Shown here piece by piece: positions 1 through 64,000 of a DNA stretch of 64,000 nucleotides. The stretch spans positions 62,001-126,000 of the forward strand of contig BPQB01000069.1 in assembly GCA_019973155.2 (NCBI GenBank). The letters run 5' to 3'. The notes beneath the pieces were generated by a model, which was not told the origin of the DNA, did no database searches, and worked only from the letters and a program-made list of their open reading frames with translations. Positions within the stretch are counted from its first letter, which is position 1; each line of letters starts with the position of its first letter. This DNA is from Phanerochaete sordida (lineage: Eukaryota > Basidiomycota > Agaricomycetes > Polyporales > Phanerochaetaceae). Made by a program: the position numbers and the translations under genes.

Positions 1-867
1 AGGTAAGCCTGAAATATCAAAAATATGGCGACCCAAGTGACGACGAGGCCTGTCTGAGGCGTCGATGTATATGATTGAGCACAGAGTGGGAGCGTCGAGG
101 CTAGGTAACCGCCACGAGGTCATTATGTAAGCTGCCTCTTTCGTCCGCGGGAAGCGCCGGCTCTCTCGAACTCAAGTTACTCCTTCACCGTTCAGATATT
201 CCAGTGCACGACTCGCGATTCTGCCAGCCTAGTCGGCTGCCAACGTGACCGGCCTCCTCAACTTGTTTGCCAGTTCACCATGAGCCTTGCAACATAGCGA
301 AGGATGGAACCTTTTTTACCTCTGAAAATATCATTTGGTGAGTCATTGTACAGGCCAATAAGCCAGAATGATCACAGAGCTCAATCAGATTCAAGTACGC
401 TTCTTTCAGGCTATCGACCCGCCACCTGCAGCGCACCTCTTGGAGCGTATGTCAGACCGACTGGCACCTGACTGGGTGTTTAGAGAGATTTCAACGTAGC
501 ACAAACTACCACAGAGCCCGACATGCTACTCTCGGGCGCTGGACAGGCCCGCCATGTCATTCCAGCTGTGTCCATGGGTTGCCCATCTCGCGGTCCAGAA
601 GAGCCGCTGTCACATTGAACCTAGAGCTCTGCAAAGGCGCGTGTACCAACTTCTCATGCAATACATCGAAGACAGCACTCATTTCTCACAGCGCCGTGTG
701 CGTCATGGACGCGCTGTCTACGGCCCGCGCTTACAGGCTACCGAGCGTGCTGCCGCCAGGATCAAAGCGCAGTGTTTGGTGCCGCCGCACATCATATATA
801 AGGGATACAGGTGCGTCACGCTTTGGCAATCACGACTGCTTTTTTCTCATTACTATCCACCGTCAAG
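1..867. other. 5' intergenic DNA before the P450
   Basis: No gene is recognisable here. Open frames overlap one another, lack family motifs and mostly begin at non-ATG codons. The last 75 bases hold the likely core promoter of the P450 gene. Confidence 0.4.
795..802 (+). promoter_or_regulatory. TATA box of the P450 gene
   Basis: TATATAAG lies 66 bases upstream of the ATG at 868. The same octamer sits at a similar distance before the zinc-finger gene at 24908, so the spacing is consistent within this window. Confidence 0.6.
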
Positions 868-3237
868 ATGTCGCTCCTCAGTCCTTTCGTACTTTGGGCA
901 GCGTCCGCCCTCGCTCTCCTGCTCCTCTGGAAGCTAGTGCACAACTATGTCCTCCCTTCTCCGTTGGACAACATACCCGGCCCCACAGCGCATTCCTTTA
1001 TCAAAGGCCAGTCATCGCAGGGCATCTGTCTTGCTGAGATCTCAAGAGTGTTCTAGGCAGCATGGCCGACCTCCAGGACCGCGGTGCATGGCCATTTCTC
1101 GATCAGTTGACGACCGACTATGGGCATGTCGTAGGCTTCACGGGAATGCTCAGGGTGCGTGACTTGTGCGATCGCCAATGAAACTGAGGACGCTATCAGT
1201 GATGCTCACGTCTTGCAGAGGCGCGTGCTCTGGGTCTTCGACCCAAAGGCGATGCACCATGTCATTGTCAAAGACCAAGATATCTACGAAGAAGCACCCT
1301 CTACTATCACGTGTGTAAACAACCTCATGTTATGGTACTCTGACTCTGACTCGCTTCGCAGCGGACGGAAGCTGAGCACAGGGCCGGGTCTGCTGGCGAC
1401 GCTCGGTATGTCCAGGCGTTCCTCGTCCACAATCCGTCTTATTTAATTCTATCAGGCGACCATCATCGAAGGCAGCGCAAGATGCTGAACCCTGTGTTTA
1501 GCATTGCGCATATGCGCAGGCTGACGCCCGTCTTCTACGAGGTCGTCAACCGCGTAAGTGCGCCAGCCCATCTTGCGCTACACGCCCCGTAATTAGTACG
1601 TGCGACGCAGCTCCGGAAGGGCATGCAGACACAACTGAAGACATCGCAAACGCACGAAATCGACGTGCTCAACTGGATGGGCCGCACCGCACTCGAGCTT
1701 ATTCGGCAGGGCGGCTTCGGCCACTCCTTCGACGCGCTCGTAGAGCACACGCCAAACGCGTACGCCGATGCCATGAAGGATTTCGTGTGCGCCACTCCTT
1801 TGTATCTTGCTGCACTCCGGCTGACGCGACCGCAGCCCGACGATGTCGCGCCTGATTTCCTTCCGGCTGCTCATCCACGTTGCGGACCCGCTCGTCGATC
1901 TGTGCGCGGCGCACCCTGCCCTCGGTGCGCTCGTCGGCAGGTTCTTTCGGGCACTGCCACACCCCGCTGTGCGCCGCATCATGGACATCCAGAGGGTCCT
2001 TGCCGATACTTCGCGGGCGATATATTCGCAGAAGAAGATCGCGTTGGAGAGCGACGACGCAGAGCTCAAGATGCGCGTGCTCGAGGGACGCGATCTAATG
2101 AGTGTCATGCGTACGTGTTGCTATCGCGCTTTTTGGCGACTGGCCCATCTTTACTTGTGAACCCAGTGCGCGAGAACCTGGCTGCGGACGCCGCAGACAG
2201 GCTCCCTGAAGAAGAGATTATTGCACAGATCACGTACGCAGCTCTCTCCATTCATCTACACCGCGCGCTATTCGCTAAGCCTTTTCCTTCTAACAGAACG
2301 TTCACCTTTGCCGGCACAGACACCACCTCAAATGCTCTCGCGCGGATTCTGCACCTGCTCTGTCTCCACCCACACGTTCAGGACAAGCTGCGTGCCGAGC
2401 TTCTCGAGGCGCGCGCCCAAGCGGGCAGCGAAGACCTTGACTACGATGTCCTCGTCAGTCTGCCGTACCTCGACGCGGTCTGCCGAGAGACCCTCCGTCT
2501 GTACGTTCATCTATCAATGAAATTCTACCTTCACTGACCAAACGCACAGGTACCCGCCCGTGCCATTCGTCTCGCGCGAGTACGCCAGCCTTAGCTTCAT
2601 CCCTGTACTTCGCTGATATTCTTACCAGAGCCACGCGCGACACCATCCTCCCGCTGAGCGCCCCGCTGACGCTGCGCGATGGGCGCACCACAGACGCGCT
2701 CCACGTCCCGCAAGGCACCTCGGTCCTCGTCGGAATATGGTCTTCGAACCGGAACCGCGAGCTCTGGGGTCCGGACGCGTGCGAGTGGCGCCCTGAGCGT
2801 TGGCTCGACGGGAGCATCCCCGCGGCCGTCGCGGACGCGCGCATCCCGGGCGTATACTCGAACCTGTGAGTCCTGGCGCGCCAAGAGCTCTCGCAGGGTG
2901 CTGACGTGCTGGAAGGATGACGTTCATTGGAGGAAGTCGCGCGTGCATGTACGTCCACACTTGCTCTCTGCTGATTCCCGCGCTGACCACTGCTCGCGTT
3001 GCCAGCGGCTTCAAGTTCTCGCAGCTCGAGATGAGTACGTCTATGCGCGTCTCAGGCTGCTGCCCGTGCTGACGCGCCGCAGAGGTCGTCCTCGCGATGC
3101 TCGTCTCGTCGTTCCGCCTGTCGCTCTGCGAGGGCAAGAACGCCGACATCGTCTGGAACCGCGCGGGCATCGCGTACCCGACCGTCGGGCCCGACGGCAG
3201 GAAGCCGAGCCTCCCTTTGCGCGTCGAGCCTCTGTAG
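868..3237 (+). CDS. Cytochrome P450 monooxygenase
   Basis: A heme-thiolate monooxygenase, probably anchored in the ER membrane and paired with a P450 reductase. The ATG at 868 opens a hydrophobic anchor (residues about 3-20), followed by the hinge motif IPGP. About a dozen short introns separate the exons, and the conserved blocks join in frame: HHRRQRKMLNPVF (C-helix WxxxR-type region), AGTDTTS (I-helix oxygen-binding motif), ETLRL (ExxR), PERW, and FIGGSRACIG (heme loop with cysteine ligand). The C-terminus ends VEPL at the stop at 3235-3237. No frameshift or premature stop was found once introns are removed; the first intron is unusually short (about 38 nt) and its borders are uncertain. 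Such genes are abundant in wood-decay fungi and act in secondary metabolism or xenobiotic oxidation; the substrate cannot be told from sequence. The CYP family was not assigned. Confidence 0.9.
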
Positions 3238-4737
3238 GGGTGACAGGAGCTCCATGGACCGGCGCTGTATTGAACAACGCTCTATCGTATGCGTGTAGTC
3301 CTCGGCTTGCCGCAGCGGGCGGAAACAGGAAAGACGTCGTACATTCTGGCTGGGTTGCTCCCACCATCGCCCGATGCGTCGACCGCAAGATGCGTGACAC
3401 TCGCCCATGGACTAGCCTTAAGAGCCATGACAAAATGATATCGAGTTCTCCACAAGCAATGCTCTGTTGTTGTGGAGCCAAGTGTCCGAGAACTTTTTAC
3501 GTGTCGTGCCCTTGTGTCGTCTCGTACCCAGCGTACCGCTCTTGGGCTTTGTGCGCGCGGTGGATGGCCGAAGACAAAGCGACGTGAGGCGATCTCCGCT
3601 CGGCGGAGTTTCGCCTGCCCTGGTCAGCGCGAGACTCGGGGTCGTCTGGAAAAGAGCCCCGAGCGTCTGCATGTTGCGGGCAGTGTCGCGCACCCTCGAG
3701 TAGTATAGCGTGCACTCGAACGCGCACACGGGTGCTAGCATCCTCGCGCGTCTGCACGTACAGTGCGGCGCCTGGCGGATGGGCCCAAGGTACCGTCGCA
3801 GTGCTCGCGCAGCTCGGCCTGGGGCGGCGCATTCAGCTTCGCGCTCTACAGAGCGGGTCGTCGCCCTCCTGTGGTACTTCTAGAAATGCGCCACGGTACC
3901 AGCCTCAGTCAATCGTGCGGCGAAGGCGGGGCAAAGTGCGGGCGAGGGCGTGGGACGGGCACCGGCCGAGGACCCGGTCACTGTCCCGCTATTTGGCATA
4001 TATTTGCACCAGCCGCGACATCACGCGAGCGGCCGGACGCGTGCGACAGCTGATACGTATTGTGAGATTATCCGATGGTGACCGCGAGAGTGGAGGACAG
4101 CAGAAGATACTATTGAATGTAGTATGCAGGGTCAGTGTGCGCCCGCGGCGATGTACACGTTACGCGTGCCAGCCAGCCGTCCGTCTCGGAGCCCCGTGCC
4201 TCACTGGGCGCCGCGCGCGAGTCTGCCGGACGGCCGCCCCCGAACGCGAGCGCAGGCGTCCGCTCGCAGTTCGTGGCTGGGGCTGGAATGTCGCGGGTAT
4301 CAGCTGGTGCTCCTTGGCACGTGGAAATAGCTCACCGCTGTGTACTTCGTGCTGACCTGGTCGTGCTGTATATCACAGACGCTTCCGGCAAGAGGCCGGA
4401 CGGCCTGGGACAGTCCTGGCCGAGCACGATGTGTTGTCTCGTGCAGGGCTGTCTCTGTTACGGGCTGGACGGAGTGCAAGGACACCCGAGGGCGCCGGCT
4501 TGGTGCTCGTGCCGCCGGAGGGTGCGCTGCTTCAGGGCGCCGCGGGAATTCCGTGAGGCACGACCGACCCAGGCGCTGCGAAAATCTGGGGGAGTTGTGC
4601 GAGGGGGGGGGGGGGCTTCTTCTGTATCGATACGGAGCATATGGTCTCCTTCCGGGCTGAGGAATTACTATCAGCTGGCCAAATTCATGTGGATCGCCAG
4701 CTAAGAGGCGGATGAACTACGCAAACGCAGGCTGCCG

Positions 4738-4870
4738 CCACAACGCCTGCGCGAGCCACGCCCGACCGCGGACATCTCCAGAGCGCGCCGCCCACCCGGA
4801 CAACGTGCTATCGCCTGGCGATCCGCGCGGGCGCGAACCACTAGAAAACGCGGCCCCCGCGCGGGCTTCT
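4738..4870 (+). repeat. Dispersed repeat R1, copy 1
   Basis: This stretch reads closely like 22748-22880 on the same strand. Shared strings include CGGACATCTCC, GCGCGCCGCCCACCCGG, ACGTGCTATCGCCTGGCGAT and GCGCGGGCTTCT. Similarity weakens but continues for about 200 bases downstream. The nature of the repeat is unknown; it could be a transposon remnant or a duplicated segment. Confidence 0.6.
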
Positions 4871-5255
4871 CGCCGTGCAGATGCCTTCTCCAGAAGTCAA
4901 TCGAGCGACGTTTGCGCGGTGAGATGCGTGGGAGCTGGATCTGTCTCAGACCGTGCGCGCGGCGCAGGCTCAGCGGGACGGTTGCGTGCTGCGGGCGTGT
5001 GGCAGAGGCTCCTGCGGCGCGAGGCTGGAGAAGGGAGCACGGGCGAGCCGCCGGTGCGCGCAGCGCCCACAGACTTCTTCGACGGGAGGGTTGTGGGCGA
5101 TCTGGGACCGAACATGTTTGAAAGATACCGCAGGCATCAAGGTCTGAAGAACACGTACGTGGACCCGGGAGCAGCGTTAGTCCCCCTGGTGTTATTCAGG
5201 AGCCTGGCTATGCGTGCAGAAAAAGAGAGCAGCGTGGCCTGAATGACGTGGAATC

Positions 5256-5336
5256 TCGGACGCAGGGCAAAGCCAAGGGAAAGCGACCCGATCCCAAAAA
5301 TGAGCGCCGCTTATATAAGCCCTTCGTGGCGCTTTG
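5256..5336 (+). repeat. Dispersed repeat R2, copy 1
   Basis: Shares GGACGCAG.GCAAAG, CGAxCCGATC and ATAAGCCCTTCGTGGCGC with the reverse complement of about 31005-31075. It contains a TATATAAG string. It may be a relic core promoter of a mobile or duplicated gene. Confidence 0.45.
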
Positions 5337-5682
5337 ATGTGGACGGCTTCTGGCTTTCTACTTACCAGTCTCTTGCCAGTCTCTGTCCCTCCCGACAACA
5401 ACGTACGATAATTGCTCCGCGCTCGTAGAGAGTGTGCTCGGGAAGCAGGAGTAAAATAGGCATTATCTATCGACGAACCATATACGCAGGTTCCTATTTC
5501 TTCTTTCCACGTATACTCTCGCTAATTATCGCGGTGCAGCGCAACATAGATCACGGAGGAATATAAGTTATCTGAGCGCAATATTAATGCACGCTGTCGC
5601 ATGGCGCGTGGCGCAGCCAGAAACATTTCGCTGCCATTCAGCGCGCGAATATGTCTGCACGTACACCGTCCCGAGCCAGTTC

Positions 5683-5848
5683 AGTTGGGCGGTTTAAAAC
5701 GCCGCGAGAGTCAATCGCGGGCGGTTCAAACGACCTCGGCGCAGGCGCTTAAGAGAAAGCGCCCCGCAAAAGAAATGCATCCAGCAAGAATCGAACTCAC
5801 GACCTCGAGCAACACAAGGCATTCGCTAACCACTACGCTAGCAGCGCC
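5683..5848 (-). mobile_element. tRNA-derived SINE, copy 1
   Basis: Read on the minus strand from 5848, the element begins with a tRNA-like head: an A-box-like TAGCGTAGTGGTTAGCG at about 5823-5839 and a B-box-like GAGTTCGATTC at about 5787-5797. A body follows that ends GTTTTAAACCGCCCAACT at 5683. The last 48 bases match the tail of the second copy (6639 side) with 3 differences, in opposite orientation. The cloverleaf stems do not pair well, so it is not a working tRNA gene. RNA polymerase III transcription from the internal promoter is expected for this element type. Confidence 0.7.
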
Positions 5849-6493
5849 TTACAACGTAGCGTAACCAATAGTATATATCGTTATGTGTCGCACCCCAGAG
5901 AGACACAGAACAGTGCAATGCAGTCGACACACTGCACTATATGGCATCAGTATGCTAATTACGATGCATCTTAGCGTGCACGAACAGGCTATAGACCCTT
6001 ACGCGAAGAGTGGCCGCGGTCAAGGGTACACCGGGTCCGCGGTGTCAGGGGGCCCTATGACATCATGGAACAGTTTAACGGTGCCATCGTTGAATGCTGC
6101 CGGCCGCCTATATCCTGCGCTCCCTGGCGCGGCCACAGCTTCGCTTCACCGCAGAGGAGGGGCTTCGTGCTCTTACTCGTCCTGTATATACCGAAATATA
6201 TCTGATTCTCTCAAAAAGATGTAGCAAAGGTGTTATTTCTCTTAATACAGGCTTTCCTTGGCCCCGGCGCCGCTTTATACTGCTATTCCCGGCGATAAAA
6301 TTGTACAGTTAATGGTACATACTGATATAGCTACTATCTTACTATCTTCTGGCTTGTGTGGTGTACTAATACCCCCACTGTTCTTGTTGCAGCTTCTCTG
6401 AGGCTTGACTTCTGCTTCGGGAACGCGCGGTGAAGTCAGTTTACATTAGTAAACGGGTACATCATCACTGGTAGAACCGCCTGCCACCACAAG
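5849..6493. other. Spacer between the inverted SINE copies
   Basis: AT-richer than its surroundings, with no recognisable gene. Short open frames only. Confidence 0.4.
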
Positions 6494-6639
6494 GACAGGT
6501 TGCCTAGTGGTATGCGCAGCTTTACGGCCGAAACAGTGAGTTCGATCCCGGCCGAAGCCATTTTTTAATTACTCACGGCGCTTAAGGGCATTTGAACCGC
6601 ACGCGATTGACTATCGCGTCGTTTTAAACCGCCCAACTT
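6494..6639 (+). mobile_element. tRNA-derived SINE, copy 2
   Basis: Plus-strand head with A-box-like TTGCCTAGTGGTATGCG (about 6500-6516) and B-box-like GAGTTCGATCC (about 6538-6548), then a body with GCGCTTAAGGGC and GTTTTAAACCGCCCAACTT ending at 6639. The tail is shared with copy 1 but the heads differ much more. This means the two copies are old, or that a common body was joined to different tRNA-like heads. No long poly-A or simple-repeat tail is visible. Confidence 0.7.
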
Positions 6640-8189
6640 CGACTCTTGCCGTCCCTGCGCGGAGCACCACCGGCAGTGCTGCTACATCAGATGACCTGAA
6701 ATGATGACCTAGGATAGGCCACATATGGCGCAGCACGCACTGCGGTCGCGCGCCGGGGTCCTTTCTGCGCCGCGGGCGTGATGCAGCTCCGGAGCGAACG
6801 CAGAACAACCACGTTGTGCGGCGGCAGGGAGCTCCGCTCGCCCGCGCCCCGGCTCCGCCAGACTGAAATCCGCGGATGGCCTGGGGCGAAGGCGGGGTGA
6901 AGACGCAAGGCGATGTTGCAAGGTATGCCCTGTGTCCTTGGGCTCGCGCGTTTACTAATTCCTCGCTAGGATACTGCTGCGTAGACCAGATTCGGCGAAC
7001 ATAGGTTATGGGGCGCTTTCTCGCCCTCTATCACGCGTTGGTCGACCCGCGCATCTTCCGCGGCACGTCACGAGATATGACAGATGACTGAAGTTTATAC
7101 CGCCCTCGCTTATGCACCTGGCATTATTGCATGACGACATGTCACCCGCGCTGCGCCTCAGTACTTACCGTTAAAAGCAACTTTCTGATTCCGTGTCTCC
7201 TGACACCCCAGACCTTACAGTCGCTCACAGACCGACGCCGTACATCTTCCGAATCTCCTGTCCTCATCGTGGCGCCTGGCGTAGCCTGTCCGCTCCTGCT
7301 CCTCGACCGACGACCGGGCTGATAGCGCTGTCGCGCATCCTGGGCACGACAAGCTCCTCCTTGGCGCACGTCAGGCTATCGGGCGTAGATATGCCAGCGT
7401 TCACGGTATCGGAGAATATACTCGCTCTGCGTGGGTACAAGGGACGCGTCGCATCGGCGCGGTCTCGGCGCCCAGCTCGCCTGGCTTCTGATAGGCCGCG
7501 TGTGGGTACCCAACGGTTACCTGTCGCACACGCAGCCACCGATGACGCCTCGACCTGGATCGTGCCTGGGTGCCTCCACCTCCTGGCCTGTTCGCGTCGC
7601 GCTTCCAGGTGCCGGCATACCGTCTCGCGGAGCTGACCGTGGTCGCCTTTCGTGCGCCGCAAAACAGTGTCTAGCTCGCGCACCCGAGCTCGGTCGCTCC
7701 GCCACCGGCGAGGTCAACGCAGGGCTCAAAGGTGGGTGCACAGCACGGCGAGCGATGTGTTTGCGCCGCTCTTGCCTTCGGACTGGGTGGTCAAGCTCCA
7801 GCCCTCCTTGCCATTGAATACCGTGGCAAGAAGATTACGGTTGCCTGTGCTTCGTTCTGGAACACCCTTCCCGCTCCCATACACCCCTCAAGGGATCAAG
7901 CGAACAGCACGTTCGCATGCAGCCCCCTTGACTGGTATTGTGCGGTTTTTAGGCCAGCCGCAGACATAGAACCCGCCCACAGCTGCACCTTGGCCGATGT
8001 CAGCATCGATGCATCTGTGCCAGAGCGTGTCATTCAGCAGTGTACCTGCGACAGCGTCTCCGAAGTTAGCAGTGACCTACACAAAATATGGCAAACCAGG
8101 CGCAAATCCTTGCAAACGAGAACGACGATGTACCGTAATCGCATTCCATGTCACAGCTATCTCCTGTACAAATACAGAACGGTGGCGTG
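6640..8189. other. Intergenic DNA downstream of gene A
   Basis: Several open frames of 75-240 codons occur on both strands. None shows a recognisable motif, and the longest plus frame (ending 8466) runs into the antisense of the WD40 gene. No gene is called. Confidence 0.35.
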
Positions 8190-10855
8190 CTACCGAGCTC
8201 GCATCATATCCGAAATATTGAGTATACGAATAGCACCTGGAATATCGTATTTGCGAACAACCAGATTTCGACCGTCCTGTACAAAGGCCATATCAGGCGT
8301 CCAAAGGCTCCTGGGATCTAGGATTCCTACAGCTGAGTGCACCTTTGCGAGGAAGGAGCCGGACATGGGATCGTGGACGTGTACATTTCCGCTTCGAGTG
8401 CAGAACGCTATGTACGCGCCGTCTGGCGAGTACGCCCCCGCGATTACAGGCCCCGATACCTCGTAGCGGTGCCGGGGTTCACCGGTCCGTGAGTCAAAGC
8501 TGTGGGCCGCATCGGCGTCGGTGCAAGTGGCGTACACCTCCTTGTCATCGGGCGAGAATGCCGCAGGGAAGGTGAAATGGTCCGAATTGGGGATGGCGAT
8601 ACATAGCTCGCCGCTGCGTGTGTCAAGGAGCTGAAGTCCCTGATCTATGGTCTTCACCAATACGCGATTGCCGTGGTGGGACACTGACCGGGAAAAAACG
8701 CCTTCGCCTACAGGCATATCGCCCAGAGGGTCTATGCGGCACGAAAGGATAGAAGAGCGGAGGTTGTACACCAACCCCTGTGATAGGCTTCTGACGTATA
8801 CGTTTGCACTGTCAACTGTCGGCGGGATGAAAGTGATCTCGTGGATGATGTGCTCTTTGGGTCCCCGGAAATTGGCGAGATTTTGTCCAGTTTGACGGTC
8901 CCAGACGTGCACAGTTGAATCTGCGCAATCACCAGTGACAATGCGCGATTCGTACGGACTACAGGCTATAGCGGTGACGCCGCTTTGATGTGGCCCTAGG
9001 CGGAGGGCTACGGCCCCCGTGCGATAGTCCCACACAGTTGCCATCGCGCCTACAAGAAGGCCAGATAATACGTCTTTGCCGTCCGGGGAAAATCCAAGAC
9101 AGGCGATCTTTCCGCTATCCTCCTTGTTTTGCAGTTGCTGGATTAGCAGTCCGTCCGCCATGCGCCAGAGCAAAATGGAAGAAGTGCCGAAGGACGCCAC
9201 GAGAAGCTTCCCGTCTGGCGACAAAGTAAAACAGGTACATTCATTTGATGGACTATGCGAATCGATGAAGGTGAAAGCCCCAAGCTTCAAAGGATGTACA
9301 TCTGCCGCCGTAGGCCCGACGAAGACACGGACGTCGTCCAATTTGCTGGCGCCGTCCATGCTGATATTCGGCGACATGATCACGTCCGCCTTTGTGATCG
9401 CGCGACGGGCAACATCGCGCTCACGCTGGTGCCGTATGATGCCCTCCTTTCGAAGGAAGCCGACTGGAGAGGTGTATTTAGTATCGCAATCAGAGGGGGC
9501 AGATTATAGCGTGCGGAGGCTCACCACTTCCGTCGACCTCTACAGGAGGTTGTCGCGCACGTAAAAGACTCGCAAACTCCTCCACGGGATCCTCGCCCTG
9601 AGCGTGGATAAGACACGCAGTCGATGCGGGGTGCAGCCAAAGTACGTACCACGATGCATGCGACATCGTCGTCGCTGGCAACCGCGGTCTCGACTGAAGT
9701 GGTCTACAGCCAGACATGTATGCATTAGCATACAAGCGGAGCCATGTTAAAGGACATACCTCGAACATGTAGTCCAATAGGGTGTCGACGAGATCGGGAA
9801 CCTCGGGCTACGGCTCAGTCAGCGCTTCGGGCAGAATGCGCGAATTGACGGAGCGTACCTCGCTCTCTCCCTCATCTAGATCCATCCCTCTCTCGACATG
9901 CTCGTCGTCGTCACCTCCGCGCCCGTCGCTTCCACGTGGAAGTCGGTGGTACCCCGCGCCCGCGACGACTGTCCGCACGATCCCAAGGCGTCGTCGAACC
10001 TTGTAGCGCTTGAGGAAGACCGACTGATCTCGTGCGGGTAGCCCAGGGGTCCCAGGCCCCAGGCCCAAGTAGTGCTCGCCGTGTCGATGCATCTCCGGTC
10101 CATCCACAGAATCCGTTTGCTCGAAACCTGCATCGACGGAAGCGGAGCTCCCAGCTCCAGCTGTCAGCGACGCGCCCCTGCGCGAGCTGACGTTGCTGAA
10201 CGCCGCCGCAGCCCAGTCGGGGTCGGTCTTGACCCAGCCGCTGACCATGACGATTGCCGACGGCTTGACGTTCTGGCGCAGGACGTCCCGAACGTACGTG
10301 CACCAACTGTCGTGGTGTCGGAGGACGTACTCCTTGAGATCGATGTTCTCGAAGATGGTCTGCGCGTGCGCCTCGCTCTTCAGCGCAAGGACGGCGCCCT
10401 GCGACGCCTTGCACGTGTACTCTGCGTCGATCCCAAGAGACACACCGGCCCCGGTTGAGCTGAACGGCGTTAGCGGCGCTGCCTATCAGAGACATCTACA
10501 TCAACACTCACAGGCTTGCAGACGCATGATAGCGCTGCCTCTGCACTCCGTGGCTGCGGTAGTGCCGGGGCACGAGCGGCCGCGCCCTGTGATCGATCTT
10601 GAAAGAGCCCCGCGGCGGCGGATCGGAGATCTCAAAGGGCGGATCCCAATAGGTGACCTTCTTCTCGGGCGCGGCGGTGTCGAGGTTGAAAAGCCTGATG
10701 AACGCGCCCTCCTTCAGGAAGCCGACATCGCCTATCTGGGGCTCGCCCGACTCGTGCGGTTCGGGGTACCACATTCCATGCCCGAGATAAAGCGTCTTCA
10801 GGCTGGAAGAGTAGATCTTGTCTGGTGCGGATGGGAAGCGGTGAAGACGGTACAT
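8190..10855 (-). CDS. WD40-fusion protein, family member A
   Basis: Start is the ATG at 10855-10853 (residues MYRLHR), matching the start of its paralogues; stop at 8192-8190. Exon 1 (to about 10508) carries WYPEP, IGDVGF and FIRLFNL. Exon 2 (about 10470-9870) carries GAVLALKSE, SWCTYVRDVL and GWVKT. Three tiny exons follow (LVDTLLDYMFE; SVETAVASDDDVACIV; EEFASLLRARQPPVEV), then a long WD40 exon that starts after about 9460 and ends ISDMMRAR. WD signatures include VWDYRTG and VHVWDRQTG. Total about 790 residues. The N-terminal two-part domain belongs to an unnamed family widespread in Agaricomycetes. The last intron's usual acceptor AG is AA here, but a nearby CTCCAG restores the frame after a 1-bp deletion. 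The function is unknown; WD40 propellers bind proteins. Family H lies head-to-head upstream. Confidence 0.75.
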
Positions 10856-11460
10856 GGCGAGTGTGCAGTGCGACTCTCGGGGTAGGTCGTGGTAGTGGAG
10901 GACGTGACGGTGTGAAAGGGAGGCTATCGGCGAGCATGCCCATTCCGGCGCCACGAATGTGATGCTTTCGCGCGAGAACGAAGGACGCCCAAACCTTGGG
11001 TCAGGAAATCAGTTACTGCTGGCTCAAAACACGATGGACCTTGATATTGCCGTCTGGATCAAACGTATGGACGTGAGGAACAGCTGACATAATGAGAGGT
11101 TGGAATATCCTTCGTTAAGCAAAGTAAGTAAGTACTGTACTTGCGCTCATCACGCGGTCTCCTCTAAGTCGCAAGTAAAACATCGAGTCGGCCTTCCAGA
11201 ATCTTCGGAATTTTCGTGAAGCTCTCGGCACACCACGAGATTGTCAGATGGAACAGCGAAGCTGAGACAGAGACTTATAAAGCATCGCTGTAAAAAGTGG
11301 GGATTAAACGCAGGCAGTAACACTAGAATGCTCGTGTTCAACGCCTCCGGGCCTCCTTATATACAGGACGGTAATACTCGAAAATTCTACGGATAATCCT
11401 TCGCTCACTGATCCCGACGTCATACCTTTTCCAGCGCATTCTCTCGCGCCCCACTACCAT
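10856..11460. other. Divergent intergenic region between A and H1
   Basis: About 600 bases between two genes that point away from each other. A conserved AAGGTTTGGG string just upstream of A recurs upstream of copies C and E, so homology among the paralogues extends above their ATG. A TATA-like TTTATAAG is seen on the minus strand near 11275. No separate gene is called. Confidence 0.4.
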
Positions 11461-11774
11461 ATGCGCACATGCGCGGGTCGACGACGTTCCAACAATCGCC
11501 AAGCCCGTCCTGACCAAGTCTTGACTGTGGGCACATTCTGCATGCCTGCGGGCGCTTGTCCCGCCGCCTTTCGCCAGGCCGTCAGCGACGGGGTGCTCTC
11601 CAAAGTCACGTTCCTAGCTGGCGTACACCCGAACTACGAGCTGTACTACCGGTATTCTAAGTACACTTACACGAAGTCATTCGCCCACACGCTGCCCGCG
11701 CGTGACACGAACGCGTACCGCGCTTCACCGCACGCCGCTACCTCTCCAGCGCCTCATCGAGCTCGTCGTGCGCT
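11461..11774 (+). pseudogene. Family H gene H1, 5' fragment (split by transposon)
   Basis: Encodes VGTFCM, AFRQAV, LYYRY and DTNAYRA in the same order as the paralogue H2 on the minus strand near 31.6-32.1 kb. After AYRA the reading frame shifts relative to H2 because 11 bases are missing, and the conserved IELVVR block is followed directly by the transposon's target duplication. The 3' part of the gene continues at 21016. The family was not recognised. It was probably already degenerate or has decayed since the insertion. Confidence 0.65.
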
Positions 11775-11782
11775 AGATGCAG
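11775..11782 (+). repeat. Target-site duplication, left
   Basis: AGATGCAG flanks the element here and again at 21008-21015. Eight bases (nine if the following G is counted) fits the 8-11 bp range typical of Mutator-like elements. Confidence 0.7.
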
Positions 11783-11815
11783 GATGGTATCCAAAGTTAC
11801 TTGAAGGGCTAACTT
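11783..11815 (+). repeat. Left terminal inverted repeat
   Basis: Begins GATGGTATCCAAAGTTACTT and aligns without gaps to the reverse complement of 20975-21007, with 25 of 33 positions identical. Confidence 0.7.
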
Positions 11816-12781
11816 CCCGTAACTTTGGTATACCAAAGTAACGGTACGTTACTTACCGTAACGTTCTGTTACTTCCCGCAAATCCCAACGCTTGTAAGTT
11901 AATTTGACCGATGCTAACGTGGCTCAATTACCTTAGAACAACACCAACATGGCTCAGGTGCCCTAGAAGTCGGTCAGTAACGTCCTAGACGTCCTCCGCC
12001 AAGTGCCAGAGGCGGCTGCAACTGCACATTCCATATTGGGACAGCGAAGCGCCTGTTGCTGTCGCGTCAGTCTGCGCCGCCCTATGTCTACCATCCGCCG
12101 CGAGCGACGTGCACGGGTAGGTTTGTATATCCCCGGGCGCTCTTGTAGTGACGAAAGCTGATCTATTCCTGACAGAGAAGGCCGCGCTCTGGCCGCTGTT
12201 ATGGTTGCAGGTGCGTGTCCACGAGTGCTGCAGATCGTCACTACGGTCACGCTCATCGCAGGCATACAGAGAAGGGGAGAATATCGTAGCAATAGCAAGA
12301 TGGTACTGTATGTACATCCATAAATGTGGTCTGAAACCTTTGCATGGACCTGCCTGTGAGTAACCGTCCAACAGTAAGTTCCCGCACGCACAAGTTACAT
12401 CACGTTAGCTCCTGCAAGCGAAAGTTATATCACGTTAGTGCCCGTCACTTGCCGCGGGCGACCGCTAGCAAGTGTTGCTTTGCGCAGTCACCATTTTCTG
12501 CTTCGAGAAACGCGCATATAGCTGACTGTGGCGGGCAAGCGACAGCTGCGAGGCCTGACCGCTGTCAGCCACCCGGCTGACTTAGTTTTAGGCTTGATGC
12601 GACCCATAATGGGTATTTATCTGGTAAAACCTGGCCGCCTCCTCGAATCGCGGTGCAAACATGCCAAAAACCGGTGAGATTAGTACTCAAAACATATCTC
12701 ATTTGCTTCCGCTAATCGGCGGCTCCGAGGTCATCTGCTGCTTTTCTTGTCCTCGACGACGACGTTTCAGGTGCCTGGCAC
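11816..12781. repeat. Left subterminal repeat region
   Basis: Contains clustered GTTAC/GTAAC and GTTA motifs at about 11818-11960 and again at about 12365-12450 (ACAAGTTACATCACGTTAGC and AAAGTTATATCACGTTAG). These resemble transposase-binding arrays of Mutator-like and Zisupton-like elements. The promoter of the transposase gene must also lie here; no convincing TATA box was picked. Confidence 0.55.
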
Positions 12782-15700
12782 ATGATACGACGCTTCCTGG
12801 GGAAGCTCCTGGGCTTGGCTGACGTCGCCCGCCCGGCGAAGGACCCTGCAGCCGCTCACGAGAGCTCTCGAAAGCGTAAGAGCCGCGGTCTCCACCGTCG
12901 TTCGAAGAAAAAAGGTGCATACACTCTCCTGCCTCTGTGCGGTTCAGTCCCTTATTTTTTGGACTCTATAGATCTTCCAGACGGCTCTCAGATACACGGG
13001 GCGAAGGGTAGAGAGGGAGAGGTGCGAGGAGACGAATTTGCCCAGCGCAGCAGGGAGTCGCACAGCGGTGCGTCTGATAGCTACTCTTTGACGAATGACC
13101 CTCTCACAAGCGCACCTTTCAGCAGGTCATTTGAATGCTCACACTGAGTCAAATCGCCGTCAAGATGGAGAGGAAGAAGTGAGGACCAGAGGACGCCAAG
13201 TGTCTCGGAGTCGAGGCCGTTCTAGCGGTGCGTACAGCTACCTCTCGCTCGTCATGAAAGTGCTAATATCATCTAGACCGCCGGCGGACCCCCGAGACGC
13301 CATGCTCGTCCTCCGAGTCGCGTTCCCGCTCTCGCCACCGCCATCTTTCCCGCTCTCGTGCTCGCTACCGTCATGCAGGTCATGCAGCAAGCAGGTCTCG
13401 ATCCAGACGAGAATCTCGGCCACGAAAACGTCGTTCCCACCGCTACCACTCTCGCGATGCGGCAGGAGGGCGCAGAGGGCGCCCTCGAGACCGAGATACC
13501 AAGCGCAAGCACCATCGCTCACGATCCAGCTCGTGCGATTGCCGTGACCGTCGGCATCCGAGTCGTCATCAACATCACCGGGGCCGATCTCATGCACACC
13601 ACCGCCGCCGCTCCGCGTCCCCGATGCGCTCAAGACGACGATCCAGATCGACCTCGTACCATGCTACGAGACGGTACAGGCGCGACCGCTCGTCGTCGTC
13701 GTCTTGCACGCGATATAGTCGATCCTCAGACTCTTCCGGGCGGTCAGATTCCTCCAGTGCAGCCTCGAAGGCTCAGTTTGGCGCGGATAACCGTAGCCAA
13801 GATGCTGTAGACAAATGTAAGATCAAATAGCTTCCCCTGAGGGTCGCCTATGCTCATCAACGCTTTCCGCTAGCCTCTCGCGACTACCCCGATGGCGACG
13901 TCGAGTGGGAGGTCCCAGACGCACCTGAGCACCGCGTACATGATCCCATGTGGCGTCGGAACAAGTGGGTGTGGCGCAACAACGGACATACGCATTACAA
14001 GGGCTACAAGAACGCAAAGAAGACCGTCTGCTGCGGGGTCATCATGTGTCGCAAGTGCAATACGCTCATCCGTCCCCTAACGCAGACTGCTTCCCGGAAT
14101 GAGCAGCTCACGATGTTCTGCACAAACATGCACTGTCTCCATGCGGACCTGATCCACATCCCATGCAAGGCGCACTCTATCCGCTACGAGATCACACGAG
14201 ACGGCCAAACGTTCCTTCGTTGGGTGCACATCGGCAAGCATGACCACCCTCGCCCTCCTGGCGGTAACCTCAGCAAAAACGAGTACAACGCTGTCGTCGC
14301 TGAAGTCAAGCGTCGTCCTGAGGCAACGGCACACCAATATCGCGCCGGTAGCGACCTCCCTGGCTCCCGTCCTCTCGCAGAAATCAACCCTACCCTTGCC
14401 AACCCTCGACGAGCGCAGTATGTGACCGCCCAGGTCAAGGACGATCAGGGCATACCGCGCCCTTCAGGTCGAAAATCACGCAACGGAGCGTTCTCGTTGT
14501 TCGAAGCTGTCGAGGCATTGGAGCAGGAGATCAACGCGTCCGTTGTTGTTGACTCCAGTGTAACACGCCCTTCGTTCATATCAATCCAGACTAAGTTTAT
14601 GCGGCTTGCGCTCGACGAAGCTATTGCAGACTGGTCTCGGACGTTGCCTGGTGAGGCTCTGGCGAGTCGACATGGATTTGTCAGCGACGGAGACCATACC
14701 TTCTTCAACAAAGGCACTCTGCTCGCGACATGCGTGTTCAATGTCACGCTTAATGCATGGGTCCCTGTCCTGTACACCTGGGTTCTACATCTCGATACCG
14801 ACCACTACCTCGCCCACTTCCGCACCCTCAACAAGCAAATTGTCGAAGCCGCAGGTGACAAGTTCGATCCAGAGATGCTATCTGCGGTATGTGTCTGTGG
14901 CTCTTCTCCTACAGAACCGAGGCTCATCATGTACAGGTGTTCGATTTTTCGCAGGCGCAGCTTGCAGCCCACAAGGAGGCGTTTGCAGAGACCATGATGG
15001 CGCGTCTCCCTGGAAGCGCTCTGCTGTCCGAGCCTGCCTACAAAGCACAGATGGAAGCCTTCAGAGAGCAAGCCGGACGGTTCAGCAAAGGATGTGAGGT
15101 CCACTTCCGGTCCTCTGTCCAGCGTGTCAAGCAAGACTCTGCGCTCGTACCTGTTGAGCATGTGCAACTGCTCGACAACTTCGTTCATCTCGCCCTCAGC
15201 AGCAAGACATCGGCTGAGGAGTTTGATGAAGCGGTCTCCGACCTCAAGACCCGCTTCCCTCATCTCCAGAACTGGTTGAAATGGTGGCTTCGACCGCAAA
15301 TCGCACCTCTTATCTTCCCTGCCCGCCAGACGATGGACGACTCTCTTGCAAAGAAGATCCCGAAGACCTCGAACCCGATTGAGACCCAACACTCCTTGCT
15401 ACACCATGCCTGCGGCAGAGACCACGATCCGCTGTCTGGCTTGAAAGAAATCAATCGGTACGCAGAGACATTCCGGCTTCAATACGAGGCGATTCGAGGT
15501 GAGTTCCACCATCTAATATGCACGATCCTCGTGTTCTGATATCGTACAGATGGTCACATACAGCCGTCTAATCGCATTCAGGCTGCGCGACCTAAGACGC
15601 AGAGGAATTACGGCGAGAATGACGGCAAGCCTCCGCAGACAATGCTCAGCCTTACCGCTGCAGACAGCCGACTGCAAGCTCTCAAATCACGCGAGGCCGC

Positions 15701-18700
15701 AGAGAAGGCCTTGACCCGCCCGGGACTATCCTCCCGTGACTTGTACACGCGCGATTTTGGGATGCGTCCATTCATCTCCTATCGATTTCACGAGCACTCG
15801 TGTTACATCGACACCGCGCAGGAGCTCTGGTTCCGTGCGTACGTTCTATGGGACCCTACGTTTCGCGAAACCTTCCTCGCGATTGTGGTCGCCAAGGACA
15901 GCGCCCTCTTCTCGCTTTTCTGGAGCTACAATCAGCGCCTTCGTCGTATCGCAAACGGTGACGGCGTACATGATGCTACACCTGGAGAGGACGAGGTCGC
16001 TCCCGCTCAGCAGAACGCTGCTGTAGACAGCACTCGAGGACGTGAAGGTCGCGGAGGGCGGAAGCGTGGGCGCGGGCGTGGACGTGGGCGCGGACGTGGG
16101 CGAGGACGTGGGCGAGGCCGTGGGCATGGGCGAGGAGGCGGCTCAGGAGGCCTTCCCTCTGAAAGCGAAAGCGATAGTAACGAGGACGACGAGCTGGATG
16201 ATCCCCCAAGGCCGCGGCCGGCTCGCGTTCTGCGATCCGCTAAGGGCAAGGCCGTTCTGCGCACGCTTGACGCTACCGATGAGAGCATCCGGCACGTCCT
16301 CGACTCACTTCGAACGTCCCAGCAAGCGGCGACGCATGCCATCACGCAGGAATGGTCCCTGTACAAGCTTGGAGAGGACGGTCAGAGTACACGATGGATG
16401 ACGAGGGCAATCATGGTGCGTACCTGGTCCGAACAGCGCCTGCAGGTCGATATTGACACGGTGATCTAAAGGATAACACGAACGACTCTACGCGGGCACT
16501 ATTTGGCCTTCAGCACCACGCCCTACTCCGCTGCAAGTTCGGCCACCTCCATGTTGCCCTACGGACAGATCCTGTCCCCTTCTTCTCGGTCGGACGTCGC
16601 GATATTGAGCGTGCTCGCGCTGCTGCAGAGGACGAGTCAGATGGCGGGGTAGCCTTCGATCTCGGCCTCTTCTTCACGCATCTACTGCCGCGTCAGGGGA
16701 AAAAAACCAGCATCGACTCCTTCGCATATGGAGCAGGACCGAAACTCACCGATCTATCCCTCACCGCGCAGTGCCCCCATCGTCCTAGCTGCTTAGAAGA
16801 TGCCGACCTCTGCGCAGTTCAGACAGCATGGCCCCAAATTCTTCATGTCGAGCCAGAGCCAGGCGCGCTGTCTGGTGACGACGAGACATCGAACTGGGAC
16901 CTCTTGGCGACTTCTGAGACCTTCATGATCAGCTCGAGATCTACGCGGCGGCAGAACGAGAGGCGGAACGCGGCCAACGGAGAGCTGACCGTCGCGCCCG
17001 AAGGAGTGTCGTACCGGCTAGTCGGGCGACAACTGCTGAACAAAAAGGCCTCTCACTTCACCGCCCAACTTCTCATCGAAGGACGCACCTACCTCTACGA
17101 CGATCTGGCCAATCAGGGGGTCCTGGTCGATATCGGAGGTGTGAACGCCATTCTAGAGCCGCGTGAAGACGCCACATTCTGGGTGTATCACAGGGAGACC
17201 AACAATTTCGTGAGTTAATATCATTTAGCCAAGTGATATCAAGGCTCACCCTGAGCAGGTGACCGAGCAGGATATTGCCTATCTTCGCTCGACACCGTCC
17301 GACGAGCTATTCCGTCGTCAGGATGCGCCTATTGTGATCAGAGACACACCTGCTTCCTCAAACAGGGACGTATCGACGTCTGACGCCGCTCCTGTCCGCG
17401 CACCCAAAAGGCCCGCCATATCAAAAGCCCCAGAACGACCAGGAGAGTCTGCGATCCGCAAGGCTGCGGATGACGATTCTCGCTTCGCCGATCTGCTCCG
17501 TGAATTTCATGAGCATCCTGATCAGATTGAGGAGCAGAGAGCGAAGCGCACCATCAACTGCGCCGTCTGCCATGCTACCGGAGCTGGAGGCAGCGTGCTG
17601 CATACGATCCAGTGCTCCAAGTGTCACCTTTGCTCGCACTGGAAGTGCATCAAGGAGCAGTTTGGACCGGACCAGCTCGATCTTGTCGATCTCGCCGAGT
17701 GGAAGTGTCCAGGGCGATGCAATAGCAGTGTCGCTCTTTGGAAAGACAGGCTGTAAGTGTTGATCCTCTAATATACGCCAGATGACTTACCGAATTGTCA
17801 GGGTTGGCCAGTTCATCTTTTACCACACAGTGTCGCACGGGAAGATCTACGCGGCACGAATCACTGCAAGAGTTGAGAACCATGCGATTCTGGAGTGGTT
17901 CGAGGGAAACATCTACGCGAAATCGCAGAAGCCCAAGGATCGCACCAGGAGAGTTCCTATTCATCAATGTGCCGCCGCTATGGCCGCGCAGGGCGAGGGA
18001 TATCCTGGAGAGCAGGTAAAATGTCATGGTACCCTGCATATAGTATATCGAGACTCACAGTCACTTGACGTGCAGTTCGGCAAACTTCTGTGGCCCATCC
18101 GCTTCTGTGACGAGGCTCTGGACGCTCATGGATATGCGAATCCTGGTCTGCAAGGTCAGCTCGAGGGAGCATTCCATGCGATCCTGGAGATTCTCACCGG
18201 GAGGCGCGAACATCTCCTCATGCAGCGCTTCGAGATGTGCGTCTTGGGTGAGGGCCTCGCTTCGCAGAACCGGATCGTGCGATGGTACGGCCTCTACAAG
18301 ATCTCGATCCTTGACGGCGATGAGTCGCTTGTTGGGCCACTTCTCCTCGACCTCACGCAGCGCCTTGAGCGTATTCCCTCTTCAGAGAGGATCTACGGGC
18401 CTCGAGGAAGTACAGGCGACCTTGTTAGTGGCCCAGGGAAGCTGCTATTCCGGCTGGTGATCCTGCGGGAGTACCTGGGTCGGCGGCCATGTGACGACGA
18501 CGAGATCTATCGACTGGTCGATCGGACCGTGGACTGGAAGGCCTTTGAGAAGATTAGCAAAGCAGGTACCTCAAACCATGTCAGCAAAGACGTACCGATG
18601 GACGACGATACTGGTGCGTTCCTGGGATGACGGGTGTAGGAATCCGAGCTAATTGGACTTATCAGAGACGGAACCATGGACTGAACCGTCTTACCGTATC

Positions 18701-19114
18701 CTGCGAAGACTCACCTCCCCAGAACAAGCCTTAGCAGCGCGCCTTGGCTGGCAGGAGACGACCCGCGAAGTCGATGATAAGGCGTCGGCGCATCCACTCA
18801 TTCCCAGTGCAGAGACGGTGCAGGTCGACAAGAAGGCCAAGTATTCCCTACCAGAGAGCGAGCCGTCAGCGTACGTGATGGTCACGGACGACTCACCTCC
18901 GCATGCATGGCCTGTTTCGCTATCGCAGGGGCTGAGCGGCGGTCCGGCATACACTCCTGGGGGACTCGACGCGGAGATCGCTGTCACACAGCGTCCTCGG
19001 CCAAGGCCCAAGCCAGTGGTGAAGAGAAAGCCCCAGGGTCCCGCAAGTGACGAGCCAGTCGCCAAAAGGCTTCGTAGCCAAGCGGGCGAAGGAACTGCTG
19101 GCGTGTCAGGATGA
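12782..19114 (+). CDS. Transposase polyprotein: RS leader, GCM zinc domain, MULE DDE, USP-like protease, PHD, BAH-like
   Basis: Eleven exons join in frame to about 1,930 residues. Residues 1-110 are basic. Residues 112-290 are RS/RH-rich, like splicing-factor RS domains. At 292-410 lies a GCM/WRKY-GCM1-type zinc domain (HTHYKGYKN, CCGVIMCRKC, HIGKHDHP). The DDE core shows SDGDHTFF (about 560), FDFSQAQ (about 632) and NPIETQH (about 773). A ubiquitin-specific-protease-like module follows: Cys box HSCYIDTAQELW (about 897), an RG repeat (about 980-1018), LF..L...C..GH, and His box HFTAQLL with YLYDDL (about 1300). A PHD finger (CAVC...CSKCHLCSHWKC...CPGRC, about 1452-1505) and a BAH/Tudor-like barrel (VGQFIFYH, ARITARVE, LEWFEGN) come next. 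The tail is rich in Pro, Lys and Arg. No stop or frameshift was found. Zinc-domain and DDE calls are firm; protease activity and the barrel are inference. Confidence 0.8.
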
Positions 19115-19704
19115 CGAGTAGTGCTGAGTTCAACACTTTCCTATTTCGTCCATTGCCCAGGTGGCGTCTTTGTCGCTGTTTGGTGCCGTCGAGGGACCGA
19201 AGCATGCGCGGCGAGGCCTATTCTCCCGTATGTACCAAGTATTCTCAGCTACGATGTATAGATGCGCACAATTTGTGATACATACCTGCATGATCCTTAG
19301 TGGAAGCATTCGACGAGAGTGCCGTTGAATGCTTCCATGATGTCATCGTGACTCCTGGCACCGCGGACCCGGTGAACCATCGACTGCATCGACCGCCGCT
19401 CGCTGTGCAGCTCACGTTCCTGCGCGATTAGAGCAATTCGAGCTGGTGGCTGCTAGTACACGTCAAGGAACGTTACAAAACGTTACAAAACGCTAGCCGA
19501 AGTAACTTGAAGTTAGCTCAAGTTAAGTCACGTTCGCTCACGTTAGCAAACGTTAACTCAAGTAACGTCAAGTTATGCACAGTAACAGGTGGCATGGGCC
19601 GTGCTTTGGATGTATTAGCAGTGTGTACGGCATGCGACAGTACTCTAACCGTTCACCTGGCATGCTCTTGTCCACATAGCGAGGAGGCACCTCAGCACAA
19701 CGCT
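19115..19704. repeat. Right internal subterminal repeat array
   Basis: About 19455-19590 is packed with ACGTTA, AAGTTA and AAGTAAC motifs such as GGAACGTTACAAAACGTTAC and TCAAGTTAAGTCACGTTCGC. The array resembles the extreme right end, although 1.4 kb of captured DNA separates them. No gene is seen between the transposase stop and the captured fragment. Confidence 0.55.
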
Positions 19705-20790
19705 CGTCTTTGTCAGGATCGGCATCCACTCGGACGTGCCCCACGCGCCCGTCACCTTGGACCCGAATGCCTGCCTCATGCCCACCGCAGTGGTGTGGAC
19801 ACCTTTCCCGCGCGCGGCGTGCAAGATCTGCCGTCGCGTCAGCGGTCCGGTAGCTGCGCCCGCCAGTAAAACCGCTACTCACGTGCTCAACAAAATATTT
19901 CGACACCGCATACCCCTGTCCTGCCGCGCCTTCCGTGTCGGACAGCAGCTGCTCGGGCACCGGCCTCTTGCCAGCGTCTCACCTACTCGCGAGACCGACG
20001 CTCGACGTGACGAGCAGGCGCACAAGCCGCGGCGCGGCGGCAGCGACGTCGACGAGTCCGAGTCGGCGCACTCCCGATATGGTCCTCGAACGACTGCAGT
20101 GCGAGGTTGAAGTTGACGGTCCATGCGTTGTGGATGACATGTGTGATCGTGCCGAGCACCTCAGCGTACTGCATGTCGTCGAGCCCAAACTTGTCCGGAG
20201 TGACTTCGCCCGCTAGTGAGACGAGCCGCGGGTCGTCGAGCGCATCTTCCGGAAGGCCTCGCTCGCGGAACGCGGCCTTCTCGCGTGCACGCGGCTCGGC
20301 AGACGCGGAGGGGCGATTCAGCGTGTATATGCGGGCGACGCGTGGCTCGGCGAGCAGGTACATGAGGATTTGTGATCCGATATTGCTGGTCGAGGCCGTG
20401 AGGAGGACGACACGCTCGCCTTCGTCGGACCGTGCGACGCCTTTGCCTGCGCGCGCGGCGGGCAGGTCCTCGGTGTACTTGGCGATGAGCGCGCGCACGG
20501 CGACCGTGGGGTCGCGCGCGTGCGTCGCCGTGGAAGGGTCAACGATGGTGGCGAAGGCAGCAGCGAGGTCCGCGATCGTCAGGTGCTCGAAGACAATGTT
20601 CGCAGAGATGCGCTGGGTGGGCTGACGCACACGCAGGATGTCCGCGGTGCGCAGCGTGCCGATGATACGGTTGCGCAAGAATGTCGCGCTGAGGCTGCGG
20701 GCGCATCAGTCGTGGGCGTAGTATATGCGGACAGCGCGGTGAACACACCTGTCGAAGCCTTGCTGGAAGAGGTCGGCCGCCGGCGCCGGG
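19705..20790 (-). pseudogene. Captured NRPS-like (adenylate-forming) reductase fragment: carrier and reductase domains
   Basis: Read on the minus strand, it begins with the end of a carrier domain (LFQQGFDSLSATF, with the phosphopantetheine serine, then ISANIVFEHLTIADLA). A thioester-reductase-type NAD(P) domain follows: LLTASTSNIGSQIL, YTLNRPS, HVIHNAWTVNFNLALQSF, TSSVGLAS, GYAVSKYFVEHV (YxxxK) and GAWGTSEWMPILTKT. The Rossmann glycines of GSTGxxG are partly replaced (ASTSNIG). The frame breaks after FEDHI, and the last block lies in another frame. The adenylation domain is absent. It lies between two subterminal arrays of the transposon, so it looks like host gene DNA captured by the element. 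Type I/III carboxylic acid reductases of this kind are common in Agaricomycetes. Confidence 0.7.
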
Positions 20791-20879
20791 TGCGATGGCC
20801 TGTCCGTGCAAAACGAGGCTCTGTGTGACGTTCGGTAGCATAGAGATATAAATTAGATCATAGAAGGTGCTGCGACATA

Positions 20880-21007
20880 GGAGGAGATGACCGCGGGGCT
20901 CACGTTAGGTCAAGTTAATTTGGTTCACGTTAGCTCCGTTGGCGCCTAATCTCAGGCGCGGGACAAGTTAGCCAAAGTTAGCACCCCAAGTTACTTTGGG
21001 CAGCCTC
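20880..21007. repeat. Right subterminal array and terminal inverted repeat
   Basis: CACGTTAG, AAGTTAATTTGGTTCACGTTAG, ACAAGTTAGCCAAAGTTAGC and CCCCAAGTTACTTTGGGC mirror the left end. The last 33 bases form the terminal inverted repeat. Confidence 0.65.
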
Positions 21008-21015
21008 AGATGCAG
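21008..21015 (+). repeat. Target-site duplication, right
   Basis: AGATGCAG, identical to 11775-11782. Confidence 0.7.
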
Positions 21016-21288
21016 GCTGTGACCAGCACATCCGAGGCCATAGATCCGCCTGCGGAGCGGCTTCCGTCTGTCAGGAGAATCAATTACGAGCATGTAGAAG
21101 CACAGGGTCCTATAGAGCCGAGTCGTGCCCCACGCGCGCCCGCACAGGACAACAATGCTGGGTATCTCAGGATAATACTCGAGCGTGTGACAGAAGTGTG
21201 CGGACGTCTGGGGAGTATTGCTGAGCAGGTGGGAGCCTTAGAAGGCAGTGTCGGCAACCTGGAGGCTGCGAGGGCGCGGTCAGTCTAA
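21016..21288 (+). pseudogene. Family H gene H1, 3' fragment
   Basis: Continues the split gene: a Pro-rich linker, then QDNNAGYLRIILE and a coiled-coil-like tail (GRLGSIAEQVGALEGSVG) ending at a stop at 21288. The end of the minus-strand paralogue H2 reads QDGSAGYFGILLQ followed by a similar coiled tail. The agreement on both sides of the transposon supports one interrupted gene. Confidence 0.6.
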
Positions 21289-22747
21289 TCCATTGTTTGG
21301 GAGGCGTATGTCGGATAGTACAGTGATTGCGAGGTCGTCCGAGTATCTTAGCACTTGCATATTGTAATGATCGAACATATGTCGATGAACGTTTACCGCA
21401 GAAGTTTATCGAGTGCGGGTGCTTCAAGTTGAGACCTTCGAGGGTCGAGGCTGATGGGCGCTCCTATGGCATATCGCATTTTCAGTTTGAACAACAGGCG
21501 CAGCCGACATGTCACCTCGATACGGGATAATGTAGAACTCGATGGCCTTCCTTGTATGCGCATAAGATGACTCATTCGAGCTGCTGCTACCACCGCTTCT
21601 CTGCGAGAAGGTCCGCTGTGGCTGTGGCAAAGGTAAATTGGGGGCGGGTACGAGCATACCAATTAGGCTCTTACACGATATCGTCGCTGTTTCTGAGGAG
21701 CCGCAGGAGGCTCCGAAGGCATGCGCAATATCGACACCCCGAGCATCCAGAACGATGTGCAGCGATGCCGGCTGGACACTGTAAACTCACCGTCAGCTCT
21801 GCGCGCCCGCGCCGACGTCACGACAAAGCCCGCACCTAAGCGAACGAAGCGACGCCGCCGCACAGACGCAGATCCAGGGCCCCGGGGCTCGTATCCTCTC
21901 CGGGTGCGTTCGCGCGCAGGACGGCGCCGCCGGGGCCTAGTGCGCATGGGAGATGGCCGAGGGCTAGCGAATGGATCTCCGATGGCGACGGAGCAGTGAA
22001 GGGCAGAGGGAAGGTAACACAATAGGATAATGGGGATGCAGCGCAAGCGTGCGCCCACGGTGATGTGCGCAGGACGCGCGTCCCGGAGATTCGCGTCCCC
22101 CGCTCGACGCGGGGTCTATCGTCGGCACGAGTCGAGTCCCGGGCGTGCTAGAGCGGGCGTGGCGCGGACGACGCTCGCACAGCGAGGGTGCGCGCGCGAT
22201 CGGGCGCGATCGGAGGTCCGCTCGCAGGCTGGATCGTTTGCGCGAGTGCGTTAAGCAGGTACTCTGTGTCCGAGCTGGAGCTGGATAACAGCCAATATCA
22301 GCCACGCACTCGAGCCAGCACGAGTAACTCACTCCTCTGCGCCTTTCCCGCTCGACGCCATGCCGTCTACACACGAATCCGCCTGCATGAGGCCGTCCCA
22401 GCTCGCCGGCCGCTCCGCCGCGCCCACTGTGTCGTCGGATGCAGGGCCGCGCCCGTCGCGGGCTCGAAAGGGCACAAGGGCATCGCGCAGACACGGCGCC
22501 TGCCCGGCCGGCCGCGCACCGCCACGGGGCGTCCACGAAGGCTCCCCGCGCAGGGCGGCGCGCGCGAGTCGTGCGGAGAGGCGCGACGACGTAGACGAGC
22601 GCGCCCGCGCAGATGGGCGAACGGACGGCCTGGCGCGTTGTACCGCGCACCTGCCGCCTGCGGTACCGCTCGACGACAGATGTCTGCTCGCGAAAAACGG
22701 ACGGATCGCACGAAGAGAATCGAGTGGATGGGCCGAACGCGGGGGGC

Positions 22748-22880
22748 CGCCACAAAGCCCGCGCGCGGCACGCCCAGCCGCGGACATCTCCCGGGCGCGC
22801 CGCCCACCCGGGCGACGTGCTATCGCCTGGCGATCGCGACCCGCTGGAAAACGCGAGCCTGGCGCGGGCTTCTGCGGTCG
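22748..22880 (+). repeat. Dispersed repeat R1, copy 2
   Basis: Same orientation as copy 1 at 4738-4870. Both frames also read similarly at the protein level (HAQPRTSPGRAAHPG against HARPRTSPERAAHPD), but no intact gene spans either copy. Confidence 0.6.
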
Positions 22881-24837
22881 CCCTTCCGGAAGATGTGTAC
22901 GTCTAGAAAACAATTGTGCGATGGACAATTGGGCGATCGCTCGGCGGGGCGATGCGCAGAAGGCGATCTGTCGCAGCCTCCACGCGCGGGGCGCCGGTGG
23001 GCGTGCACGCTCTTGTGTGCGCGGGCTCTAGGATGTCGTGGTGCCCGGTGTGCGGGGTGTTCGGAAAGATCGGGGCGGGTGAGGGGCCTCCAGCGCGAGC
23101 TGACGGTTGCGAGTGGGGCGACTGGGGAGGGACACGTGTGCGGTACGAGGATGCATGTCATGCCGGGTTGTGTCTGGAAGACGACTATATGCGGCCGGTA
23201 TATGTAAGAGGTCGCATGTATGCGTGCTGTTCAAGCCGCCGGAGCGGGTCGCTGCGCGCGCAGCGCCGGCGGGCAGAAGGCCGGTCAGCGATCTAGAGTC
23301 GGAGACGTCTGAGCGATCCCAACAGGTAGCAGACTCCGGAGGACACGTCCCAGGGCGCCACGCTGGCAACGCTTCCACGCAGGACGCACCGCCAGGGCCC
23401 ATGGCAGACGATCCATGTGGAAATCCGACTTCCGCTCAGGCTGCAGGAAGCCCAGCGCGCGCCGAAATGATGGGTCTCAGATCGCGGCGTCGAACGCCCG
23501 CGGGCCGCTCCCGCGAACCAACCGCGAACGTCTTCCCTGGCACGCCCGGAGGACTCACCGCGCCTGTGTGATCGCCCGCGTGTCATCGCGCCGTGTGGGC
23601 ATCGGCACTGAACGTTCTGCCAGCGGGCGCGGCGAGCGCGGCGGTGCAGCCCATGTGCGCAGGCGACGACGCGGGCCCGCTGCGGTCAGCGATACGCGCG
23701 AGATCGCTCCCGCGAAGGTGAGCTGCCGCCGCGCGCGGGCGGCGAGGGTCTGTGCGCTGGGGTGCTCGGGCTGCAGGGCCGGGAGCGGGCTGGGCGGGGC
23801 GACCCGTGGTGCGTGCTCGCGGGGCGAGGTGCTGCCGCGAGGGTTTGGGTTCGGGGGCGGGTTGGGTGGATTTCCTAGGAGGCTGCCAGCCAGGGTTCCG
23901 TGGACGCTGCTCTGTACCGTGCGAGCGGAGGCGCCGCCGTGGGCGACCGGGGCACCTGCGGTGCGTGCGTGCGAGGCACGTAAGTACGAGGGTGGCCTGT
24001 CCGGCGTGCGTCATTCCCGGCTCGAGGCATGGTCGGCCGTTCGCACGCAGCAGGCGCGCGCCGGGGAGGCGCCGAGCAGCGGGGCAGGTGACGGACGCGA
24101 CCGCCGATCCGCTGTCTATTTCGAGGATCGCGACAATCCCAGGGCCAGGGGCCGGACGCGGCATCTCCGCCGCGTACGTCACACCCGGCGCCACACCGCG
24201 CAGGCAGCGGCCGCGGACCTCGAAACGCACACGCCGCCGCCGGCGGAGATGAGCGTGCGCCGGGCAGGCGCAGGAAAGGGTCTGGCAGGCGGCCTGCACG
24301 ACGACGCATCGGGCGCGCAATGACGACAGCGCCGTGCGGCCTGGGCCCCTGCGCAGATCCTCCGCGTGACGCAGCCTCGTGTCCGCCCTCTTTCTGGACG
24401 CCCGCGCGCGCGGGGTCTCCGCCCGAATGCGCGGCGGGCCCCGCGGACGCCGGGCGGCGGCGCTGGGCGCGGGTTGCGCGGCGCTGGCACGGGTGTGGCG
24501 GGCGTGCAGCGTGCGCGTGCGGCCGCGTTTCACGGGGATCGGCGCGCGTATCGTCGGCGGGCGACGATGGCGTGCGGGGATCGGCGCGGTTCGATCGGCG
24601 CGAACGTGTTTCCTGGGCGGACAGGAGGCGCGGCACGCTCGGCACGCGCGGCAGGCCTCCCCAATCGGGGCGACGTGCGTGCCGGATATGGGAGACACAG
24701 GGACGAGATTGGCCGTGGTGATTTTCACCCGCTCGGAGATTCACAGGGGTTGGCAGCGGGCGAGCTTCGCCCAAGCGACCGCTGCCCGTGCGCTCGATCC
24801 CCTCCCGCGTCCGCCCTCCGCGCGTGTGCGACCTCGC

Positions 24838-24845
24838 TATATAAG
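24838..24845 (+). promoter_or_regulatory. TATA box of the C2H2 gene
   Basis: TATATAAG 63-70 bases before the ATG at 24908, followed by a pyrimidine-rich leader. Confidence 0.65.
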
Positions 24846-24907
24846 ACCCCCGCGCCCACGACCCACGCCTGCCCGACTGCTTCCCCTCCCCCCACACGTC
24901 CGCAGCG

Positions 24908-26921
24908 ATGGCGGCCAAGGTCTCCCTCCCGAGTATCAACGAGATGTTCCCCGGTGCGTCATCCCTAAGTCTCCCAGGCGCCCTCCGCCTGACTCTGCGC
25001 TGCAGAGCACATGCTCGGGCCCTGGTACGCAGACAGAGACCGGCCCACGAACGACCAGGTGCGTCTCCCGCAGGTCTGTCCCACGCCGCTCGTCCTCAGT
25101 GACGTGCAGGCACACGAGCCGCAGCAGGCCCTGCGGCACCCAGAGTCCTCCTATGCGCCACACCCCTCCATGTCCCCTGAGACGTCCTACGACGCCACAG
25201 GCCCCCGTCTCTCAGAACAGTCGTCTCCAAGGGCACGACCGACCTTTCGGGTGCAGATCCCACCGACGTCACCCTACGAATCTTCCGCATATACCCCTTC
25301 TTCGTCGTATCCTCCGTCGTCAGCCACTAGCGCCTACCCGCCGTCTACTCTCTACACGCCTTCTGCCTCAAGCTCAACGCTCCCGTCGTATGCACCGTCT
25401 CCGGCGACCTTCCGTGCAGCCCCGCTGCCGCCGTCGCCCTACGCGCTTCCGCCCGGTGAACCCTTTTCGCCGACATACCCACCTCAAACACAACCCTATC
25501 CCGCCCAGTCATACGCAAACCCGCTGCAGCAGCCGTATGGCGCTGCCGCGCACTATGCCATGGGCGCCGTCGCGGCCGCCGCAGGCGCTGCAAGCGAGGA
25601 GAAGAAGCACAGCTGTCCACACTGCCACAAACGCTTCAACCGCCCCAGCAGCCTGAGTATCCATGTCAATACCCACACGGGCGCAAAGCGTAAGTCACAG
25701 ATCGACATGCAGACAGCACTGCGCTAAACATAGACAACAGCATTCAGATGTCCCTTCCCGGGCTGCAGCCGCGCGTTCAACGTCAACTCGAACATGCGCC
25801 GCCACTGGCGCAACCACGTCTCAGCTGCCCGGCGCGCAGGCGGCGTTGGCCCCGGCATGCCACTCCCCACCGGCGCCCCGCTGGCCGAGGCCGACCCTGC
25901 GCACGGCGCGCCCACGCACGTTCCGTCCGCGGGAACGTCCGCCCAGCCGGCGCTGTACCCCCAGGCCGAGCCCGCCCCCGCCGCTCCAGGCCCGTCACAC
26001 CTCCGCGCCGACTTCGCGCCCGAGTACGCCGCCCCCGCCGCGCGCGCACCCTACGACACGCCCCGCAGCGAGGCGCCGCCGCGCTACCTCCGCGCACACA
26101 CCGACCTGCACGCCGCGCGCGACCGCCCGCCCACACCGCCCCTGAGCCACTCGGCGTCGAGCTCCCCGCAGAGCTCGAGCGGCCACAGCCTCCCGCCCGT
26201 CGCCCCGCCTGCCGCGCACCCGCCGCCGTACGCGTCCTATGCGCCGTACACGTACGCGCCGAAGGAGTCCGCGGCGTCGTATGTGCCTTATGCGACACGT
26301 GCGCCGTACACTGCGCGCTCGCCATACGACCCGCCCCAGCCGCTCTCGCGCTCGCCGTACGAGCAGGCGCACCCTCTGCCTGCTGGGCGGCGTGAGACTG
26401 AGGACGTGCGCGCCGAGTACGCCCGTGCCTACGCCGCGGACGAGGGTCGCGCGGAATACTCCCCCGACGCCGTCCGCACCGGATACTCGCCCGACGCCGC
26501 GCGCGCGGGGTACTCCCCCGACGCCCTCCGTGCCGAGTACGACCGCCGCTACGCCGCCTCGGGCGCCGCGCCGTACCGCGCATACAACGACGACGAGCGC
26601 GAGTACGACGAGAGCGGCGAGGAGCCCGAGGAGGACGAGCTCGAGGACGAGGACGCCGACGCAGACGAGCCGCCGCCGTCGCCGCCGCCGCGCGAGGCTG
26701 GTGCCGACTCGCAATACGACGACCGCCTCGCAGATGAGCGGTATGGCGATGGGAGGTCGGGCGAGCGGTACGGGCGCATGCGCAGCCGCTCGTCGCCGCG
26801 CCTCGCGCCCGGCCGCTATGCGCCCTACTCGCGCACCGCGCACGACGAGTGGGCGCGCCCCGAGGGCCGCGCGCGGAGTAGTACTGTCGCGGGGGCGGGT
26901 GCGGGGGAGCGGCGGTGGTAG
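24908..26921 (+). CDS. C2H2 zinc-finger transcription regulator 1
   Basis: Four exons give about 620 residues. It starts with ATG at 24908 (MAAKVSLPSINEMFP); introns are at about 24953-25008, 25061-25112 and 25693-25739. Residues 35-195 are rich in Pro, Ser and Tyr. Finger 1 (CPHCHKRFNRPSSLSIHVNTH, about 199-219) has C-x2-C spacing. Finger 2 (CPFPGCSRAFNVNSNMRRHW, from about 230) has C-x4-C spacing and is joined by TGAKPFR, a standard inter-finger linker that forms only across the third intron. The long C-terminus is disordered, with YSPDA(V/A/L)R repeats at about 26455-26530, an acidic run of E and D at about 26600-26670, and Arg-rich ends. It probably acts in the nucleus as a DNA-binding regulator. 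Target genes are unknown. A similar two-finger protein lies at 59.5-60.9 kb. Confidence 0.85.
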
Positions 26922-28472
26922 GCATGCTGCCTGCGTTGCGCCCTGCACTGCGCCGACCACGACCCAGCACGGTGGATGGGTGCGCCGTGGGCGTGGGGCG
27001 CGAAGGACACCTACGGCAGCAGGCTCAGACGGCTTTGTTCGGCGGCGCGGACGATGCTCTGGCGCGGCGAAAAGCGGGGGTGGGGGTCTGACGAACCATA
27101 GACGACGGACAGCCAATTCTTTTCTGTGCTTCCTTTTTTTCTGGCTTCTCTGCTGCTACGACTTCCTTCTTCTACGATTTTCTTTTGCCCTCGATTCTCT
27201 TCTGCTCGCGGGTTTTCTTCTGCCTCCGTTTTTTCTGACTGTATGCGCCGCGCGCGCGTGGACGCTTCGCTTCGCCACGCCTCGAGCGCAGACCACGATT
27301 GGCACGCCTCGCACGCCTCGCACGCCTCGCACGCCTCACACGCCGCTTCGCCAGCCCATCCGCGCCGTCCACTCATCTGCTCAGTGCTCACCAGCCTACA
27401 CCGCCGCTCCATCTGGTTATCCCTTGCACGTCACGCTATCCTCACCTCGCACTCGCATATCCCGCCTTCCGCATATCCCATCGCACTATCACGATTCCTA
27501 CCACACCTCCGCAGATCCTACCACACCGCATATCCAAGCTGCGCATCACACGCGCGTCCCTGCTACACATCTCGCTCTGCGCATTCCAATTTGCGTACAT
27601 CGCTCACATATCCCGCCGAACACTGTATCCCTACCACACCCCGTATCCGCTGTATTTGTATGAGGTTTATGTAGCTACTAGCATTTATCTGAGGCCTTTG
27701 TGCTGTTCTGTCGTTGTGTGAGATTTAGTAAGGCTCTGCCCGGTGCGTACGAAAGTGTGAGTCGGTTATGCATATGGTCACTTGGAGTCTTGACGTGGCG
27801 AGGCTGCCGCACACTGTGCAGCCCTAGCATTTTGAGCGCGTTTCCTAGGAACGTCCAGCGGTTCGACGCATACACCCGCCGCACATCTTCGCCATGCATC
27901 TCATCAAAGCATCATGCCCGCGTATCGCGCCAGACACCTGCACGCCGTGTCTGCGCTGTATCCGTACGAAAGCACATCCGCACGCATGCGTACAAACCAA
28001 CATCGGCCCACGGCTTGCGCTGCCCTCTCGCCCGCTTTCACACATATCGCGTACGTCCCTGCAGACCGCTCCTGCAGCCCAGCTCGCGCGGCGCAGTCGG
28101 CAGTCGCGCAGCGTCAACCCACACGCCCTCCGGTCGCGAGGGCACACCGCGCTCCTGGCCACGCGCCTGGCAGCCTGTGAGTGCACCCTGCGAGACCCTG
28201 CGATGGCGTCACCCGCTTGGCGGGCGCACGCTCGTCGCGCGTGTGTGTGCCTGTGCGCATGCCCCGGGCAATGTATCGGCGCGTGCGCGTTCTGGAAGGC
28301 GTGCGATTCATGGAAGAGGACGGCGTGCGTGACGTGCCGTTCATAGAACGAGCTTGTTTGTAGAATTCTGCTCAGGGTCCTTAGGGTCCTGCGCGTGCTG
28401 TCGCTGCGCGTGGGCGGTCCTAGGAAACAGACTGGGTGCTCCTAGGAAACGGAGCACGCACGGTGGGAACGC

Positions 28473-28726
28473 TGGATTTCGTGCTGGACATCCGGCACGC
28501 CTGGATGTCAAGGATTGCTGGATATCGCTGCGGACGTGCGACGCCGACACGCGACGTCACGCGTCAGCCAATGTCAAGCCCGCTGCGGGTGTGGATCCTG
28601 GATTCCGTGGTGAACATCCGACACGCCTGGACGCCGCGGATTGCTGGATATCGATGCGGACGTGCGACGCCGAGACGCGACGTCACGCGTCAGTCAACGT
28701 CAAACCCGCTGTCGATGCCGTGGATC
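28473..28726 (+). repeat. Tandem repeat, two units of about 127 bp
   Basis: The string GGATTTCGTG...CATCCGGCACGCCTGGA recurs 127 bases later, with nearly identical intervening sequence (GGATTGCTGGATATCG, CGGACGTGCGACGCCGA, CGCGACGTCACGCGTCAG, AACGTCAA/AATGTCAA). A third start (GTGGATCCT) follows at about 28719. Confidence 0.75.
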
Positions 28727-31004
28727 CTCGGGTCGCTGCGCGCCCGAACAGGCGGCGGAGGCGAGGGTGGGGCGCGGTGCGGCGTGCGCCATGTGTGCGC
28801 GGGTGCCTTGCGTAGTGCGGGAACGGCTCGCTTGGCCCTGGCCTTGCGCTCGCTCTGAAGATCTGAAGCTGAAGTCGCTTTGCGCCCCACGGCGGCCGCG
28901 CGTGGCCAGGGCATACCCAGCACATGGCGAAGCCTGTCGGACGTCCGAGGCGCGACAATCAGACATAGGCCCGCACAGGCGCGCGCGCACGGTGACCGGG
29001 CGGACGTGCGCAGCGCAGCGCCCGCGGCCCTGCGCGCCGCCGCGGCCGACGCTCGCACGGCGCGGGCACCTCGGGCAGCGTCCTGCTAGGCGTGCGAGCG
29101 TGCGCTGGCGCGGCTCAGGGCGCGCGCATGACGGCGGCCGCGCGCGCGCCGCGTGGCCTACCCCGGGTACGGCGGCGCGTCACGCGCGCAGGATTTGCGT
29201 TGTGCGGATCGCCGCGCGGACGCGTGGGGGCGAGGCCCGGCGGCGGCGCGGCGCTGCATTGGAATTGCAGAGTTCAATTTTCCAGCGAGCAGCGGGGCGT
29301 GTGCGCCTGCAGGTGCGTTGTGGCTGGGAGACGTAAAGGCCAGGGACGGCGCAGCGCGCCGCTGCGACGAGGCATCGCTGCGCCATCTCGTTATGCCTCC
29401 CGAGTCGGGATGCGCGTGGCCTCGGCGAAGCTCTGTGAGTGCGTCTACGAAGCCCGCCACGCCTCCCAGCGATTCATCGCTCCCGAGACAGAAGCAGCGG
29501 GCGCCCAGCGCGCGGGCCGCCGGCAGCACGACGACTCCAGCGACGTCTCGGCCGCGGTTAATCTCCCAAAAGGGGCTTCTCGCCCTAGGAGGTGCGCAGA
29601 GCATGACATCACCGCTGTCTCGGGCACCCGCGCCCTGCACACAGCATAGACCGGTGCGTCCAGGGGCCGCGACCCTCGCCCAACCCTCGCCCAACCCTAC
29701 TCAAACGCTGCCCAAACGCTGCTGACCCCGAGCCTCGCACACGACCGCCCTGCAATGTCTTACACGCGCACAGAGGCGCGCCGGGCGGACGCAGCGCACC
29801 GCCACCGCGCGCGCCGCGCTGCCCGCGCCGCCGAGGCACGCCGATCGGCGGGCGATCCTGCGCGATGGGATCTGCGCGCGCGTACACCGCGTCGCACTCG
29901 CCTTCTATCGCTTGCGCGCCGGCCGTCACGCGTCACGCGCAGGGCGTGCGCGCCGCACCGCCGCACGCACGCCTGCAAGTGCGGGGGTCGTGTCGCTGCA
30001 TCGTGGACGGGATCTCCGCCGACGCCGTGCGTCATCGCCCGCGCGATCTGCGGTGGGATCGGCGGCGGGATCTCCAGCAGAGTTCCTCGTCGCTTTGCGC
30101 GTCCAGATCTCGCGCGCGCCGTCCACGCCCGCGTGCGCGTCCGAGACGTGCGCATCTCTCGCGCGGACGCAGATCGCCTGGGCGATGACGCTAGGCCGGC
30201 GTGGCTCGATGTGATGCCTTGCGCGCGGCGAGGTGCGGGTTGTGCTCGGCGCGCGGCCTCGTGCGCGTGCGTGCTGGTGCGTCGCCGTGCGAGGATCTCT
30301 GCTCGACGATCTGCCCCGCAGGACGATCTCGTGGACGATCGCGACCGTCCGCACACCTGTGGATAGTTTTGCGGGGAGATACCTCCGCTCGTCCTCTCTC
30401 GTCGCAGAGTGCAGCGTCCCCGCAATTCTCAATGCGGGGCACGATCCGCGCGCGATCGGCGTGCGATCGGCGGCGGCGCGCAGGTGCGCGTCGCGTTTGG
30501 ATTGCGGCGGCGCCAGCGCGAAGCTCGCAGAGCGTGGCTCCGAGCGGCCTCGGAGACACGCTTCGCATGCCCGTCTCTTCCCGGAGGAAATAATTCTCAC
30601 CCGTACGTGGCTGTCGCGCGTACAATTTGCTGCCGGTTGGCTGACGGTGTATGCTGCTTGCTCGAAGGATCGGAGAAGAGGCCTTTCGGATGTAGCCGCC
30701 ATTCATAACGCCGTGAGGCTCACGTTCCGCACAACGCACAAATCACGAGAAAATGACTCGCTTTGCCAAAGACGCGACGGGTCTGTCGTGCAATTTCTCT
30801 GAAATGTGGAAGCTGAGATATGTTCGACTATGCGAAGTACTGCGTTCAATTGAACACCGCCATGGCCACGCTGGATTTGTAGCAGAGTGTCGAAGCCTCA
30901 AAAATCACTCTTTTCTCACGAGAATGCCAAGTGCGATCAGGAAATTCTTCCACCGGTTGTCGTGACCGCGTGCTGGAGAAAATGGGGCGCGGCGGCGCAC
31001 GGAA

Positions 31005-31075
31005 GATCATGCGCCACGAAGGGCTTATGTAAGCCATGTTGGCCTTTGCGATCGGATCGCTTTGCGCTGCGTCCG
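31005..31075 (-). repeat. Dispersed repeat R2, copy 2
   Basis: The reverse complement contains GGACGCAGCGCAAAG, CGATCCGATCG and ACATAAGCCCTTCGTGGCGC, matching 5256-5336 with about 8 bases missing. Confidence 0.45.
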
Positions 31076-31366
31076 TCCGCGGCATACTGGCACAGGACTC
31101 GCGTTTTGCAGCTGACACAGCCCTGCTTCATGGAGAGGCGGAAGTACGCAGGAACGATGGGGCCGCTGGGCAGCGCGCACAAGGGCGGAGGGGCTCGCGG
31201 ACGAGTAGTCAAGAATGAGCGCGCCGCTGATAGTATAGACAATGTTTTGGTCCACACTCGCTCGTTCCGACGCGTGCTTGTGAGTGCCTTTCCGTTAGCA
31301 TGCTTTCTCAGCGCTGGATGAGTGCATGCGGTTCCAAGAGCCTTGCAAAATTCTGCTTATAGCTTT

Positions 31367-32250
31367 CTAGACGGTACACTCCACGAAATTGGCTCGTCTA
31401 AGCGACCGGTGTACCGTGCAGTGGACACGGGATGCGTTAGAGAGGTAGATAAGATTGACCATGTCCTTCATGAACGCCCCCAGGCTTCCGACCTTGCGTT
31501 CCACAGTTCCCATACGCTCAGCAAGTCTCCTCTTGTGCCTGCCCATCTCCGTTGAAGACTCAACTTGAAGCAAGATCCCGAAGTACCCGGCACTGCCGTC
31601 CTGTGCGTGCCCGAGCCGATGCCGGCTCTGCCCTCTCGCGCCGCGTGACTCTGTGCGCTCGCTCATTGGTGTCTTGCCGGTCGGCACCACGGCCGTGTTT
31701 GTGTTGGCGATGGCTGAGCGCGGGAAGTTGGCGCACGACGAGCTCGATGTGGCGCTGGCGAGGACTCGTGCTGCGGAGCGTGTCGAGCATCGCGCGGTAC
31801 GCGTGTGCGTCGCCCGAGGGCAAGACGTTCGCAAACGGCTGCGTGCTCCTGTGGTACCGGTAGTACAGCCCGTAGTGTGGGCGCGTGGCGGAGCCGATCC
31901 TGAACAGGAGTGCCTTGCTGACGGCCGTGCGGAAGGCATCGAGCGGCGCGCGGGAGGACATGCAGAACGTTCCTACGATTGCGACGGGTTTGTTTGCCTT
32001 GTTTGGTTTGCTGGAGGCGCGCTGCTCGTCAAGCGAGTACCACCCTACGTAGTACTGGATATCAACCGCGTCTTGCTTGACTGCGCGCAAGGCGGCGGCG
32101 GCGTCAGCGAGCAGAAACAAGATGTTCGGAATGCGGCGTACCCTCGTCGTTAACAGATGCGGTATGTGGTGCTTCCAAGAGTGTCTCAACGGCGTCAATG
32201 CTGCTGGTTGTAGCGACGCTCGCTGCGCGCACGGAGCCCGCGCGGGCAGG
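31367..32250 (-). CDS. Family H protein, copy H2 (uncharacterised)
   Basis: Not recognised. Readable blocks in order on the minus strand are NILFLLADAAAALRAV, YYVGWYSLDEQ, VGTFCMSSRAPLDAFRTAV, GLYYRYHRSTQPFANVLP, AYRAMLDTL and HIELVVRQLP. Then, in another frame, come QDGSAGYFGILLQ and a coiled-coil-like tail (RRLAERMGTVERKVGSLG) with a stop at 31369-31367. The change of frame at about 31640 may be an intron or a frameshift. The true start is not clear; no ATG in the long frame could be confirmed. The gene is head-to-head with the WD40-family copy B1, just as H1 is with copy A. It may be intact with unresolved introns or a pseudogene. Confidence 0.5.
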
Positions 32251-32906
32251 CATCGTGGTGTGCTGGAAACCAGGCATAAGTGAGTATATTCTGTCATGTT
32301 GCGTCGGCTGCCTCGCGTACTCACGCAGAGAAGGATAGAACAGGATAAAGATAGAATGCACGTCGTGGTTACAGAGAGGAGGTGCAACACGGCAGGCACC
32401 AAACTCACCTTGTCTCATATTCAGGCGCCTTACTGGTCGCGACCGTCACGTGCCCGTTCTACCCGACCGGGAGAACCAGAGGTCAGCGCTGCAAGTACAT
32501 CGATGTCAGAAATGTGATCAGTGTATAAGCGAGATGGCGAAATGCAGCTACTGTATTACACACCTGTAGTTCAATCTCGACGCTCCGCGCACATGGAGAG
32601 CCGGACCGTGCCGGTCTACTCTGAGGAAGAGCGAGCACCCGCGGAGCGGGGAGCGGACCCCAAAAGGGACATACGACGCTCCACCGTGTCCTCGCGCAGC
32701 TCAAGTTCACTCAAGGCTCATGACATCCAGGCCCTGCGCGAGCGCGGCAGCCCTTCGCTCTTTCAGCGATGGCATCATGCTCATGACGCCCGAATGGAAA
32801 CGCTCATCTATGACAGGACTGTCCCAGGGTCGCCGCGTCTTCCGCTACCACAGCCTACCACAGCATCTGCATTGCAAGCTCGCCAGTTTTCCAACCTCAG
32901 CGCCCC

Positions 32907-33852
32907 ATGGATAAACCAGCCACAATCTACTCTGCGAGTCTGAAGCCGCTCGGCCTCGGGCATGCGATGTGGTATCCAGAGCCACACCAGTCGGGCGAGG
33001 TCCAAATAGGCGATGTCGGGTTCTTTGAGGAGGGCGCATTTATCAGACTCTTTAATCTCGATACATCTGCCCCCGAAAAGAAGGTTGCTTGCTGGCAGCC
33101 ACCTTTTGAGATTCCGGATCCACCGCCGGCGGGCCTTTGGAAGATCGATCAGAGAGTACGACCGCTCGCGCCCGGAAGTTATTGCAGCCCTCAAGGGCGG
33201 AGTCAGGACATACATGTGTCTGTAAACCTGTGCGTAACTTGCAGATAGCTGTAGTACGAGACGCAGCTAACGCCGTTCGTTGTTCAGCTCTCCAGGGTCA
33301 CCCGTGTCTACCGGGATCGGCGTAGAATACACGTCCAAGGCCGCCCAGGGCGCTGTGCTCGTTCTGAAGAGCGAAGCACACATCCAGAAGATTCCTACGA
33401 GCAGCGAATTGGAAGACTACGTTCGTCGTCATCATGAGAGCTGGTGCACGTACGCCAAGGACGTGCTGCGCCGAACCGTGAAGCCCTCGGCGATCGTCCT
33501 GATTAGCGGCTGGGTCAAGACTAGCCCCGACTGGGCCATCACGGCGTTCATCCATGACAGCTCTAGCGGTACCACATCGTTGAGGTTCGGGATTGCCGGC
33601 CTTGCGCACGTCGGGGGTGCCAGTCTTTCCTACACGAACTCTATCGGCGGACCGACAGTGCAACGGTATGGCAAGGATTACTTCGCCAAGGAGGCTAACA
33701 TCTCTGCATCGCCAACACGAGATCAGGCTGTATTTATTCAGCAGTACAGAATCCAGCGGCGCTTCCGATTTGCTGGACTAAGATGTGAGTCAACTACGCT
33801 ATGTCTCTATTTTTCGTACCGTATCTCGCTCGATTTGGCTTGCTCACGCTGA
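32907..33852 (+). CDS. WD40-fusion family, copy B1 (N-terminal domain only)
   Basis: ATG at 32907 (MDKPATIY). Exon 1 carries AMWYPEPHQSG, VQIGDVGF and FIRLFNLDTSAPEK. After a short intron ending in CAG at about 33283, exon 2 carries GAVLVLKSEAH, SWCTYAKDVL, LISGWVKTSPDW and QAVFIQQYRI. The frame then meets a GTGAGT donor-like site at about 33785, and a stop at 33850-33852 if unspliced. The helical exons and the WD40 exon seen in paralogues are absent; copy B2 follows instead. B1 and B2 may be one transcript with a duplicated N-terminal domain or two truncated genes. Confidence 0.55.
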
Positions 33853-33863
33853 CCAGTTCGAAC

Positions 33864-34774
33864 ATGCGGATAGACCACGAGCTAATAAGCGGCCCTGTAT
33901 TTATAGCGTCCAGTCCATTTCCCAATATCACAGTAGACACTGTGTATGCGTCAAGCTTGGGCACTAGCATGGGGCACGCGCTTTGCCATCCGGAGCCGTG
34001 CGAGACCGGCGAGGTGCAAATTGGCGATGTGGGGCTCATTCAAGAAGGAGCCTTTGTCAGGCTGTTCAACCTCGATGTCGCTGCGCCACAGAAGGCTGTA
34101 ACGGGCAGAGAATCGCCCTATGACATTGTCGACGCCCTCCCGGCTGAGGCCTTCCGTGACCGCTCCACGTGCCGCCTTCTACCTGGCACTTACTTAGGGA
34201 AGGAAATCGATATGTAGTGCGTGCGAGCTGACTTTGTGTGCTACGACGATTTGAGCTCACCGTCTGCCTTCGTGCAGTGGATCTCCTAACAGAGCCGTCC
34301 TCGAGCTTCCCGACGGGGCAAATGGAGAGATGCTCTCTGACAGCAGTCTACTCGAGGACTACATAATCAAGAACCACGATTCATGGTATGAATATGCACG
34401 TGACCACCTGAATATTTCCGTCAAGCAGGAACAGCTCGTAGTAGTCAAGGGATGGTTCAAGACCAGTGACACTTCTCGTGCATCTTTCATGCATTCCCAA
34501 CCGATGCCCGCCGAGACATGGGGACAAGGTCTGGGGGATGAAGACTGGTGCATTTTTGTCAGCTACTACAAGGTGGAGATGCGGAGGGGCAGGTTGAACA
34601 AAGTCGTCTCGGTCGGCGGGCTACAGTCTGAGTTGGAATACTCGCCCACGCTCCATCTCTCTGACATGGTGCGTACTCTGCACGTTGTCCTCACTCACAC
34701 AGGCTGAGCAAGGTCTAGAGCAAGGACGATCCCCTCGCGGACGCTGCGAAGTTCATATCGAGCCGTTAGACTAG
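33864..34774 (+). CDS. WD40-fusion family, copy B2 (divergent N-terminal domain only)
   Basis: ATG at 33864 (MRIDHE). Exon 1 carries HALCHPEPCETGEVQIGDVG and AFVRLFNLDVAAP. The second half starts after an intron at about 34217-34278 and reads VLELPDGANGEML, NHDSWYEYARDHL and VVVKGWFKTSD. A last small exon ends at the TAG at 34772-34774. The GANGE...SWYEYARD...KGWFKT pattern is closer to what is usual for this family in other Agaricomycetes than copies A, C, D and E are. No WD40 repeats follow. About 260 residues. Confidence 0.6.
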
Positions 34775-36565
34775 CCTGGGAAGGGCAGCGGTCTGACGCA
34801 GGACAGTGCAAAGACGTTTCGATGTAATCTTGGATGGACATGGATGACAGGACAAAACAGAACCAATATATGCATATCTGTAGCATGTCGCAGTGCACTA
34901 TGCGAGCTAGCAGTCAAGCTACTATGAGTACGACGCTCCAGATCGAACTCGTTACCGAAGGGAGACCTTGGATGGGAGAAGGCGGAATTCACTGCAGTAG
35001 TCTGTCATGTCTCGTGACGCGCCGCGGAAGATGCACAGATCGACCAACGCGCGGTTTTCGACTAGCGAGCGTCCCACAGCTTGTGTTCGCTGGATGTCTT
35101 CTACGCAGCAGCATCCTATTGCAGAATCAGTGAACGTGCGAGCTCATAATCGCGGAATCTACCTCATAATTTTGTCTTCCGTCTTCACCTCGTCTTCACC
35201 TCCGTCCATCCGCAAGCTCCAGTCTGGCGGCGCCGGAGGGCACGCCCCTGGAAGAGGCTCATCTGTTGACGAGCGAGCGCAGGCCAAGCCGCGGTGGCGG
35301 CGGAAGCAAACGGAGTCGCCGCGTGGGAGGTGGGGTCTCTGTCGGTGGAGCACACGACTCGAAGGAGGGCACACGTCGCCTCCACGTAGGGACGAATGGA
35401 ATGCGGTAGTTGCAAGTGTACTTTGGCCGGCGGCGCCGTCGAGAGAGGCTGGCGCGCGACCGGCTTACAGGTTATACGAAGAGAGAGTGGGTATAACGAG
35501 ACAGGATTGCCGTGTCGCGAGTGCGGGATATCGGATCGCCGGCTGTAGGGCGCGGCGTGAGCCCTATGTCGCCGAGCGAGGATGCAGAGCAGGGCCAGCG
35601 CGGATGAGTACGGAGTGGCTGGCTCCCCCAGGGTGGGCTCAAATCCTAAGGCGGGGTCTCAGCTCAGTCCGCAGCCGACCGTCATACTGTTCCTTGTCCC
35701 GAGGTTCGACGCGGACGACCGGTTCATGAAGCGAGTCCGCTCAAGCTCGTCTTCGCATTACCTCCCTGTTGAAACGTCAGTCACTGCATGGTTTCACAAG
35801 CAGAGAGCGCACCTCTCCATGCTAACCGTCACCATGCGTTCGTCTCTGAACGTGCTCTAGACTTCAGAAGGCGTCCGACGTGCACAGAAATGTGCAGTAG
35901 AAAATGCGCGGCGCTATCCATGGAAAGCTCGACGCAAAGGAGCAGTCCATAGCGCAGATGCGCTTGAGTATGCCCACTTCGCACGATCCTAACAAGATAT
36001 CAGCCGATCCGTGCGCTCAGATACGCAGAACGTACCTCACGATGTCAGCTCTCGTCTTGACCGCCCCTTCGCCGCAGTCCCGAGGGAGCTCGCGACTGGG
36101 CGGCGCAGGACCTCGTCCGGCAGCGGCACGAGGTGCGCGCTCTGCGCCTGCTCCCGCACCCGCACCGCCAATGTACCGCAAGAGGGGCCTCTAAAGTGCA
36201 GAACCGGGCGCGATGCGCCATTCGCAATGGGTTAGAGGGCGTGCCCGCGCGCCGGCCGCACCTCCTCCGTAGTGGAGCATCGCGGTTGTGCTCTCGGGAA
36301 GTGGGACACGGCGCGAAGATGGTGCGTCCGATTGCAGCATTTCGTGGTCGTGTAGAGGAAAGGCGTGGGATGGGAGGCGGGATAGCGAGAGGTTGGCGAT
36401 CAGATCTGGGGGCAGTGTTTTCTCAGCTGGAGCGCGTGGTGGGCTGGGATGAAATCTATTCTTCTATGGTCTATATTACACTGCACGGACAACGTTAACG
36501 AGAGCGCAGGTCGACGACAGACGGGCGTACCTGTATGTATGCTACATTTATGACAGCCGCTTTCT
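34775..36565. other. Intergenic DNA with no recognised gene
   Basis: Several open frames of 60-240 codons occur. None carries a recognised motif or consistent intron borders. Confidence 0.35.
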
Positions 36566-37535
36566 CTACTCCTGCTTCCCGAGCAGACTCTCCACAACCG
36601 CCGCGATGCTGTCGTGCACCTCGTTCGGCGGGACGACACAAGGCCTGTGTTCGTCTCCAGGTCTGTACTTGCCCGTCCGCACTATCAAACCCAGTCAACC
36701 AGAGCACACACGTGCATAAAACGCACGACGCACCAAGGACACGCCACAACCCGAGCTCGACCGCTCCGCCGCCGAGGTCCGTCTCAACGTTATATCCAAT
36801 AATCGCGATCTTCCCCTCTGGCAGCATCTCGTCTTCACCGAAGCTACCGATAACGGCTTCGAAGAACGCGCGCGTAGGCTTGCCGACGACCTCCGCCTGC
36901 ACGCCGGCTGCGTTCTCTAGCGCGGCGACGAACGGGCCCGGGCCGAGCGCGAGTGTGTCGTTCGCACCGCTAGATGTGGAAGACGAGCTCTTGTCTTCGG
37001 TGCGGGTGTACTACGCACGGTGCGTCGCAATAAGCAGCGGGCGCGGATCTGCGACTCGGAGGACGCGGAAGGCGGCGCAGAGGTCGGCGTACGTGAGACG
37101 GGAGTGCGCGAGCCCGACCACCACCGCGTGATACGGCGCACCTGCGCCCAGCTCAGCTCTACATACGCGCAGAACAGCGAGCCCACGCACCGTCAGGCGC
37201 GGGCCCGAGCCCGCGCAGCACCTCCTCCTCCGCGCCGCGCTCGAGCAGGCATAGCGGCCGGCGCACACCGCGCGCGCAGCCGCGCACCGACCGCACCCAA
37301 GCTCGTCTAGAGCTCCTGCGTGTCTTCGCGGAGCGCGAAGCCCATGGCGGCGAGGCGCGCGGCGAGGGCGGCGGCGCTCTCTTTGCTTGTGTTGCTGCAG
37401 AAGCGGTACGGCGGCCCGGGAGGAGCGGAAGGGGAGGGGCGGAGGCGCGAGAGGGCGCGGACGGCGCCGGGCGTCGGGGTGCTGCCGACGTGGAGGGTGC
37501 CCGAGAGGTCGATGAGCAGGGCGCGGGGTCGACAT
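36566..37535 (-). pseudogene. HAD-like phosphatase (HDHD2/LHPP-type), copy 1
   Basis: Read on the minus strand: LLIDLSGTLHVG (motif I with the DxSGT nucleophile), YRFCSNTSKES (motif II), AELGAGAPYHAVVVGLAH, AAFRVL, VGKPTRAFFEAV (motif III lysine), IIGYNVETDLGGGAVELG (motif IV), and a C-terminal PNEVHDSIAAVV ending at the stop 36568-36566. It is broken: the candidate ATG at 37535 is out of frame with motif I, the conserved tryptophan codon after DTQEL is TAG, and the GDD of motif IV reads GYN. The family hydrolyses small phosphate substrates in the cytoplasm; this copy should be dead. Confidence 0.7.
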
Positions 37536-38879
37536 GGCGGGGCGGAGCAGGGGCGGGTGGCTGTGTGGGGAAAGGGCGCGCCGGGATGGAGATTGCCGAG
37601 GGCCTTGATCCGCCGTTGGTCGTTCCGACGCGCGCTTGCCAGCGATTTTCCGCTCTCTGTTCGCTCGTCCACTAGCCAAGTCTGCGCGGTTCCGAGAACC
37701 TGCATTTAAACTTCTCAGCAATCGATCAAGCTAACTTGACATACGGTTTGGGCCAGTGGGTCTAGGAACTGGTGACCATGCAGGCTTTGCTTGGCCTTTC
37801 GCTGGAATCACGGATCGAGTCGCCCTTCGCTTTCCTTCGCTCAGACCCAGCCAGGATTCAAGATTGTGTAGTAATGCACGTTCAGCAACTCTGGGTATCA
37901 TTTGTCTTACATTTTGACGCAGCATGACAGCCAAGTTCACGTCTTCCGCATGCCGTGGCGGCGAAGACGACTCGATTTCCGCTTTTCTTTCTTTCAGGCT
38001 TCCACCGGCTGAGACGGTGTGGTCCCGGCGACCTCAAACAAAACTACTGATGTCCTCCAGAAACAGTACGGCTCCTCACATGCACGGGGAATTTCTTCTC
38101 GGCCAAACGATTGGTGTGCGCTGCTCTGAAGTCGCTGACTAGCTCGAGCAATACACAAATTGTGCTCATGGACAGGGATTTCAACATTGTCTAATCATGT
38201 ACGTCTACGAAACCTCTCAGGATTGCTTCACAGCTTTGTAGCAAGGCATGACATCCTGCGCAGAGCTCGGGGAGACACGACGGTAGCAGAGACAAGGGCG
38301 CGCGGCGCGCGATGTGATGCGCCCTCGCGCACGTCTGATCCACGTCGCCGCTGTACTTGATCTTGCTCGCAGTCTGCTGAGAGCGCACGCCGGATTTTTG
38401 CCCGACTGGCATCTAACTCAGCATCGTTCGACGTTCGGTGCGTGCCCTTCATGTTCAGAAAGCGGACCATGCGCCTAAAATTACCATTGCATTATCATAG
38501 AAGCTTGCATCCGCCGGAACGACTTGAAACGGGGCTCAAGGGACCGGCTCCGCGCTGTGTTCTACAAGATACACGCCGCCCGCGGGACACATTTTCTGCT
38601 GCTCGTCAGCGTCCGGTTCTCTCTCTCAACTGCTAACCGGCCTCCTTCGCACGCGCCGAGCAGACTCAAGCGATCGAACCCAGGGGACAACGCCTGCAGC
38701 GCCGCCTCGAACCAAGAATACGGCAAAGTCTGTGCAAAGCTTTCGCGTCCTTTCCTGGGCCTGCACTCACCATGCTTGTGTCGCTCGCATAGGGAGGCTC
38801 GCCACAGGCATGGCTCTACACCGTCTCACCGAGCGTGGAGTGCGCTGCCATCCTTGTGAAGCTTACCGCCCTGGCTTCG
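37536..38879. other. Intergenic DNA with no recognised gene
   Basis: Short overlapping frames only; nothing could be assigned on either strand. Confidence 0.35.
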
Positions 38880-39090
38880 ACTCACGCGACGGAAGCAGGG
38901 AGCTGTGGACGAGCCACAGTGCGGTCGGCGCATTGTTGCCCTGGCGCAGCGCGCGTCACGCACTGTACCTCCGCAACGCCGGCGCAGAGGAGGAGCTGCG
39001 CGAGACGGAGCCCTGCGCAAAGGTGCAGGATTTGTCCCCTCGGGTCTCATCAACGTCAGATGCACCGCGCGACGCCGTCGCGCTCACGAC
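38880..39090 (+). pseudogene. HAD-like phosphatase fragment, copy 2
   Basis: The plus frame reads RELWTSHSAVGALLPW...LYLRNAGAEEELRE, matching the cap-region block QELWTSLGAVGAL...LLERGAEEEVL of the other HAD copies. Neither motif I nor motif IV is present nearby in frame. Weak similarity continues to about 39300. Confidence 0.45.
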
Positions 39091-39855
39091 CTGACACCTT
39101 GTCCGCCACCTTCCGCGCCCTGCACGCGAAGCTGCGTAAACGACGTGCGCGTCGAATGCAAGGCCTCGTTCTCCACGTGCGATGGCGTGGGCGATGCCCT
39201 CGCACTCGGGCCCGTCTTTTCGTGGCGCTCGGGACCACCGCCCAAGCCTATGCGCGCGCCGGAGCTGAGTCGCGGCGCCGTGGACCTTGGACGGTAGCGC
39301 GTACTGAGTACGTCTGACTGTCGCTTCCCGTGTATGTGCCGACTGACTCGCTCTGTAGCGTGTACGCCCAGGTATCAACTGGCGATAAGATGCGCCCCGA
39401 CAGTACTGGCGACGAGGCGCGTCTTGGCGTCGTACTGCCCGAGGTGCATGATAGCTCTTGAATTCACTCGACAGGTAAGCCTCAGCCTGCAAGGAGTCTT
39501 GCGTATATCTTACTTATCGGTGTGTTCGGCTGCCAGTGCATTATGCTTTCGCTGACCCTCGCAGTATGGTGTACTATAAAGTGCGCGGGGATTATTCGAG
39601 TCTCAATCAAGCTCTTGTACTCGCCACCAAGTGGTTTCAGGTGACCTAGAGTCAGCTCGCCTTTCCAAAGCTCGCTGGACAGCTATGTACGCTGGACGTG
39701 TTTGTCACAGCGTAAGGTTTGGGGGCCTGCTTCTCTCGCGCGATGTCACTGCGCTCGTGGCGCCGGAATGGGAACGTTCACAGATTGCATGGCTCCCACG
39801 TTGTCACGTCCTCCGCTACCACGACCTACCTCGAGACCTGCACCGCACGCTCATC
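39091..39855. other. Upstream region of WD40 copy C
   Basis: Contains a TATA-like ACTATAAAG at about 39572 and, from about 39715, sequence homologous to that upstream of copy A (AAGGTTTGGGG; GTGGCGCCGGAATGGG). The homology reads as protein in one frame (YHDLPR before MYRLHR), so an upstream coding exon is possible, but no shared ATG supports it. Confidence 0.4.
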
Positions 39856-42531
39856 ATGTATCGTCTTCACCGCTCACCGACGGCTCCAGACAAAATCTAC
39901 TCCTCCAGCCTAAAGCGGTTCTGTCTCGGGCACGGCATGTGGTACCCCGAACCGCACATGTCCGGCGAGACGCAGATAGGCGATGTCGGCTTCTTGAAGG
40001 ACGGCGCGTTCATCCGGCTCTTCAACCTCGACACCTCCGCACCCGACAAGAAGGTCACCTACTGGAGGAGGCCTTTTGACGTCTCCGATCCTCCCACGCT
40101 GGACATGTTCATGGTAGACGAGAGAAAGCGACCGATCGCACCGCGGCCCTATCGCAGCCATGGAGTGCAGAGCCAGCGCTATCATGCGTCCGCAAGCCTG
40201 TGCGTATTCTGGCGACGTCGTTGATGTACGACAGGGCTAACGTCAACTTCCGGCTTCGTCCAGCTCACCGGTGCCCGGTGCGTCTGCTGGAATCGACGCA
40301 GAGTACACCTGCAAGGCGTCGCAGGGCGCCGTGCTCGCGCTGAAGAGCGAAGCCCAGGAGCAGACGATCTTCGAGAACCTCGACCTCAAGCAGTACGTCC
40401 TCCAGCACCACGAGAGCTGGTGCACGTACGTCCGGGACGTGCTGCGCCTGCCCGTCAAGCCCGCGGCGATCGTCATGGTCAGCGGCTGGGTCAAGACCGG
40501 CCCCGACTGGGCCGTTGCGGCGTTCAGCAGTAGCAGCTCGAGCACGAGCGCGTCGCTGAAGGGTGGAGTCGGCGGGTCCGCGGGGGCTGGCGCTGGAGGC
40601 GAGCACACGAGCTCCGAGGATGGGTCGCCGATGCACCGCGAAGGCGAGCAGTACGCCGCCAAGGATCCCGAGCCCGCCGCCCCGCGAGCACGCGACCAGT
40701 CCATCTTCATCAAGCGGTTCAAAGTACGACGTCGCTTGGGGATCGTGCGGACGGTTGTCGCGGGCGCGGGGTACCACCGACTTCCTCGCGGAGACGGCAG
40801 ACACGGAGGCGATGAGAACGGACACGTCGAGAGAGGGATGGATCTCGACGAGGGAGTGAGCGAGGTACGCTCCGTCTATTTTTGCGTTCTGCGAGGATTC
40901 TCATCACGTCTAGCCTGGCGAGGTGCCCGATCTCGTCGACATCCTATTGGACTACATGTTCGAGGTATGTGCTCTACCAAAGCCTCGCTCACGTGCTGAC
41001 AAATCTATGCCTGGCAACAGACCACCGCAATTGAGACCGCGGTAGCCAGCGACGACGATGTTGCGTGTATCGTCGTATGTACATTCCTGCGCTCCATATT
41101 TCCTGCGCGTCTCATCTACGCTCAGGGTGAGGACTCCTTCGAAGACTTTGCAAATTATCTCCGTGCACGACAACCTCCAGTAGAAGTCGACGGGCGGGGT
41201 ACGCTCCTGTATGCGCTGCATGGGCATATCTAACCACGATGCTAGATACGGCCCTCCCTATCGGCTTCCTCAGTAAAGAGCGCATCATACGGCACCAGCG
41301 CGAGCGCGACGTTGCCCGCCGTACAATCACGAAGGCGGACTGGGCACAGTGGCCGAACATCAGCTTGGAGGGCGCCAGCAAGTTGGACAACATACGTGCG
41401 ACCTTTGGGTCCACAGCGGTTGACGCACATCCCGTCAAGCTCCATGTCACCACTTTCGTTTATCCCCAGCATCCGTCTCAAAATTGCTACTGTTTTGCTC
41501 TGTCTCCGGACGGGACACTCCTCGCAGCGTCGTTCGAAACCTCCTCCATTTTTCTCTGGCGTCTGAAGGACGGAGCGATGGTCCAGCGGCTGCGAGACGA
41601 GGAAGATACTGAGGTCATCTGCCTTGAATTTTCTCCTGATGGAAGAGAGCTGTTATTTGGTGCTCGTTTTAGCAAGATGGCGACTGCGTGGAACATTCGT
41701 ACACGGACCGTAACCCATCGAATTGGGCCACATATCGCCGGTGTTACTGCCATCACCCGCAGTCCGTCTGAACCCTACATCGTAACTGGTGAACAAAAGG
41801 ATGGATTTGTCAACCTCTGGGACATTCCGACTGGCGCATGTCTTGCTCGTTTCGGCGAAGATTGCACTCTAAGTCGTATTGTCAAACAGATCACCTTCCT
41901 TCCAATGACGGTTGATGCCTCAAATGTCTACGTCAGACACGCTGGGGGGCCCGCATACATTTTCAACTATCGAACAAAGAAAACTGTGCATTCCATTGAA
42001 CATCTGGAGAGGAAAGATGATTTCAGCGACAGCTCAGCCCTGTCGCACGGAGATTGCCTCTAGGTAGCTTCCGAGAACGAAACCCTAGAAATTATCGACG
42101 CATACAGCGGCAAACTGCGCCTCTCCATCTGCAGTCCCGACGGGCTTACTTTTCCGGCCGCATTCTCAACGAACGACGAAGAGGTGTACGCCAGTTGCAT
42201 CAATGCCACTGCAGCCGAGAGCTTCGACTCGCGGACCGGCCATCTACGCTACCGCTACGAGCTCTCGGGGCGCGTGGTCGCAGGAGCCTACTCACCGAGT
42301 GGAACGTACTTGGTGTTTTGCACTACGAACGGAAGTGTGGAGGTATACGATCCACTGTCCGGCTCCTTCCTTGCCAAGGCAAACATAGGGATAAGCCCTG
42401 GGGAATTCCATGACCCTAGGGTGCCTCATATCGCCTTCGTACCGAACAGTGATAGTCTGGTCGTCGCTGGAAAAAATGACTTGGATGCTATTCGTATTCT
42501 CAACATCACAGACATGATTCGAGCTCGCTAG
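39856..42531 (+). pseudogene. WD40-fusion family, copy C (single stop codon)
   Basis: ATG at 39856 (MYRLHRSPTAP). Exon 1: MWYPEPHMSG, QIGDVGF, FIRLFNLDTSAP. Exon 2 (from about 40265): GAVLALKSEAQ, SWCTYVRDVL, GWVKTGPDW, then a Gly/Ser-rich spacer and an acidic end. Three tiny exons: DLVDILLDYMFE, AIETAVASDDDVACIV, FEDFANYLRARQ. The WD40 exon starts with DTALPIGFLSKE and ends ITDMIRAR at 42531. One TAG at 42061-42063 stands where A and E have a leucine codon, and the frame continues unbroken on both sides, with matching WD blocks. All splice borders look normal. It is either a recent pseudogene or read through; a sequencing error cannot be excluded. Confidence 0.7.
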
Positions 42532-43059
42532 AGTATACCAGAGTCTCAACTGTGTAGTTAGTGTCCACGCCATTACACGTATAGTACATGGTCTGCGACT
42601 CATTTATAACCTAGTGATGAAAGATCTATCATAAATGAAGGAACATATGAATGATTCATGCGCTGTAGTCTACGATAATGCACACGGGCAGAGCTGAGGG
42701 CTGCTGTTGCGGGCTATTCATGTCATGATGTGACACCTGCAATCGCAAGCACCGCGCGCAGCAGCGCACCCGCCGCGTCTAGGCTGGCACAGGGCTCCTT
42801 CGTGTGTTCGCGCACTGCAGCCTATGTTGTTGCAGCGGAAGATGCGTGACATTATTCATGAGTAACTCGACACAAACGAGCAGGGCGTGCGATTCGCGTT
42901 TATCTATGAAGAACATCATACGTGAATATGAGAGCACGCGTGCGAGCAGGACCAGTGGGCAAACCTGGAAATGGCTAGTTCCCGTATGAAGCTTGAAGTC
43001 CGATCGGCCGCCCTCTGTAGCTGCAAGGCCATGGCGCAAGTTATCCTCTGGCGGGACGA
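42532..43059. other. Intergenic DNA after copy C
   Basis: No recognised gene; a 3' region of C and short frames only. Confidence 0.35.
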
Positions 43060-43330
43060 CGTTGGTACCTCGCGACGTGCGCCGGCCGCTGTGCCTGCTC
43101 GAGCGCAGCACGGAGGGGGTGCTGCGCGCGCTGGGGCCTGCGCCCGAGGGTGCGCATCGTGATTCTGCGGCGCGGACGTGGCGCTGAGCTGGGGGCAGGT
43201 GCGCCGTATGAGGCGGCGGTGCTCGGGCTCGCGCCGGCGCGCCTCTTGTACGACGGCCTCTACGCCGCGTTCCGCGTCCTCCTCGCCGGGCCGCGCCCGC
43301 CGCTTGTCGCGACGCATATGCTTTCGAGCA
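43060..43330 (+). pseudogene. HAD-like phosphatase fragment, copy 3
   Basis: Plus-strand blocks RRPLCLLERSTEGVLRALGPAPEG and then GAELGAGAPYEAAVLGLAP, AAFRVLLAGPRPPLVATH match the middle of copy 1. Both ends of the gene are missing, including all four catalytic motifs. Confidence 0.55.
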
Positions 43331-43686
43331 GCACCATGCGCAGCGCATCATACGCGGTTCTCCGCCATGTCTGCACCGTCCACATTTCCTTCTGAACCGA
43401 GCGCCGCGGGCGTGCTCTCAGAGAGCTGGGGCGCCGCCCGGGATGGAGTGCTGAATCGCAGCGCATCGTGACCATGTAGAGACACGTGCTGAGACGGAGG
43501 TGGGTTGGGACAAAGCTGGTGCGCAGAGTGGGCGACGACGTTCTCGCTCGAGCGGCGTAGTGAGGCGAAATGACTTCTATCCTTCTCTAGTCTAGATTAC
43601 ACTGCGCGATGAGAGTTAGCAAGAGGGTAGTCCGAAGACAAAGGGACGTACTGGTGTTTATGCTACATCTACAGCTGTCGCCTTCT

Positions 43687-44529
43687 CTATTCCTGCTTCG
43701 CAAAGAGGCTTTCCACGAACACCGCGAACCTATCATGCACTTCGTCCGGCAGCACGACGCCTGGTCTGTGTTAGTCTCCGGGCCGATACTTTCCCGTTCG
43801 AACTGTCAGACCCAGTCAGCCAGGGCGTACCCGCGCAAGAAACGCGCTCCGCACCGAGGACACGCCAGAGCCCCAGCTCAGCGGCGCCGCCGCCAAGATC
43901 CATCTCGACATCTCTCGAGTGCGGTGACGAGCGGGTCCTGGCCAAGTGCGAGAGTGCCGTTCGCGCCCTTGGGTGCCGAGGATGACGCGCTTGTCTTCGG
44001 TGCGGATGTACTTCGCGCGGTGCGTCGCGATAAACGGCGGGCGCGGAAAGGCGAGGAGGACGCGGAAGGCGGCGGATAGGTCGGCGCACGTGAATCGCAA
44101 TGGCGCAAAGCAGAGAACTGCCGCATCACGCGGCGCATCTGCTACCTGTTGAGCGGCAGGTACACGTCAAGTATCGAATCCACGCACCATCGGGTACAGA
44201 CACTACTTCGCGAAATACCCTCCCTCTCCGCGTCCGGCTCGAGGAGGTACAGCGGCAGCGCACCGACGGCGCCTAGGCTCGTCCAGAGCTCCTGTGTGTC
44301 GCCGTGCAGCGTGAAGTGCCTGGCGGCGAGCCGCGCGCCGAGGGCGGCGGCGCTCTCTTTGCTCGTGTTGCTGCAGAAGCGGTATGGCGGGCGCGGCGCG
44401 GCGGCGGGGAGGAACGGAGACGCGAGAGGACGCGGACCGGACGGCGTCGGGTGTCGGGGTAGTACCAACGTGGAGGGCGCCCGAGAGGTTGATAAGCAGG
44501 GCACGAAGGGGTGGACACGGGGTGGACAT
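43687..44529 (-). pseudogene. HAD-like phosphatase, copy 4 (nucleophile Asp replaced by Asn)
   Basis: Minus-strand ATG at 44529 (MSTPCPP) leads in frame into RALLINLSGALHVG, where the nucleophile aspartate of DLSGT has become asparagine. The frame then breaks before PYRFCSNTSKES, QELWTSLGAVGALPLYLLEP, ADLSAAFRVLLAFPRPPFIATHRAKY and LALGQDPLVTALE, which lie in different frames. The 3' end at about 43687 matches the end of copy 1. Degenerate; no activity is expected. Confidence 0.6.
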
Positions 44530-45299
44530 GGCGGGGCGGGCGTCCATGTGGGGAAAGGGCGCGTCGGTGATGCTGGACGGGCCGGATATCGCCGGATATT
44601 TTGATCCGTCCCATGCGCTTGTCCGCTGGCATGCTCCCTTCGGAGTTTGCTCTGCCAAGCTGTGTTCACCGTCCTCACCTTCTAAAGCACATGTTGCTGC
44701 TACCGTAATATCGTGGGAAAATAAAGGGAGCAATATTCCCTTGGCTCGGGTGGACGACCGGTATGCTCACTGCTCGGGATTCGTCCGTGCTCCGACGTAA
44801 TTTTTGACTACGTACGTCTGTGAATCCTCTCTGGATTATTTCGCGGATATAATTTTATGACACAGCTCGAATACGCCACTGGATCCATGTGGCACAATTT
44901 CCAGAGAGGCAGTCGAGGCAAGATCAGGGCGCGCCTCGCCTTCAAGCTTTCAAGTAGGCACGACCATCGCCTGCATGCTTCGAACATCGGTGCCCGCGTC
45001 TGATCCTTCGCGTCGACTCGGAGCTTAAAGAGACGCTACATGGAAGACCCTCTCTGGGCTAGGCATGTTTCAAACGTGTATACCTAGCTCGCGCTGACAG
45101 GAGCATCCGCTGCGGCCCCGCTGCGCTTCTCGCGGATCCGCATAAAAACGGCCTCCTCTCCACTCGTATAGAGGGGCGAACAACATCTACAGAGACGCGT
45201 ACAACCCAGCACAAGTCGCCTCTTTGCGAGAAATCATCACGCTCGTCCCGCTGGCACGGAATCGTCTGCGGCGCTGCTCCCGGTCCGCACCTCGACGCT
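44530..45299. other. Intergenic DNA with no recognised gene
   Basis: Lower GC than its surroundings, with no open frame of interest. Confidence 0.35.
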
Positions 45300-45760
45300 T
45301 CCGAGCTCAGAACGCGCCTCCGCTCGCGAAGCGGCTCATTCCTGCGCGCTTTGAGTTGCGCGACGGGGCCGAGGGGCCGAAGAGGTGCGGTGTTGCCGGC
45401 GCCCTGTTACACGGTGCAGCGTGCGCCACTTATTTCACCCTCTTGCGCCCGACGCTGGGAGGCGCAGCGCGAGCCAAAGCGTCCGTCCGAAGGCGCGTGG
45501 CGCGGATAATTGGCGCGGAATGTCACTCAGCGACTCCAGATGCACCGCACGACGTGAGCGTGCTCACCTTCGCGCCCGCGTGCTCCGCCTATGGCGCCTT
45601 TGCCAATGTCCTCCGCACCCTCCGACTCGCCGCCTCGCACAAGCGCACTCTCGCAGGAGGGAAAGCCCTTTATTCGACGTCAAGCGCCGACGGCGCCCGC
45701 GCGTTCGGCCCGCACGCGTCCATCACCGCGAGTGACCAGGCGGTAGTCGTCAGCGAGCCT
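45300..45760 (+). pseudogene. Possible divergent HAD-like fragment, copy 5
   Basis: A plus frame reads RFELRDGAE, GVAGALL, FTLLRP, APHDVSVLTFAPA, GAFANVLRTLRL, ASHKRTL. The order and spacing resemble GFALREDTQ, AVGALL, LYLL, APYHAVVVGLA, CAAFRVLRV and ATHRAKY of the HAD copies. Identity is low and the call is tentative. Confidence 0.3.
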
Positions 45761-46707
45761 CCGCGCGTCCTGCGAAACCACTGCCATCATCGCCAGCACC
45801 GCGACGTCCCGGCAGAGGCCTCGACAGGTACGCTCCAACTAGTGCTGCGTCATGTCCGTCGCCTGCGAGGGTCGCCCGCCGGCATGCCGATCGGCTAGTC
45901 CGCGCTGGCCGCGCTTCAAGGTCTGCCTCAGCCGTCCGTCGACGGCGCAAGCCGCTCGTCAACCGCTCGACCACCCCCTCGACCGCCTCTGCGGTGCCCA
46001 CGCCGGGCCTGCGCGCTCAACCCCTGCCCATGCGGCGCTCCCACACAGGTGCGCAGGTCCGAGGCTCTACTTCCCGCGCTCCGCCACTGACTGGCTGGTA
46101 CGCCGCAGGACGCCCGCCCGACGCTCCTGGCGATGCTGGAAAGGGAGTAGGACTGCTGGGAAGGCGATTTCCGGTCGATACCCAGCGGCGGAACCGTCGA
46201 GCTATTGATGTGGTGCGTGCTCGGGCAGTCGGCAGCTCTGGTCCGTATGACGCGCTTGCTGACTGGGTTCACTTGCGAGCGTAGGCAAGAGCAGGCCTGG
46301 AGATGGGCATCGACTCAGCGCAGTTCCACCCCATGCACCACTGGCAGGTATGTGCTTTGACGTCGCAGCGCTCCTTCGCTGACATTCGCTGTGTGGTCCA
46401 TTCAAGGCATCATGCATTCTGGCTGGCCAAAATGAGTGTCACGGCGCAGTTGAAGGCGGCGCCGAGTCCTCTGGGGCTTCAGCCTGATGTATCCAAGCAT
46501 GCCCCAAAATTTACGGGGGCCTAGGGCTACACCGCTGGTGCTCCCGCACAGAGTGCAGCCTCCAGAAGGTTCGGGCGCCCTTCGTCGTAGTGGGCAGGCA
46601 TCATGCCCGTGGCGCCGGAATGGTAGCGCACATAGAGGGCCAGCCGCGCGCACTGCCTCCTCCTCAGCAACCACGTCCCAGTCCGGGGCCCGTACGACAT
46701 CCTCACC
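45761..46707. other. Intergenic DNA before copy D
   Basis: No recognised gene. The last 100 bases include GTGGCGCCGGAATGG, shared with the region upstream of copies A and C. Confidence 0.35.
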
Positions 46708-48297
46708 ATGCACCGTCTCCACCGCTTCCCATCCGCACCCGAGAAAATATACTCTTCCAGCCTGAAGACGCTCTATCTCGGGCACGGCATGTGGTACCCC
46801 GAGCAAACCCCGAGCCACACGCCACACGAGTCAGGCGAGCCGCAGATTGGCGATGCCGGCTTCATGAAGGAGGGCGCGTTCATCCGCCTCTTCAACCTCG
46901 ATGTCTCCGCGCTCGAGAAGAAGGTCACCTTCTGGTATCCGTCTTTTGAGATCTCCGACCCGCCACCGCGGGGCTCGTTCAAGATCGATCACAGGGCGCG
47001 GCCGCTCGCGCCCCGACACTACCGCAGCTACGGAGTACAGAATCAGCGCTATCATGCGTCCGCGAGCGTGTGCGTATTGCTGCAGACGTCGTTCGTGCAC
47101 GCCGCGGCTGACGGCTGCAATGCATCTGCCCCGCTCGCCGGGGGCCGGGGTGTCTGCGGGGATCGACGCGGAGTACACCTGCAGGGCGTCCCAGGGCGCC
47201 GTCCTCGTGCTGCAGAGCGAGGCGCATTCGCAGACCATCTTCGAGAACACCGAGCTCAAGGAGGACGTCCTCCGGCACCACGAGGGCTGGTGCGCGTTTG
47301 CCAGAGACGTGCACCACCTGACCGTCAAGTCATCGGCGATCGTCATGGTCAGCGGCTGGGTCAAGACCGGGCCCGATTGGGCCGCGGCGGCGTTCAGCAA
47401 CACGGGCTCGCGCAGGAGCGCGTCGGTGAAGGCCAGCGCTGGCGGCCTCGCCGGAGGCCGGGATCGAGCACGCTGACTCCGTCGAGGGGCCGACGATGCA
47501 TCGGCACGGTGAGGAATACTTGACCAAGGGTCCCGAATCCTCTGGGGCGCGTGCGCGGAATTAGTCGGTGTTCATCAAGCGGTACAAGGTGCGACGACGC
47601 CTCGCGATCGTGCGGACGGCCGTCGCGGGCGCGGATATCATCGCCTTGACCTCGACGAGGGAGGGAGCGAGGTACGCTGTCTGTGGTCTGTTCTTCGTTG
47701 AGGGTCCTGACCACCTCTAGGGCGGGGACCCCGATCTCGTCGACATCCTGTTGGACTGCATGTTCGACGTATGTCCTTTATGGACGCCATGTTCGTGTAC
47801 TGACGCATGCATTTATGGCTGTAGACCACCGCGGTGGAGACGGAGATTGCTAGCGACGACGACGTCGCGTGCATCACCGTACGCATTGCGAACGCGCCGT
47901 GTTGCATACATCTCTCATCTACCTTAGGGCCAGACCCACGTCGAAGACTTTGCGGCCTATCTTCGTGCGCTATATCTCCCTGTAGAGATTGACGGAAGGG
48001 GTACGTCCGCTGTACACGATCAGTGGTCAACGCTGACCGCGGCAGTAGACTCCTCTCTCCAGACCGGCTTTCTCTGTGAGGAGGACATCATACGGCATCG
48101 GCGCGAGCGCGATTTTGCACGCCGCGTGGTCACGAAGGCGGATTGGATCAAGTGGCCGAACGTCAGCACGGAAGGGTCCAGCAAACTGTTTGACATCTGC
48201 GTCCTCGTCGAGCCCCCGGAGGAAGACGCGCTTTTTTCGTACCACAGAGAACGCCCTTCGCATACTCAATATATCAGACATGGTGCGAACCCGTTAG
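46708..48297 (+). pseudogene. WD40-fusion family, copy D (WD40 domain deleted)
   Basis: ATG at 46708 (MHRLHRFPSAPEK) with WYPEQ, QIGDAGF, FIRLFNLDVSALEK and SFKIDHRARP, closest to copy A. The first intron's acceptor is CCCCG where copy C has TCCAG. Exon 2 has a frameshift after GGLAGG at about 47455 and a stop in place of the conserved glutamine (ARN-stop-SVFIKRYKV). At about 48230 the start of the WD40 exon (DIIRHRRERDF, WIKWPNVSTEGSS) jumps directly to its last residues (ALRILNISDMVRTR), so about 1 kb of propeller is missing. Clearly non-functional as a fusion; the N-terminal exon could still be expressed. Confidence 0.75.
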
Positions 48298-48923
48298 CTC
48301 GCCCTCGTGCTGTAAATTTCCACCAGTCATTGAATCAAGTACCGTTCATACTCACTGTCTGTGTTCACAAGCACGAAGCTCGGACCCACCGTCCCTCATG
48401 CAGTGCGCTGTCAGCGTATCGGATCACAGTCTCCGGCGCAGTACTGCATGGCACGCTCCAACTAATATTGTATCCATAGTGGCACACGCAGAAAAACTTC
48501 GGTAGTACTGTAGAGCACGATGAGGCCGTCCGCGTGCCAATGTCCAGCTCATGAATGAGTGTGACGAGAATCGCAGGTGCTCGACTCTTGGGCAGTAATA
48601 TTTGATTCAAACGACGTACCAGTAAAACAGGCGGTCTGGACGTCAATCATTAAGAGTAACGCAGCCCGGACTCCCTCCTTAATACTTACTCAAGGCACCG
48701 GTGCAGCTTCACGAAGCATATGTGATTTTCCCTGTCCTGCGCCAGATTTTTCAGGACGCCTCTACAAAGGGGCAGAGGCTACCGCTTCGGTACAAGGTTT
48801 GGGGTCGCGCGAAGCCATCACGCAGGCGGTGCCGAAATGTGAGAACTCATGGATACGTGGCTTCTGTCTCGTCGTGCCATCCACTACCACGTCCTACACC
48901 AGTATTTGTACCACACATCCGCC
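48298..48923. other. Intergenic DNA between D and E
   Basis: No recognised gene. About 48790-48850 carries the ACAAGGTTTGGGG string seen upstream of A and C. Confidence 0.35.
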
Positions 48924-51576
48924 ATGTACCTCATTCATCGTTACCCGACAGCTCCCGAGAAAATCTACTCTTCTACCATGAAAAGGTTTAACTTCGGGCA
49001 CGGTATGTGGTATCCCGAGCCGCACAAGTCGGCTGGAGAGCTGCAGATTGGCGATGTTGGTTACTTGAAGGACGGCGCATTCATCCGGCTCTTCAATCTC
49101 GATACGTCCGCGCCAGAAAAGGCGGTCACCGGCTGGAGGAAACCTTTCGAGATCTCCGATCCCCCCGCACCAGACATGCACATGTTTCAGGTCGACGAAA
49201 GAGACCGCCCTATCGCGCCAGGATTCTATCGCAGCCACGGAGTACAGAGTCAGCTATATCAGGCATCTGCGAGCATGTGCGTACTAGCGCGGGTGCCTTT
49301 CGTGCACGCCTAATTGCTCACGACGGCCTCTGTTCAGCTCACCCGTGCCCGGCGCCTCTGCCGGAATCGATGCGCAGTACACTTGCAAGGCATCCCAGGG
49401 CGCCGTCCTCGCATTGAAAAGCCAAGCACAAGAGCAGACCATCTACGAAAACCTCGACCTAAAGCAGTACGTTCTCCGTCATCACGACAGCTGGTGCATG
49501 TACGTCCGCGATGTGCTGCGCCACGGCGTCAAGCCCTCTGCGGTCGTCATGATCAGCGGCTGGGTCAAGACCAGCCCTGACTGGGCCGTTGCAGCCTTCA
49601 ACAACACCAGCTCGAGCTCGAGAGCGTCGCTGAAGGGCGGAGCAGGCGGCTCCGCTGGGGTTAACGTTGGTCTGGAACACGCCTGCTCAGAGGACGGGTC
49701 ACCAATGCATCGGGAAGGCGAGCATTACGAGGCCGAGGAACCTAATCCAACTACCCCGAGAGCACGCGACCAGTCTATCTTCATCAAGCGATTCAAGATC
49801 CGGCGACGCATCTGGGTTGTCCGTACGATAGTCGCCGGTGCGGGTTACAACCGGCTTCCACCCGGGGATCGCCCAGTCGAAGATGAGCAGAATGTGCACG
49901 TCGATAGAGGGATGAGTCTTGACGAGGGAGAGAATGAGGTACGCCAAGTTTGTCGTGCATCTCGTCCAAAACGCTGACCAAGTCATAGAATGACATTCCT
50001 GACCTAGTAGACATCCTATTAGACTACATGTTTGAGGTATGTCTTATCTTAAAGCCTACATATCGGTCTCATGTGTACGTTTGGCTGCAGACTGCCGCAA
50101 TTGAAACGGCGATTGCGAGCGACGACGACGTCGCGTCTATCATTGTACGCGCCGCAGCCGCACGTCGTCCCATTCATGGCTCATCCACATTCAGGGTCGT
50201 GACCAAATTGAAGACTTTGCGGCCTATCTCCGTGTACTGCAGCCTCCGGTAGAAATTAACGGAAGAGGTAAGCCCTTGCTACACAAAGTGGACCTTCCTG
50301 ACCGCGACGCTAGATACCTCAATGCCGACCGGCCTCCTCAGCAAAGTAGACATCATACGGCACCGGTGTGAGCGCAATTTTTCCCCGCCGCGCTATTACG
50401 AGGGCGGTCTGGATCAAGTGGCCGAACGTTAGCACAGATGGCGCCAGCGCGTTAGACGACATACAGGTCTTCGTCGGACCCACGGCGGTAGATGCGCATC
50501 CCGTGAAGCTTAAGGTTTCCACCTTCTCCGATTCCCAGGATCTATCCAATAAGTGCACCTGTTACTCCTTGTCTGCTGACGGCAAACTTCTCGCGGCGTC
50601 GTTCAAGACTTCCTCCATTTTGCTGTGGCGCCTGTCGGACGGCATGCTGGTCCAGCGGCTGCAAGACGCGGAACACGAAGGGGTGATCACTCATCTTGTG
50701 TTCTCCCCTGATAGCAAAGAGATATTCTCCTGCGACGCAGACAAGATGATCGCTGCATGGAATATTCGTACGGGGACTACACGTCTACGTTTTGGATTGC
50801 ATAGCCGTGACATAACCGCCGTCGCTTGCAGCCCGTACGAGCCGTATATCGCCACGGCTTCCCGCGGAAATCCAAGCCTTAGTGTCTGGGACCGCTCAAC
50901 CGGACAGAGTATTTCTGTCTTTCGTGACCCTAGCGAGCACCTGATTAGAGGGATCACATTCCTTCCGCCGACGCCTAGCGCCTCAATCATCATCTTCCGC
51001 AATCTATCATGTACAATCGTGTATAACATCCGCACCCCTTCCACTCCGCCCCGCATTCATTACCTGGAAAACATGTCTGGAGGTACAGGCTGCTATGCCC
51101 GGCCAGTTTCTCATCGCGGCGACCGCTTACTAGTCAAGATGGAGGACGAGGGACTTCAGATACTCAACACGTACAGCGGCGAACTACTGATCGCTATACC
51201 CAATTCCAAAGATCTCTCTTTCCCGGCAGGATTCTCGCCGGATGATGAAGAGGTGTACGCGACTTGCACAAATGCGCATGCAGCTCAAAGCTTCGACTCA
51301 CGGACCGGGGCATTACGGCACCGCTACGAGTTGTCAAGAGAGGTAGTGGCAGGGGCGTACACGCCAGACGGAGCGTACTTGGCGTTCTGCACCAAGAAAG
51401 GCGAGGTTCAAGTTCATGATCCAGATTCCGGCTCGTTCCTCGCGAAGGCAGGCTTAGCTTTCGCGTACGGTAATTATGACATCGCCTTCGCGAAGGACGG
51501 CCAAAATCTTGTTGTTCATAACAGTTATGGTCATGTTCATGTGCTTAATGTATCGGACATGGTGCGAGCTCGTTAG
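48924..51576 (+). pseudogene. WD40-fusion family, copy E (one-base frameshift)
   Basis: ATG at 48924 (MYLIHRYPTAPEK). Exon 1: MWYPEPHKSAG, LQIGDVGY, FIRLFNLDTSAPEK. Exon 2 (from about 49338): GAVLALKSQAQ, SWCMYVRDVL, MISGWVKTSPDW, RDQSIFIKRFK. Small exons: DLVDILLDYMFE, AIETAIASDDDVASII, IEDFAAYLRVLQPPVEI. The WD40 exon opens DTSMPTGLLSKVDIIRHRCERN, then one extra base in the run TTTTTCCCC at about 50381-50389 shifts the frame. From PRRAITRAVWIKW on, the frame is open to VSDMVRAR at 51576, with WNIRTG and VWDRSTG blocks. Apart from this homopolymer base the gene is complete, so a sequencing or assembly error is possible. Confidence 0.7.
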
Positions 51577-52392
51577 TATGCCCTTGTGATGTACTTCATC
51601 AGGCAGTATATATGTAATGGAATGCATGCCGGTATTTACTGGCGGTCACTGGATTTTGCCCTTATAAAATTGGTGCCCTCAGGCTCACTCACTGCGCCTC
51701 GTGAGATGCGACATCGATTCGTCATATGTCCGTCATCAAAGAACTGCTGTATGACAAATATCAGCACGTAGATCCAAAGAGCTGATATGCGGAGGGACGT
51801 CACTTCACGAGACCGCAGATGGGACGTTGCTCTATGTGGTCTTATGATACCCTCAAATTCTGCTGAAATCGAGCCTCAAATAGTTCCTGTGCACCCCGTC
51901 GGCGCAATGGTCACACTTAGCTGAGCATACCCATGTATGTTCACCGCGTCTCAAAATTATGGTCTACTTGCAAGCTGAGATCTGTATGCTGTTCGTCGAA
52001 GGATCTAGACACAGGATGCTGCTGGTCAATGATCGCTGACATGTGCTCTTGCGGAGCACAGCCTGACAGGATAGAGGACAACTTAGCTCGTGTAGTACCC
52101 AACAGCCTTGACAAGCACTGAAATGCGATGCGATTGAGTTTATCGTGTAAATGGGTAGATGGGCATTCGCTCCAGTATCCATCGTTGAGCCAGCGTTCAG
52201 TCAGTTGCGAGGGGGCCAAGCCAGCCACAGCAAGACAGTGGTCGACTGGTTTCGCGGTAGCGTTGCTTCTCGTGGACTGCCGGTGAGACTCAAGGAGCAT
52301 GCTGACCACGGCAGAGATCTGATAACCAGTGGGCGCCAGAAGAAGCGTTCGTAGACCCTAGCTGTGCATGCTAAGGACCGTGAGCATGCATG
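51577..52392. other. Intergenic DNA between E and the MITE
   Basis: One minus-strand frame (about 51941-52309, residues LAVAGLAPSQL, RWLNDGYWSECP) has protein-like composition, but no family or confirmed ATG supports a gene. Confidence 0.3.
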
Positions 52393-52394
52393 TA

Positions 52395-52625
52395 CAGTGA
52401 CGACGGAAAATAACGCACAGCACTAAGCGCCTGCGCATTCCGACCGCCCCTTCGTTCGGACTGACCAGCATGTGTATCTCTCTGAAAATTACGCATTATA
52501 ATGAGAAGACTATGCACATCATAAATCCCAGCTCTCGTGGGTATAGAGTGAGTACACCGCGCTCGAGCGTAGGGGTGCGGAAATGCACAGGCGCCTTTTT
52601 GGTGCGTTATTTTCCGTCGTCACTG
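52395..52625. mobile_element. TA-flanked MITE with about 55-bp inverted ends
   Basis: The left end CAGTGACGACGGAAAATAACGCAC at 52395 is matched exactly on the reverse strand by the right end at 52625. Inverted similarity continues inward for about 55 bp (GCGCCTG.GCATT.CCG). TA dinucleotides flank both sides (52393-52394, 52626-52627), the target duplication of Tc1/mariner-type elements. Length 231 bp, with no coding capacity. The right end stops a few bases before the TATA box of gene F. Confidence 0.8.
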
Positions 52626-52631
52626 TAGCTG

Positions 52632-52637
52632 TATAAG
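52632..52637 (+). promoter_or_regulatory. TATA box of WD40-fusion gene F
   Basis: TATAAG about 45-50 bases before the ATG at 52681, followed by a CT-rich leader. It directly abuts the MITE, which must have replaced or displaced everything upstream. Confidence 0.55.
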
Positions 52638-52680
52638 GTGCTAACTTAGCCTTCCTCTTGCTCTCTCTCTCATCGTCGTC

Positions 52681-55318
52681 ATGCTCAACACTCTTCGTAA
52701 TGCGCACCCACAGCCGAGTGAAGTCTATGCATTCAGCCTCGCCCCGGTGGGTGAAGGCTATGCGCTCTGGTATCCTGAGCCGCACGAGTCTGGGGGCGAG
52801 GTCCAGCTTGGGGATGTAGGATACGTCCAGGATGGCGCCTTCATGCGACTCTTCAACGTCGCAGAAGACAAGGAGCTCCGTATCATAGGCGTCCCAGGTT
52901 CCAAGGCGTTCCCCAACCCCGAGATACTGTCCAAGGATGCAATGCTCCTTGACACCCGCCCCCAACCGCTCGCGCCAGGCACACATCGGAGCGAAGGGGT
53001 GATAGAGACATCGCTGAGCGCGCACGCCTCTGCGTGAGTAGCCCACGTCTCTCTAGAAGAAGGCACTGACATGCGATTATGCAGGAGCGGCCCAGCAGAC
53101 GTAGCCGGAAGCAGGATCGCGGCAGACTATACGTGCCAGCTGAACCACGGCGCGGTGCTCGTTCTGCGCTCCGCGGCGCAGAAGCAGACGATCCGCGACA
53201 ACTACCACATCCGGGAGTACATGAAGCGTCACCACGCCGCCTGGTGCACGTACGTTCGCGACGACCGCGATGGCCCCCGCTTCGTCGTCGACCCCGAGGA
53301 CATCGTGCTGGTGCGCGGCTGGGTCAAGACCGCGCCGACGTGGGAGGCCGTCTCCTTCTGCAACTCCCAGACCCGCGTCACTGCGTCCGCCGACGTCAAG
53401 GTCGAGCACTTCGCGAGCGTCGGTGCCGAGTACCGCAAGAGCCGCAGCGTCTCGGGCCTCAAGCTCACGCGCAAGAGCCCCGCGCTCCACGGCGCCGACG
53501 AGCACGCGCGCGCAGACCAGTGTGTATTCCTCAACAGCTACAAGATCAAGTATCGCAACTTCGGGCTCTTCACCAAACGCGAGCTCCGTGCTGCTGCTGG
53601 GCCGCATCAGCTCCCGGATGATCGCGATGGGCGCAGCGGGGGTACGGCGGAGGGTGTCCTAGCCAGCGATGTGGTCATGGACACTGACGACCTGAGCGAT
53701 GGCCTTGAGAATGTACGTTTGTCACCGCCAGTGGAGACTCTTCAGCGCGCTGATCCTGATCATATCTTACAGGGAGCTGCGCACGGACCTGTCAATGACT
53801 TGCTCGACTTTATTTTGGAGGTTCGTCACTACTTGCATGCGGAAGACATTAATTGATGTGACAACAGGTGTCGAATGCTGAGTGTGCTATCGCCTGCGAC
53901 GAAGACATTCAGAGCCTTCTCATGGTGAATATCATTTGAGTCAGCCTAGGCGTGCTGTCTCCTATTGACCACGGCATTTTAGGGACAGCCCTGGCCGAGC
54001 GATATGGCCATGCATCTTCGCCAATTCCCTCCTACAATCGAAACTAGAGCTAGCAGTAAGTGCAAATCTTGCGCAAACCCTAAGCATGCTAACACCGCCT
54101 ATGATTGCAGTGGGGATGATCTCGCTCCCCGAGAAGATCCAACGCGAGCGCGAGCACAAATTCTACAACCGCGAGATTACCGACGCGGATCGCTACGAGT
54201 ATCCGAATCTCGATGCAAAAGACTCGGGCACGCTGGCGGACGGCCGCGCGCTGCTGGGCGAGGCAAGGGCACCTATGAACTGGCGGCACCTAAAGATGCA
54301 GCACAAGGATCCGGAGAACGGCGCCATCTCCTGCATGGCGATGTCACCGGATGGCAAGTTGGTCGCGGCGGCCTGGGACGACATCAGCGTTACCGTGTGG
54401 CGGCTGCTCGACGGGCTCACCGTGCAGATCCTCTCAGATCAGGGACACACCGACACAATTTGGGCGCTCTCATTCTCAGCAGACGGAGACTACGTCGTCT
54501 CGGGCTCTGCGGACAAGACCGCGCTGGTCTGGAGCGTCAAGAATGGGGACATCGTTCACCGCCTCGAGGGGCACACTGAAGACGTCATCTCCGTCGCCTA
54601 CTCCCCCGACGGCACGACCATCGCGACGGGCTCGTCGGACTGCACGCTCAAGCTCTGGAACGCCTACACAGGCGAGCTCGTGCACGACTTCACCGACCTC
54701 GGCGCGGACGTGCGCCGGCTGGTCTTCTCGCCGAGCGGCGCGCGCCTCGCAAGCGCGTCCGACACCGCCGTCGCGCTCTGGGACGTGCGCGCCGGCGCGC
54801 GCACCACGACGCTGCGCGGGCACGCGAGCGCGGTGTGGTGCCTCGCGTTCGCGCCGGACGGCGCGCGACTCGCGACGGGCGCGGAGGACAGCAGCGCGCG
54901 CGTGTGGGACGCGGGCAGCGGCGACGCGCTCGTCGTGCTGCACGAGCACACGGGCAGCGTGTGGGCCGCGGCGTGGGCGCCCGACGGCGGCGCGCTCGCG
55001 ACTGCGTCGTACGACGGCACCGTCGTCGTGTGCGACTCGTGGAGCGGCGAGCGCCTCGCCGAGTTCGCGGACGCGCGCGGCGCGGTCGTCGAGGCCGTCG
55101 CGTATGCGCCGTGCCACGACCTCGTCGCGTCTGGCGCGGCGGACGGGCGCGTGCGTGTGTGGAACGCGAAGACGGGCGCATTTGTTGTCGAATTTGAGGG
55201 GCACGAGGAGAAGGTTAAGAACGTCATGTTCACACCGGATGGGATGCAGCTGGTGTCCCATGCCGATGACGGGACCATACGAGCCTGGAGCATATTAGAT
55301 GTCCTCTGTCTTGTATAG
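52681..55318 (+). CDS. WD40-fusion protein, family member F (intact)
   Basis: ATG at 52681 (MLNTLRN); about 790 residues. Exon 1 (to about 53034): ALWYPEPHESGG, VQLGDVGY, FMRLFNV. Exon 2 (about 53086-53710): GAVLVLRSAAQ, WCTYVRDDRDG, VRGWVKTAPTW, QCVFLNSYKIKY. Small exons: DLLDFILE, AECAIACDEDIQSLLM and WPSDMAMHLRQFPPTIE. The last exon (from about 54110) holds VGMISLPEKIQREREHKF and then seven canonical WD repeats, for example GHTDTIWALSFSADG, TALVWSVKNG, LKLWNAYTG, VALWDVRAG and VRVWNAKTG; stop at 55316-55318. All joins are in frame. It is more diverged than A, C, D and E, yet has the same exon plan, which defines the ancestral architecture. The repeats probably fold as a seven-bladed propeller. 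The role is unknown. Confidence 0.85.
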
Positions 55319-55939
55319 GAAATCTCAGAACGATGCACTCTGTATCTTAATCCCTATACACTTTGACTCACATCACGCATTTCTGCGCACGGCCGCGACG
55401 GGCTGGATATCCATCTGGAGACCATCATGGGATAGACATGCTCATCGCCGGGCAAGACGAGTAGGCTCGTTCACCAGCACGCCCTGGCTTTTATGGCCAG
55501 GGCTAGCTAATACAGCGTACCGACCCTCCAATATCCTCGATACGCGTCCCTACCCTACCAAGTTGACTGGACACGAGTCTACAAGACGAGCTTGGGCGAG
55601 AACTGGCTGGCCTCGTTGTACGACAATGCAGGGCGTACGTGGGCGGCACGCAGCTTCGTGCACTGTCGCTACGAAGTCTTCTCATCGGGGGCGACTATTG
55701 ACATACAGGTAGTTGGCATGCTGGGTGGTGTGAGGCGACTCCGCGCTCTTAGCTTGGCGTCGATGCTCGGCCATTCGTGTGCATCCTGTCAAAGCCGCGG
55801 ATTCGGGATCCGGCACGCAGGTGAGCACTTGAAAAGACGCGGAATGCATAGGGTCAACCTCCAAGGATACTATTCTTACAACATATCGAGGCTCTCACTA
55901 GGACAGCATTCTCTCCGTACGAAAATCGGGGACCGAAGC
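55319..55939. other. Convergent 3' regions of F and the oxygenase
   Basis: The two genes end toward each other. No further gene is recognised in the 620 bases. Confidence 0.4.
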
Positions 55940-57275
55940 TCAGTGCGCCTTGACCGCGGGCGCCTGCTGCTCGCTGTGCTCCGTGCCGCGGCTCGCGCGC
56001 CAGGTCTCGGGGCCCTGCACAACGCCGTCAGCCCCTGCGCGCGCACACAGCCCACTCGACGCACCGTGCGATTCTTGATGCGCTGGTTCTTGATCCTGCG
56101 CGCGAACCACTCGCGCGCGGTGACGCCGGTCTCGAACGTCGCAGGGTCGGGCGCGGCGGCGACGGCGGCGGCGACGCGCGGGCTCGCGGCGGCGAGCGCG
56201 CGGAGCGGCGCGCTGTTGTTCGGGCGCGTGAAGAAGACGAGCGACCAGCGCTCGTGCGCGGCCTGCGCGCCCGGCGGCGTCACGACGCGGTGCAGGTTCG
56301 AGCGCAGCAGCCCGCCGCTGAAGAGCGAGAGCGCGTCGCCGACGTTGCAGATCGCATGCCCGGGGATCGGCTGCGCGCGTCAGTGCGGGTCGGGCGGGGA
56401 GCGGGTGGGGCGTACCCGGACGTAGTACCACTGGTTCGTGCCCGGCGGGTACACCTGCAGGCCGCCGAGCCTGTTGTGCAGGAAGGACTGCGCGGGGCGT
56501 CAGCGGGGCGCGTGCAGGGACGCGGAGCAAACGCACGAGCGAGCCGAAGTCGGTGTGCGCGCCGATCGCCTGGCGGTCGGGCGACTCGGGCTCCTGCGCG
56601 CGGGACGGCGGCTTCTTGATGCAGCGCGCCTCGGAGCAGCTCTGCGCGTCGTCGGTGTGCAGCGCGGCGAGCGTGCCCGCAGGGAGGCCGAGGCGGTCGT
56701 TGAAGACGGCCATGAGCGTGTTGTTGATCGCGACGCTCTTGCGCACGAAGGGCGTGATCGTGCGTTCCATGCGTGCGGCGGTCGCGGACGGGTACGTGCG
56801 GTGCACGGCCTGTGGGTACGCGAGCGCGTCGTCCTTGGACACGTTGATGAACTCGACGGTGTCGAGCTGGCCCGTCTCGTCGACCGCGTTTGCGCCCGCG
56901 GCCTTGTACCTGCGGGCGCCGTCAGTGAGACGCGTGTATTGGACACGGGCAGTCGTACCCGAAGGACATGCCGTCGTCGCCCTGCTCGTACTTCATCTTC
57001 TCCTCGAGCGGCAGACGCATCGTCTCTGCGCCCATCTCGAACATCTCGTTGACGTCGTCATCGACGCCGTGGTTCTTGAGACTGACAAGCGTATCAGGGA
57101 TTTGCAGCAATGAAGATGAGGATGCGGATACGCACTACCAGAAGCCGAGCTTGGTCGCAGCCTCCCAGAGCTTGTCGATCTCCTGCTGGTCGCCCTTTTG
57201 GATGAGCTCGTAGTCCACGACAAGCAGCGGGTGCGTCGGGACGTCCTCAGGGAAGGGCGGAAGCGTCGAGGCCAT
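55940..57275 (-). CDS. 2-oxoglutarate/Fe(II) oxygenase, isopenicillin N synthase-like
   Basis: Minus-strand ATG at 57275 (MASTLPPFPEDVPTHPLLVVDY). The N-terminal DIOX_N-type region holds KLGFxxLKNHGVDD and MGAETMRLPLEEK. The jelly-roll core has HTDFGSL (HxD iron ligands), LGGLQVYPPG, NLHRVVTPPG (distal histidine) and RWSLVFFTRP (arginine for 2-oxoglutarate). The end WRASRGTEHS joins after an intron at about 56010-56060, with the stop at 55942-55940. Five or so short introns give about 350 residues. The first intron would start GTAGTG, which is slightly unusual. These enzymes hydroxylate, desaturate or cyclise small molecules in the cytosol. The substrate is unknown, and no biosynthetic cluster surrounds it. 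Confidence 0.85.
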
Positions 57276-59516
57276 GGCGAGGGTGTGTGCTGGTGCGGCT
57301 CGAAGGTAAAGCGCAGACGGCCCGTGCATCGTGGGTGCAGGTTATATAAGGAGCCCGGCGGACAAAAACGAGAATGGCGTTCCCATGACCCGGCGCAAGG
57401 GAGTCGTGGCCGATGATACCTGTCGCGCGGGGCTCGTCGCGGGGCATCGCTTGTGGGGGCGTCGTCCTATCGCGCCCGTGTTTCAGCGGACGCGCTCCTG
57501 AGGGTGCTGCTTCCGCATTGATTCGCGAGGGTCTCGTGGCGTCGGCGCACCCTGCACGACGTACGCGGCAGCGAAGCGGGCATCGGGCACGGAAAGGAGG
57601 GTCTCGATAGGCAGGATGTTTACTTGTCCGCGAGGCGAGAACGGAGGCGAGAACGAGCTGGCTGGCCGTCCGCAGCGCGCCCGTGACACGCTGGCAGTCG
57701 CGACGTCATCGCCTGGGCAATGTCGTCGCCGCAGATAGACGGCGCAACGAGGGTCGGCCAAGAGAGGCGCATAACCAGTGAAACAGTGCGGAAGAGGTGA
57801 GCGAGGAGCCCGACGCGTCGGAGAAAGAGAGAAGAAGGTGCGCCGCCGGATTGAGACGGCAGCAAAGTGTCAGAGCGCCTGTTCGGCCCTGACGCGCGCA
57901 GCCGAAGCAGCGAGCCAGTAGAAACACAGATCGCGGACGCAAATACCGAGTGGGACGGCAAGGTTATGGGAAGCTGCAGCACAACTCAGGAACGTCCGGG
58001 GTGGCTCGGTAGCAGCGAACACAGCTTGTCCCTCGTTTACAAAGTTCATGAACGTTTAGGCACCAGGGGCTCCGGGCCACACAAACGTCTCTCGCTCCTG
58101 ATTCGAAGTCGTGGCACCACTGCGTGAGAGGTACACAGAATCTAAAGCTAGCAGGGTCATGATAGCTATCGCCTGTTCCAATCGCCACGCTGTGCCAAGG
58201 CCCCCAACAGTCCAGGTCTGCCAGTCTCGAGACCTGTCCGCCATCGAAGACTCAAGACCAACGCCAGGGCATTACACACTGCACGGTTCGTTACAAGGAC
58301 GTGCGGCGCCCGCCGTGCTGCGACCCGGGCAGAGGTGGCGACAGGCCGAGCCCCTGATCGGGCGCGCCACAAAGTTCACGTCGCATCTCCGGATCCGTCG
58401 CACTGGCACCGCAATCGGGCGCCGCTCGCTGGCCTTCGCTGCGCCAGTCTTCAGCCGCAGGGCCCCCCGGGCCCCGTGGGGCGTCGCCTGGCTGTGCGGA
58501 TGGAGCTGCGGTACCTCAGATTGATGGCCATGCGCGGATCGGGGTGGCAACGCGTCCTATACGTGGCTGCGAAAAGAGGACCCCTGTCGATTGTGACGAG
58601 GACGATAACTGGCCAATGGACTACTTCCATATGTCCCGCATGTATAGTCATGATCTAGATGACAGTACGACGTAAGCAAGATCCAGGGGAGAATGAGTCA
58701 GACAACGCATGTGCATGAACCTGCTCACCTGGCTGGGCTTCAGTTGCGGCTTCGTAGCCCTGGGCGCGCAATGCCCCAGCAAACAGCCACTACGCCCGCG
58801 CCACATGCGCGAGCAGCATCGGAGCTCGAGAATAACAAGCTCCCCTCTGCACGGCGCGCCTCCTACGTTCACGCGTGGGTCCCTCGCAGTGCAAGTACAG
58901 CCCTCGATCCAAAAACAGCGCGCGCCCGTTCCTGCGAGCAAACCCTGGAAACCAGGTGCCCAGCGCGGCATAAGAACGCTTGCTCACCATCTGCACCCTG
59001 CTCCCGTGTCGCTCGTAAGGTCTCGCTAGGGACGCGGTCGTTGCGCTGGGGAAGATGCGTCGCGGGTCTGGAGGAGAGAGCCGATAAGATTAGATGGGGC
59101 CGTTGACTGGGAGCGATGAAGATAAGATTGCGATAAGATTGCTGTCGCTGGGGTTAGGGTCTACTCCTGCCCAAGGAACTTCGACGGCGAGAGCGAAGCC
59201 GTCGGACTGCTTCGACTCAATCTTCACGGCACTCCAGATCGAAGAGAGCGTTCAGCTATTATTCGATATATGCGCTGAGCCCCATATCTAAGGACTACAA
59301 TAATGTTCCACAACACACAACCAAGAACGAGCGTGAATACAGCAGATAATACACTAACGCTACATATACCACATCCCAACACGCATTCAAACATCCAAGT
59401 CGTTTATGGCCAGAGGTATATGCGCTAGACCCGCCAGCGGTCCACACGCCCGCACGCCACCAAGAACACGTCGTCGATCGCTGCGCGCGGCCTCAGCGGG
59501 TGCGCCCAGAGAGAAA
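57276..59516. other. Upstream region of the oxygenase and gene-poor DNA
   Basis: A palindromic TTATATAA at 57342-57349 lies about 70 bases before the oxygenase ATG and is its likely TATA box. The rest has only unrecognised short frames on both strands. Confidence 0.4.
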
Positions 59517-60860
59517 CTACGGCGGCTTGCCTCGCTCGTCCGGCCTGCGCCTCTTCCTCCCCCCTTCCTCCTCCTCCACCACCTCATCCTGCTCCTCACC
59601 GCCCTCATCTTCGCCGGCGTGCGAGCCGTCCATCGCGTCGTCGCTGTCCCCGCCTTCTTCGGTCCCTTCCGTTCGCCCCGCCCGCGCAGCCGGTGTATAT
59701 GCGTCCGGCGCAGGTGGCAGAGGCGGCGCGGGCACCATCGCGAGCGGCGCGCCGTGCACGCCCGCGGGCGCGTGCGGGTGCGCGCCGTGCGCGCGCAGGT
59801 GGCGCGTGAGGTTGCTCTTGATGCTGTAGCGGCGGCCGCACCCGGGCACGGGGCACGCGTGGTCTACACCTGTCGTCAGCCGTCGCGCATAGCGTCGAGG
59901 CGGGGGACGCACCTTTGAGCGCCGTGTGCGAGACCATGTGTGTTTTGAGCGCGCTTGGTCTGTAAATGGGAGTGAGTTTGAGGGGAGGGAGCGGGGGGAG
60001 GGAGGAGGGCGTACCGCGAGAAGCGCTTCCCGCACTGCGTGCAGGCGTACTTCTTCGGGCGGCGCGGCGCGCTCGGCGGCTCGGGCGCAGCCACGGAGGC
60101 CGCGCTGCGCGTCGCGCGCAGCGGGCGCGGGGCGCTGGGGCTGGGGCCGGGGACGTGCATGTCGTGAGCGAGCCCGTGCAGCGCGCCGGGCGCGGGGCGC
60201 GAGGGGCCGGCGAAGCTCGGGTACGCGTAGCGCGGCCTGCTGGGGCCGGCCGAGGGCGCGGGCGAGGCGGGCGGGGCCTGTGGAGAAGTCAGCGATAGTG
60301 CTTGCCGGACGAGCGCCGCGCGACGTACGGGCTCCATCCGCGTCCAAGGGGGTGACGGGATCGCCCGCGGGGGCAGCCGCGGGCCGTGCACGCGCGGCGG
60401 CGACGGCGGGCGCGCGACGGGTGCGCGCGGCGGCGCGAAGGGCCCGTCGTGCAGCGAGCGGTCTGAGCCTGTGGACGACGCGGACGACAGCGGGTGCGGC
60501 GGTGCGCGTGTGAAGATCGGCGGTGCGCCGGGCAGCGGCGACGAGCTCGGTCCGGGCGCGGAGAACGCGTCGTGCGGCTGGGACACGCTTGTCAGATCCG
60601 CCGTGGCTTCGCGGGACAAGAGGCAGATGGCCTACCGGTGCGAGGAAGCGATCACGCAGACTGCCGCTGTCACGCCCGACGCCGCGGGAAGGCTGGTCGT
60701 TCCGCGCACCCTGGCCGGCAGCCAAGGCGTGCGCTGGGAACGGAGCACTGCCGGCGGGGCTCGTGCTGCGGGCGGTTCCGTACGGGGGCTCTGAGCGCGG
60801 CGACAGCCGCGGGAGGTCCGACGCCACCGGCTGCGCGGCCGTGGGCAGCGGGAACGTCAT
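59517..60860 (-). CDS. C2H2 zinc-finger transcription regulator 2
   Basis: Minus strand, stop at 59519-59517. Finger 1 (YACTQCGKRFSRPSALKTHM) is assembled across an intron at about 59960-60013. Finger 2 (CPVPGCGRRYSIKSNLTRHL) follows another intron at about 59884-59926. Spacing is C-x2-C then C-x4-C, as in the regulator at 24908. Upstream is a Pro/Ser/Ala-rich region; downstream is an acidic tail (EEGGDSDD, EEQDEVVEEEEGG) and a basic KRRR. The exon carrying the fingers has no ATG before its frame closes at 60634, so the start must be in an upstream exon. I chose ATG at 60860 (MTFPLPTAAQPV), joined through an intron to PTADLTSVSQPH. This first join is uncertain. Confidence 0.75.
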   Translation of the reverse strand: MTFPLPTAAQPVASDLPRLSPRSEPPYGTARSTSPAGSAPFPAHALAAGQGARNDQPSRGVGRDSGSLRDRFLAPVGHLPLVPRSHGGSDKRVPAARRVLRARTELVAAARRTADLHTRTAAPAVVRVVHRLRPLAARRALRAAARTRRAPAVAAARARPAAAPAGDPVTPLDADGARTSRGARPASTIADFSTGPARLARALGRPQQAALRVPELRRPLAPRARRAARARSRHARPRPQPQRPAPAARDAQRGLRGCARAAERAAPPEEVRLHAVREALLAVRPPPSPRSLPSNSLPFTDQARSKHTWSRTRRSKVRPPPRRYARRLTTGVDHACPVPGCGRRYSIKSNLTRHLRAHGAHPHAPAGVHGAPLAMVPAPPLPPAPDAYTPAARAGRTEGTEEGGDSDDAMDGSHAGEDEGGEEQDEVVEEEEGGRKRRRPDERGKPP

Positions 60861-62706
60861 ACGGCGCGCGGGCACCCTCCTCTGTGGGTCTAGCTGAAGG
60901 TCGCTCGGGTGAGCAGCATCCAGCGATCGTATGCGCTCGACGTACCGGAGGGAGATCAAGGGTAGCGTCGCCGGGCCTGGGCCCCAGATGAGCGCGCGGC
61001 GGCTGATCCGCCTCAAAGCATTCTGCGCGAGGATCAGCGTGTGCGCGGCGCTGCGCGGGAGGATCGCCCACCTGGGAAGAGATCGCGGACCGCGGGGAGC
61101 GTGGGCCGTTCGTGCTCGCGCTGCGGTGACATTGCGCGTGTGGGGGGCGGCCGTTCTCATGAGTGAACCAAACGGCCGCCCCTCGAGGCCCGCGCGTATA
61201 TGTACGCCGGCGGGCGCGGAGGCGTGCAGCTGATGTGCGAGCGCGGTCGCCCTGGCGATTCGAGGACCGGGCAGGGCGCCGCCGGGCGGAGGACGGTCAG
61301 CCGACGGTCGTCAGTGGGTCGGCGGGCGAAGGCTGGGCTGGGAGGGCCATGTGTGCGGCAGGGACGGGATGCTGGGTAGTGACTCGCTGAGGCGGGCACC
61401 GGAGGGTAGCTGTGCGGAGGACACTAAGTGGAGGGCCCCTTCTTCGCTCCGAGTGTGCGCAGGCCGCGGTGCTGTTCAACGCCCGACGCCCAAGGACCAC
61501 GGCGCCAACGCGCTTTGCCACGCGACAGGGCGCTGCCGTGATCCCATCAGAACCTTGTGGCCGAGCAACCGTCCTCGTCACCGATTCGCAGTGCACGATG
61601 CAGCAGAGGCGATGCAAGGGTCCGCGCAGATACATCTCACAGTGCCAAGACGCCGTTGCTGACATACCCGCTTGTCGTGGGTGCGTACAGCAAAGGCCCG
61701 ACGGTGAAGTATCCTGTACCGCGCCGCCAGAACACGACTCAGCAGAACCCGCTATGAGAGGGAACGACCACGTACGTCGGTCCGGGGAGCGTCGCCCTGG
61801 TACTGTCATGTGTATTGCCCGATGTGTTGTAGGTGTGCAGTTCAGCCACTGCGTCGAACCGAGCTGAGGCGGCCTGATTGATGGGCTATGACTCAGGTCG
61901 CCAGCCTACGCGTCGTCGCTGCAGCGTTGAGCAAATACTCGTAGTCCGTTCTGCGGGGCCGTGCCACTGATAGCGATGGGCGTACGTGATGCATGGATGT
62001 CGCATAGACCTCCTGGCTACCGCCGGAAGCAAAGCCAGACTGTTCATTGCCCGCAGCAGCGTGTACGCAAGCGGGCTAACCTGCGAGCTGCACTCCGGGA
62101 CATGAGCGAGCGGACTGGTGCAGTAGCTGATAGTGCTCACCTTCCCATTCTGCGAACAGCAGCGCACAGGACCGGTGGTGGGGCAGAAGCAGCGTCGAGG
62201 CCCAACCTCTCCATGCGAACGTCAAAAGCAGCCCGCAGCACGGCGTTGTGGCGCCGGCCATCTACAGCGGATGTCACCCAGGCTTCTGCATCGCAGCGGG
62301 TGAGCCCTCGGGGGCCGCCGCCCCGTCGCCGGCGCGGGCAGCACCCCAACGGCATCCCAACAGCATCCTGAGAGAGCGTGTGCCACACGCGGCAGAGCAG
62401 CTGTCCATCGCTGCCGCAGCGGTCACAGGGTGCTTCGGCTGCGCGATAGATGCGTTGCGCACAAAAGCGTCCGGGGCGAAGGCGACGGGAGAGTGCAGCC
62501 TCCGTCGCCGGGGTCTGCACTGCCCCGCGCCACGACGGCGCGAGTTTATCTTATCGGCGCACCTGCAGGCGCGGGGTATGATCTAGGCGCTGGCGGTTCG
62601 TGCTTTCTCACCCACTTTCGCCGGTCTTCTCGCGAATGGCCTCGCAGCAGTCGTCGGATATCCTCTCCGGAAGACGCAGCGAAAGTACGCTGTGTCCTAT
62701 GTGAGA
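60861..62706. other. Intergenic DNA with no recognised gene
   Basis: Long GC-driven frames on both strands without motifs. A possible degenerate third copy of the following tandem unit lies near 62460-62580 (shared CTGCCCCGCGCC), but the match is short. Confidence 0.35.
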
Positions 62707-63660
62707 CGTCTGCTGCAGAGCTTCCCTCGGTACGTAGAGCTTTCCTCGCTCAAATATCCTTGTCTCCGACTTTGAAGGACTGGACTCTACTCAATGCTCG
62801 ACTCACCCGTTTATCTCGCACACCTCCAGAGCAGCGCTCACACCCTCCATAGCACCCACCAACCCTCGCTGACACTTCTCAGCTACGACCCCGGCGAACC
62901 GTCGGTACGCCATCGATGCTGGCACCCACACCAGCACGCGGACCGCTCCCTGGCAGACCACCATTCCGCTGAGTGCTCCGCCAGCGGACCCTCTTTCCCT
63001 CTGGCCGCCAGACCTCACAGCGCAGCGCTATTACGGAGCGCTGTCTCACGCGCGCAGCAGGCGATATCCTGTTGGTCCCGAAAGCGACGACGACGCAGAA
63101 CGCCTGGGCGGCCTGAGGGGCTGCCCCGCGCCTCGTGCTTGCGATTGCGCCGCGCCGCCCCCTAGAGATAATACACCCGCTGCAGACGATATCCGCCACG
63201 GTACACAGAGTGTTCCTCACGCCCACAAATCGATGTCTTCGACTTCGCGGGATAGGACTCCGCTCATTCTGCGAGCCATCTGTCCATCTCGCACACCTAT
63301 GCATGCAGCAACCCTCGTCCCCCGCGCACCGCTCAGCACCTCGCGCTGCCTTGCCCCAGCGACGAACTCGGCGCATCGTCGGTGCGCCGTCGACGTTGTC
63401 GCCCGCCGTACGGCACGGCCCGCTCCCTGGCAGGCTACCAGCCCGCTGAGCGCGCCACCAGCGAATCCTCCCGCCCTCTAACCGCCATGCCTCGAAGCGC
63501 AGCGCTACCAGCGGAACACCCTGTCGCACGCGCGCAGCAGCCGCCTTTTTGTTTGTCCCGACGGCGGCGGCGACGCAGGACGCCTTGGCGGCCTGAGGGG
63601 CTGCCCCGCGCCTCGTCCTCGCGATCGCCCGCACTAGAGGACGCCACGCTCGGCAGCACG
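62707..63660 (+). repeat. Tandem duplication, two units of about 475-480 bp
   Basis: Units run about 62707-63180 and 63180-63660. Anchors recur 472-480 bases apart: CTCGCACACCT (62815, 63288), CTCCCTGGCAG (62946, 63423), CACGCGCGCAGCAG (63047, 63527) and GGCGGCCTGAGGGGCTGCC (exactly 480 apart). The minus strand is open across both units (274 codons) and reads as an internal repeat (RRGAAPQAA...RVRQ...LPGSGP), but no protein family was recognised and + strand frames are open too. Confidence 0.6.
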
Positions 63661-64000
63661 CTCGCCCGCAGTTCGCGCCTCCGCTGCGGCCCTTGCGGCG
63701 CAAATAGGCTGGGCGCCGTGCGCTCTACGGCCTCCTCGACGCTGTCGGCAAGAATCTCAAACACTTTGCCTTCGGGACCCCGACGCTGCAGCGCGCGTCC
63801 CTGAGTGGGGGTGAGCCGAGTCCGTGCTGTGCCACGCACCCTTACTGACGGCGCACCGGGCAGACGGATGGAAGAACGAGTTTGGAACGGCGACGGCTCC
63901 GCGGACGACGGCAGGCCCTCCGCGGTCGAGCTAGCCGCAATGCTCGACCAGGCGCTGCTCTGGTAGAGCTCGGTAGGACGCACGAGATATTACGCGTGCT
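63661..64000. other. Right window edge, no gene called
   Basis: Unassigned sequence. A gene could run off the edge, but nothing in these 340 bases identifies one. Confidence 0.3.

Follow-up and report, generated by a model that had tools for sequence, protein, structure and literature searches.

Positions 11783-21007 of the window, by which we mean the whole 64,000-nucleotide stretch analysed (C69:62001-126000 of a 40.8-Mb genome in 222 contigs), are a DNA transposon with shared ends, target duplications of 8-9 bp, several copies and an intact open reading frame. The best explanation, to which we give a probability of roughly 60 %, is a MULE-like transposon of the cut-and-paste type, autonomous and active in recent times, whose multi-domain transposase includes a predicted USP protease; judging by the relatives, its fungal host is an agaricomycete. 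The term MULE-like is used because the protein does not match the curated Pfam MULE profile. The features are collected in Table 1.

Table 1. Features of the element in window coordinates, with strand and basis
Feature	Position	Strand	Basis
Target-site duplication, left copy, AGATGCAG	11775..11782	.	8 bp, flank comparison
5' terminal inverted repeat	11783..11813	+	23/31 bases match 3' end
5' subterminal region, 12 A[AC]GTTA motifs (either strand)	11783..12450	.	motif count
Transposase gene, 12 exons, 1915 aa	12782..19114	+	spliced frame
Exons 1-6	12782-12914, 12972-13067, 13123-13227, 13277-13816, 13874-14886, 14937-15498	+	
Exons 7-12	15550-16415, 16472-17209, 17259-17752, 17802-18015, 18076-18613, 18666-19114	+	
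RS-rich stretch, about residues 95-290	13123..13816	+	sequence; not a family feature
GCM-type zinc domain	13876..14300	+	Pfam GCM; homologue profile vs 1odh
DDE core: D563 (14686), D632 (14943), C682/H685 (15093/15102), E778 (15381)	14560..15498	+	motifs, alignment
Predicted USP-fold domain: C901 (15801), H1300 (17054), D1315 (17099), RG-rich linker inserted	15780..17209	+	alignment; fold from homologue P0013
RG-coding 12-nt minisatellite, in USP domain insert	16064..16135	+	repeat/codon analysis
PHD finger, about residues 1451-1505	17556..17730	+	Pfam, profile, alignment
Small beta barrel, Tudor/SH3-like	17803..18015	+	weak match
Helical region (modelled to 18612) and basic tail	18076..19114	+	model, sequence
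Array of 9 A[AC]GTTA motifs, directly behind transposase gene	19451..19600	.	motif count
Host reductase gene fragment (NAD_binding_4), inside element	19680..20823	-	E 1.4e-13
3' subterminal array, 6 A[AC]GTTA motifs	20891..21007	.	motif count
3' terminal inverted repeat	20977..21007	-	pairs with 5' end
Target-site duplication, right copy, AGATGCAG	21008..21015	.	8 bp, flank comparison

Ends, copies and captured sequence

The earlier note had delimited the element by terminal repeats and an 8-bp duplication, and BLASTN of the window against the other contigs of the same genome bears this out. The alignments with C60 and C86 break off at 11781-11783, those with C60 and C104 at 21008, and collinear copies end no more than two bases from the element ends, with the duplication on both sides. 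C60 carries a full-length copy, 94 % identical in a main block 7822 columns long; C86 and C104 hold two halves, each running into a contig end. DNA searches with the element ends add further 5' ends on C121 and C194 and further 3' ends on C96 and C39, all cut by contig ends. Identical 9-mers, on which the pairing is based, flank C86 and C104 (ACAGGGTAG), C121 and C96 (CAACGTGAG), and C194 and C39 (GAGTCATAG). Together with the window and C60, the paired flanks therefore amount to at least five copies, four of them with target duplications. The duplication is 9 bp in three copies and 8 bp in the window, and comparison of the C60 flanks gave none. All four readable duplications end in AG, which is possibly a target preference.

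The inverted repeats, 31 bp with 23 matches, are short for a MULE, for which 14-500 bp, often more than 100, is the range given in the survey text (PMC6446971). The motif A[AC]GTTA, in either orientation, occurs 27 times in the element, every time in the non-coding ends; there is none in 12451-19450 or 19601-20890, and 15 are found in the remaining 54,775 bases of the window. The 5' subterminal motifs are candidate binding sites of the transposase.

The reductase fragment is located outside the transposase gene. In matches of at least 400 bases, it shares 64-79 % identity with relatives on other contigs, 90 % with the piece in the C104 copy and 78 % with that in the C60 copy, which is shorter and begins at 19995. 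Uptake of host gene pieces is described as a MULE habit (PMC5225508; PMC6446971), with which the fragment seems to be in keeping.

The transposase gene and its DDE core

The gene is one intact open reading frame under purifying selection, and its exons join without stop or shift, as the earlier note had it. Intron 8 was first taken as 17210-17228 (19 nt) and has been replaced by a 49-nt version, 17210-17258, which fits the reading '..TEQD..' in the homologues P0003 and P0004 and whose GT and AG are retained in C60 and C104. The dN/dS counts below used the 19-nt intron; the 49-nt intron takes out 10 codons. Over the 1921 codons comparable with C60, 142.5 synonymous and 94.5 non-synonymous differences yield a dN/dS of 0.20. 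All 20 differences in the DDE block are synonymous, and the ratios are 0.13 in exon 8 of the USP domain, 0.23 in the PHD finger, 0.19 at the C-terminus and 1.16 in the RG repeat. The C60 copy has no stops, exon indels of 9 and 12 nt, and GT-AG at all 11 introns. Comparison with C104 (1278 codons) gives 0.19 overall, 0.13 for exon 8, and 7 synonymous against 0 non-synonymous differences in the DDE block; its 40-nt exon gap reflects the start of the contig, and the remaining exon indels are of 12 nt. Here the part of exon 7 with the Cys box yields 0.54 (5 synonymous, 9 non-synonymous differences) and the PHD finger 0.53 on three differences (1 synonymous, 2 non-synonymous); selection on these two parts is therefore less clear than against C60. 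For C86, 439 codons give 0.27.

A profile search returned at least 35 homologous proteins, 33 of them with fungal species names, all of which we take to be Agaricomycetes. A second search, seeded with the remaining two, gave six proteins, five of them new; an earlier search with region 292-1100, RG repeat included, had given one homologue. These searches scored about 8000 candidates sharing most words, and the counts are accordingly lower bounds. In the alignment of the 35, D1 is Asp in all, D2 and E are each conserved in 34, and the Cys and His of C-x2-H as well as the USP Cys in 33, with gaps in all other cases; P0032 and P0033 are without the Cys box. The domain pattern is therefore beyond chance. 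Fourteen have the PHD cysteine, namely all 13 proteins of at least 1400 aa and P0033, and many of those without it are short or marked partial. Among seven distant relatives, the USP Cys box, His box, C-x2-H and TN-x2-E are readable in every one; the position of D1 depends on the alignment (P0035 has E in one and D in another), and the GCM part is absent in P0040 and mostly absent in P0035. Related joint proteins are present in many mushroom-forming fungi.

These relatives also bear on whether two or more host genes have been read as one, the PHD finger and the C-terminal part being a passenger that the element had captured. The reductase fragment demonstrates that capture does happen, but a divergent paralogue on C14, 30-43 % identical by block and 41 % in alignment, keeps the module order over a 1596-aa frame from the GCM part onward. 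The same order is found in 13 long single proteins from other species, and the splice junctions are retained in element copies where covered, which makes such a misreading highly improbable. A predicted single polypeptide with RS, GCM, DDE, USP-type and PHD modules, as claimed in the earlier note, is retained; its BAH-like module was not confirmed, no BAH being among the matches listed for the C-terminal part.

The three DDE blocks that had been named were recovered, SDGDH from residue 562, FDFSQ from 631 and NPIETQ from 775. The core has C-x2-H ahead of the catalytic E, a MULE trait. The Pfam MULE profile (PF10551) gave no match at the locus in single-sequence and genome scans, and neither MULE nor UCH matched among 31 homologues scanned at E 0.1. 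By hhalign, the DDE profile aligns with the combined alignment of MULEs from the same genome at a probability of 3 % and E 0.015; a global run gave no alignment, and single own-genome MULE frames nothing significant. The DDE assignment therefore rests on the shuffle test, in which the score in the MULE register was reached by 0 of 200 shuffles. The duplications of 8 bp in the window and 9 bp in three further copies lie within the MULE range of 8-10 bp (PMC5225508).

The missing PF10551 match might instead mean that the core is not of MULE type but comes from KDZ, Rehavkus, hAT or a new superfamily. Rehavkus is likewise listed with 9-bp duplications and a PHD finger (PMC6446971), and 8-bp duplications are described for Zisupton (PMC12730594). 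Against this stand the duplication lengths here, 9 bp in three of five copies and 8 bp in one, and the C-x2-H and T-[ST]-N-x2-E pattern together with the MULE register. The comparison of catalytic domains covered KDZ, which is out as the closest superfamily, because its profile PF18758 has 37 matches in the genome and none on the window's contig, and 62 of 200 shuffles reach the score of the hhalign comparison. We consider an origin outside the MULEs unlikely.

The predicted protease and the zinc domains

The Cys box and His box noticed earlier correspond to C901 and H1300, to which D1315 is added as third residue. The predicted structure of homologue P0013 shows a USP fold in a fold search, with scores of 18.8 for USP30 and 18.3 for USP12, rows less than 1 Z apart being ties; the pTM of the model is 0.50, and the domain placement is therefore uncertain. 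Among homologues with letters at these positions, the Cys is kept in 33/33, the His in 28/29 and Asp/Asn in 28/30. Fold and triad together give strong support to a predicted cysteine protease of USP type midway along the protein. The UCH profile (PF00443) has 27 matches in the genome and none on the window's contig. Of 12 USP segments, one matches UCH_1 at E 0.01, ranking behind a DUF7713 match at 2.2e-4, likewise in one segment. In a comparison of the USP profile with PDB sequences, an unrelated sorting nexin came first (E 0.028) and one USP appeared at E 8.9; phmmer with exon 8 alone found no USP among 7 PDB matches; the USP core extends beyond exon 8. A VTD protease is out, since Asp two places before the His occurs in 0/28 homologues with the His.

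Given the intact triad and the selection on exon 8, the predicted protease is expected to be active on ubiquitin or SUMO. Some USPs are inactive enzymes, and a catalytically dead domain could act by binding ubiquitin or SUMO, as a scaffold through which the transposase is recruited to repair sites or modified chromatin. The long low-complexity insert that breaks the domain would suit such a scaffold, as would the name of the single USP in the PDB search, 'Inactive ubiquitin carboxyl-terminal hydrolase 54'; that PDB entry, however, is titled as a complex with a diUb-PA probe. The conserved triad, the Cys and His boxes of all seven distant relatives and the exon 8 ratio against both copies argue for an active enzyme, and we regard a dead one as quite improbable. 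The active protease may alternatively be a deSUMOylase rather than a deubiquitinase, in parallel to the Ulp1 of other MULEs and Ginger transposons. This seems rather unlikely, though slightly less so than an origin outside the MULEs, as ubiquitin USPs match equally well in the tied fold scores.

The GCM-like domain suggested earlier gives a Pfam GCM match on the spliced protein (E 4.8e-5) whose 23.8 bits are under the cut-off of 25, whereas the profile of 31 homologues (A3) matches 1odh at E 4e-15; one GCM Cys column is Cys in 33/35 homologues, the rest being gaps. Babu et al. 2006 is said to have WRKY-GCM1 as its subject. The PHD finger named in the earlier note has its Cys/His ligands and a PHD profile match, PF00628 being matched by 8/31 homologues. 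When the spliced protein and its exons were scanned with Pfam, a weak PHD and further weak zinc matches were found, and DDE and USP were missed.

Possible mechanism and comparison with known systems

Judging from its position, the GCM zinc domain would bind the A[AC]GTTA arrays of the subterminal regions as well as the ends themselves. The element ends and duplications suggest that the DDE core cuts the element out and inserts it into target DNA opened with a stagger of 8-9 bp. The USP domain may free either the transposase complex or the chromatin held by the PHD finger and barrel from ubiquitin or a ubiquitin-like modifier, so that the complex would survive and could insert in modified chromatin. 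Besides the transposase complex, candidate substrates include histones and proteins of DNA repair. The earlier note had proposed that insertions are targeted or protected through ubiquitinated or modified histones; this is partly supported, and protection of the complex is about equally likely as deubiquitination of chromatin. For Ulp1 and OTU domains, Bao et al. 2010 proposed a function in transposition, acting for instance on repair factors (PMC2836005), and for Helitron-type VTDs there are hints that they shield proteins on which transposition depends (PMC9741609).

More tentatively, the proteins may represent an old eukaryotic MULE-like lineage, not only a fungal one, in which the USP domain is integral and required, the fungal PHD finger and barrel reading histone marks and the USP stripping ubiquitin. 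If true, removal of ubiquitin, e.g. from histone H2B or repair factors, would let insertion succeed, making the protein a 'read, erase and insert' machine complete in itself. Ubiquitin-type proteases are reported on several unrelated transposons (PMC2836005; PMC9741609; PMC6446971), an indication that transposition is held back by ubiquitin or SUMO. With protease and catalytic transposase in one conserved protein, and several similar copies in the genome, C901 and D563 can be tested singly, which makes the connection of transposon movement with the ubiquitin system accessible to experiment. The analysis also offers an identity for homologues now named hypothetical, uncharacterized, 'GCM domain' or 'PHD-type'.

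Among known systems, MULEs such as Muta1 share the 8-9-bp duplication, the DDE transposase and the uptake of host gene pieces (PMC5225508), and zinc domains are described in many MULE groups (PMC6446971). The present element differs in adding a predicted USP-fold protease, a PHD finger and a barrel in the same protein, and in being too divergent for the Pfam MULE profile. The survey table of PMC6446971 gives OTU (MuDR-6_HM), SET (one Phytophthora group) and PHD (the outgroup Rehavkus), and no USP. In titles and abstract openings of open-licence PMC literature, we recognised no description of a USP-bearing MULE. Rehavkus resembles the element in its 9-bp duplication and PHD finger; as described in PMC6446971, it differs in listing no USP, in a minisatellite before the 3' terminal inverted repeat, and in its occurrence in arthropods and annelids.

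A ubiquitin-like-modifier protease joined to a transposase is shared with Ginger1 (PMC2836005) and with MULEs such as MuDR-6_HM (PMC6446971), one Ginger1 transposase having both a protease and a PHD finger (PMC2836005); the proteases there are Ulp1 or OTU, in contrast to the predicted USP/C19 fold here. A Trichomonas transposase_11 protein likewise carries Peptidase C19, on a different transposase domain and in a protist, and the account in PMC2836005 does not name GCM or PHD for it. The VTDs of Helentrons and Agaricomycetes are also a transposon-encoded deubiquitinase class with Agaricomycetes members, but are characterised by an Asp-x-His motif (PMC9741609) found in none of the 28 homologues here that have the His, and the predicted fold here is that of a USP.

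Element ends and target sites

The A[AC]GTTA motif, counted on either strand, forms arrays that are confined to the non-coding ends of the element, where it often recurs at a spacing of ~10 bp; these arrays are candidate sites for transposase binding. All four target duplications (4/4; window 11775-11782 and those of the copies on contigs C86, C121 and C194 of the same genome) have AG as their last two bases, and this shared ending may reflect an insertion preference.

Features of the element in the window
Feature	Position	Strand
A[AC]GTTA arrays	11783-12450, 19451-19600, 20891-21007	
12-nt minisatellite, in frame, encoding RG repeats within the USP (predicted ubiquitin-protease fold) domain insert	16064-16135	
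Captured piece of host reductase gene (NAD_binding_4), within the element	19680-20823	-

Differences among copies

The copy on contig C60 carries a 78 % version of the reductase fragment, whereas likeness over its main block is 94 %, which hints at separate capture of this piece or its faster decay. Copies are also distinguished from one another by 12-nt indels in exon 7.

Other transposases and distant relatives

The KDZ transposase profile has 37 matches on other contigs of this genome (G000), some being pieces of one gene. DDE and USP-like boxes occur together in the transposase's distant relatives P0034-P0040 (ENA proteins), of which P0034, P0035, P0038 and P0039 end in a different Cys/His cluster, as judged by eye. 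This co-occurrence suggests that the DDE-USP fusion may predate the mushroom-forming fungi that bear the closer homologues.
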